Source: Parafilimonas sp.
Lineage (GTDB): Bacteria > Bacteroidota > Bacteroidia > Chitinophagales > Chitinophagaceae
Direction: 5' to 3'
Length of the DNA: 43,747 nt
Assembly (NCBI GenBank): GCA_017856455.1
Contig: JAFMEZ010000014.1
Span: forward strand, 1 to 43,747
The notes beneath the pieces were generated by a model that saw only the letters and a list, made by a program, of their open reading frames with translations, was not told where the DNA came from and made no database searches. Within the stretch, counting starts at the first letter, position 1. Every line of letters begins with the position of its first letter. Shown here piece after piece: positions 1 to 43,747 of this stretch. The translations under genes were made by a program, and so were the position numbers.

Positions 1-311
1 ATTTTTTTGATTTTGAAGCAAAATATCAAGGAAAATCTACAGAGGTAACGCCTGCACAATGCAGTGAAGAGATCGCAAAAAAAGTAAGATACGCTGCATC
101 AGGCATTTATGCAGTATTCAATTGCAGAGGAGTTGTTCGTATGGATTTTATTTACAATGAAAAAAATCAAGAACCTTACTTACTGGAGATCAATACAGTA
201 CCCGGTCAAAGCGCAGCAAGTATTGTTCCGCAGCAAGTAGCGGCAATGGGTTTAAATTTGCAAGATTTTTATTCTATGCTGGTAGATGATGCACTTCAAT
301 CAAAGAAATAA
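1..311 (+). CDS. ddl: D-alanine--D-alanine ligase, C-terminal part (5' truncated)
   Basis: This is the last ~103 codons of an ATP-grasp ligase that joins two D-alanines for peptidoglycan precursor synthesis in the cytoplasm. The open frame runs in from the left edge (first full codon at position 3) and stops with TAA at 309-311. Visible Ddl signatures are FFDFEAKYQGKS near the start, then RGVVRMDF, then EINTVPGQS with the Mg-binding Glu and Asn, and IVPQQVAAMG. The start codon of the following PASTA gene comes directly after the stop, which suggests one transcript. The N-terminal and central domains lie outside the window, so their integrity cannot be judged. Confidence 0.95.
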   Translation, partial: FFDFEAKYQGKSTEVTPAQCSEEIAKKVRYAASGIYAVFNCRGVVRMDFIYNEKNQEPYLLEINTVPGQSAASIVPQQVAAMGLNLQDFYSMLVDDALQSKK

Positions 312-1139
312 ATGAAAATGAACTTTTCCTTTATAACCGATAGACCATTATGGCAGAATATTCTGGCAGGTTTTGGTATATCATTCTTATTGGTTGGGTT
401 TTTTCTTTTGATGTTAAATGTAATCACCAATCATGGGGAATATCTTGTTGTACCTGATGTCAAAGGGAAACAATTAGACGATGTTCAGTCCAGTATTGAG
501 CAAAAGGGGTTTGAGGTTGTTATTCAGGATTCAATTTATGTTGATTCACTAGCGCCCAATATTATTATCAAGCAGTTTCCTGATCCGGAAGCAACTGTGA
601 AAATAAATCGCGTAGTTTATTTGACCATCAATCGCACGGTTCCTCCAACTATACCCATGCCCAATCTCATTGGGATGAGTCTTCGCAACGCACTTTCAGA
701 GCTAAAGTCAGTTGGTTTAAAATTGGGTGATACCAGCTATGTTCCAGATATTGCTAAAAATGCCATCAAAGATCAACTGGTGGGTGGGGTATCCATTAAA
801 CCAGGTTCTCCTGTGAGAATGGGTTCCTCGATTTCTTTATATGTTGGAACCGGATTGGGTGGTGCAGAAATGCCAGTACCTGATTTATTTGGAATGACAT
901 ACGGTGAAGCAAAACTTTTGTTGCAAACCAATGGAATTTCAACCGGACTGATCATGTTAGATGAAGGATTGGTGGACACAACTGCAGGGTTTATCTATTG
1001 GCAAAATCCTCCACCATACGATGCACAGAATAATGTGAGTGTTTTGAGAGTTGGCCAATTGGTTGACATAAAACTGTCTATTGCAAAACCAGAAAGACCG
1101 CTAGCTCCTGAAACTCCAAATAACCAACAAATTTATTAA
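312..1139 (+). CDS. Membrane-anchored protein with three PASTA domains
   Basis: A 275-residue protein with a short cytoplasmic N-terminus, one transmembrane segment at about residues 16-38, and three consecutive PASTA domains at roughly 44-108, 114-179 and 187-258. Each begins with the typical hydrophobic-Pro motif (VVPDVKG, PMPNLIG, PVPDLFG). PASTA domains are known to bind peptidoglycan or muropeptides in Ser/Thr kinases and penicillin-binding proteins; here no kinase or transpeptidase domain is present. It starts immediately after the ddl stop codon, so the context points to the cell envelope. The C-terminus is proline-rich. A role as a periplasmic peptidoglycan sensor or scaffold is inference. 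Confidence 0.9.
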   Translation: MKMNFSFITDRPLWQNILAGFGISFLLVGFFLLMLNVITNHGEYLVVPDVKGKQLDDVQSSIEQKGFEVVIQDSIYVDSLAPNIIIKQFPDPEATVKINRVVYLTINRTVPPTIPMPNLIGMSLRNALSELKSVGLKLGDTSYVPDIAKNAIKDQLVGGVSIKPGSPVRMGSSISLYVGTGLGGAEMPVPDLFGMTYGEAKLLLQTNGISTGLIMLDEGLVDTTAGFIYWQNPPPYDAQNNVSVLRVGQLVDIKLSIAKPERPLAPETPNNQQIY

Positions 1140-1152
1140 TACATTTATAGCC

Positions 1153-1461
1153 ATGAAAACAATTGATGTAGCAACGCTAAAGGCAAAAATCGACAGTGGT
1201 GAGTCATTACATTTGGTAGATGTTAGGGAGCCTTCAGAACATGATGAATTTAATATCGGAGGCATCTTATTGCCACTAGGCGATATCAGGGTAGGGGAAA
1301 TTGATTCCATTGAAAACCTCAAGGAAAAAGAAGTTTACTTGTATTGCAGAAGTGGAAATAGAAGTGGACAAGCAGCATTGATCTTGGAATCAATGGGATT
1401 TACTAATGTTACCAATGTTGTCGGAGGGATGTTAGCCTGGAAAGATCAATCGTCAATTTAA
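1153..1461 (+). CDS. Single-domain rhodanese-like protein
   Basis: A 102-residue single rhodanese domain of the GlpE/PspE size class. The active-site loop CRSGNRSG carries the presumed persulfide-forming Cys65, and the CDC25-like LVDVREPSEH motif lies at residues 21-30. There is no signal peptide, so it is probably cytosolic. Family members transfer sulfane sulfur to thiol or cyanide acceptors; the physiological acceptor cannot be read from the sequence. It lies 13 bases after the PASTA gene and converges with the minus-strand lipoprotein gene, with only one base between the two stops and no hairpin terminator visible. Confidence 0.9.
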   Translation: MKTIDVATLKAKIDSGESLHLVDVREPSEHDEFNIGGILLPLGDIRVGEIDSIENLKEKEVYLYCRSGNRSGQAALILESMGFTNVTNVVGGMLAWKDQSSI

Positions 1462-1462
1462 T

Positions 1463-2089
1463 TTACTTTAAGTCGTCAATTGCCTTTTGCATGAGCGTTT
1501 CAATTAAGCTCTTGCTGAAATTTTCAATGGATGAAGGATTAATTGTTTTTGTTTGCACTGACCAAATAAGGGTTTCTGATTTTGCATCAAATAAATTTCC
1601 CTCCATAAAATAATATCTGTCTGTTACATAATATCCCGGATCATAGAAGTAAGGATACCAATATGAATAGAACCCTCTGAAAAAGAAACCATATCCAGCA
1701 TATGGACCATAATATCCCATTCCACCAGGTATATATCTTGTTTCACTTCGTTTGTCAACTAAATTGATGGTAAATATCAGATCGCAGTTCAAGGATCTTA
1801 TTTTCTCAATCATCTGTTCTCTCGAAGGTGGATTTTTACTTTCAAATGTTGGAGGGAAATAATCCCAACTTCTTTCTACACCAAATCCTTGTTTTATTGC
1901 AGCGGTTCCCATCTCTTCTTCCAGATGAGTTCTCACATGTGGATTGGCCACAAGTGCCGCAAGAAATACTTTTTTAAATGGAGTGTCAGGATGAAAATCC
2001 TTATTTGCCCATGAATAAGTAATATTATGTTGTATTCCACAACTTGAAATAAATAACACAAAAAAAAGAATCCTGAAAATAAGTTGCAT
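1463..2089 (-). CDS. DUF4136-like lipoprotein
   Basis: A 208-residue protein with a lipoprotein signal peptide ending in the lipobox ISSC near residue 17, so it is probably lipid-anchored in the envelope. The body resembles the DUF4136 group (family assignment from memory of its general pattern; function unknown). A striking aromatic and glycine tract at about residues 124-160 is built mainly from Tyr, Phe, Trp, Gly and Pro and may form a membrane-facing or adhesive surface. The ATG at 2089-2087 lies inside the 3' arm of a strong inverted repeat, listed separately. It is 93 bases downstream of the TonB receptor on the same strand. Confidence 0.72.
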   Translation of the reverse strand: MQLIFRILFFVLFISSCGIQHNITYSWANKDFHPDTPFKKVFLAALVANPHVRTHLEEEMGTAAIKQGFGVERSWDYFPPTFESKNPPSREQMIEKIRSLNCDLIFTINLVDKRSETRYIPGGMGYYGPYAGYGFFFRGFYSYWYPYFYDPGYYVTDRYYFMEGNLFDAKSETLIWSVQTKTINPSSIENFSKSLIETLMQKAIDDLK

Positions 2090-2111
2090 GCTAATATATT
2101 ATGCATGCAAC
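2083..2111 (-). promoter_or_regulatory. Long inverted repeat enclosing the start codon of the DUF4136-like gene
   Basis: GTTGCATGC at 2083-2091 pairs perfectly with GCATGCAAC at 2103-2111. The spacer contains the self-complementary TAATATATTA at 2092-2101, so the stem can extend past a single bulged base. In the minus-strand mRNA the ATG of the lipoprotein gene sits in the 3' arm (GCATGCAAC). The pairing is seen directly. Whether it hides the start codon, ends the receptor transcript or binds a protein is inference. Confidence 0.6.
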
Positions 2112-2182
2112 ATAGTATTACTGCATCTTCGAAAAAATGAATGAAAGGTATTAAATCAAGAAATTAATTTTTTTGTAAATAA

Positions 2183-4372
2183 TTATAATGTAATATTTAA
2201 AGCAAGCATCCAGTTTCTGCCAGCCATAGGGTAGTAGTAATTATTTTTTATAAGTTCGCCCCCGTATAAATAACTGTAGGTGTATCCATTTGGCGAATAA
2301 TGTACATCGAACAAATTATTTAATTGAAACGTGATTGAAATATTCTTTACTTGTTTGGTTTGGAATTGATGACTTAAGTGCAAATCGTTTATAAAATAAG
2401 GGTCGAGACTTCTGTCTTTTCTTGATGTGTTATCTAGATACTGTCTGCTTACATATTTTGAAACCCATCTTATCTCTGTATTTTTAGTTAGTGAAGTACT
2501 TAGAATATTGTTGTTCACCAGTGCCGGAGAGAATGCAATGTCTGATTGATTATAAATATTTAGTTTTTGACCTCCGTTGTCATAATCATCATAATATTCA
2601 GTAAACGCTTTGATTTTATTTTGACTCAATGAGAGGTTGCTGCTCAATTGGAGCCATGGCATAAATGAATATACTCCTTCAATTTCAAGACCTGCTCTGT
2701 AACTTTTTGGAATATTCGTTCTGGTATATGCTCCAACATCATTGATTTTTCCAGTCAATATCAATTGATCTTTATAGTCCATATAGTAAACTGTAACCCC
2801 ATACCTGAATATTTTTCCATTTTTTTGTAAACCAAGTTCAATATCATTCAAACGTTCGGGTCTGGGTATTTCCTGATTCCCGGCTTCAAAATCATCTCTG
2901 TTTGGCTCTTTATTTGCCATTGCAAACGACAAAAATGTGCTGATATTATCTTTTGTATAGCGTATTCCAGCTTTTGGATTTAGAAAAAGCCATTGCTGAT
3001 TGATTTTCAAAGTTGGGTTTGTCCTAAAACCATCAATGTCATACTGTACATTTCTCATTTGGATATCACCAAACAGCTGAATATCCCCAAATTCTTCCAT
3101 CCATTTACCAAAGATGGACTGCTCTGATTTTAAAGCATTTAAATCATACCATGTATAATCTTTAGGAATGCCAATATTTGCCCAAATGATTTTTCCAAAA
3201 TGATTACCATCGTAATTGCTGATATTTCCTCCAAGTGTTACTTCCCTCTTTTCGTTTTTATGTTTTACAGAAACATTTGTTCCATAAAAAATATTATCCA
3301 GCCATAGTTGTCTTATCAAATCTGTTTCTGAAATAGGGTTGCCTGAATACACAGGAGCAGTGAGTCCGTATTTCTCAAAAGCTTCACCATTTTTATATTG
3401 TTCATAATACCCTTTTCCAGTTGTAGTGAAGAGGGTAGTGTTTAGATTCCATTTTTGATTTATTTTTTTATTGTAGAAAAGCTGATAATGTGTTTGCCAA
3501 TAGTTATCTGTTTCGTTTTCATATGGACTATTACCAGGTCTTTGCCCAGCCTCGTTGTATCTTCTGTTAATCTTTAGCTGATCTTCCGAAACGCCATACC
3601 AAGCCTGATAGGTTTTTTCTTTACCAGAAATGATATTGAATCTCAAGGAAGATTTTTCTTTAATGCTTGCTGCAGAAACATAAAATGATTTTAGATTACT
3701 GCTTGCTCTCTCAATATAACCATCACTGGTTATCGATGATAGTCTTACATCGAGTGTATATCGGTTATTGATCAGTCCGGTCCCTGCTTTGAAAGTATTT
3801 TTAAAAGTTTGAAATGAACCCATTGAATTATTGATTTCTCCATATGCTTTTTCCTTAATTTCATTGGTAAGGATATTTACAGTTGCTCCAAATGCACCTG
3901 CGCCATTTGTACTGGTTCCAACTCCTCTTTGGATTTGTATACTATTGGTCGATGATAGTAGATCTGGCATATTTACAAGAAATACTCCTTGAGATTCAGC
4001 GTCATTATATGCAATGCCATTCACAGTAAAATTGATCCTGCTTGGGTCTGTTCCTCTTATGCGAATTCCTGTATATCCCACTCCATTTCCTGCATCAGAG
4101 TTCGCAACTGCACCAGGAATCTGATTCATGATGAAAGGCATATCCTGACCAACATTGAATGTTGAAATCTGGCTTTTATAGAGCATAGATTGGGTAAATG
4201 GATACTTCTGTTCAGCTCGAATACCCTGAATTTCTATAGTAGGCATCAAGGTTGTTTTTTTAATTGCTGAGTCACCCACACTTTCTTGAATTAAATTATT
4301 CAATACTTTTTTTTGTCCAATTGCAGTGAAATAACCTAGAAAGAAAACGAGAAATAAAATATTCCTTTTCAT
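2183..4372 (-). CDS. TonB-dependent outer-membrane receptor, probable thiamin transporter
   Basis: A 729-residue protein with a signal peptide (about residues 1-20, ending before QKK), a plug domain (about 45-170, with the RIRGTDPSRINFTVNG and IQIQRGVGTSTNGAGAFG motifs) and a 22-strand-type beta-barrel ending in aromatic/hydrophobic residues. Such receptors import scarce ligands across the outer membrane using TonB-ExbBD energy. No N-terminal carboxypeptidase-D-like domain is seen, so it is not a typical SusC. A TPP riboswitch lies directly upstream, which makes thiamin or its phosphates the likely substrate. TPP-regulated receptors of this kind (OMR1 type) are known in Bacteroidota, often with pnuT and a thiamin pyrophosphokinase gene; neither is adjacent here. 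Confidence 0.88.
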   Translation of the reverse strand: MKRNILFLVFFLGYFTAIGQKKVLNNLIQESVGDSAIKKTTLMPTIEIQGIRAEQKYPFTQSMLYKSQISTFNVGQDMPFIMNQIPGAVANSDAGNGVGYTGIRIRGTDPSRINFTVNGIAYNDAESQGVFLVNMPDLLSSTNSIQIQRGVGTSTNGAGAFGATVNILTNEIKEKAYGEINNSMGSFQTFKNTFKAGTGLINNRYTLDVRLSSITSDGYIERASSNLKSFYVSAASIKEKSSLRFNIISGKEKTYQAWYGVSEDQLKINRRYNEAGQRPGNSPYENETDNYWQTHYQLFYNKKINQKWNLNTTLFTTTGKGYYEQYKNGEAFEKYGLTAPVYSGNPISETDLIRQLWLDNIFYGTNVSVKHKNEKREVTLGGNISNYDGNHFGKIIWANIGIPKDYTWYDLNALKSEQSIFGKWMEEFGDIQLFGDIQMRNVQYDIDGFRTNPTLKINQQWLFLNPKAGIRYTKDNISTFLSFAMANKEPNRDDFEAGNQEIPRPERLNDIELGLQKNGKIFRYGVTVYYMDYKDQLILTGKINDVGAYTRTNIPKSYRAGLEIEGVYSFMPWLQLSSNLSLSQNKIKAFTEYYDDYDNGGQKLNIYNQSDIAFSPALVNNNILSTSLTKNTEIRWVSKYVSRQYLDNTSRKDRSLDPYFINDLHLSHQFQTKQVKNISITFQLNNLFDVHYSPNGYTYSYLYGGELIKNNYYYPMAGRNWMLALNITL

Positions 4373-4374
4373 AT

Positions 4375-4401
4375 CTGACTGTTTTAAAAGTGATCAGTCA
4401 G
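4375..4401 (-). promoter_or_regulatory. Hairpin abutting the TonB receptor start codon (candidate expression platform)
   Basis: Two perfect 7-base arms, 4375-4381 and 4395-4401 (CTGACTG and CAGTCAG), can pair across a 13-base loop and end two bases before the ATG at 4372. Farther upstream in the leader is a run of seven C residues in RNA sense (4415-4421) that could compete with the G-rich 5' arm of the aptamer. Together these could let ligand binding control ribosome access. The pairing is observed; its role is inferred. Confidence 0.45.
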
Positions 4402-4438
4402 GTTATGCCAAAGAGGGGGGGAGGAATGATAAGCTTTC

Positions 4439-4522
4439 GCACGTCCTTCCCTGCGCAGGCATTATCCTGATCAGGTTCTACGGGTTTATCTCAGCCTTGG
4501 ATGGTCCTCAGCACCCCGGAAC
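4439..4522 (-). ncRNA. TPP (thiamin pyrophosphate) riboswitch aptamer
   Basis: Read on the minus strand, the conserved thi-box elements appear in order: GGGGTGC (4517-4511), CTGAGA (4494-4489), GAACCTGATC (4478-4469), then GGATAATGCC (4467-4458) followed by TGCGCAGGGAA. These form the pyrimidine- and pyrophosphate-sensing arms of the THI element. The basal P1 pairing appears short. It lies in the 5' leader of the TonB-dependent receptor and should lower its expression when cellular TPP is high. There is no obvious Rho-independent terminator between aptamer and gene, which favours translational control (inference). Confidence 0.96.
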
Positions 4523-4526
4523 AGCA

Positions 4527-4554
4527 CAAAATTATACAATCCGGTAATTTCAAA
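4527..4554 (-). promoter_or_regulatory. Candidate Bacteroidota promoter for the TPP-regulated receptor
   Basis: An exact TAnnTTTG -7 element (TAATTTTG, 4534-4527) is preceded by a TTTG at 4554-4551 with a spacing of 16, a little short for the usual 17-23. Transcription would begin only a few bases before the riboswitch, as expected for a leader RNA. Confidence 0.55.
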
Positions 4555-4627
4555 AAAATTATCTTCGGAACATATAAAATGTTGTAACAAATTACATGTT
4601 AAATCGTATAAGTATTAAACAATCAAG

Positions 4628-5344
4628 ATGAAGAAATTGATATTACTGTTTGGAATTTTCTTTGGACTGCTAGTGAATGGGCAAGATAAATTGATCATTA
4701 ATGATCACATGGCCGTTATTCGTGATATGGGAAGTTTTCATGGTATTGATATTAGCGGTCCGTTTAAGGTATATTTTTCAGTTGGGTCACGTCACACTGT
4801 TGCAGTCAGTGCCAGTTCCGAGGATGCCAGAGATAGAATTCAAGTTAGAAAATCAGATGGAATTCTAAAAGTGGAGTTGGAGACGAGTTACAAAAATTGG
4901 ATACCTGGGAATACCAGTTATAAATTATATATCTCTGCGCCAAGTTTGGAAACGATAAAGGCATCAGGAGCTGTTGATTTTTTTGTAACTGATGTATTAA
5001 AAGCAGAAGATTTAAAAATACAATTTACAGGTGCAAGTGATTTTTTGGGAAAATTAGATTGTAGAGACCTTGATGTTCAGTTTACTGGTGCATCCGATAT
5101 TGAACTAACTGGAACTGTTGATGAGTTAAAAGCAGTTGTTACGGGTGCAAGTAAATTAAAAGCTTCAACTTTAAAGGTTCGAAATGCAGATATTAGGGTT
5201 ACAGGAGCATCAAATTCCACCATTTCAGTTTCCAATAACTTACAAGCAGTAGCTTCTGGTGCAAGTCATATTTATTATTATGGAAATCCTGCTCATGTTG
5301 ATGTGAGTTCAACTGGGGCAAGTAAGGTGAAGAAAGCCAACTAG
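4628..5344 (+). CDS. DUF2807 (head GIN domain) secreted beta-solenoid protein
   Basis: A 238-residue protein with a signal peptide (about 1-18, ending NGQ) followed by a DUF2807 'putative auto-transporter adhesin, head GIN' domain. The second half carries [TS]GAS motifs starting at residues 134, 153, 172, 192, 210 and 229, a regular 18-20 residue period that suggests right-handed parallel beta-solenoid coils. Family members are exported proteins, common in Bacteroidota, with unproven function; the adhesin name is only a database label. It is monocistronic: the riboswitch gene is divergent upstream, and a strong terminator follows at 5366-5388. Confidence 0.85.
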   Translation: MKKLILLFGIFFGLLVNGQDKLIINDHMAVIRDMGSFHGIDISGPFKVYFSVGSRHTVAVSASSEDARDRIQVRKSDGILKVELETSYKNWIPGNTSYKLYISAPSLETIKASGAVDFFVTDVLKAEDLKIQFTGASDFLGKLDCRDLDVQFTGASDIELTGTVDELKAVVTGASKLKASTLKVRNADIRVTGASNSTISVSNNLQAVASGASHIYYYGNPAHVDVSSTGASKVKKAN

Positions 5345-5365
5345 GCGAGATGAAGTAAAAAAAGA

Positions 5366-5388
5366 AAAGGCAACCAATGGTTGCCTTT
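5366..5388. terminator. Bidirectional Rho-independent terminator
   Basis: A perfect 10-base stem, 5366-5375 with 5379-5388 (AAAGGCAACC / GGTTGCCTTT), closes a three-base loop. A T-run continues to 5390 on the plus strand and an A-rich stretch lies on the other side. It can end the DUF2807 transcript (+) and also the tRNA-fMet transcript (-). Confidence 0.88.
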
Positions 5389-5390
5389 TT

Positions 5391-5464
<74 letters not shown>

Positions 5465-5521
5465 ATGTGGATCGCAAAGTTACTGCAAAATGATCAATGT
5501 TCAAAACAATTTTTACTATGT

Positions 5522-5529
5522 TACCTTTG
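5522..5529 (+). promoter_or_regulatory. Candidate -7 element (TAnnTTTG) for the era operon
   Basis: TACCTTTG matches the Bacteroidota -7 consensus exactly and ends 10 bases before the era ATG. No good -33 TTG is seen at the expected distance. If used, the transcript would begin only a few bases before the start codon, giving an almost leaderless mRNA. Confidence 0.45.
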
Positions 5530-5539
5530 TAAGACTTAG

Positions 5540-6406
5540 ATGAAGTCTGGTTTTGTAAATATTGTTGGTAAGCCTAATGCAGGTAAGAGTACATTGTTGA
5601 ATGCTTTGCTTGGAGAGAAGCTGTCTATAGTTTCCTCTAAAGTCCAAACGACCCGACACAGGATTCGTGCTTTCCTATCGGGCGATGATTATCAAATAGT
5701 ATTTTCTGATACACCTGGTGTAATTGAACCTAAATACAAGCTGCATGAAAAAATGATGTCAGCTGTTCATGCGAGTATGGAGGATGCAGATGTTTGTATT
5801 TTTATGACTGATGCGCGTGATACTTTAGAAGAAATAAGACAAACCATAGATCTTTTAAAAATAAAAGTGAAATTGATTGTAGTGGTGAATAAGATCGATT
5901 TGATTAAGGGGAATGATTTAGAAGATAAAATTACATCTATTAAAGCTTTACAAGGCGTGAATGATGTTATTGCAGTTTCGGCCAAACAGAAAAAAAATAT
6001 AGATTCAATAGTTAAATCAATCATTGATCAGCTTCCTGAAGGACCAGCTTACTATGATAAAGATGAGTTGACAGATTTACCAACAAAATTTTTTGCCGCA
6101 GAGATCATTCGTGAAAAGATTTTTGAAATATATGATGAGGAGGTTCCTTATCAGACAACAGTAATGATTTCAAGGTTTGAAGAAAAAAACACACTGATCA
6201 AAATCACTGCTGAAATTATCGTACACAGAGAATCACAAAAGGCAATTATTCTTGGGGCAAAGGGTTCAAAGATCAAAGAACTGGGAACTAGTGCGCGTTT
6301 GGAACTGGAGAAGTTTCTAGATTCAAAAGTGTTTTTAGAACTCTTTGTGAAAGTTAGATCAGACTGGCGCAATAATGATTTATATTTAAAGGAATATGGC
6401 TATTAG
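5540..6406 (+). CDS. era: GTPase Era, 16S rRNA-binding ribosome assembly factor
   Basis: A 288-residue protein matching Era in length and layout. The GTPase domain has the P-loop GKPNAGKST (residues 11-19), DTPG of G3 and NKID of G4. A C-terminal KH domain at about 200-280 contains the IILGAKGSKIKELG loop that holds RNA. Era binds the 3' end of 16S rRNA and checks 30S maturation. The frame starts at ATG 5540. The gene overlaps only the longest possible reading of the next ORF; with the preferred start at 6420 the gap is 13 bases. It leads the era-unknown-der operon. Confidence 0.97.
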   Translation: MKSGFVNIVGKPNAGKSTLLNALLGEKLSIVSSKVQTTRHRIRAFLSGDDYQIVFSDTPGVIEPKYKLHEKMMSAVHASMEDADVCIFMTDARDTLEEIRQTIDLLKIKVKLIVVVNKIDLIKGNDLEDKITSIKALQGVNDVIAVSAKQKKNIDSIVKSIIDQLPEGPAYYDKDELTDLPTKFFAAEIIREKIFEIYDEEVPYQTTVMISRFEEKNTLIKITAEIIVHRESQKAIILGAKGSKIKELGTSARLELEKFLDSKVFLELFVKVRSDWRNNDLYLKEYGY

Positions 6407-6419
6407 TCAATCATTTAAT

Positions 6420-7208
6420 ATGACAAAACAATTTCTCTTGGTTGCATTAGGGGTAATTATGATTAATTTCAATTACGGGCAGATGCGTGCAGCACAAAAT
6501 ATTCAACAAAATGAATCATTGATTACCTCATCAAGTTATGGACTTTATTTTAGGGGATTTAATGGAGCTGAAGTTACATTTGACAATAATGGCAAACCTA
6601 AATTAGGAGGACTCGATTTGGAGTCAATTCCAGGTGAATTGTACTGGAATAATAGCTATGCACCTGCAAAACTTTATTTAAAAGATCATAAACTGCTTGG
6701 TGAATTTAATGTACGATTTGAAAAATTAAATCAGGTTTTTTATGTAAAACTTGAAGAAGAGGGTGTAGTTAAAGCAGTTGATCCTTCATTGATTGAAAGC
6801 ATAGAATTTTCCCAAAATATAATGAAATGGAATATGCCAGTATTTACTAATAATTTTTTTGAATTATCAAGTAAAACCAAAGGACTTCCTAGTGGATATA
6901 TGCAGGTGTTAGAAAAAGGGACACTAAGCTTATTAAAGTCAAACAAATCCGTTATTAGATATAGGGATTCACTTTTTGGAGCAATTAAAAAACCTTTTTT
7001 AGTTCCACAGGATACATACTATCTTTTTTATAAAGGAGAGTTTAAAGAAATTAAAAAATTAAGTTTTAAGCAGTTAAACAATGCATTTCCTGACTTAGAG
7101 AATGAATTTTTAAAAGTTAAAACAAAATTAGATTTATCGGAAGAGGATGAATTTGTATCATTACTCTCACAGATAAACTTACAATTAAAAAATAAGGAGA
7201 AAAAGTAA
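6420..7208 (+). CDS. Secreted protein of unknown function between era and der
   Basis: I do not recognise a family. From ATG 6420 the product is 262 residues with a clear signal peptide (MTKQFLLVALGVIMINFNYGQ spans the first 21 residues, ending in the NYGQ pattern common in Bacteroidota). A longer reading from 6396 overlaps the era stop and puts eight polar residues before the signal, so 6420 is preferred. The mature part is predicted mixed beta with many aromatic and lysine residues and a charged C-terminus. Its stop overlaps the der ATG by one base (TAATG), so translation is probably coupled to der. A link to ribosome assembly is not suggested by the export signal. Confidence 0.8.
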   Translation: MTKQFLLVALGVIMINFNYGQMRAAQNIQQNESLITSSSYGLYFRGFNGAEVTFDNNGKPKLGGLDLESIPGELYWNNSYAPAKLYLKDHKLLGEFNVRFEKLNQVFYVKLEEEGVVKAVDPSLIESIEFSQNIMKWNMPVFTNNFFELSSKTKGLPSGYMQVLEKGTLSLLKSNKSVIRYRDSLFGAIKKPFLVPQDTYYLFYKGEFKEIKKLSFKQLNNAFPDLENEFLKVKTKLDLSEEDEFVSLLSQINLQLKNKEKK

Positions 7209-8512
7209 TGGGATTTACATTGGCAATAGTGGGAAGACCCAACGTGGGCAAGAGTACATTCTTTAATCGCTTACTGGAGCAGCGTAAAGCAATTGTAGAG
7301 GATACGCCTGGTGTAACCAGAGATCGACAATATGGAATATCAGAGTGGAATGGAAAAACATTCAACGTAATTGATACTGGGGGATTTGTACAAGATGGTC
7401 AAGATGTTTTTGAAAAAGAAATTCGTCAACAGGTAATGATTGCAGTAGAAGAAGCCAATGCAATTGTTTTCATGTGCGATGTAACCACTGGTATTACTAC
7501 ATTGGATGAGGCAATGGCTGATGTGCTTCGCAGTGCAAAGAAGCCTGTTTTTTTAGTTGTGAACAAGGTTGATAACAGTGAGAGACAGATAGATGCAACT
7601 GAATTTTATTCAATGGGAATTGAAAAAACATATTTTTTATCATCCATGTCAGGCAGTGGAACAGGTGAGTTGCTCGATGATGTAGCATCGTTGATTGATG
7701 CACCAGCTGAAACTCCTAGTGAAGATTTGCCAAAATTTGCCATCATCGGTCAGCCAAATGTTGGTAAATCGTCTTTGTTGAATGCAATGGTTGGAACAGA
7801 AAGAACCATTGTAAGTGATATAGCTGGAACTACTAGAGATACCATTCATACACATTATAATTTATTTCAGAAGGAATTCATCTTAATAGATACTGCTGGT
7901 ATAAGAAGAAAAACCAAGGTGCATGAGGACCTTGAATTTTATTCTGTGATACGTGCAATTAAGGCAATGGATGAGGCAGACGTTTGTCTCATGATGATTG
8001 ATGCTGAAAAGGGTATAACGCAACAGGATTTGAATATTTTTTCATTAGCCGTAAAAAAAGGGAAGGGTATTGTATTTCTTGTAAATAAATGGGATTTACA
8101 CGAGAAATCTACCAATACGGCAAAAGACTATGAAAAGAATTTAAAAGAACGACTGGCGCCATTCAAAGATGTTCCTATTCTATTTATATCAGCAAAAGAA
8201 AAAACCAGAATTTTTAAGGTAATCGAAACTGCATTACAAGTTTATGAAAATCGGAACAGGAGAATTCCCACTTCACAACTCAATGAAGTTATGCTCAAGG
8301 CGATTGAGGCATATCATCCACCTGTTGTTAGAGGAAATTCCGTCAAAATAAAATTTATTACACAAATTCCAACTGCCGTTCCAAGTTTCGCGTTCTTTAC
8401 CAACTATCCAGATGACATCAAAACACCGTATAAAAATTATCTTGAAAATAAATTGAGGGAAGTTTTCAAATTTTCGGGTGTACCTGTGCGAATTTTCTTT
8501 AGAAAGAAATAA
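7208..8512 (+). CDS. der: GTPase Der (EngA), 50S ribosome assembly factor
   Basis: A 434-residue tandem-GTPase protein. G domain 1 begins with GRPNVGKST (residues 8-16) and has DTPG and NKVD; G domain 2 begins with GQPNVGKSS (about 181-189) and has DTAG and NKWD. A C-terminal KH-like domain (about 350-434) includes the PPVVRGNSVKIKF region. Two G domains in one chain are unique to Der, which acts in late 50S subunit assembly. Its ATG overlaps the TAA of the preceding gene. The TAA of der lies in the T-tract of the minus-strand terminator at 8511-8538. Confidence 0.97.
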   Translation: MGFTLAIVGRPNVGKSTFFNRLLEQRKAIVEDTPGVTRDRQYGISEWNGKTFNVIDTGGFVQDGQDVFEKEIRQQVMIAVEEANAIVFMCDVTTGITTLDEAMADVLRSAKKPVFLVVNKVDNSERQIDATEFYSMGIEKTYFLSSMSGSGTGELLDDVASLIDAPAETPSEDLPKFAIIGQPNVGKSSLLNAMVGTERTIVSDIAGTTRDTIHTHYNLFQKEFILIDTAGIRRKTKVHEDLEFYSVIRAIKAMDEADVCLMMIDAEKGITQQDLNIFSLAVKKGKGIVFLVNKWDLHEKSTNTAKDYEKNLKERLAPFKDVPILFISAKEKTRIFKVIETALQVYENRNRRIPTSQLNEVMLKAIEAYHPPVVRGNSVKIKFITQIPTAVPSFAFFTNYPDDIKTPYKNYLENKLREVFKFSGVPVRIFFRKK

Positions 8513-8538
8513 AAAAGAGGCGACTAGATAGTCGCCTC
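8511..8538 (-). terminator. Rho-independent terminator of the porin/amtB unit
   Basis: GAGGCGACT (8517-8525) and AGTCGCCTC (8530-8538) form a perfect 9-base stem with a four-base loop. On the minus strand it is followed by six T residues, so it serves the porin gene that ends at 8566. On the plus strand there is no T-run, though the hairpin could still slow transcription out of der. Confidence 0.88.
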
Positions 8539-8565
8539 GAACACTGTTTATAACCCAAAACCTAA

Positions 8566-9624
8566 TTAAAATTTGTAGTAAGCACCTAGCACGAGGCTGG
8601 ATGTTCCATTTTTTTCTGATCCAATTTTATTGTGAAAGATTTTATTTGAACAATTTTCAAATCTGAATTCTGGTATCAACATCACCGGACCAACTTTTAC
8701 ATTTGCAGAAATGGTAGTTGCCACAATAGATCCACCATAGGCAGCACTTGACAAGGCTGAAATTCTTTTTTTGTCAGAGAATAATTCTGTTCTCATGGTA
8801 AGTCCAATCGTTTGCCTCGGATCATAATTGAGATATAGAGCATTCCCATACCAAAAATCGTTTTTTGTTGAGGAAGCAGCTTTAACTGCGGAAAATGTAC
8901 CATTATATCCAATATTCACCTTATCACTCAGCTTTGAAGTAAGCACAGCATCAATTTGTCGAGTTTTTGCTTGATCAGTAGGTCTTTGACCACCTACATA
9001 ATTTAGATATACTTTTATATCATCGTTCACTGCTAGACTATATTGTGCCAGTAATGATTTTTTATTTCCTGTTGGAGCTTTTCTGTAATCTGTGGGATTT
9101 GCGATACCAATCATAAATCCAGATTTACCAAAAGTAAAATCAGCTTTTAATCCAGTATGTAGAAATGGCCCGTATGAGAACATGTAAGACATGCTGTAAT
9201 TACGGTTAACATTTGGATCAAGCACTTCATATCCGACATGAGTGGCCCAGGTTCCAGCAGTTAATTTTATATTGTCGGATAAGTTTACGGATGCATAAAG
9301 TTGTTTTATTGCAGAAACTATGCCTTTGTCATTGTATGCGAATTCTTTAGCTCTTTTGCCAATTCCGATGTCTGCAACTACATTTAATTTTTTGTAGGTA
9401 TAATCAGCTTTGCCAGAGAGCATACCCAACATAAATTTTCCGTAACTATTAGTAAAGCTGGTTTTATTGTTGGTTAAATCTTCTCCAAAATCTTGTCGAA
9501 CATATCCGTCTAGAGATCCTGAGAACTTGAGTGAAGAGGATTTTGGTGTTGTTGAATTTTCTTGAGCGCATACATTGATTGCCATTGAGCAAACCAATGC
9601 CATTAAGCAAAGTTTTCGTAACAT
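8566..9624 (-). CDS. Outer-membrane beta-barrel porin, BBP2-like
   Basis: From ATG 9624 the product is 352 residues with a signal peptide (MLRKLCLMALVCSMAINVCAQ at the N-terminus). The upstream in-frame start at 9666 adds a non-signal-like extension and is disfavoured. The mature chain shows alternating hydrophobic/polar strands, many Gly, Tyr and Asn, and ends in a phenylalanine (LGAYYKF), the usual barrel signature. It resembles the BBP2/OmpL-like porins often placed beside ammonium transporters in Bacteroidota (family knowledge). It lies 97 bases downstream of amtB on the same strand, so passage of ammonium or another small nitrogen compound through the outer membrane is a reasonable inference. 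Confidence 0.8.
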   Translation of the reverse strand: MLRKLCLMALVCSMAINVCAQENSTTPKSSSLKFSGSLDGYVRQDFGEDLTNNKTSFTNSYGKFMLGMLSGKADYTYKKLNVVADIGIGKRAKEFAYNDKGIVSAIKQLYASVNLSDNIKLTAGTWATHVGYEVLDPNVNRNYSMSYMFSYGPFLHTGLKADFTFGKSGFMIGIANPTDYRKAPTGNKKSLLAQYSLAVNDDIKVYLNYVGGQRPTDQAKTRQIDAVLTSKLSDKVNIGYNGTFSAVKAASSTKNDFWYGNALYLNYDPRQTIGLTMRTELFSDKKRISALSSAAYGGSIVATTISANVKVGPVMLIPEFRFENCSNKIFHNKIGSEKNGTSSLVLGAYYKF

Positions 9625-9661
9625 TGTTTTGGTTTTTAGTTCTAAAAGAGGGTATGGCAAA

Positions 9662-9687
9662 GGCAAATGTTCTAGTCCAACATTGCC
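9662..9687 (-). promoter_or_regulatory. Hairpin in the amtB-porin intergenic leader
   Basis: GGCAAATGTT (9662-9671) pairs with AACATTGCC (9679-9687) across a seven-base loop, with one bulged A. It sits 38 bases before the porin ATG and lacks a T-run, so it looks more like a leader or mRNA-processing structure that could set porin expression relative to amtB than a terminator. Role uncertain. Confidence 0.35.
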
Positions 9688-9721
9688 CCGCGCTGTACCC
9701 TTGATTTATTTAAAAGAGTCC

Positions 9722-11071
9722 TTACGCTTTGTTCGGATTTCTTCCATATTTTTCATCGTGTTGTGTTTGATCCAATCCTAATTCTTCCTCTTCTTCACTC
9801 ACTCTCAAAGGCTGAATCAAGTTGATAAACTTGAAGATGAGGAATGATACTACAAAGGAGTAGGTCACAGCAACTGCCATAGCCTTCAACTGTGTAAGGA
9901 AAAAGTCAACATTGCCGTAAAGTAGTCCGTCATTACCTGCACCGTTAACTGCCTTGGTTGCAAAAACGCCTGTCAAAATCATACCAACAATTCCGCCTAC
10001 ACCATGACAAGGAAATACATCCAATGTATCATCCAAAGTTGATTTTTGTTTGTAATGAACTGCTAGGTTTGAAATGATTGCAGCAATTACACCTATAAAG
10101 ATGCTCTGTGGTATGCCAACAAAGCCAGCACCTGGCGTAATAGCAACAAGACCAACAACCGCACCAATACAGAATCCCATCACTGAAGGTTTTTTGCCTT
10201 TCATCACATCAAAGAACATCCATGATAATCCTGCTGCTGCAGCAGCTGTATTTGTAGTTGCAAATGCTGATACTGCCAAGCCATTAGCACCCAATGCAGA
10301 TCCCGCATTAAATCCAAACCATCCAAACCACAACAACCCTGTTCCAATGAGTACATATGGTACGTTGGCAGGTGGGACTTCTGCGCCTTCGATATGTGCT
10401 TTTCTACGCTTCAATACAAGCACACCAGCAAGGGCAGCACAGCCAGCTGAAATATGTACAACAGTACCGCCTGCGAAATCAAGTGCTCCCATTTTAAAAA
10501 GAAATCCATCAGGATGCCAGCTCCAGTGTGCAAGGGGTGCATATACCAGAATGCTGAACAATATGATGAAGAGTATGTATGAGGTAAATCTTACTCTTTC
10601 TGCTAATGCTCCAACCACCAATCCAGGTGTGATGATCGCAAACATCAATTGAAACAATGCAAATAGCGTTTTAGGAATCGTAGGAGCTAGTCCCCATGGT
10701 TCAGTATTATTTACGTCCTTAAAAAAGAAATGGGTGAGGGGATTGCCGACAAAACCATTTATGGAATCACCAAAACATAGGCTATATCCGAATGCAATCC
10801 AAATGACTGTTACAACCCCAGCAGCAACAGTACTCTTGATCATTGTAGAGATTACGTTTTTACGATGCACCATCCCACCATAAAAAAATGCCAGTCCGGG
10901 GGTCATTAAAAATACCAATGCAGTCGAAATCAATATCCATGTAATGTCAGCTCCGTTATAAACACCTTTCGTGTCCTCAAAATTTGGAAGTACTGGTACA
11001 AAAATGGATGCAATGGAGATGAGAATCAGTAAAATGAATGGAAGCCGATCTCTAACAGTTTTTGAGTTCAT
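9722..11071 (-). CDS. amtB: Ammonium transporter AmtB
   Basis: A 449-residue polytopic inner-membrane protein of the Amt/Mep/Rh family with about 11-12 hydrophobic helices. It shows the family signature DFAGGTVVHISAG, with the structural Asp at 198 and the first pore histidine at 206. The second pore histidine lies in CHGVGGIVG near residue 350. The N-terminus is hydrophobic and may be a first helix or signal. The protein conducts NH4+/NH3 under low ammonium. No glnK/PII gene, its usual regulator, is adjacent. It lies downstream of gltBD but is separated from it by a terminator and its own candidate promoter. Confidence 0.97.
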   Translation of the reverse strand: MNSKTVRDRLPFILLILISIASIFVPVLPNFEDTKGVYNGADITWILISTALVFLMTPGLAFFYGGMVHRKNVISTMIKSTVAAGVVTVIWIAFGYSLCFGDSINGFVGNPLTHFFFKDVNNTEPWGLAPTIPKTLFALFQLMFAIITPGLVVGALAERVRFTSYILFIILFSILVYAPLAHWSWHPDGFLFKMGALDFAGGTVVHISAGCAALAGVLVLKRRKAHIEGAEVPPANVPYVLIGTGLLWFGWFGFNAGSALGANGLAVSAFATTNTAAAAAGLSWMFFDVMKGKKPSVMGFCIGAVVGLVAITPGAGFVGIPQSIFIGVIAAIISNLAVHYKQKSTLDDTLDVFPCHGVGGIVGMILTGVFATKAVNGAGNDGLLYGNVDFFLTQLKAMAVAVTYSFVVSFLIFKFINLIQPLRVSEEEEELGLDQTQHDEKYGRNPNKA

Positions 11072-11109
11072 TTTTTGGGTTTTGGTTACAATTTTTTAAA
11101 AATATATCC

Positions 11110-11117
11110 CAAAACTA
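11110..11117 (-). promoter_or_regulatory. Candidate -7 element (TAnnTTTG) for amtB
   Basis: TAGTTTTG on the minus strand (11117-11110) matches the Bacteroidota -7 consensus exactly and lies about 39 bases before the amtB ATG. The surrounding 11072-11290 region is very AT-rich. A clear -33 TTG is not seen, so an activator may be needed (inference). Confidence 0.45.
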
Positions 11118-11240
11118 CAAAATAGTAACCTCATTTACTATTAAAATAATATATATAAAAAATATTAATATGAGTATTAAAAATTTAAAACATTGTAAAT
11201 CAATAGTATAGAAATTTAATCAACATATTATTGTTAATAA

Positions 11241-11271
11241 AAAAACACATATAAAAATATTATATGTGTTT
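11241..11271 (-). terminator. Rho-independent terminator of gltBD
   Basis: A 12-base AT-rich perfect stem, 11243-11254 with 11260-11271 (AAACACATATAA / TTATATGTGTTT), closes a five-base loop. On the minus strand it is followed by a run of T. It begins 20 bases after the gltD stop and separates gltBD from amtB. Confidence 0.82.
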
Positions 11272-11290
11272 GAAGGGATAACTTAGTTAA

Positions 11291-12784
11291 TTATAGATGA
11301 AGGCTGCTGTCTTTTGACTCAAGGAGTGATTCACCCATTAGAAACTCATCCACCTTTCTGGCACATTCTCTGCCTTCACTAATTGCCCATACAACGAGTG
11401 ATTGTCCTCTTCTCATGTCTCCACATGAAAAGATCTTATGGATATTTGTTTTGAATTCTTTTTCTGTTGCTCTAACATTTCCTCTTTCGTCAAGTTCAAC
11501 TTCCAGTTGATCGAGCATTCCAGCTTGTTGAGGGGATACAAAACCCATTGCCAACAAAACCAACTCACAATCAAGTACTTTTTCAGACCCTGCTTTTTCA
11601 ATGAAATTTGCTGGTCTTCCGTTTTCAATTTTCCATTCCAACTCAACTGTTTTAATTCCAATTAAGTTTCCATTCTTATCTCCTATAAATTCTTTTGTAG
11701 CTACTGCCCATTGTCTCTCACATCCTTCTTCATGAGAAGATGATGTTTTGAGCACCATTGGATATGTTGGCCAAGGCATGAAATCGGTTCTTTTTTCTGG
11801 AGGTTTGGGCAATAACTCGAATTGCGTTATTGATTTTGCTCCTTGTCTGTTAGATGTGCCCACACAATCACTTCCAGTATCACCACCACCAATTACGATT
11901 ACATTTTTCCCTTTAGCGGTAACTATTTCATCTAAAATATTACTTTCAATTTGAATGTTGGCCAATGGATCTCTTCCATCAACCAATTTGTTTTGTTGCT
12001 TTAAAAACTGCATTGCATAATACACGCCTTTGAATTCCCTTCCCTTTACATTCAAATCTCTCGGTACAGTTGATCCTCCTGAGAGCACAATTGCATTAAA
12101 TTCTCTGAGTATATCATTCATATTTACATTCACTCCAACATTCGCATTGCACTTGAATGTTATGCCTTCCTGCTCTAGCAGTTCAATTCTTCTGTCAATT
12201 ACCTTTTTCTCAAGTTTGAAATCGGGTATGCCATATCGTAATAAGCCTCCAGGTTTTTCATCCCTTTCGAATACTACTACTGTATGTCCTGCTTGATTTA
12301 ATTGTGCAGCAGCTGCTAGACCAGCCGGACCGCTTCCAATAACAGCAACTTTCTTTCCAGTGCGTACTGTTGGAATCTTAGGTTTTGCAATTCCTTTTTC
12401 AAAAGCAATCTCAATGATATGCTTTTCAATTTCTTCAATATTTACAGGTGGTTGATTGATGCCCAACACGCAAGCGCTTTCACAAGGCGCAGGACAAATT
12501 CTTCCAGTAAACTCAGGGAAATTATTTGTTGAAGTAAGTATTTCATAAGCTTCTTCCCAACGTTCATTGTAAACAGCATCATTGAATTCGGGAATTACAT
12601 TGCCAAGCGGACAACCACTGTGGCAAAATGGTACACCACAGTTCATGCACCTTGCTGCCTGTTTATTCAACTCAGCTGCATCAAATGGTTTAACAAATTC
12701 ATTAAAATTTGAAATTCTTTTTTTGGGTTCAAGTTTAGTTGGACTAACCCTGGTGAATTCTAAAAATCCTGTTGGTTTACCCAT
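11291..12784 (-). CDS. gltD: Glutamate synthase [NADPH] small subunit
   Basis: A 497-residue flavoprotein. The N-terminal cysteine cluster CMNCGVPFCHSGCPLGN (about residues 46-62) and CPAPCESACVLG (about 96-107) bind Fe-S centres. They are followed by the FAD-binding VAVIGSGPAGLAAAAQL near 150 and the NADPH-binding VIVIGGGDTGSDC near 295. GltD passes electrons from NAD(P)H to GltB for 2-oxoglutarate plus glutamine to two glutamates. It starts six bases after the gltB stop, so the two are co-transcribed. Length and motifs are normal for the family, and a terminator follows. Confidence 0.97.
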   Translation of the reverse strand: MGKPTGFLEFTRVSPTKLEPKKRISNFNEFVKPFDAAELNKQAARCMNCGVPFCHSGCPLGNVIPEFNDAVYNERWEEAYEILTSTNNFPEFTGRICPAPCESACVLGINQPPVNIEEIEKHIIEIAFEKGIAKPKIPTVRTGKKVAVIGSGPAGLAAAAQLNQAGHTVVVFERDEKPGGLLRYGIPDFKLEKKVIDRRIELLEQEGITFKCNANVGVNVNMNDILREFNAIVLSGGSTVPRDLNVKGREFKGVYYAMQFLKQQNKLVDGRDPLANIQIESNILDEIVTAKGKNVIVIGGGDTGSDCVGTSNRQGAKSITQFELLPKPPEKRTDFMPWPTYPMVLKTSSSHEEGCERQWAVATKEFIGDKNGNLIGIKTVELEWKIENGRPANFIEKAGSEKVLDCELVLLAMGFVSPQQAGMLDQLEVELDERGNVRATEKEFKTNIHKIFSCGDMRRGQSLVVWAISEGRECARKVDEFLMGESLLESKDSSLHL

Positions 12785-12790
12785 GCTTAA

Positions 12791-15700
12791 TTATTTGACA
12801 GTTGCCTTAGTTGTTGTTTTTTTCTGTTGCAATGCTTTTTTATAGTCTCTTGGAAACACTTTAACGAAATGATGTTTCTGGTTCTCAAAATCACTCAATA
12901 AATATTTCGCAACTGAACTGCTTGTATGTTGAAAATGTTCTTTTATCAAATTTTCTAACAGTTTGCTGTCATCAATATCCAATGATTCTAAATCAACCAT
13001 CTCCAGATTGCAATTTTCTTTGAATGTTCCAGTCAAATCGTAGATATATGCAATTCCTCCACTCATACCTGCAGCAAAATTTCTTCCGGTTTTTCCGAGA
13101 ATTAAAACAGTTCCTCCGGTCATGTATTCGCAGCCATGATCACCCACACCTTCAACAACTGCTGTTGCACCAGAATTTCTTACCGCAAATCGCTCACCAG
13201 CTTTTCCTCTAATGAAGGCCTTTCCTGAAGTGGCACCATAAAAGGCAACATTTCCAATTACAATGTTTTCCTCTGGAACGAAACTTGAATGTTTGTCAGG
13301 ATACACAATCATTTTTGCTCCACTTAATCCTTTTCCAAAATAATCATTTGCATCTCCTTCAAGTTCAAGTGTTATTCCTTTTGTATTGAATGCACCAAAA
13401 CTTTGTCCAGCTGTTCCATTAAATTTTATATGGATACTATCATCTGGGAGTCCACTTGCGCCATGCTTTTTTGTAATCTCATTGCTTAACATGGTGCCAG
13501 TAGTTCTATCAGTATTCTTGATTGGATATTCCAATTTTACTTTTTTGCCATCATTGATTGCAGCAGTTGACTTTTCAATGAGTTCCCAATCAATTACGGA
13601 TGCTATACCATGATCTTGCTCCTCTTGTTTAAATAAACCTGTATATGCATCTGCAGGTTCTTTATAAAGAATAGGGGATAAATCTAACTTGCTGTACTTC
13701 CAATGTTTTATTCCCTCTCTTACTTTCAACGCTTCCACTTGTCCAACCATTTCTTCAACAGTTCTGTATCCAAGTTCAGCCATTAACTCTCTTAATTCTT
13801 TGGTGAGGAATTGAATGAAATTCACAACATAGTCTGCAGCGCCATTGAATCTTTTTCTCAGTTCTGGATCTTGGGTTGCAACGCCAACAGGACAAGTATT
13901 CAAGTGGCATTTGCGCATGAGAATACATCCTTCAACGACCAAGGCAGCTGTTGCAACTCCCCATTCTTCAGCACCTAATAATGTTGCAATGGCAATGTCA
14001 CGTCCTGTTTTTAACTGTCCATCTGTTTGCAATACAACGCGACTCCTCAATTTGTTTTTTACCAATGTTTGATGTGCTTCTGCAAGTCCTAATTCCCATG
14101 GTAATCCAGCATGACGAATTGAGCTTAATGGTGAAGCGCCTGTTCCGCCATCATACCCAGAAACTAAAACAACATCTGCTTTTGCTTTCGCTACACCTGC
14201 AGCAATCGTTCCAACTCCTGCTTTAGAAACAAGCTTTACGCTAATTCTTGCTTTTCTATTTGCATTTTTTAAATCAAATATCAATTGAGCAAGATCTTCA
14301 ATAGAATAAATATCATGATGTGGTGGGGGAGAGATCAATCCTACACCAGGCGTAGAATGTCTTACTCTTCCAATCCAATCATCCACTTTATGTCCTGGTA
14401 ATTGTCCGCCTTCCCCTGGTTTAGCACCTTGAGCCATTTTGATTTGAAGCTCATCTGCTTCGGTAAGATATTGTGATGTAACACCAAATCGTGCCGAAGC
14501 AACTTGTTTGATGGATGATCTCATGGAGTCACCATTTTCTAATGGTTGATATCGGATATCATCTTCTCCGCCTTCACCTGTATTACTTTTTGCTCCCAAA
14601 CGATTCATGGCTATTGCCAATGTAGTATGTGCCTCCCATGATATTGATCCAAACGACATTGCGCCAGTAGCAAAACGTTTATATATTTTTTCTGCTGATT
14701 CAACTTCGTCAATTGAGATAGAAGGACGAACGGGATTGAATTCAAATTGACTTCTTAATGTGCAAGCTTTTTCTCCTTGCTCATTGACAAGCTTTGAATA
14801 TTTTTTGAAAGCAGCATAATCTGCAGTTCTCGTTGAATGTTGCAATAAATGAATAGTCTGTGGATTGAAAAGATGAAATTCTCCTTTTCGTTTCCATTGA
14901 TAAAATCCACCTACTGGTAAACGGTCAACCGGCAATGATATTCTTGCAAATGATAAGCGATGTTTTGCCAATGCCTCTTTTGCAATTTCATCCAGCCCCA
15001 TTCCTTGAATTCTTGACACTGCACCGGTGAAATATTTATCTACAACTTCATTATTCAATCCAATGATTTCAAAAATTTGTGCACCCTGATATGATTGTAA
15101 AGTTGAAATTCCCATTTTGGAGAATACTTTAAGCAATCCTTCATTAACGGCTTTGATATAATTCTTTTTCAACTGATCGGTGTCAAGATCAGTATCAAGC
15201 TTGCCATTCAATTTCATATCTCTGATTGAACTCAATGCTAGATATGGATTGATAGCAGTTGCGCCAAAACCGAGCAAACAAGCGAAATGATGCACTTCCC
15301 ATACGTCACCTGCTTCTACTATAATGCCAACTTTTCCTCTGTATCCTTTTCTGATCAAATGATGATGTATTGCTGCAGTTGATAACAAAGATGGGATAGG
15401 AGCATGTTCAGAATCAATTGCTCTATCCTGTAAAATCAATACTTCAAATCCATCTTCCACTGCATCTACTGCATATCTGCAAATCCTGTCTAGTGCTCTT
15501 TTTAATGCACCTGGATTACCATCTGCCCTGAAATAACACTGTAAAGTTTTTGCTTGAAAAATACCTGTGTCAATACTTCTGATTTTTTCAAGATCATGAT
15601 TGGTAAGCACAGGATGCTTCAGGGCAACAGTGTGACAACTCATTGGATTTTCCTGCAACATATTTTCATTGTTGCCAACAAATGTTGCAAGTGACATCAC

Positions 15701-17311
15701 CAGTCGCTCTCTGATCGGATCAATTGGCGGATTCGTGACTTGTGCAAACAATTGTTTAAAATAACTGCTCAAATGTTGAGGTTCATCACTTAAAATTGCA
15801 AGCGGTGTGTCTGTGCCCATTGAACCAACGGGCTCTTTCCCATCTAACGCCATTGGAGCAATGAGGTGTTCAAGATCTTCTGAAGAATAACCAAATGCCT
15901 TTTGGTATTTGAAAACCTGATCGTGTTCTAAATGGGTAAACATCACACGTGGTTCAGGCAGTTCATTTAATCTGATCTTGTATTTATTCAACCAGTCTGC
16001 ATATGGTTTTTGTCCACATATTTTTGATTTCACTTCTTCGTCACTAATAATTCTTCCTTCCTCCATGTCAACGATGAACATCTTTCCAGGCTGTAATCTC
16101 CCTTTTTCAATAATCAATGAAGGATCTACAGGAAGTGCACCAGTTTCTGATGCCATGATTACACGATCATCAGATGTTACACAGTATCTTGAAGGTCTCA
16201 AACCATTTCTGTCGAGTGTTGCACCAATCATTCTGCCGTCTGTAAATGAAATAGAAGCCGGACCATCCCATGGCTCCATCATTGATGCATGATATTCATA
16301 GAATGCTTTTTTAATTGGATCCATTTGCTCGTTGCCATCCCATGCCTCAGGTATTAACATCATCATTACATGTGGTAATGATCGACCTGTCATGGTTAAC
16401 AATTCAATCATGTTATCAAGACTTGCAGAATCACTGTTTCCAGATGAAACAATTGGAAGGAGCATGTCCATTTCCTCCTTTGTGAAATATGGAGATGTAT
16501 ATCCTTTTTCGTTTGCTTTAATCCAGTTTAAATTTCCTTGCAATGTGTTGATCTCTCCATTGTGTGCGATGAACCTGAATGGTTGTGCTAGTTTCCATGA
16601 AGGAAAGGTATTGGTTGCAAAACGTGAATGCACCAATCCCAACGCACTGATCACTTTTTTATTGCTGAGATCAGGGAAGTAAGATCTAACCTGATGACTG
16701 GTAAGTTGACCTTTGTAAACTATGATTTTGTATGAAAGTGAAGAAATGTAAAATCCAATGGGATCTTTCTTCACAGAATTGTTAATAAGGTGACTTGAAT
16801 AATTTCTTAGAATAAATAACTTTCTTTCGAAAGCCATTGGGTCATTGATATGATCTGGACAGGCAATAAAAACTTGTTCCATTTCAGGTTCAACCGATCT
16901 TGCAGTGAATCCAATATCTGCAGGATTAACAGGTACTTTTCTCCAGGTTAAAATTTCTAGTCCCAACTCCTCTGCAGCTCTGCTGAATAAATCTCTGCAC
17001 TCTTCTCTTAAACGAACTTCTTTTGGAAAGAAAACAAATCCAACCCCATATTTTCCATATGAGGGTAGGTGAACACCCATCTTTAAACACTCATCAAAGA
17101 AAAATGCATGTGGTATTTGAATCAAAATTCCAGCACCATCTCCTGTATTGCTTTCGCATCCACAAGCACCTCTGTGCTCCATATTCTCTAAAATGGTCAA
17201 TGCATCAGATACAACCTGATGATTTTTGTTTCCCTTGATATTGGCTACAAAGCCAATTCCACAGGCATCTCTTTCAAATTCTGGGCGATATAAACCTTGG
17301 CTTCTTGCCAT
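12791..17311 (-). CDS. gltB: Glutamate synthase large subunit
   Basis: A 1506-residue enzyme. The N-terminal class II glutamine amidotransferase domain uses Cys17 (RDACGIGF) after a 16-residue propeptide, shorter than the E. coli one. A central domain and an FMN-binding synthase barrel follow (about 840-1230, with GAMSFGSISWEAH and GGTGASPLSS). The 3Fe-4S ligand motif CHLNTCPVGVATQ and a C-terminal GXGXG beta-helix (about 1260-1480) complete the normal architecture. It releases ammonia from glutamine and channels it to 2-oxoglutarate. No convincing TAnnTTTG promoter was found in the 147-base gap upstream (17312-17458). Confidence 0.98.
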   Translation of the reverse strand: MARSQGLYRPEFERDACGIGFVANIKGNKNHQVVSDALTILENMEHRGACGCESNTGDGAGILIQIPHAFFFDECLKMGVHLPSYGKYGVGFVFFPKEVRLREECRDLFSRAAEELGLEILTWRKVPVNPADIGFTARSVEPEMEQVFIACPDHINDPMAFERKLFILRNYSSHLINNSVKKDPIGFYISSLSYKIIVYKGQLTSHQVRSYFPDLSNKKVISALGLVHSRFATNTFPSWKLAQPFRFIAHNGEINTLQGNLNWIKANEKGYTSPYFTKEEMDMLLPIVSSGNSDSASLDNMIELLTMTGRSLPHVMMMLIPEAWDGNEQMDPIKKAFYEYHASMMEPWDGPASISFTDGRMIGATLDRNGLRPSRYCVTSDDRVIMASETGALPVDPSLIIEKGRLQPGKMFIVDMEEGRIISDEEVKSKICGQKPYADWLNKYKIRLNELPEPRVMFTHLEHDQVFKYQKAFGYSSEDLEHLIAPMALDGKEPVGSMGTDTPLAILSDEPQHLSSYFKQLFAQVTNPPIDPIRERLVMSLATFVGNNENMLQENPMSCHTVALKHPVLTNHDLEKIRSIDTGIFQAKTLQCYFRADGNPGALKRALDRICRYAVDAVEDGFEVLILQDRAIDSEHAPIPSLLSTAAIHHHLIRKGYRGKVGIIVEAGDVWEVHHFACLLGFGATAINPYLALSSIRDMKLNGKLDTDLDTDQLKKNYIKAVNEGLLKVFSKMGISTLQSYQGAQIFEIIGLNNEVVDKYFTGAVSRIQGMGLDEIAKEALAKHRLSFARISLPVDRLPVGGFYQWKRKGEFHLFNPQTIHLLQHSTRTADYAAFKKYSKLVNEQGEKACTLRSQFEFNPVRPSISIDEVESAEKIYKRFATGAMSFGSISWEAHTTLAIAMNRLGAKSNTGEGGEDDIRYQPLENGDSMRSSIKQVASARFGVTSQYLTEADELQIKMAQGAKPGEGGQLPGHKVDDWIGRVRHSTPGVGLISPPPHHDIYSIEDLAQLIFDLKNANRKARISVKLVSKAGVGTIAAGVAKAKADVVLVSGYDGGTGASPLSSIRHAGLPWELGLAEAHQTLVKNKLRSRVVLQTDGQLKTGRDIAIATLLGAEEWGVATAALVVEGCILMRKCHLNTCPVGVATQDPELRKRFNGAADYVVNFIQFLTKELRELMAELGYRTVEEMVGQVEALKVREGIKHWKYSKLDLSPILYKEPADAYTGLFKQEEQDHGIASVIDWELIEKSTAAINDGKKVKLEYPIKNTDRTTGTMLSNEITKKHGASGLPDDSIHIKFNGTAGQSFGAFNTKGITLELEGDANDYFGKGLSGAKMIVYPDKHSSFVPEENIVIGNVAFYGATSGKAFIRGKAGERFAVRNSGATAVVEGVGDHGCEYMTGGTVLILGKTGRNFAAGMSGGIAYIYDLTGTFKENCNLEMVDLESLDIDDSKLLENLIKEHFQHTSSSVAKYLLSDFENQKHHFVKVFPRDYKKALQQKKTTTKATVK

Positions 17312-17458
17312 AAGAAAGCAGTTTTTTTAAAAATTCTAATAAATTGGCTGTAAAGATGAAAAATATCTAATACAGGGGCAAGCTCATGGTGAATTTACAA
17401 CAATTAATGCATAAAAGCATCAATAATTTCTACACATGTTTAAAAATATTTTTGCCTA

Positions 17459-20335
17459 CTATGCGTAACTGCTTACTGGCTCACAAGTACAAACCAGATT
17501 TCTATCCCCATATGTATTATTTACCCTAGAAATGCTTGGCCAGAATTTATTCAATTTCAAATAAGGAAGAGGAAATACGGCCTGCTCTCTTGTATATGGT
17601 TTATTCCAAGTTTCACTGATGATTACATGTTGAGTATGAGGTGCATTTTTAAGTGGATTGTCCAACTTATCAAATTTTCCATCCTCAATTGATTTGATCT
17701 CTTGTCTAATGGATATCAATGCATCACAAAATCTGTCCAATTCTTGCTTGTCTTCACTTTCAGTTGGTTCGATCATGATGGTACCAGGAACTGGAAAGCT
17801 TAGTGTAGGGGCATGAAATCCATAATCCATTAATCTTTTTGCAACATCTTCTGCTTCAATTTCTGCTGACTTTTTGAAAGGGCGAAGATCAACAATGAAT
17901 TCATGTGCACAGGTATTATTGCTGCCCAAATAAAGCATGTCATAATGTTTCTGCAATCTTGCACGCATATAGTTTGCATTCAAAATTGCAATGGCAGTTG
18001 ATTTTTTCAATCCTTCATGTCCCAGCATTCTTATATAACCATAACTGATTAATAAAATGCTTGCACTTCCATAGGGTGCTGCACTTACTGCAATATTTCC
18101 TTTTTTCGCATCCAATGGCGCTTGATTATTGAAAGTATGTCCTGGTAAAAAATCAGCGAGGTGAGATTTTACACAAATGGGACCCATACCCGGACCACCG
18201 CCACCGTGAGGAATAGCAAAAGTTTTATGGAGATTTAAATGACATACATCCGCACCAATCAATCCAGGTGATGTAAGTCCGACTTGCGCATTCATATTTG
18301 CGCCATCCATATATACTTGTCCGCCATGCTGATGTATTACATCAGTAATCTCTTTTATTGTTTCTTCAAAAATTCCAAAAGTACTTGGATAGGTAATCAT
18401 GATACCTGCTAAATCATTGCTGTATTGATTTGCTTTATCTTTTAAATCAGCAACATCAATGTATCCATTGTCGAGCGCTTTCACCACAACAACTTTCATT
18501 CCCGCCATCACTGCAGAAGCAGGATTGGTTCCATGTGCAGAAATCGGAATCAGAATTACATTTCTATGATGGTCGCCTCTAGAAATATGATATTCTCTTA
18601 TGGTTAACAACCCGGCATATTCTCCCTGCGCTCCACTATTGGGTTGTAAACTACATGCATCAAAACCAGTAATCTCACAGAGATATTTTGAAAGGTCTTC
18701 AATGATTTGATGGTATCCTTTGGTTTGTTCAACAGGGGCAAAGGGATGGATATTTGACCAGCATCCCCAACTCAATGGCATCATCTCAGTTGCTGCATTG
18801 AGTTTCATTGTACAGCTTCCTAAAGAAATCATGGATGTGTTGAGTGATAAATCTTTGTTCTCCAAAGATTTTATGTATCTCATCATTTTACTCTCACTGT
18901 GATGTGAGTTGAATACTGGATGCAGTAGATAAGTTGATGTTCTAGTTAAAGCACTTGGAATGTTTGTCAACAATGTTTCATCTGAAATGCTGAATGAAGC
19001 AACATTGCTTTCATCAAAACAATTGATCACTGTCAATACATCAGATGGAGTAGTAGTTTCATCAAATGAAATGCCAATGGTGTTTGAAGATATTTTTCTG
19101 AGGTTGATGTTTTTCTTTGCTGCTGATGCAATTATTTTTTCAGCATCATTTGAGACAATCGCAATGGTGTCAAAAAAATGTTCACTTGCCAGTGTGAATC
19201 CTTTTTCTTTTAAAGCATGTGCTGCTGTTTTAGCAAGCAATGAGGTGCGTGTTGCAATTTTTTTCAAACCATCAGGACCATGATACACGGCGTACATGGC
19301 TGCCATATTTGAAAGCAAAGCTTGTGCTGTACAGATATTTGAAGTTGCTTTCTCTCTTTTGATATGCTGCTCCCTTGTTTGCAAGGCCATTCTTAGCGCC
19401 CTGTTTCCTTGTGCATCTATACTGATACCAATGATTCTGCCAGGAATATTTCTTTTGAACTCATCTTTTGTTGCAAAGAATGCAGCATGGGGGCCGCCAT
19501 ATCCGAGTGGTACGCCAAACCTTTGTGCCGAACCACATGCAACATCTGCTCCCAATTCACCTGGAGGAGTGATGAGTGTTAATGCCAGCAAATCAGTTGT
19601 CATTACAACATAAGCACCTGCTGCATGTACCTTTTCGATGAACTGCTTTTGGTTGATGATGTTCCCCAGATTATTTGGGTATTGTACCAGAGCTCCAAAA
19701 AATGTTTTGTCAATTTCAGCAGTAGATGCATTCCCAATTACAATTTCAATGCCTACTGGTAAAGCTCTTGTTATCAACACATCAAGGGTTTGTGGGAAGC
19801 AATGCTCGTCAACAAAAAACTTTGGACGTTCAATATGATCTTGCTTATTAAGGAAGTTGAAAAACATTGTCATTGCCTCAGCAGCAGCAGTGGCTTCATC
19901 CAACAATGAAGCATTAGCAATCGGTAATCCAGTTAAATCTGTTACCATGGTCTGAAAATTCAATAAACTTTCTAACCTGCCTTGTGCAATTTCAGCCTGG
20001 TAAGGGGTGTATTGTGTATACCAACCTGGATTTTCAAAAATATTTCTCAAAATAACGCTTGGCGTATGTGTGCCATAATAACCCTGACCAATAAAATTTT
20101 TTGCAATAATATTTTTCTGACCAACTTCTGAAATATGTTGCAAGTATGCAGCCTCACTCATGGGTGCTGGTACTTTCATCACATCCTCATTCTTGATATT
20201 GGATGGAATTGTTTTGTTTACCAGATCTTCCAAACTCTTTTCACCCGTTTGGTGAAGCATTTCAGTTTCTTCTGATGTATTTGGACCAATATGTCTTGCT
20301 TGAAATTCTCTTGATTGCTGCTCGATAAGATTCAT
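17459..20335 (-). CDS. gcvP: Glycine dehydrogenase (decarboxylating), P-protein
   Basis: A 958-residue fused P-protein of the glycine cleavage system, with the two homologous halves in one chain. The C-terminal half holds the PLP lysine in [19 protein letters not shown]. The N-terminal half carries the glycine-rich [18 protein letters not shown] region. It decarboxylates glycine and transfers aminomethyl to the lipoyl H-protein, feeding one-carbon units to tetrahydrofolate. gcvT and gcvH are not adjacent, which is common in Bacteroidota. A good promoter lies at 20371-20401. The N-terminus ([18 protein letters not shown]) matches the family, so the start is secure. Confidence 0.98.
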
Positions 20336-20370
20336 GGAACCAATATTTTAGGTTAGGGGCAATTGAACTG

Positions 20371-20401
20371 CAAATTTACTCATATCCAACCACTGATTCA
20401 A
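20371..20401 (-). promoter_or_regulatory. Promoter for gcvP
   Basis: An exact -7 element TAAATTTG (20378-20371) is preceded by TTG (20401-20399) with a 20-base spacer, matching the Bacteroidota TTG-N17-23-TAnnTTTG pattern. The predicted start is about 30 bases before the gcvP ATG. Confidence 0.68.
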
Positions 20402-20482
20402 TGCTTTGTGCAACATGATTCTTGAATGTGGATTATTTGGTGAAACAATTATAGGTTGAATGTTTTCGACTAATTTTACAGC

Positions 20483-20968
20483 ATGCCAGAAGAGCTCCTT
20501 AAGAACTGGGAAAAGAAATCATCTGAACGGCAAAAACTGTACAAGCAATTTCTTGCCAGAGTGGATAAAAACAAGGCAATTCGTGAATTGCCAGCCATTC
20601 ACGAAGAGGCTTTTACGCAGGTTGATTGTCTCACATGTGCCAATTGTTGTAAGAATTACTCTCCCAGGTTTAAAACACCTGATATCAAACGAATCAGTAA
20701 GTCGTTGTCGCTCAAGGAAAGCGTTTTTATAGAAAAATTCTTGAAAATTGATGATGAGGGCGACTATGTTCTGCAATCAAAACCATGTCCTTTTTTGGGA
20801 TCAGATAATCATTGTTCTATTTACGAAGATCGTCCCTCTGATTGCAGAAGATTTCCTTATACTGACGAAGATGTTTTTGTAAAAAGACAACAATTGACCC
20901 TCAAGAACACTTCATTTTGTCCTGCTGCCTATTTCGTGATTGAAAAATTAATGGAGGCGTCAAAATAA
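20483..20968 (+). CDS. YkgJ-family cysteine-cluster (putative zinc/iron-chelating) protein
   Basis: A 161-residue cytosolic protein with the CxxCxxCC cluster at Cys49, Cys52, Cys55 and Cys56, then Cys102, Cys111 and Cys121 in the CPFLG...CSIYEDRPSDCRRFP block that defines the YkgJ (UPF0153, CxxCxxCC domain) family. Members are thought to bind Zn or an Fe-S cluster; function is unknown. A lysine- and glutamate-rich helix precedes the cluster. The start at 20483 keeps this helix. Its stop is two bases from the MFS stop on the other strand, with no terminator visible. Confidence 0.88.
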   Translation: MPEELLKNWEKKSSERQKLYKQFLARVDKNKAIRELPAIHEEAFTQVDCLTCANCCKNYSPRFKTPDIKRISKSLSLKESVFIEKFLKIDDEGDYVLQSKPCPFLGSDNHCSIYEDRPSDCRRFPYTDEDVFVKRQQLTLKNTSFCPAAYFVIEKLMEASK

Positions 20969-20969
20969 A

Positions 20970-22244
20970 TCAGTATTCGATTTTTCTTACACCCGGAATT
21001 TTGAACCAGGTGTAAACGACGATTCCGATGGTCATTGCTCCTCCAAAAATTACAGAAGGCACAACACCCATAATTCTTGAAGCAAATCCACTTTCAAATG
21101 CACCAAGTTCATTGGATGAAATAATGAAAATGCTGTTCAGTGCAGAAACCCTCCCTTTCATTTCCTCTGGTGTTTTGAGCTGAAGCACAGTGGATCTGAC
21201 AATGATGCTGATTCCATCCAATAAACCTGAAATCAATAAAGCAGCGAATGAAATCCAAAACCAATTTGAGATACCAAAAATGATGATACTCAATCCAAAT
21301 CCAGCAACGCATAGGAGCATCCATTTGCCTTGGTTTGACTTCATGGGTATAAAATTAATGACCAGCATAACAATGATAGCACCAATACCTGGTGCAGCTC
21401 TCAAAATGCCGAGTCCCTCTGCTCCTGTCTTTAAAATTACGTCTGAAAAATAGGGTAGCAGCGCGGTTGCACCACCAAAAAAAACAGCGAATAGGTCAAG
21501 TGTGATCACTCCCAAAATCTCTTTTGTATTCCATACAAATTTGAATCCCTCACGAATGCTTTTTAGCATTGGTTCGGCTTTGAGTTGTACTGTTGGGGGT
21601 TTTGGGCATATGAAAAATAGGATCAACACGGATATACTCATCATGATGATCATCAATGTAAAAGTGAAAGTGATTCCCATTGCCCCATAAAGTAATCCAC
21701 CAATTGCTGGTCCGCCTACTCCTGCAATTTGCCATGAGCTGCTGTGCCAACTGATGGCATTGGGTATTTTTTCTTTTGGAACAAGCATACTTACCAATGC
21801 AAAAGATGTAGGTCCGCTGAACGCTCTTGCTATTCCAGTACAAAAAGCAATGATGTAGATGATGATCAGCACAGTGTGCTGAGATAAAAAAGTTGAAGCC
21901 TGTTTACTGGTGATGTAAGCGAATAATATTGTCAGCAAAAGATTAGCAGATATACTAATGTGTAACAGTTTTTTCTTGTCGCTTTTATCAATGATATAGC
22001 CCGAGTAGATCGCCATAATCACCGCTGGCACAAACTCTACCAATCCGATTAAGCCAATACTGAATGGATCATGGGTGATTTCGAAAACCTTCCAACTGAT
22101 CAAGGTTGCTTGCATGGTCAGTACCATGATAAAAAAGAACCTGGCAATGATGTAGGTCCTGAATTCTGCATGTGAGAGCGCTGTAAAACTCTTGTGTTGT
22201 AAAAAACGAAACATCCAAACAAAGATCGTGCTTTGTTGTGACAC
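20970..22244 (-). CDS. MFS transporter
   Basis: A 424-residue membrane protein with about 12 hydrophobic helices and a duplicated six-helix layout. The loop between helices 2 and 3 has GYIIDKSDKKKLL, a variant of the GxxxDRxGRR motif of the major facilitator superfamily. It most resembles the MFS_3/EntS-like exporters, so it is probably an efflux carrier; the substrate is unknown. It starts four bases after the deoxynucleoside kinase stop and is probably part of the folK-kinase-MFS operon. An internal Met at codon 11 is an alternative start. Confidence 0.88.
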   Translation of the reverse strand: MSQQSTIFVWMFRFLQHKSFTALSHAEFRTYIIARFFFIMVLTMQATLISWKVFEITHDPFSIGLIGLVEFVPAVIMAIYSGYIIDKSDKKKLLHISISANLLLTILFAYITSKQASTFLSQHTVLIIIYIIAFCTGIARAFSGPTSFALVSMLVPKEKIPNAISWHSSSWQIAGVGGPAIGGLLYGAMGITFTFTLMIIMMSISVLILFFICPKPPTVQLKAEPMLKSIREGFKFVWNTKEILGVITLDLFAVFFGGATALLPYFSDVILKTGAEGLGILRAAPGIGAIIVMLVINFIPMKSNQGKWMLLCVAGFGLSIIIFGISNWFWISFAALLISGLLDGISIIVRSTVLQLKTPEEMKGRVSALNSIFIISSNELGAFESGFASRIMGVVPSVIFGGAMTIGIVVYTWFKIPGVRKIEY

Positions 22245-22248
22245 AATG

Positions 22249-22881
22249 CTATGGAAGGGAAATCAAATGTTGTCCGATTTCGTAGTCTTTTTCCAATGCT
22301 GAAATAATGGTTTCGAGATGTTTATCGTTTCCAAGAAAATCTGCATGGGTTGCATCAACATAAAGCGTTTTAAAATTATGCTGCTTGATGTAATGCGTAT
22401 ACGTTTGTTGAATATTGAATAGATAATCGTTTTGAATATGTTGTTCGTATGACCTGTTCCTTTTTTTTATGTTTTCCTGCAGTTTTTGAACGGGGCAGTG
22501 CAAATAAATCAGAATATCAGGTTGATGAATTTGTTGATGAATGATTTCAAATAATCTCTGGTATAACCTGAATTCATCATCAGGTAAATTGATTTTTGCA
22601 AACAGCAAACATTTTGTGAATAGATAATCTGAAATTGTGGTTGTTTGAAAAAGATCCTGTTGGCTTACAAGGTCCTTCTGCTGTTTGAAGCGTTCGGCCA
22701 TGAAAAAAAGTTCTACAGGAAATGCATACTGAGAGGGGTTTTCATAGAATTTTGAAAGAAAAGGATTTTCTGCAAATTCTTCTAATATCAATCGAGAATT
22801 GTAATGTTTTGCCAGCAAGTGTGCCAAAGTTGTTTTGCCGGCACCGATATTTCCTTCAATCGCAATGAACTTATATTTCAT
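22249..22881 (-). CDS. Deoxynucleoside kinase
   Basis: A 210-residue P-loop kinase with GNIGAGKTT at residues 10-18, the substrate-binding ERF motif in FFMAERFKQQ, and an arginine-rich lid (KKRNRSYEQ). This is the deoxyadenosine/deoxyguanosine kinase fold that phosphorylates salvaged deoxynucleosides with ATP. The sequence alone does not settle which base is preferred. It sits between folK (12-base gap) and the MFS gene (4-base gap) in one minus-strand operon, a pairing with folK often seen in Bacteroidota. Confidence 0.93.
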   Translation of the reverse strand: MKYKFIAIEGNIGAGKTTLAHLLAKHYNSRLILEEFAENPFLSKFYENPSQYAFPVELFFMAERFKQQKDLVSQQDLFQTTTISDYLFTKCLLFAKINLPDDEFRLYQRLFEIIHQQIHQPDILIYLHCPVQKLQENIKKRNRSYEQHIQNDYLFNIQQTYTHYIKQHNFKTLYVDATHADFLGNDKHLETIISALEKDYEIGQHLISLP

Positions 22882-22893
22882 TTCCAGTCTTGT

Positions 22894-23406
22894 CTATACT
22901 TTTTTGAACAAAAATTCTTTTTCAATTTGATATGCCTTCACTTCCAATTCATCTTTACACTCAGATAAAAGATCTGCAATTGTTTTTTGATGAAATGTAT
23001 CTATATAGGAGGGGTTAATCTCATTCATGGGTATCAGTACAAATCTTCTAACATGTATTCTTGGATGAGGAATAATCAATTCAGCTGTTTCAATTTTCTC
23101 TTCATTATAGTATAAGATATCAATATCGATTATTCTTGGCTTATTCAGGCCATCTCGAACTCTTCCCATTTGTTTTTCAATGGAAAGGGTTTGGTTCAAT
23201 AGTTGAAAAGGATCAAGATTAGTATATACCAGCAAAACTTGGTTGAGGAAATCAGGCTGATCATTATTCCCCCAAGGCGCTGTTTGATAAATGGATGATA
23301 CAGAGGAAATTTGACCAATATGAGTTACAATCTCTTCCCGAGCTTTTTGCAGATGAAAAATTCGATCCCCTATATTACCACCTATCAATAAATAAACATT
23401 ATTCAT
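22894..23406 (-). CDS. folK: 2-amino-4-hydroxy-6-hydroxymethyldihydropteridine diphosphokinase
   Basis: A 170-residue HPPK enzyme that transfers pyrophosphate from ATP to the pterin in folate synthesis. Diagnostic motifs are LLIGGNIGDR at the N-terminus, the WGNNDQPDFLNQ substrate loop and the GLNKPRIIDIDILYY signature with the paired metal-binding aspartates. Length is typical of the monofunctional enzyme. First gene of the folK-kinase-MFS operon and divergent from sppA, with a 58-base shared upstream region. Confidence 0.96.
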   Translation of the reverse strand: MNNVYLLIGGNIGDRIFHLQKAREEIVTHIGQISSVSSIYQTAPWGNNDQPDFLNQVLLVYTNLDPFQLLNQTLSIEKQMGRVRDGLNKPRIIDIDILYYNEEKIETAELIIPHPRIHVRRFVLIPMNEINPSYIDTFHQKTIADLLSECKDELEVKAYQIEKEFLFKKV

Positions 23407-23464
23407 ATAACTATATCCCTGAGGCGCTCAAAGTTCTTTAATTTTACGGTCTAAATCGGTCACA

Positions 23465-25219
23465 TTGAAAAATTTCTTTAAATCCTTTTTTGCCTCTTTG
23501 CTTGCATTGATTGTTTTCTTTGGACTCATTTTCTTGCTGTTTTTTGGCATAGCTGGTGCATTGATTGCTACAGATAAGCCTGAAGTAGGTTCAAATGCAG
23601 TTTTGGTTATTGACCTTACTCAAGCTATACCTGAACAGGTTGCAGATGATCCATTTCAGGCAATTACGGGCGATGATCAACAACCGGATTTTTATACCGC
23701 TTTAAAATTGTTGGAACATGCAGCTTCCGATACAGCTGTTAAGGGTATATACCTTGTTGCAAAAGGCAATGCTAATGGCTATGCCAATACAGATGATTTG
23801 AGAAATGCACTAGTCAAATTTAAAAACTCAGGGAAGTTTATTTATGCTTATGGAGATTATATCACTCAAAAGGCTTTTGGACTGGTATCTGTAGCAGATA
23901 AAATCTATTGTAATCCCAAAGGAATGTTTGAATGGCAAGGGATGTCTGTTGAATATGTATTTTTTAAAAACCTGATCGACAAACTTGAAATCAATCCACA
24001 AATATTTTATGCCGGGAAATTCAAGAGTGCAACTGAGCCATTTCGTACAACAGAGATGTCTGCTGCTAATAAAATTCAAACTTCAGTTTGGTTGAATGAC
24101 ATCTATGGTGATTTATTGAAAAAATCTTCAGATGCAAGAAAAAAATCTATCGACAGTTTGAAGGCATATGCAAATGATTATCGGTTGATGCGTCCTGCTG
24201 ATGCATTTAATTATGGATTGATCGATGGAGTGAAATATGATGATGAATTCAAATCCATCATCAGAACGAAATTGAAAATAAAAGAAGATGTAAAAATTAA
24301 TTTCATTACCCTAGCCAAATATGCAAAAGCGGCTAACTTATCTTCTTCATACAATAAAGATAAAATAGCTTTAGTCGTTGCCGAGGGTGATATCGTATAT
24401 GGTAAAGGAAGTCCTGATCAAATTGGATCTGACGATTATCTGGCATTGCTTAGAAAAATCAGGTTAGATAAATCTATCAAGGCAGTCGTTTTGAGAGTGA
24501 ATTCTCCTGGCGGCAGTAGTTTTGCAAGTGAAATTATTTGGAGAGAAATTGAATTGTGCAAGAAAGAAGGGAAAAAGGTAATTGTATCCATGGGAAATGT
24601 TGCAGCCAGCGGAGGTTATTACATCGCATGTAATGCAGATAAAATCTTTGCTCAAACCAATACCATTACTGGTTCAATAGGAGTGTTCTCAATTGTTCCA
24701 GATTTCTCTTCATTTTTTAAAAATAAATTGGGAATCACATTTGATCGCATCAGTACTTCACCTTATGCAGATGCTCCATCTGTTACCAGAACAATGACAG
24801 AGAGTGAAAAAAGAATTATACAAACTGAGGTGGATCATATTTACCAAGACTTTCTCACAAGAGTTGCTGAAGGTAGAAAAATGAAGATTGCTGATGTTGA
24901 TAGCATTGCTCAGGGAAGGGTTTGGACCGGCGCTAGGGCGTCAACCATTGGATTGGTCGATTCAATAGGGGGATTAGATGATGCAATAAAATATGCAGCG
25001 AAATCAGTCGGACTCAAAGAGTTTAAGTTGAAAAAATATCCTGAACCTCAATCAATGATTGAGTATTTCGTTAATCAATATTCAAAAGAATTTACCGCTG
25101 TTAAGCTAGAGAAAGAATTGGGTATTGGAGATTATCAACTAATGAAACGCATCAAGCAAATAAAAGCGGAAACTGGTGAAGTGAAAGCCATGCTTCCATT
25201 TGAGTTTACTATTCGTTAA
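23465..25219 (+). CDS. sppA: Signal peptide peptidase SppA (67K type)
   Basis: A 584-residue serine protease with an N-terminal transmembrane segment (about 8-35) and two tandem S49 domains. The Lys/Ser dyad is split between the domains: Lys187 in AGKFKSATEPF and Ser382 in NVAASGGYYIA. It degrades leftover signal peptides in the inner membrane, facing the periplasm. The start is a TTG at 23465; the next in-frame Met lies far inside the first protease domain, so TTG is needed to keep the membrane anchor. Followed after 8 bases by the ABC-2 permease gene. Confidence 0.94.
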   Translation: MKNFFKSFFASLLALIVFFGLIFLLFFGIAGALIATDKPEVGSNAVLVIDLTQAIPEQVADDPFQAITGDDQQPDFYTALKLLEHAASDTAVKGIYLVAKGNANGYANTDDLRNALVKFKNSGKFIYAYGDYITQKAFGLVSVADKIYCNPKGMFEWQGMSVEYVFFKNLIDKLEINPQIFYAGKFKSATEPFRTTEMSAANKIQTSVWLNDIYGDLLKKSSDARKKSIDSLKAYANDYRLMRPADAFNYGLIDGVKYDDEFKSIIRTKLKIKEDVKINFITLAKYAKAANLSSSYNKDKIALVVAEGDIVYGKGSPDQIGSDDYLALLRKIRLDKSIKAVVLRVNSPGGSSFASEIIWREIELCKKEGKKVIVSMGNVAASGGYYIACNADKIFAQTNTITGSIGVFSIVPDFSSFFKNKLGITFDRISTSPYADAPSVTRTMTESEKRIIQTEVDHIYQDFLTRVAEGRKMKIADVDSIAQGRVWTGARASTIGLVDSIGGLDDAIKYAAKSVGLKEFKLKKYPEPQSMIEYFVNQYSKEFTAVKLEKELGIGDYQLMKRIKQIKAETGEVKAMLPFEFTIR

Positions 25220-25227
25220 CTTTAGGC

Positions 25228-26319
25228 ATGAAGTATAATCAGTTGAGGGCCATGATGGCCATTGCAAAGGCAAGTCTTACCTCCATTTTTAGGAGTCCCT
25301 CTGCTGTTATTTTCAGCTTTTTATTTCCTATCATTTTTATTCTTGTATTTGGATTTTTAAGTTCAAGTTCACCAGTTATCAAAGTGGTATTTGATCCCAC
25401 ATCTTCTATCGATAATCCCATTTACCAAAAACTCATCGAGAAACAAACGATCAAGGTATTGTCTTCTACAAAAGAAAAGGCATTGGATGAGCTTTCAAAA
25501 GGGCATATCACGGCAATCCTTAAGATAAAGGAAATTGAAAAAAACAGCTTTCCTAAATATGATATTCAAATAACAACATCATCTGCTGCTGCAGACCGAA
25601 TTGGACTATTGCAATCTTTGATTCAACAAACCATTGCCGAACTCAATCAGCAATTCATCCCTGACCAAATTGCTTATGCAACTTTCACAAAAGAGACTAT
25701 TCCAGGTAGGGTGTACAGGACAATTGATTTTATTTTACCCGGACAATTGGGGTTTTCTTTATTGAGTGCAGGTGTATTTGGAGTAGCCTTCATTTTCTTT
25801 AATCTAAGGCAGACACTTGTTTTGAAGAGATTTTTTGCTACGCCAATCAAGAGAACGTACATCGTTTTTGGTGAGGGCTTGGGAAGGATAATCTTTCAAA
25901 TGATTACAGCTGTAGTGATTTTGTTATTTGGACATTTTGCATTTAAGTTCACGCTCATAAATGGATGGGTAACTTTTTTAGAGCTGATCGCACTTAGTTT
26001 AATCGGCTTGGTCATCTTCATGGGATTCGGATTTGTAGTTAGTGGAGTAGCAAAGAGTGAAAGCACTATACCTCCATTTGCCAATATTGTTACATTGCCA
26101 CAGTTTTTATTGGCAGGTACTTTTTTCCCTATTGATAATTTTCCAACTTGGCTTCAGCCACTTTGTAACCTTTTGCCGCTTACACATCTCAATCAGGCAA
26201 TGAGAAATGTGGCATTTGAAGGTGCTCATTTAACTGATTGTTTACCACAATTACAGATATTGTTGATTTGGGGTATAATTGTTTATGCTATTGCAGTTAA
26301 GGTATTTAAATGGGAATAA
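25228..26319 (+). CDS. ABC-2 type transporter permease, without adjacent ATPase
   Basis: A 363-residue membrane protein with one N-terminal helix (about 22-42), an extracytoplasmic domain (about 45-165) and a C-terminal block of five hydrophobic helices (about 170-360) ending in the LLPLTHLNQAMRN motif typical of ABC-2/DrrB-like permeases. Such subunits need a nucleotide-binding partner, usually encoded next door; none is present here. It lies 8 bases after sppA and converges on queG with adjoining stops. The substrate cannot be predicted. Confidence 0.87.
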   Translation: MKYNQLRAMMAIAKASLTSIFRSPSAVIFSFLFPIIFILVFGFLSSSSPVIKVVFDPTSSIDNPIYQKLIEKQTIKVLSSTKEKALDELSKGHITAILKIKEIEKNSFPKYDIQITTSSAAADRIGLLQSLIQQTIAELNQQFIPDQIAYATFTKETIPGRVYRTIDFILPGQLGFSLLSAGVFGVAFIFFNLRQTLVLKRFFATPIKRTYIVFGEGLGRIIFQMITAVVILLFGHFAFKFTLINGWVTFLELIALSLIGLVIFMGFGFVVSGVAKSESTIPPFANIVTLPQFLLAGTFFPIDNFPTWLQPLCNLLPLTHLNQAMRNVAFEGAHLTDCLPQLQILLIWGIIVYAIAVKVFKWE

Positions 26320-27255
26320 TTAAGCTTGCCTGAATAATTTTAAATTTCTCTTTAGTCCATCGAATCCCGTTCGTTTAATTGGTGAGCTACCAAATAGCTC
26401 TTTAAAGCGTTCATCTTCAAGATTCATCCAATCATCTATTTTGAAGTGGAGTATTTCTTGATATGGATGTAATTCCTCGTGTTCGTTAGGAATTGAAAAT
26501 CTATTCCAGGGACAAACATCCTGACAAATATCACAGCCAAAAATCCAGTTCTCGCTTTTACTGCTAAGTTCACTTGGGAGGTCTTTTGCTTTAAGTTCAA
26601 TGGTGAAATATGAAATGCATTTTGTTGCATCAATCGTTTTGTTGATCAGAATGGCTTCAGTTGGACAGGCATCGATACATTTATTGCAGGTGCCACAATG
26701 ATCATTTACAAATGACTGATCAGCTTCTAATGCCAGATCCGTGATGAGGGTTGCTATGAAAAAGAAAGAACCTTTTTGTTTGTTGATCAGGTTTCCATTT
26801 TTACCAATCCATCCCAGTCCACTTTTTTGTGCCCAAGTTCTTTCAAGTACAGGTGCAGAATCAACAAATCCTCTGCCTTCAATATTTCCAAGTTTTTCTT
26901 GAATGGATTTTAGAAAAAGCTTAAGCTGCTTTTTGATGACCAAGTGATAATCCTTACCGTATGCGTACTTTGCAATTTTTGGATTTCCGTCATCCTGAAA
27001 TGCTTTTGGATAATAGTTGTAGAGTAGCGTGATTACTGATTTCGCACCAGGAACTAATTTTGTTGGATCAATTCTTAAATCGAAATGGTTGTTCATGTAT
27101 TGCATTTCTCCATGAAAGCCTTTCTTCAACCATTGCTCAAGTCTTTTTGCATCTTCATTCAATGGCGCTGCAGTGGCAATACCACATTGATCAAATCCAT
27201 GATCTGATGCAAGTTGTTTAATGATACTAGATTTTTCGCTGTTTGTAAATTTCAT
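26320..27255 (-). CDS. queG: Epoxyqueuosine reductase
   Basis: A 311-residue cobalamin- and Fe-S-dependent enzyme that makes the last step of queuosine in tRNA wobble position 34. The N-terminal DUF1730 part includes GLGWIGKNGNLI. The ferredoxin-like part has two cluster motifs, CGTCNKCIDACP and CDICQDVCPWNRF. It lacks the C-terminal HEAT-like extension of longer homologues, as many Bacteroidota versions do. The neighbouring serine hydrolase gene starts upstream on the same strand with a 9-base gap. Confidence 0.95.
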   Translation of the reverse strand: MKFTNSEKSSIIKQLASDHGFDQCGIATAAPLNEDAKRLEQWLKKGFHGEMQYMNNHFDLRIDPTKLVPGAKSVITLLYNYYPKAFQDDGNPKIAKYAYGKDYHLVIKKQLKLFLKSIQEKLGNIEGRGFVDSAPVLERTWAQKSGLGWIGKNGNLINKQKGSFFFIATLITDLALEADQSFVNDHCGTCNKCIDACPTEAILINKTIDATKCISYFTIELKAKDLPSELSSKSENWIFGCDICQDVCPWNRFSIPNEHEELHPYQEILHFKIDDWMNLEDERFKELFGSSPIKRTGFDGLKRNLKLFRQA

Positions 27256-27264
27256 TTGAAATAA

Positions 27265-28305
27265 TCACTCTACTGATTCTTCAATCGATCTTCTGATTTG
27301 ATTAATGAGCTGAAATCTCTGGCTATTTTGTAACTCACTTGAAAGTATTGCAGCGAAATATTTCTTGTTACTGTCAAACCAAGTAATTGCACCGGTGGGA
27401 CCCAATGATGAAAAAACAATACCTTTCCCGTTCTCGTCAGTTGATTCAGCCCAAGATCCCATGGTATATTTAAATCCTTTGGTGTTTTCGGGAGTATATC
27501 TTATCCTAAGATCGGGGTGATGTATGGTTAGCAGAGTGTTTACTGCATGCTCAGAAAGTACTTGTTTACCATTAAAGAGTCCTTTGTTTGCGATCATTTG
27601 CATGAAATTCAAGTAATCGAATGCGGAGCATGTTGCTCCAGAAGTTGGATTAGGTGCATTTCCATCTTCATTGAAAAAAGATGCTGTTCTCATACCCAAT
27701 GGTCTAAAAATTCTTTCAGCAGCTAGTCGATCAAATGACTTTTTACTGATGATTTCCATCACTTTACCTAAAATATTTAACCCAACATTACTATAGGAAA
27801 AAGCATCACCTGGATTATCTACAATCAATTTTTTTGTAGCATAAAATGAAACCTCTTCATCCAGGTTTAAGAATTTATTTTTTTGAGCAACCTTTACAAT
27901 TCCACTTGCATCAGCATCTAGCCCCGTTGTTTGCGTAAGGCAATGAGCAACTGTGATATAACCTTTCATATTCTTTTTAAATTCTGGAAGGTATTTGGCG
28001 ATAGGGTCGTCTAGGCTCAATTTTTTCTGGTCAATGAATGTCATGACCAATGCGGCACTGATCCAGGAGCTTGCATGTCCGATTGCAGTTGGAATTTTTA
28101 ATTTGAGTTCATCTGTTTCAGAAAGGAATATATTTTTTCCTCCTTTTTGTACTACAATGGTGTATTGTTTCCCTAAATTCTTTGCATTGCTTTTTAATAT
28201 TGTCTGAAGATTATTGAAATCTTGAGCATCAGCAGACTGAAGAAATAGCATGAAAATAAGCGCCAGACTGCATTTGCGACATAAATAATTGAAAATCGCT
28301 GACAT
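27265..28305 (-). CDS. Serine-hydrolase/beta-lactamase-family protein lacking the SxxK dyad
   Basis: From ATG 28305 the product is 346 residues with a signal peptide (MSAIFNYLCRKCSLALIFML to about residue 28); an upstream in-frame start at 28356 would bury this signal. The fold matches class C beta-lactamase/esterase-like enzymes: KLSLDDPIAKYLP, CLTQTTGLD and the YSN motif (Tyr171-Asn173). At the nucleophile position, however, it reads HASS (His77 to Ser80) where family members have SxxK, so both the nucleophile and its general base are replaced. The codons (CAT GCA AGC TCC) were checked. It is probably a binding or scaffold protein, or an enzyme with a new mechanism. Divergent from clpB. Confidence 0.86.
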   Translation of the reverse strand: MSAIFNYLCRKCSLALIFMLFLQSADAQDFNNLQTILKSNAKNLGKQYTIVVQKGGKNIFLSETDELKLKIPTAIGHASSWISAALVMTFIDQKKLSLDDPIAKYLPEFKKNMKGYITVAHCLTQTTGLDADASGIVKVAQKNKFLNLDEEVSFYATKKLIVDNPGDAFSYSNVGLNILGKVMEIISKKSFDRLAAERIFRPLGMRTASFFNEDGNAPNPTSGATCSAFDYLNFMQMIANKGLFNGKQVLSEHAVNTLLTIHHPDLRIRYTPENTKGFKYTMGSWAESTDENGKGIVFSSLGPTGAITWFDSNKKYFAAILSSELQNSQRFQLINQIRRSIEESVE

Positions 28306-28362
28306 ATTTTCTTGTTTTGGGAATTGGTGAGTGATTTGAGCCAAATATAGAAACAATTGGTT

Positions 28363-30960
28363 ATGAATTTAAGCAACTTTACCATACAGGCTGCAGAAAT
28401 TGTTCAATCAGCTCAACAGGGTGCTTTTAATGCAGGTAATCCAAATATTGAATCTGAGCATATACTACAGGCGTTGCTTGATCAAAAAAATTCTCCTGTT
28501 GAATATCTCTTGAAAAAGAATAATGTTTCTATTCAGGTGTTGAACAGCAAGCTTAGAGAGTCAATCCAAAAATTGCCCAAGGCCTCAGGGGAAGCTGCAC
28601 AGTCTTTAAGCCGTGATGCGAATACAACATTTTTAAGAGCGGGCTCTTTGTTGAGCAAATTCAATGATGAATTTGTAACTCCCGAACATTTGCTGCTTGC
28701 AATGATTTCTGGGAATGATGCAGTTGCTAGAATGCTGAAAGAGGCTGGACTAACAGAAAATGGATTGATTCTTTCCATCAAAGAATTAAGAAAGGGAGAA
28801 ACAGTTAAAAGCCAGACACAGGAGACGCAATACAATGCATTGAATAAATATGCAAAAAATTTAATCGAAATGGCGCGTCAGGGTAAGTTGGATCCTGTGA
28901 TTGGAAGGGATGAAGAAATTAGAAGAACATTGCACATCCTTACACGTCGTTCAAAAAATAATCCAATTTTAGTTGGTGAGCCTGGAGTGGGTAAGACTGC
29001 AATTGCAGAGGGACTTGCTATGCGAATTGTAAATGGGGATGTGCCGGAAAATCTAAAAAGCAAACAGATCTATGCATTGGATATGGGTTTGTTGATAGCT
29101 GGCGCAAAGTATAAGGGTGAGTTTGAAGAGCGGCTGAAAGGAGTAGTTAAAGAAGTTTCAACCAGCGACGGAGAGATCATCCTATTTATAGATGAGATAC
29201 ATACATTGGTTGGTGCAGGTGGAGGTGAGGGGGCAATGGATGCAGCTAATATCTTAAAACCAGCGCTTGCCAGAGGCGAACTAAGAGCAATTGGTGCAAC
29301 CACATTAAATGAATATCAAAAGTATTTTGAGAAAGATAAAGCGCTTGAAAGAAGATTTCAGAAAGTAATGATTGAAGAGCCTGGAATTGAGGATGCAATT
29401 TCCATTTTACGCGGACTTAAAGATCGTTATGAAACCCATCACCATGTACGCATTAAAGATGAAGCAATTATTGCAGCAGTTGAACTTTCTCAACGATACA
29501 TTACTGATCGATTTTTGCCAGATAAAGCAATCGATCTTATTGATGAAAGCGCTGCAAAGTTGAGGCTGGAGATGAATTCCATGCCAGAGGAGTTGGATAA
29601 GTTGGAGCGTCAGATCAGACAGCTTGAAATTGAAAGGGAAGCGATCAAACGAGAAGATGATGAAGTGAAGCTCAAGGATCTTAATACCGAATTGGCAAAT
29701 CTTGCTGTAGAGAGAGATACACTAAAATCTAAATGGAAAGCAGAAAAAGAGTTGGTTGAAAAAGTACAATCTGCAAAATCTGAAATTGAAAAACTCAAAT
29801 TGCAGGCAGAGAAAGCAGAACGTGAAGGAGATTATGGCACTGTTGCTGAAATCCGTTACGGAAAAGTCAAACAAAAAGAAACTGAAATCGGTGAGCTCTC
29901 TGAGGAACTTGCGAAATCTAGTGAGAAGAGGTTATTAAAAGAGGAGGTTGATGCAGAAGATATTGCTGAAAATATTGCAAAAGCAACTGGTATTCCTGTT
30001 TCAAAGATGATGCAATCTGATCGAGAAAAATTACTTCAACTTGAAGATCACTTGCATGAAAGGGTTGTTGGACAGGAAGAAGCAATTACGGCAGTGGCTG
30101 ATGCAATAAGAAGAAGCAGGGCAGGTTTGCAGGATCCTAAAAAGCCAATAGGTTCATTTATTTTTCTTGGTACAACAGGCGTTGGAAAAACAGAATTAGC
30201 AAAGGCATTGGCTGAATATTTATTTGATGATGAGGGAATGATGACGCGAATTGACATGAGTGAATATCAAGAGAAGCATACCGTTTCACGACTGGTAGGA
30301 GCTCCTCCAGGTTATGTTGGTTATGAAGAGGGCGGACAACTTACAGAGGCAGTTCGAAGAAAACCATATAGTGTGGTGTTGTTGGATGAAATTGAGAAAG
30401 CCCATCCAGATGTATGGAATGTGTTGCTGCAAGTATTGGATGATGGCAGGTTAACCGACAATAAAGGCAGGGTAGTGAACTTCAAGAATACCATCATCAT
30501 CATGACAAGTAATTTAGGAAGTCACCTTATTCAAGATGCATTCGAAAATGTTGGCGAAAAAAATATCGATGAAGTTGCTGAGAAGGCAAAAGTTGAGGTT
30601 ATGAATTTGTTGAAGCAGACTATTCGTCCGGAGTTTTTGAACAGGGTAGATGAAATCATCATGTTCCAGCCTCTGAACAAAAAAGAGCTAAGAAAGATCA
30701 TTGAAATACAGCTCAAATCAATTCAACAATTGGTTAAAGAAAATCAAATTGAATTGTCTTTCACTCCTTATATTCTTGAATATTTATCAGAGCACGGATT
30801 TGATCCACAGTTTGGCGCAAGACCATTAAAGAGACTTATTCAAAAAGAAATAGTCAATCAATTGTCCAAACGAATTTTAGCAGGGGATATTGATAAGTCC
30901 ATACCAGTGATCATTGATGTTTTTGATGGGTTGGTGGTCTTTAGAAACGAAAAGATATAA
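28363..30960 (+). CDS. clpB: ATP-dependent disaggregase ClpB
   Basis: An 865-residue AAA+ chaperone from ATG 28363; the longer reading from a TTG at 28357 adds two residues and is not needed. The N domain is at about 1-145. AAA1 has Walker [14 protein letters not shown] and Walker [11 protein letters not shown]. The coiled-coil middle domain (about 405-525) distinguishes ClpB from ClpA/C. AAA2 has Walker [15 protein letters not shown] and Walker [14 protein letters not shown]. It is a hexamer that threads aggregated proteins together with DnaK. No CIRCE element was noticed in the 57 bases shared with the divergent gene. Confidence 0.98.
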
Positions 30961-31007
30961 TAGAGATATAGATTGGGTTTTATTATTTTTACGTAACAAT
31001 CATTAAA

Positions 31008-32051
31008 ATGAATAGCGTAAAAATCCAATTCTTTTCAAAGTCAATTTTATTGCCTTTGATTTCCTTCTCAGTCTTTTCATGCTCGAATGCTCAATCGGAT
31101 CCTCAAAAAATTTCTCTTGCTTCGAATAGTAAAGTTGAAAAAAATATTTCGAGTAAATCGGATCGTGCGCCGTTGGATACAGCTGCATACAGAAAGAAAT
31201 TCAATGCGATGTTGAATGGAGACAGTTCAGATCGTTGGAAATTTAAGGGTGAATTCCCTTTGGCTGGCGCATGGCTCCCTCACCATCGTATTATTGCATA
31301 TTACGGGAATCTATATTCTACCCGTATGGGTATTTTAGGAGAGCTTCCAAAGCCACAGATGTTTGCAAAACTTAAAACTGAATTGGAATCCTGGAGAAAG
31401 GCAGATCCTTCAACACCAGTCAAGCCGGCGCTTCATTATATTGTAACAACTGCACAGGGATCACCTGGTTCAGGAGGAAAATACCGATTACGCATGCCAA
31501 ATAAGGAAATTGATAAAGTGATGGCAATGGCATCTGAGATCGATGCTTTGGTTTTTTTGGATATTCAAGTTGGACTTAGTAATCTCAGAGAAGAAATACC
31601 TGTCATTGAAAAATATCTTCAATTACCTAACGTCCATTTGGGAATTGATCCGGAGTTTTCAATGAAAGGAGGACAAAAACCAGGGAGTGTAATTGGTACA
31701 TTTGATGCAGGGGATATTAATTATACATCACAATATCTGAGAGATCTTGTTCAAAAAAATAATCTACCGCCTAAAATGCTGGTGATTCACAGATTTACAC
31801 AAAATATGGTACGAGACTACAAGTCAATTAAAAAGCATCCTGAAGTACAGATTATAGTTGATATGGATGGCTGGGGCGCTCCTGCAAGAAAAATAAATAC
31901 ATATAAGCAGTTTGTGTATGCTGAGCCCATTCAGTTTACAGGGTTTAAATTATTCTATAAAAACGATTTGAAGGAACCTCCTCATCGCATGTTAACGCCT
32001 GCTGAATTATTGAAATTGAAGCCAGTGCCTATGTATATTCAATATCAATGA
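31008..32051 (+). CDS. Lipoprotein of unknown function with TIM-barrel-like strand pattern
   Basis: I do not recognise a named family. The 347-residue protein starts with a lipoprotein signal (SVFSC, Cys25). A Ser/Lys-rich linker (about 30-75) is followed by regularly spaced hydrophobic strands, each ending in polar or acidic residues: RIIAYYGNL, PALHYIVTTAQ, DALVFLDIQVG, VHLGIDPEFSM, KMLVIHRFTQ, VQIIVDMDGWG and FTGFKLFYKN. This looks like a (beta/alpha)8 barrel. The acids in LDIQVG and IDPEFS are placed as in glycosidase-type barrels, so an envelope polysaccharide substrate is possible but unproven. It is 47 bases after clpB, without a terminator between them. Confidence 0.7.
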   Translation: MNSVKIQFFSKSILLPLISFSVFSCSNAQSDPQKISLASNSKVEKNISSKSDRAPLDTAAYRKKFNAMLNGDSSDRWKFKGEFPLAGAWLPHHRIIAYYGNLYSTRMGILGELPKPQMFAKLKTELESWRKADPSTPVKPALHYIVTTAQGSPGSGGKYRLRMPNKEIDKVMAMASEIDALVFLDIQVGLSNLREEIPVIEKYLQLPNVHLGIDPEFSMKGGQKPGSVIGTFDAGDINYTSQYLRDLVQKNNLPPKMLVIHRFTQNMVRDYKSIKKHPEVQIIVDMDGWGAPARKINTYKQFVYAEPIQFTGFKLFYKNDLKEPPHRMLTPAELLKLKPVPMYIQYQ

Positions 32052-32066
32052 TGAATTTCAAATGGT

Positions 32067-32435
32067 TTATTTTTTCCCAGTAAGCAACATTCTTACTGCA
32101 AGCACAATCATTACAACTGCGAATATTTTCTTTACAGTGTCTTGAGGAAGGCTTAGTGAAAACCTGCTTCCAATATAGCTTCCAAGCAAAAACCCAATTG
32201 CAATAAGTCCGGCGTACTTAAAATCAACATATCCTTTCTTGTAATAATTGATCACGCCCAGAATTCCTACGGGGAATAACATCATGGCAAGAGAAATGCC
32301 CTGTGCATTGTGTTGTGATATACCTAATAACAGTACAAGTGCTGGTACAATGATTACACCGCCTCCAATTCCAACCATACCGCCTAAAAAACCAGCTGCA
32401 ATCCCAATCAGGATTAAATAAATTATAATTTCCAT
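32067..32435 (-). CDS. Half-size TSUP (TauE/SafE) family membrane protein
   Basis: A small membrane protein of 122 residues from ATG 32435, or 130 from ATG 32459, which directly follows the crcB stop. Homologues often begin at the later Met, so that start is used here, without certainty. The family signature GGMVGIGGGVIIVPALV lies at the N-terminus, and four hydrophobic helices follow. Full TSUP carriers have two such repeats in about 250 residues; this one has one and presumably works as a dimer. Substrates of the family include sulfite, sulfoacetate and other organic anions; none can be assigned here. Confidence 0.85.
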   Translation of the reverse strand: MEIIIYLILIGIAAGFLGGMVGIGGGVIIVPALVLLLGISQHNAQGISLAMMLFPVGILGVINYYKKGYVDFKYAGLIAIGFLLGSYIGSRFSLSLPQDTVKKIFAVVMIVLAVRMLLTGKK

Positions 32436-32459
32436 TGAAAGGTTATTCTTTAATTCCAT

Positions 32460-32837
32460 TTATTTAAAAATTGACAAACCAACTTTTACTGCAAGGATTC
32501 CAATAATCACTGATAGTAGGATATAGAGCAACGACATAGTATTCCATCCGTTTTTCAACAAATTGATATTCTCTAATGCAAATGCAGAAAAGGTAGTAAA
32601 CCCGCCACAAAATCCAGTTGCAAGTAATAGCAGGAGTTTGGATTGTGTTTCAATATTTTTATCAGTAATGCTTACAAACATTCCTATGGCCAGGCATCCT
32701 ATGATATTAATTGTAAATGTTCCTATTGGAAATTTTGTTGTTGTTTGTTGTTGTATCCAAGTGCTGATCCAATATCTGCAGCCTCCGCCAATGGCGCTTC
32801 CCAATATAACCAAAAGTGAATTGTTGAGATTACTCAT
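32460..32837 (-). CDS. crcB: Fluoride channel CrcB/Fluc
   Basis: A 125-residue, four-helix membrane protein from ATG 32837. A longer reading from 32903 adds a hydrophilic N-terminus inside the upstream gene and is rejected. Fluc hallmarks are GGGCRYW near the N-terminus, GTFTINIIGC with the pore Asn, and GFCGGFTTFSAFALE with the phenylalanine box. It exports fluoride as an antiparallel dimer; only one copy is seen here. Its start overlaps the end of the DUF4878-like gene by 8 bases, implying translational coupling. No fluoride riboswitch is upstream. Confidence 0.95.
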   Translation of the reverse strand: MSNLNNSLLVILGSAIGGGCRYWISTWIQQQTTTKFPIGTFTINIIGCLAIGMFVSITDKNIETQSKLLLLLATGFCGGFTTFSAFALENINLLKNGWNTMSLLYILLSVIIGILAVKVGLSIFK

Positions 32838-33255
32838 TTGCAGGAAGATTACCTGAGAATGTATAGCTGAAATCAACTTTCCATGAATTATCCTGTTTGA
32901 CAACCTTTAAATCAGTTGGTTTCATGGTATGTGAATTTGAAAAATTGATAATCGTTACGCTATCGTTTAATTTTTCAACTTTATTGACGATGATGGAAGC
33001 CGATTTTAAATTTAGTCGCTCTGATCGGGGTTGTTTTTTCATGTAGTTCTCATAACGTTCAAAAATTTCTTTATCCTCTTCGTTATCACTTACATAGATG
33101 GATGCTTTTTCAAAATCTCCGTCCAAAACTGCTCTTACGAATTCTCTCCCGGCATCAAGCGGATCTTCTGGGTCAGTAAATCCTTCTGGTTCTTGGCAAG
33201 ATGCAAAGAGTAGAACTGCAAATAGCGTTAAAATTCTATATAGCCTATTGCTCAT
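32830..33255 (-). CDS. DUF4878-like lipoprotein
   Basis: From ATG 33255 the product is 141 residues with a lipoprotein signal ending in LFASC. A short Glu/Asp/Pro segment is followed by an NTF2-like fold typical of DUF4878: a helical [22 protein letters not shown] segment, then beta-strands closing with [13 protein letters not shown]. The family is widespread in Bacteroidota and has no established function. The ATG overlaps the phoH stop region by 11 bases, and its stop overlaps crcB by 8 bases, so expression is tied to both neighbours. Confidence 0.82.
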
Positions 33256-34210
33256 TTTTTTCTCTTTCTTTATCGTATGCACGGATGATTGCTTTCACAA
33301 GTCGATGTCTTACAACATCTTCCTCATCCAATTCTATATGTGCTATACCATCAATGTTTTTTAAAATCCTGGTTGCCTTGTCGAGTCCGCTTTTCTGATT
33401 CTTAGGCAAATCGATTTGGCTCAAATCACCTGTGATGATTGCCTTGGCATTTGAACCAATACGGGTGAGGAACATTTTAATTTGAAGATCTGTAGTGTTT
33501 TGTGCCTCATCCAAAATGATAAACGCATTATCAAGTGTTCTTCCACGCATGTATGCCAATGGAGCAATTTCGATAACCCTTGTGCTCATGTAATAACCGA
33601 GTTTATCTGCAGGTATCATATCATCCAAAGCATCATATAATGGTCTTAGATATGGATCGATTTTTTCTTTTAAATCACCCGGTAAGAATCCAAGACTTTC
33701 TCCAGCTTCAACAGCTGGACGAGTAAGGATGATCTTTTTAACCATTTTATTTTTCAAAGCACGAACTGCCAATGCAACAGCAGTATATGTTTTACCTGTA
33801 CCAGCAGGGCCAATTGCAAAAATGATATCATTATGTTCGGCGACAGCAACCATTTTTTTCTGGTTTTGTGTTCTTGCACGAACTGATTTTCCATTTGGAC
33901 CGAAAACAAGTACATCATTCGGATGTTTGTCAACAAAATTATCAATGCTATCAGCATCATCGCCTCCAAGTATTTGCTCGAAGTAATTGTGACTTACATT
34001 TCCATTGCGTTGCAGGTATTGAACCAGTAATTCGATTTTTTCTTTTGCCTGTTCAATTTGTTCAGAAGCACCACTGAGTTTTAATTGTGTGCCTCTGCTT
34101 AAAATTTTAAGTAAAGGAAAACGTTTTTTAAGAAGATCAAGTTTACCATTGTTTGTGCCAAAGAATTCGATTGGGTTTACAGAATCAAGGTTGATAATGG
34201 TTTCAGTCAA
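33245..34210 (-). CDS. PhoH-like ATPase (YbeZ type)
   Basis: A 321-residue P-loop protein with Walker A in [17 protein letters not shown] (about 134-150) and Walker B in [13 protein letters not shown] short KH-like N-terminal part (about 1-100) precedes the ATPase core, as in the PhoH/PhoL/YbeZ group linked to RNA metabolism and to the endonuclease YbeY. ybeY is not adjacent. Length is normal. It is first of the overlapping phoH-lipoprotein-crcB-TSUP set; the 137-base region upstream (34211-34347) contains a weak 6-base hairpin at 34261-34276 but no clear promoter. Confidence 0.93.
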
Positions 34211-34347
34211 AGTATTGAAGTTTAAAGGTTAGTTTAATAGGGGATGTGTTATATAAATTTAACCAAACTGTTGGTTACAGGCCAACACTAACTTATCAAC
34301 ACAATGTGAGTAAACTTGTTGTATGAAAATTGCAGTATAAAGAAGAA

Positions 34348-34995
34348 TCAAAGATTTTTTAACATCTTAATGGCATCAGATGGAACAGCTGCATTGAAAA
34401 CCGTATTGCCTGCAACAAGTACATCTGCGCCTGCATTGATGATTGCTTTGGCATTGTCTAATGTAACACCGCCATCAACTTCAATTAAAGTGGATGCGTT
34501 TGCTGCTAAGATCATTTGCTTGAGTCGTTCAATTTTTGTTAACGTAGATTTAATAAATTGTTGTCCTCCAAAACCAGGATTTACAGACATTACACAAATT
34601 AGATCTGCATCCACGATGATTTCTTGAATAGATTCTAACGGAGTATGTGGATTGATGGCAACGCCGGCTTTCATTCCGAGAGACTTGATTTGTTGGATAT
34701 TTCTATGTAAATGATTGCATGCTTCAACATGTACTGTGAGGATATCAGCTCCTGCATCTTTGAATGCCTGTGTGAATTTTTCTGGTTCTTCGATCATTAA
34801 ATGGACATCACATATTTTAGTTGTAGCTTTTCTAACAGCTGAAATGATAGGGAGTCCAAAGCTTATATTGGGAACAAATCTTCCATCCATTACATCCAAA
34901 TGAAGCCATTCAGCATCAGAAGTGTTGATCATTTCGCATGCATCTTGAAGCTTTAGAAAATTTGCAGAGAGCAATGATGGTGCTATGATTGCCAT
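34348..34995 (-). CDS. rpe: Ribulose-phosphate 3-epimerase
   Basis: A 215-residue (beta/alpha)8 enzyme interconverting ribulose 5-phosphate and xylulose 5-phosphate in the pentose phosphate pathway. Visible motifs are HLDVMDGRFVPNISFG with the metal-binding His and Asp, CDVHLMIEEPEK, VNPGFGGQQF and the phosphate-binding IEVDGGV. Length and start (MAIIAPSLLSANF) match the family exactly. The TPR lipoprotein gene ends one base before its start, so the two are co-transcribed. Confidence 0.97.
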   Translation of the reverse strand: MAIIAPSLLSANFLKLQDACEMINTSDAEWLHLDVMDGRFVPNISFGLPIISAVRKATTKICDVHLMIEEPEKFTQAFKDAGADILTVHVEACNHLHRNIQQIKSLGMKAGVAINPHTPLESIQEIIVDADLICVMSVNPGFGGQQFIKSTLTKIERLKQMILAANASTLIEVDGGVTLDNAKAIINAGADVLVAGNTVFNAAVPSDAIKMLKNL

Positions 34996-34996
34996 A

Positions 34997-35566
34997 TTAT
35001 TGTTTTGTTCTTTTAAGAGATTCTTCAGCAGATTGATATGTTGGGTCTATTTTCAAGGTCATTTCATAGTAATTTCTAGCTTCTTTTTTGCGATTTAGTC
35101 CTTCAAAAGATTTCCCCATCCAGTAATAAAGATCGGGATTATTTTTTGTGATTTCTAGCGCAATTTGGAGTGATTGTAGAGATCCTTCAAAATCTCCTTT
35201 TTGATTGAGTATAATTCCTTTTTCAATATATGCATCGTAGAATGTATAATTTTCGAGAATTGTTGAATCGAAGAATTTTTCAGCCTGTGATTTGTCATTG
35301 ATGTTTGAATAATACAGCCCCTTTATATAATATGCTTCTGCTCTCATATTTTGATCACTGGTTATTCGCAAAATAGAATCTGTAAGGTTTAGACATGTTA
35401 AATCCTTTTTGCTAGCCAATTCGTAAATATATTCTAGAGAACTATGGTTTAAAGTATTTTCTTTTTCTTCGACAGGCAATTCTTTTGTTTTGGATTGATT
35501 ACATCCCAAGATGAGGAGTAAGAAAAAAGTAAAAAGAGTGGGAAAGTAGTATAAGCCCTTTGCCAT
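34997..35566 (-). CDS. TPR-repeat lipoprotein
   Basis: From ATG 35566 the product is 189 residues with a lipoprotein signal ending in LILGC. About four tetratricopeptide helix pairs follow (residues ~65-185), with the clearest repeats around AEAYYIKGLYYSNIND, AYIEKGIILNQKGDFEGSL and PDLYYWMGKSFEGLNRKKEA. TPRs mediate protein contacts; the partner is unknown. It precedes rpe by one base. A TAATTTTG motif lies only four bases before the ATG, too close for an ordinary leader, so the promoter is uncertain. Confidence 0.85.
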   Translation of the reverse strand: MAKGLYYFPTLFTFFLLLILGCNQSKTKELPVEEKENTLNHSSLEYIYELASKKDLTCLNLTDSILRITSDQNMRAEAYYIKGLYYSNINDKSQAEKFFDSTILENYTFYDAYIEKGIILNQKGDFEGSLQSLQIALEITKNNPDLYYWMGKSFEGLNRKKEARNYYEMTLKIDPTYQSAEESLKRTKQ

Positions 35567-35632
35567 AAACAAAATTACAAATTGTATTGGTTATTCTGAA
35601 GATTCCATGACAGTTTTGCAATGTGTTAGCTG

Positions 35633-35640
35633 TACATTTG
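35633..35640 (+). promoter_or_regulatory. Candidate -7 element (TAnnTTTG) for the TolB-like gene
   Basis: TACATTTG matches the consensus exactly, 22 bases before the ATG at 35663. The nearest TTTG is only 14 bases upstream, shorter than normal, so the -33 element is poor. Confidence 0.45.
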
Positions 35641-35662
35641 CGGTCATTAAAAAACGGTTCGT

Positions 35663-36742
35663 ATGAAGTATAACCAGCCTGTCAAAGTTTATTTCACTTC
35701 AATGCTGCTTGCACTGTCGCTTAATCTGTTTTCACAAGATTCGCTGCAATATGCAGATGAGTCTCATTTCAAAAATATCCGTCAACTAACATTTGGCGGC
35801 GATAATGCAGAGGCATATTTTAGTTTTGATGGCAAATGGATTATCTATCAAAAAACCAATACAAAAGAGGGCATTCAATGTGATCAAATATTTATCGGAA
35901 AAGTCCCGACAAAAGAAAATGAAAAATTTGTTCCTATACAAGTCAGCAATGGAAAGGGAAGAACTACTTGTGGAGCATTTCTAAAAGACGGTAAACACAT
36001 TGTTTATGCTTCAACTCATTTAGGAAGCAGTGATTGCCCTCCAATACCAGACCGCAGTAAATATGGCAACAAATACATTTGGCCATTGTATGATAGTTAT
36101 GATATTTTTCTTTCTGATACAAAAGGAAATATCATAAAGAACTTGACCAATCAGCCAGGTTATGATGCTGAGGCAACGATTTCTCCAGATGGAAAAACAA
36201 TGTTGTTTACTTCCACTCGAGATGGCGATTTGGATTTATACACTATGAATATAAAATCTGGTGCGGTAAAGCGTATTACAACAACACTTGGGTATGATGG
36301 CGGTGCATGGTTTAGTCCTGATGGTAAAAAAATCATCTGGCGAGCTTCAAGGCCAAAGACTGAAGATGAAGTCAAAGAGTATAAAGAATTATTGAAGGAA
36401 AATTTGGTTGCTCCAACCCGTATGGAAGTTTGGATTGCCAATGCCGATGGATCTAATGCACGTCAAGTAAGTCAACTTGGACAAGCCAATTGGGCGCCTG
36501 CTTATATGCCAGACAGCAAAACAATCATTTTTGCATCCAATCATGAATACAAACGTGGATTTCCCTTCAATTTATATTTAATGAATGAGGATGGATCTAA
36601 TTTGCGCAAAATTAGTCGTGACAAGGGTTTTGATGCTTTCCCAATGTTTAGCTTGGATGGAAAGAAAGTAATCTTTTGTTCCAATAGAAACAATGGTGGA
36701 ACAAGAGACACCAATATTTTTATTGCCGACTGGGTAGATTAA
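35663..36742 (+). CDS. Secreted TolB-like beta-propeller protein (PD40 repeats)
   Basis: A 359-residue protein with a signal peptide (about 1-25, ending LFSQ) and PD40/WD40-like repeats. Repeated cores are ATISPDGKTMLFTSTRDGD, AWFSPDGKKIIWRASR, AYMPDSKTIIFASNH and MFSLDGKKVIFCSNR, so it should fold as a beta-propeller resembling the C-terminal domain of TolB. It lacks the TolB N-terminal domain and has no Tol genes nearby, so calling it tolB would be wrong. Probably a periplasmic binding or scaffold protein. Converges on guaA with a 5-base gap. Confidence 0.88.
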   Translation: MKYNQPVKVYFTSMLLALSLNLFSQDSLQYADESHFKNIRQLTFGGDNAEAYFSFDGKWIIYQKTNTKEGIQCDQIFIGKVPTKENEKFVPIQVSNGKGRTTCGAFLKDGKHIVYASTHLGSSDCPPIPDRSKYGNKYIWPLYDSYDIFLSDTKGNIIKNLTNQPGYDAEATISPDGKTMLFTSTRDGDLDLYTMNIKSGAVKRITTTLGYDGGAWFSPDGKKIIWRASRPKTEDEVKEYKELLKENLVAPTRMEVWIANADGSNARQVSQLGQANWAPAYMPDSKTIIFASNHEYKRGFPFNLYLMNEDGSNLRKISRDKGFDAFPMFSLDGKKVIFCSNRNNGGTRDTNIFIADWVD

Positions 36743-36747
36743 AGTAA

Positions 36748-38283
36748 TTACTCCCATTCAATTGTTGCAGGAGGTTTACTTGAAATATCGTAAACCACGC
36801 GATTGATTCCTCTGACTCTGTTGATGATTTCATTTGAAATTTTTCCAAGAAACTCATAGGGGAGATGTGCCCAATCGGCAGTCATCCCATCTACAGACGT
36901 TACTGCTCTCAGCGCAACTGTATATTCATAGGTTCTTTCATCACCCATCACACCAACTGATTTCACTGGCAATAAAATTGCACCTGCTTGCCAAACTTTA
37001 TCATACAATTGATGTTCTTTCAATCCATCAATATAAATTTTATCGGCTTCCTGCAGTAAGCGTACTTTATCTGGAGTTATTTCACCAAGTATTCTAATTG
37101 CCAAACCAGGACCAGGGAATGGATGTCTGAAGAGTAATTCATGTGGTATACCAAGTTCTAGTCCAACTTTTCTCACTTCATCTTTAAATAAAAATCTCAG
37201 CGGTTCAACCAATGAAAGTTTCATGGTTTCAGGGAGCCCGCCTACATTATGATGAGATTTGATTGTAACAGATGGACCATGAACTGAAACGCTTTCAATC
37301 ACATCCGGATAAATAGTTCCTTGCCCCAGAAAGGAAATATCTTTCAGTTGATGCGCCTCATGGTCAAACACATCAATGAAAGTTTTTCCAATTGCTTTTC
37401 TTTTTTCTTCAGGATTGGAGAGTCCATTCAATGCATCATAAAATCTTTGTTTTGCATCAACGCCCTTAACATTCAATTCAAGTTGATCATAGGTTTTGAG
37501 TACTGATTCATATTCATCTTTTCTCAACACACCATTGTCTACAAATATTCCGAATAAATTTTTTCCAATCGCTTTGTGAATCAATGTAGCTGCAACAGTT
37601 GAGTCTACACCACCACTTAGTGCCATTACCACTTTTTTATCACCTATCTGGGCTTTAAGTGCATTTACTGTATCTGAGATAAAATGTGCTGGAGTCCAAT
37701 CGCCCTTACATCCACATATTTTGTAGAGAAAGTTTTGAATGATTTGTTTACCGTATGAAGAATGGTATACTTCAGGATGAAATTGTAATCCGTATATGTC
37801 ATTACAATCCGCTTCAGATAGTTGAAATGCTGCAACGGGGATAGAGTCTGTTATAGCACATATCTTGGCTTGTTGAGGAAGTTCCAAAATAGAATCTCCA
37901 TGGCTCATCCAAACCTGTGAGTTTGAAGGGATATTTTCCAGTAAAGTATTTGATGAAGTAATGTTTAATTGTGCACGACCGTATTCTCTTTTCTCACTTC
38001 TTTCAACACGACCACCAAATTGTTTAGATGTCAATTGTGCGCCATAGCAAATACCGAGTACACTTCTTTGTTGAGCGATCTTGCGAATATTTACTTCTGG
38101 TGCTTTCTCATCATTTACTGAAAATGGTGAACCAGAGAGAATAACGCCCTTGAGGTCATCTGTGTATTCAATTTCTTTGTGAAAGGGAACGATTTCGCAG
38201 TAGACATTTGCTTCTCTGATGGCCCTTGCAATCAATTGTGTGTATTGAGAGCCGAAATCAAGTATGAGGATTTTTTCGGTCAT
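36748..38283 (-). CDS. guaA: GMP synthase (glutamine-hydrolysing)
   Basis: A 511-residue enzyme converting XMP to GMP. The class I glutamine amidotransferase domain has catalytic Cys79 (GICYGAQL) and His-Glu in LQFHPEVYH. The ATP pyrophosphatase domain starts at about residue 195 with the PP-loop [12 protein letters not shown]. The C-terminal dimerisation domain ends with the conserved KPPATIEWE. Length and order are standard. It lies downstream of rpsT, with a strong terminator at 38322-38350 between them, so it probably has its own promoter. Confidence 0.98.
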
Positions 38284-38321
38284 ATGCGAAGGTAAAGATT
38301 TAGTGGGGGATGCCTAAAATG

Positions 38322-38350
38322 AAAAAGAACATCTTGCGGATGTTCTTTTT
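38322..38350. terminator. Rho-independent terminator after rpsT
   Basis: Perfect 12-base stem 38322-38333 / 38339-38350 (AAAAAGAACATC / GATGTTCTTTTT) with a five-base loop. It follows rpsT on the minus strand, 22 bases after the stop. The T-run is part of the stem arms, so it can act in both directions. Confidence 0.82.
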
Positions 38351-38371
38351 ACAATATTATCTTGGAGTAAT

Positions 38372-38632
38372 TTAAGCTTTCTTAGATTTTGCTACAGCCT
38401 TTGTTAGAGAACTTTTAAGGTTTGCAGCCTTGTTCTTATGGATAATACCTTTTTTAGCAAGCTTATCGATTTTGCTCAATACATCAGGCAAATTCTTTGC
38501 TGCTTCCGATGCATCAGTCAAAGCACGAATATCACGGATAGCGTTACGGGTTGTTTTTCCTTGGTAACGGTTTCTTTCCCTGCGTTTCTCAACTTGACGT
38601 ACATCTTTTTGGGTTGCCTTATGGTTTGCCAT
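38372..38632 (-). CDS. rpsT: 30S ribosomal protein S20
   Basis: An 86-residue basic protein from ATG 38632. The sequence MANHKATQKDVRQVEKRRER is the canonical S20 N-terminus; the longer reading from 38683 lies over the promoter and is rejected. S20 binds 16S rRNA early in 30S assembly. Lysine- and arginine-rich helices and the C-terminal IHKNKAANLKSSLTKAV segment are typical. It is transcribed alone from a consensus promoter and ends at a strong terminator. Confidence 0.97.
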   Translation of the reverse strand: MANHKATQKDVRQVEKRRERNRYQGKTTRNAIRDIRALTDASEAAKNLPDVLSKIDKLAKKGIIHKNKAANLKSSLTKAVAKSKKA

Positions 38633-38656
38633 CTGTCTAATTATTTTTATGGTTTG

Positions 38657-38688
38657 CAAAGGTAAGTCACTTCCCCTAAACAACCAAA
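38657..38688 (-). promoter_or_regulatory. Consensus Bacteroidota promoter for rpsT
   Basis: TTTG (38688-38685), a 20-base spacer, then TACCTTTG (38664-38657): an exact match to both -33 and -7 elements of the Bacteroidota primary sigma factor. Transcription should start about 19 bases before the rpsT ATG. This is the best promoter in the window. Confidence 0.8.
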
Positions 38689-38801
38689 AAACAGGTCTTT
38701 TTATCGGAAATTCAATCAGTTATGGGTCATTTTAGGCTTATTTTTTTGCCTTAAATCAACGATATTTGCAAACCGATTTGTCAAACCCATATACCCCCAC
38801 A

Positions 38802-41534
38802 ATGAAGGACTTTTCATATATAACTTCTTCACATCCATCTTACATAGAGAATTTATACCAGGAGTTTTCACGTTCCCCCGAGAGCATTGATCCCGATCTA
38901 AGAAAATTCTTTGAGGGTTTTGATTTTGCTGTCAGTCAATTTCAGCAACCCTCCACTTCAAATGGTACAACTCCATCTGATCTGGATTGGAGAAAAGAAC
39001 TTGGTGTGTATAGAATGATTTTGGGGTATAGAAATAAAGGTCATCTTATTGCAAATACCAATCCGATAAGAAAGAGAAAAGACAGGGGTGCAAATCTCGA
39101 TCTCAATTTTTTTGGATTGTCTGAAGCTGATTTGAATACAACTTTCTATGCTGGTAATTTGATTGGCATCGGCACTGTTACACTCAAAGAAATTTTGAAT
39201 CATCTCACGCGTTGCTATGCAGCGCACGTTGGTATTGAGTTTAAATACATCAGCAATCAAGAAAAAATTGATTTTCTAACTCAAGAGATGGAAGTAAATT
39301 TCCCCCATGCCATTCCACTTGAAAAGAAAAAACGCATTCTTGAAAAGTTGAATCAGGGCGTCATATTCGAAAAGTTTTTGCATACCAAATACATTGGACA
39401 GAAAAGATTTTCACTAGAGGGTGGTGAAACAACCATCGCAGCACTGGATGCAATGATCAATACTGCAGGAGATTTAGGTGTCAAAGAGGTAGTTGTCGGA
39501 ATGGCACATCGAGGAAGACTGAACGTTTTGGCCAACATCATGGGCAAAACATATGAACATATTTTCAGCGAATTCGAGGGAAAGTCAACACCTGATCAAA
39601 CCATGGGAAGCGGAGATGTGAAATATCATCTGGGATTTGGAAGTGAAGTGCAGACGACAGGAGGAAAAACAGTTGCATTAAAATTAATGCCAAATCCTTC
39701 ACATCTTGAAGCGGTAGATCCCGTTGTACTCGGATTTTCAAGAGCCAAGGCTGACATTATGTACAATTGTCAGTATGATTCAATTCTTCCTGTTTTGATT
39801 CATGGTGATGCTTCTATTGCAGGACAAGGAGTTGTTTATGAAATTCTTCAAATGTCTGGACTCGATGGCTATCATACTGGCGGGACTATTCATTTTGTGA
39901 TCAATAATCAAATTGGGTTTACAACCGATTTTGAAGATGCGAGAACTGCAGATTATTGCACCTCTCTTGCTGCAATGGTTCATGCGCCAGTGATGCACGT
40001 AAATGGCGATGATCCTGAGGCTGTTGTCAAATGTATGGAGATTGCAACCAGGTACAGACAGAAATTCAACAGTGATGTTTTCATTGATATGGTTTGTTAC
40101 AGAAGACATGGGCACAATGAAGGTGATGATCCAAAATTCACACAACCTCGTCTTTACTCTATCATTGAAAAGCATTTGAATCCGCGTGAAAATTATGTTT
40201 CACTTCTGAACGAAGATCAAACTCCGGAAATACAATCACTGGCAACAGAAATGGAGAAAAAGTTCTGGTCAGATTTACAAGAAAGACTGGATGAGGTAAA
40301 ACAACATCCATTGCCATATCATTACCAGGCTCCAGAACTTGTTTGGAAAAGTTTTGTAAAGGCAACAGCAAAAGATTTTGATCAATCTCCTGATACTTCA
40401 ATCAATAAGAAACAATTCAAGGCTTTGTTTGATCATATCATGACAGTGCCAACTGGGTTCAAGCCTTTGAAGAAAATTGAAAAACTCTTACAAGATAAAA
40501 TCACTTTACTTGAAAAAGAAAATAAAGTCGACTGGGCTACAGGTGAGTTGCTTGCTTATGCAAGTTTGCTTGCAGACGGTAAGGATGTAAGAATGAGCGG
40601 TCAAGACGTTCGCAGAGGTACATTCAGCCATCGTCATGCAGTGTTAAGGGATGAAAAGACTGATGAGTCGTATAACCGTCTCAGTAATATTCCAGGTGCG
40701 GATAACACATTCAGAATTTATAATTCCCTTTTAAGTGAATACGGCGTATTGGGATTTGAATATGGGTATGCCTTGGCAAATCCGAATGCACTAGTACTGT
40801 GGGAAGCACAATTTGGTGATTTCTCCAATGGAGCGCAGACAATGATTGATCAGTTCATTTCAGGTGCAGAGCAAAAGTGGAATCGAATGAATGGTTTAGT
40901 AATGTTATTGCCTCATGGTTATGAAGGTCAGGGACCAGAACATAGCAGTGCACGTATGGAGCGTTATCTTCAAATGTGTGCGGAGTTAAATATGGTAATT
41001 ACCAATATTTCAACTGCAGCTAACTTTTTCCATGCACTTAGAAGACAGTTGACATGGAATTTTAGAAAGCCAATGATCAATTTTTCACCAAAGGCAAATC
41101 TCAGACATCCTGGATCATATTCATTGGCTGATGAATTCACAAATGGTGCATTTAAAGAGGTGATTGATGATCAATTTGTAGATGCCAAAAAAGTAAAGCG
41201 TATTTTACTATGTAGCGGTAAAGTATATTTTGATTTAAATGATTATCGCAATCAAAATAATATAACAGATACAGCAGTTGTAAGACTTGAGCAAATTTAT
41301 CCATTGCCTGTCAAGCAGTTGGAAATGTTGAAACAAAAGTATTCAAAAGCTGAGTGGATGTGGGTTCAGGAGGAGCCGATGAATATGGGAGCAGCATCAT
41401 TTATGAAAATGAATTTCAATTTGGTTCCATTTGAAATCGTTTCAAGATCCGCCAGTGCTGCTACTGCAACTGGTTACAGTAAAGTGCATGCAGCTGAGCA
41501 AGATTCATTGATTAAAAAAGCCTTTTCAAAATAA
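38802..41534 (+). CDS. sucA: 2-oxoglutarate dehydrogenase E1 component
   Basis: A 910-residue thiamin-diphosphate enzyme from ATG 38802; a TTG at 38766 would add 12 unlikely residues. The N-terminal SYIENLYQEFSRSPESIDP region, the GMAHRGRLNVLANI motif and the TPP-binding GDDPEAV...RRHGHNEGDDP segment are diagnostic. The transketolase-like C-terminal domain includes QFGDFSNGAQ and LLPHGYEGQGPEHSSARMER. It decarboxylates 2-oxoglutarate and reductively succinylates the lipoyl domain of E2. It forms an operon with sucB, 32 bases downstream. A GATATTTG sequence at 38761-38768 is a one-mismatch -7 candidate. Confidence 0.97.
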   Translation: MKDFSYITSSHPSYIENLYQEFSRSPESIDPDLRKFFEGFDFAVSQFQQPSTSNGTTPSDLDWRKELGVYRMILGYRNKGHLIANTNPIRKRKDRGANLDLNFFGLSEADLNTTFYAGNLIGIGTVTLKEILNHLTRCYAAHVGIEFKYISNQEKIDFLTQEMEVNFPHAIPLEKKKRILEKLNQGVIFEKFLHTKYIGQKRFSLEGGETTIAALDAMINTAGDLGVKEVVVGMAHRGRLNVLANIMGKTYEHIFSEFEGKSTPDQTMGSGDVKYHLGFGSEVQTTGGKTVALKLMPNPSHLEAVDPVVLGFSRAKADIMYNCQYDSILPVLIHGDASIAGQGVVYEILQMSGLDGYHTGGTIHFVINNQIGFTTDFEDARTADYCTSLAAMVHAPVMHVNGDDPEAVVKCMEIATRYRQKFNSDVFIDMVCYRRHGHNEGDDPKFTQPRLYSIIEKHLNPRENYVSLLNEDQTPEIQSLATEMEKKFWSDLQERLDEVKQHPLPYHYQAPELVWKSFVKATAKDFDQSPDTSINKKQFKALFDHIMTVPTGFKPLKKIEKLLQDKITLLEKENKVDWATGELLAYASLLADGKDVRMSGQDVRRGTFSHRHAVLRDEKTDESYNRLSNIPGADNTFRIYNSLLSEYGVLGFEYGYALANPNALVLWEAQFGDFSNGAQTMIDQFISGAEQKWNRMNGLVMLLPHGYEGQGPEHSSARMERYLQMCAELNMVITNISTAANFFHALRRQLTWNFRKPMINFSPKANLRHPGSYSLADEFTNGAFKEVIDDQFVDAKKVKRILLCSGKVYFDLNDYRNQNNITDTAVVRLEQIYPLPVKQLEMLKQKYSKAEWMWVQEEPMNMGAASFMKMNFNLVPFEIVSRSASAATATGYSKVHAAEQDSLIKKAFSK

Positions 41535-41566
41535 CATATACACTAACCATTAATTAACGGTATAAT

Positions 41567-42775
41567 ATGATAGACATTAAAGTACCAACAGTAGGTGAAT
41601 CTATTAACGAAGTGAGTCTCGCTAAATGGCTTAAAAAAGATGGACAGTGGGTAGAGCGTGATGAAGTATTGGCAGAAATTGAGAGTGAAAAGGCAACTTT
41701 TGAGATCAATGCAGAACAAGCAGGAATTTTAAAGATAAAAGTTCAAGAAGGAGATACATTAGCAATTGGTGATATTGTCTGTTCTATTGACGAGAAAGCA
41801 AAGCGTCCTGAAAATGCAGCACCAGCTCCAGCCGAGAAAAAAGAAAAGCCTGCTGAGGCAGCACCTAAAGTTGAGGTTACTGTAAAATCGGACGTAAAAG
41901 CAACCCCAGTTGCAGCAGCAATTATCGCTGATAAGAAAGTTGATGCAAAAGGAATTGCAGCATCAGGCAGCGGTGGAAAGATCTTAAAGCAGGATGTATT
42001 GGAAGCATTATCAAATCCTGGAAGAAAGCCTGGAGTAGAGCTATTCAACAGAACGGAGCGCAAGGAGAAAATGACACAGTTGAGGAAGACAGTGTCTAAA
42101 AGATTGGTTGAGGCAAAGAATACTACTGCTATGCTCACCACTTTTAATGAGGTGGATATGAGTTTTGTAATGGATATCAGGGCAAAGTATAAAGATAAAT
42201 TCAAAGAGAAGCATGGTGTAAACCTTGGTTTCATGAGCTTCTTTACAAAAGCATCAGCATATGCTTTACAGGAGTTTCCTGCAGTTAATGCATATATCAG
42301 CGGTGAAGAATTACTTTATCATGATTATTGCGATATCTCAATTGCAGTATCGGCACCAAAAGGTTTGGTTGTTCCCGTAATAAGAAATGCTGAAAGTCTT
42401 TCTATGGCTGATATTGAGAAAAAGGTCGTTGAATTGGCAACTAAAGCTCGTGACAATAAATTGACCTTAGAGGAAATGCAGGGTGGTACATTCACAATTA
42501 CAAATGGTGGTGTATTTGGATCATTGTTGAGTACTCCAATTATCAATATCCCTCAGTCCGCAATCCTTGGCATGCATAAAATTGAAGAGCGTCCAATTGT
42601 AGTAAAAGGACAAATCGTTGCTCGTCCAATGATGTACCTAGCCTTAAGCTATGATCACAGGATCATTGATGGAAGGGAAAGTGTTGGCTTCTTGGTAAGA
42701 GTAAAAGAGTTATTGGAAAATCCAGAACAACTTCTTTTTGGTAAAGACCCTGTGAAATCGTTATTGGAGATATAA
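41567..42775 (+). CDS. sucB: Dihydrolipoyllysine-residue succinyltransferase (E2 of 2-oxoglutarate dehydrogenase)
   Basis: A 402-residue E2 subunit. The lipoyl domain (about 1-77) carries the lipoylated Lys42 in [11 protein letters not shown]. An Ala/Pro/Lys-rich linker (about 80-120) leads to a peripheral subunit-binding domain (about 118-150, [20 protein letters not shown]). The catalytic acyltransferase domain follows to the end, with active-site His364 and Asp368 in [10 protein letters not shown]. It transfers succinyl to CoA in the TCA cycle. The E3 lipoamide dehydrogenase gene is not in the window. Confidence 0.97.
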
Positions 42776-42794
42776 TTGCTTTAATTGACCAAAT

Positions 42795-43747
42795 ATGGCT
42801 GGCTTCTACTATCAGCATCTTCGTTCAGCCATTGAAATTTTGGAAGGATACAGATTTAATGATCCTTTCAGTATTTATTTGAAGAATTATTTTCGAAGGT
42901 TTAAAAAATTTGGATCCAGAGATCGTAAGGCTATTACTGATCTATGTTTTGGATATTTTCGAATAGGACAATCCTCTTTAAATTATAATACTAATGATCA
43001 GATAATTATTGGTTATTTTCTTACCCATCAATCTGATGATGGTTTCATTGAAGCGACCTGCCCTGATTTATTGACATCAATCGGGTGTACACTAGATGAA
43101 AAAATTGAAAAGCTCAGAGAACGCTTTCCTGCATTTGATGAGGGAAAAATATTTTCATTTACAAATGAACTTGCAGGTAAAATAGATCAGAAATCTTTTA
43201 GAAGAAGTCATCTTCAAAAGCCTTTATATTTTATCAATATCAGGCAAAAGTCTGTTGAAAATTTCTTGAATAGATTAAATGAGTATCAAATTCCATATGT
43301 AGTAACAGATGGAATCATTGGATTTGAGCAAAATATCGATTTGTCAAATTGGTTTAAAATCGATGAAGAGATTTTCGTACAAGATATAAGTTCACAAAAA
43401 ACTATTACGTTACTTGATCAATGTAACATTGCAGGATCATCTCTTTGGGATACATGCGCTGGAAGTGGTGGTAAATCAATCCTTGCTTCAGACAAATTTC
43501 ACTTCAAAAAGCATTATGTATCTGATCTTCGCCAACATATATTGGATGAGCTTTCTAGGCGACTCACAAAGGCGAGCATCAAGTATGATCAATCTTTTTG
43601 TGTAGATCTTACCAATAGTTTATCGATCCAGGTAGCAAAACAATACTTGCCAAAAGAAGGTGTTGAGTTAATTATTGCTGATGTTCCCTGCACAGGTTCC
43701 GGCACTTGGGGTAGAAGTCCTGAGTGGTTACGCAATTTCGATGTACA
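42795..43747 (+). CDS. RsmB/NOP2-family rRNA cytosine-C5 methyltransferase (3' truncated)
   Basis: An open frame from ATG 42795 runs 317 codons to the right edge without a stop, so it is cut by the window. The N-terminal part contains a NusB-like/PUA-like region. The SAM-binding motif WDTCAGSGGKS appears near residue 222 and ADVPCTGSGTWGR near 300, with the conserved Pro-Cys of m5C RNA methyltransferases. It is likely a 16S rRNA m5C methyltransferase, but the catalytic TC motif is partly beyond the window. It starts 19 bases after sucB. Confidence 0.9.
   Translation, partial: MAGFYYQHLRSAIEILEGYRFNDPFSIYLKNYFRRFKKFGSRDRKAITDLCFGYFRIGQSSLNYNTNDQIIIGYFLTHQSDDGFIEATCPDLLTSIGCTLDEKIEKLRERFPAFDEGKIFSFTNELAGKIDQKSFRRSHLQKPLYFINIRQKSVENFLNRLNEYQIPYVVTDGIIGFEQNIDLSNWFKIDEEIFVQDISSQKTITLLDQCNIAGSSLWDTCAGSGGKSILASDKFHFKKHYVSDLRQHILDELSRRLTKASIKYDQSFCVDLTNSLSIQVAKQYLPKEGVELIIADVPCTGSGTWGRSPEWLRNFDV

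Follow-up and report, generated by a model that had tools for sequence, protein, structure and literature searches.

A beta-lactamase-like protein encoded beside clpB in Parafilimonas sp. has lost both the Ser and the Lys of the catalytic SxxK motif, and one or both of these residues are also missing from a large share of its syntenic orthologs, which have nonetheless been kept by purifying selection. These results suggest that the protein is probably a maintained periplasmic pseudoenzyme, derived from an ancestral serine hydrolase, in which the fold has a non-catalytic role. The window (the whole stretch of DNA that was analyzed, 43,747 nucleotides) contains the following features.

27265–28305, minus strand: predicted exported beta-lactamase-like (PF00144) pseudoenzyme, 346 amino acids (open frame; PF00144, 116.7 bits; Foldseek 5tgf_A, 2.7e-13)
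28225–28305, minus strand: putative signal peptide, codons 1–27, followed by Gln28 (by eye; Gln28 in 101/101 orthologs)
28066–28077, minus strand: degenerate SxxK site His77-Ala78-Ser79-Ser80 (codons and alignments)
28078–28080, minus strand: residue 76, Gly here and Ala in 58/59 SxxK-keeping orthologs (ortholog alignment)
27787–27795, minus strand: Tyr171-Ser-Asn173, the YxN motif (sequence and ortholog alignment)
27391–27411, minus strand: putative third-motif strand, residues 299–305, SSLGPTG (identity of the motif deduced from its place in the alignment)
28363–30960, plus strand: clpB, the divergent neighbor (AAA_2, ClpB_D2-small)
26320–27255, minus strand: queG (epoxyqueuosine reductase), the downstream neighbor and selection yardstick (QueG_DUF1730)
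28264–28281, no strand assigned: 18 bp within codons 9–14 with synonymous sites conserved in part of the genus (codon identity; one match in the window)

The open reading frame, read directly, runs from the ATG at 28305 to the stop at 27265 and has no internal stop, bearing out the clean frame of 346 codons reported in the first-pass annotation. Codons 77 to 80 (28077–28066, minus strand) are CAT GCA AGC TCC. When the protein was aligned with PDB 5tgf_A, IGHASSW paired with VASAGKW, placing His77 at the position of the nucleophilic Ser and Ser80 at that of the Lys. Both residues of SxxK are thus substituted, and the HASS reading of this site, originally made from the sequence, was confirmed by the codons and by the alignment. 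The same annotation had described the other signatures of the fold as intact. This was correct for LDDP, CLTQTTGLD, and YSN (171–173); Tyr171, the Tyr of YxN, is retained in the window protein and is Phe in the sister L022. It was not correct for several other sites. The third motif of S12/class C-type enzymes is a KTG/HxG equivalent; residues 299–305, its putative counterpart, are SSLGPTG in the window protein and mostly [SAT][SC]PGLFG or near variants, not KTG, in SxxK-keeping orthologs. In addition, the window protein has Gly, Gln, Thr, Ser, Leu, and Ser at positions 76, 125, 221, 222, 301, and 323, each of which is kept in at least 30 of the 32 intact orthologs of the first set described below. 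The end of the signal peptide before Gln28 was judged by eye from the sequence, and a periplasmic location is predicted for the product.

The protein matched Pfam PF00144 with E = 1.6e-33 (116.7 bits against a curated cut-off of 27). The best match was 5tgf in a PDB sequence search (1.2e-25) and 5tgf_A in a Foldseek search with the predicted model, and VIA-align gave a best Z of 22–23 over 286–300 residues at an rmsd of about 4, corresponding to the beta-lactamase/DD-peptidase fold. The model is weak (mean pLDDT, 58.6; input alignment, 14 sequences), and no additional relatives for the fold prediction turned up among the viral contigs scanned; because of this weakness, some of the changed sites 76, 222, 302, and 323 are placed near the active site by motif position only. 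The label "class C" applied in the first pass proved too specific, since the NCBIfam class C beta-lactamase model NF033085 scored 36 bits against a cut-off of 415. None of the 25 NCBIfam models listed came near its cut-off (the highest score was 45 bits, for a cut-off of 266), and no PADLOC-DB (anti-phage defense) family matched the window protein or the intact ortholog L005 at E 0.01. Active S12/class C-type serine hydrolases use Ser, Lys, and Tyr, according to PMC7804941, and of these residues the window protein has only the Tyr of YxN. It would be classed as a pseudoenzyme under the definition given in PMC10211241, the absence of the conserved catalytic motif of its own family, and it is maintained by selection, as described below.

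We collected relatives from several sources. Thirteen relatives, from Chitinophagaceae or wider groups, came from a scan of named genomes, and 68 of the 149 related genomes searched had a match at 1e-30. In much of Chitinophagaceae, the gene is found as a syntenic ortholog divergent from clpB. The genomes that carry it range from about 1.4 to over 6 Mb, and it is not universal (match at 1e-40 in 236 of 394 family genomes). The first set comprised 70 of 74 places (G146, G046:C51, G069:C12, and G043:C18 were not included). From these, L048 (without the motif region), L083 (a fragment), and L088 (a distant non-syntenic homolog) were excluded, and five non-syntenic paralogs, all with SCSK, served as the outgroup, leaving 62 orthologs, of which 32 were from the window's genus. 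The fragment L083 has ASSK at the site, with Ser lost. An added set consisted of 40 loci, one per genus, from the better-scoring matches listed in the search of the family genomes; the first set already included 10 of these genera. One locus, L175 (G412:C92:4599–8609), was removed for an internal TAA, the sole broken frame among the 101 orthologs plus L175, so that the added set held 39 orthologs and the total was 101. clpB lay divergent beside the ortholog in 61/62 loci of the first set and 36/39 of the added set (L175 not counted), and queG was found near it on the same strand in at least 39/62 loci, with flanks of unequal length. Directly after clpB in the window, positions 31008–32048 (plus strand) encode a 347-aa protein with no Pfam match at 1e-5 and, by eye, a lipoprotein-like or exported start.

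We then compared the SxxK site among these orthologs. The four closest species (71–79% identity) are without both residues and have HASA, HAST, HASA, and YASA (the last in L023). The motif therefore varies even within the window's clade, and the conservation of HASS that the first-pass annotation had proposed to look for was not observed. Among the other nine named relatives (54–56% identity), eight keep SSSK or SASK, and L010 has NSSK. Ser and/or Lys was lost in 30/62 orthologs of the first set (Ser in 28, Lys in 25, both in 23), a share that may be too high because these orthologs were ranked by their similarity to a protein that itself lacks both residues, and in 12/39 of the added set. Combined, 42/101 orthologs lack Ser and/or Lys (Ser in 39, Lys in 34, both in 31) and are hereafter called inactive-looking, and 59/101 are intact. 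By hand count, inactive-looking orthologs make up 18/32 in the window's genus and 24/69 outside it. Orthologs that keep SxxK had been named beforehand as possible counter-evidence to a pseudoenzyme; they do exist, but they are more distant from the window protein (57% identity or less) and reveal recurrent loss rather than error.

The number of losses was estimated on trees. A tree of the 62 orthologs made without the four motif columns required 11 changes, and 300 bootstrap trees required 10–13, or 11–15 events if only losses were counted; six contrasts rest on well-supported branches alone. The quick tree of 101 orthologs gave 17 changes and 18 loss-only events. These numbers are approximate, because support is weak for many inner branches (29 of 64 starred), and the long branches of inactive-looking orthologs would tend to cluster them and reduce the estimate. 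Since the paralogs and the outgroup keep SxxK, the site was most likely intact in the ancestor. As controls, we read the SxxK site by alignment in 54 further PF00144 proteins encoded in these genomes or in related ones, namely high-scoring PF00144 matches and five paralogs of the window genome itself; all 54 keep Ser, Lys, and Tyr, a comparison that leans toward typical family members because of the way the matches were drawn. The excluded homolog L088 (G134:C62:11831–18739), from another family of the order, has SASE at the site, so that loss of the Lys is not limited to the clpB-linked gene. The double loss in the four sister species also bears on the quality of the window's assembly, which is fragmented (102 contigs) and 89% complete. 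These four assemblies are separate named records, and the probability that the altered motif is an assembly or sequencing error is close to negligible.

We next measured selection on the gene with codon models, using its two neighbors as references. For the window's five inactive-looking species, omega of the whole gene was 0.052 (queG, 0.044; clpB, 0.012), and for the four-species HAST/QASS clade it was 0.026 (queG, 0.040). The values for seven intact species and for three further species were both 0.079 (queG, 0.077 and 0.056, respectively). With the first 27 codons removed, omega was 0.033 in the window's five species, 0.019 in the HAST/QASS four, and 0.066 in the seven intact species, and fixing omega at 1 (kappa 2) worsened the fit by 477, 402, and 302 log units, respectively. 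Pairwise dN/dS could not be computed for 4/10 pairs of the window's clade and 2/6 pairs of the HAST/QASS clade; the remaining values were 0.065–0.126 and 0.043–0.163, and the pairs of the window's clade were mostly saturated or nearly so at synonymous sites. The least saturated inactive-looking pairs, L020/L021 and L043/L045, had dN/dS of 0.065 at dS 0.98 and 0.043 at dS 0.56; some saturated pairs reached 0.12–0.16, and pairs of intact orthologs ranged from 0.05 to 0.10. Synonymous saturation makes the sizes of these omega values rough, and their direction is sound.

These results bear directly on decay. Both catalytic residues are gone, protein evolution is faster in inactive-looking lineages (median root-to-tip distance, 1.28 versus 0.98 in intact ones), and L175 carries its internal TAA, all of which would fit a recent or slow pseudogene. 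However, omega is 0.02–0.05 in two inactive-looking clades, with neutrality rejected by 402–477 log units, and none of the 42 inactive-looking orthologs has a stop inside the match. We therefore regard decay as very improbable, above all for the window's clade. The proposal of a selected pseudoenzyme made in the first-pass annotation was supported by the low omega in the window's clade, the open frames, the double loss in four sisters, and the repeated loss elsewhere. The faster protein evolution could mean that constraint has eased on some of the protein.

Selection might also act on DNA rather than on the product. Across 11 chosen species of the window's genus, identity at codons 6–13 was 0.93, compared with a mean of 0.48 (sd, 0.12) over the gene. 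The conserved codons 9–14, TGT CGC AAA TGC AGT CTG, are found about 80–100 bp before the start of clpB, and this 18-bp element may be cis-regulatory DNA of the divergent clpB; a sigma-70 scan around the gene start gave no match. The codons deviate in other members of the genus (L030, L034, L039, L046, and L052). Cys9, within the signal peptide (28279–28281), is present in 89/101 orthologs, and its conservation is perhaps a by-product of this element. The synonymous-site conservation at codons 9–14 in part of the genus could mean that the gene is kept only for clpB regulatory DNA in its 5' end, an extremely improbable account given that purifying selection is equally strong without the first 27 codons.

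Furthermore, we examined which other sites changed together with SxxK. Ala76, just before the nucleophile, was lost in 37/42 inactive-looking versus 1/59 intact orthologs, Gly222 in 33/42 versus 3/59, Lys323 in 24/42 versus 1/59, and Gly302, which the window protein keeps, in 18/42 versus 0/59. Tyr171 was lost in 6/42 versus 1/59, and Trp81, Asn164, and Asp230 were not associated with the loss. Sign tests on independent pairs gave about five of six pairs in favor and none against for sites 76 and 222 (median p 0.06; six pairs can hardly reach 0.05), and weaker support for sites 125 and 221 (about three pairs in favor). Of the sites that intact orthologs of the first set conserve, 26 fell by at least 30 points in inactive-looking ones: 76, 77, 80, 125, 221, 222, 301–308, and about a dozen outside the motifs (e.g., 33, 49, 71, 249, 275, and 338), where falls would also be expected if the inactive-looking orthologs were simply more diverged. 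In the same set, 49 positions were at least 85% conserved in both groups. One intact ortholog, L198, keeps SASK and has Phe171, Gly76, and Asn222; it may be an intermediate on the way to loss.

One alternative is a ligand-sensing pseudoenzyme, in which the old cleft would still bind a muropeptide, a D-amino-acid ester, or a beta-lactam without turnover and would signal or buffer it. In the window's five species, residues 119–131 and 161–180 are 77% and 75% invariant, the fold neighbors include esterases and peptidases of such substrates, and Tyr171 is retained in 36/42 inactive-looking orthologs. However, the loss is accompanied by changes at sites that intact relatives conserve (76, 222, 302, 306, and 323). 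The putative third-motif stretch belongs to the more variable parts of the protein in the window's clade (33% invariant), though it is 50% invariant in the HAST/QASS clade, and no receptor or regulator adjoins the gene in the window, where only queG and clpB do so. Ligand sensing seems rather unlikely. A protein-protein or scaffold role is tentatively favored over it, because the catalytic region itself has changed.

Catalysis by other residues appears less probable still. The first-pass annotation had raised an altered mechanism through Ser79 or Ser80, and His77 or Tyr171 could be added as participants. His occurs at position 77 in four separate tree groups (the window clade, L042/L043/L045, L034, and L166), and Ser79 is shared by the window protein and its four sister species. 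Ser79, however, is the ordinary residue before the Lys in 31/32 intact orthologs, Ser80 is Ala, Thr, Ala, and Ala in the sisters, His77 is Tyr in L023, and Tyr171 is Phe in L022. The recurrence of His need not reflect selection either: Ser77 is encoded by AGT or AGC in 30/32 intact orthologs, inactive-looking ones show AAY (Asn, as in relatives L030 and L047) and CAY (His), and the path AGY-AAY-CAY is open by single steps, so that His may have arisen by drift. Residues that are invariant in the window's clade but uncommon in intact orthologs include Lys110, Ser83, Ser170, and Ser172. None of them forms an evident new Ser-Lys pair, and Lys110, the only such Lys, lies thirty residues away in the sequence. 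With Ser80 replaced in the sisters and no evident new pair, the Ser79/Ser80 mechanism was not upheld, and any altered mechanism is decidedly improbable.

The losses in the sequences, their recurrence, the syntenic position, the selection, and the changes at other conserved sites were observed directly, and the protein is presumably inactive. At a fixed locus, the gene has persisted many times after its catalytic residues had gone, and the simplest account is that the fold has a second role for which the Ser-Lys pair is not needed. On balance, we favor a bifunctional periplasmic protein of the beta-lactamase fold beside clpB, whose catalytic half was shed independently at least 10 times and whose non-catalytic half is strongly selected. 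The ancestor would have been a PF00144 serine hydrolase next to clpB that combined Ser-Lys-Tyr chemistry with a second role, such as a grip on a partner protein or ligand through surfaces independent of the Ser-Lys pair. The chemistry would then have become dispensable in many lineages, with loss of the catalytic residues, and purifying selection for the second role would have maintained the gene; the window's clade would be one such lineage. Against this account, the faster inactive-looking lineages also fit partial relaxation, the changes are not confined to the catalytic motifs, the gene is not universal, and the frequent retention of Tyr171 could mean that the pocket is still partly functional.

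To our knowledge, bacterial pseudoenzymes of the beta-lactamase fold have been little studied. The recurrent loss suggests that this fold can have a second job needing no catalysis. With 59 active-looking and 42 inactive-looking orthologs at one locus, which function is kept by selection can be asked directly, and a comparison of the two kinds could show what accompanies the loss of catalysis. If our account is true, the family would represent a natural replicate experiment in the making of a pseudoenzyme. It is also a warning for annotation, as the window protein scores far above the Pfam beta-lactamase cut-off despite its missing nucleophile.

In a literature search, which most subscription journals lay outside, we recognized no paper on this clpB-linked family or on recurrent SxxK loss. 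Among known systems, the window protein resembles the PF00144 serine hydrolases (MEROPS S12, class C-type beta-lactamases, and family VIII esterases) in family score, fold, the Tyr of YxN, and the LDDP and TTG segments, and differs from active members in lacking the Ser and Lys of SxxK and in its altered putative third motif and other conserved sites. The putative beta-lactamase 5tgf of Bacteroides dorei is its best sequence and Foldseek match, yet has SAGK at the site. EstG (7uda; VIA-align Z, 22.3; 21% identity) and the family VIII carboxylesterase 4ivi (Z, 22.9; 20% identity) share the fold, and both are titled as enzymes. The closest published parallel that we found appears to be the Dis3L2/Ssd1 pseudonucleases of fungi. 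These are eukaryotic RNA-binding proteins with genetic evidence for a second function, whereas the window family is known from sequences alone. According to PMC8097288, their active-site signature disappeared on at least four occasions, and a second function of ancestral origin was proposed for them; the two families would thus be alike in the repeated loss of a signature and in the proposed retention of a second function.
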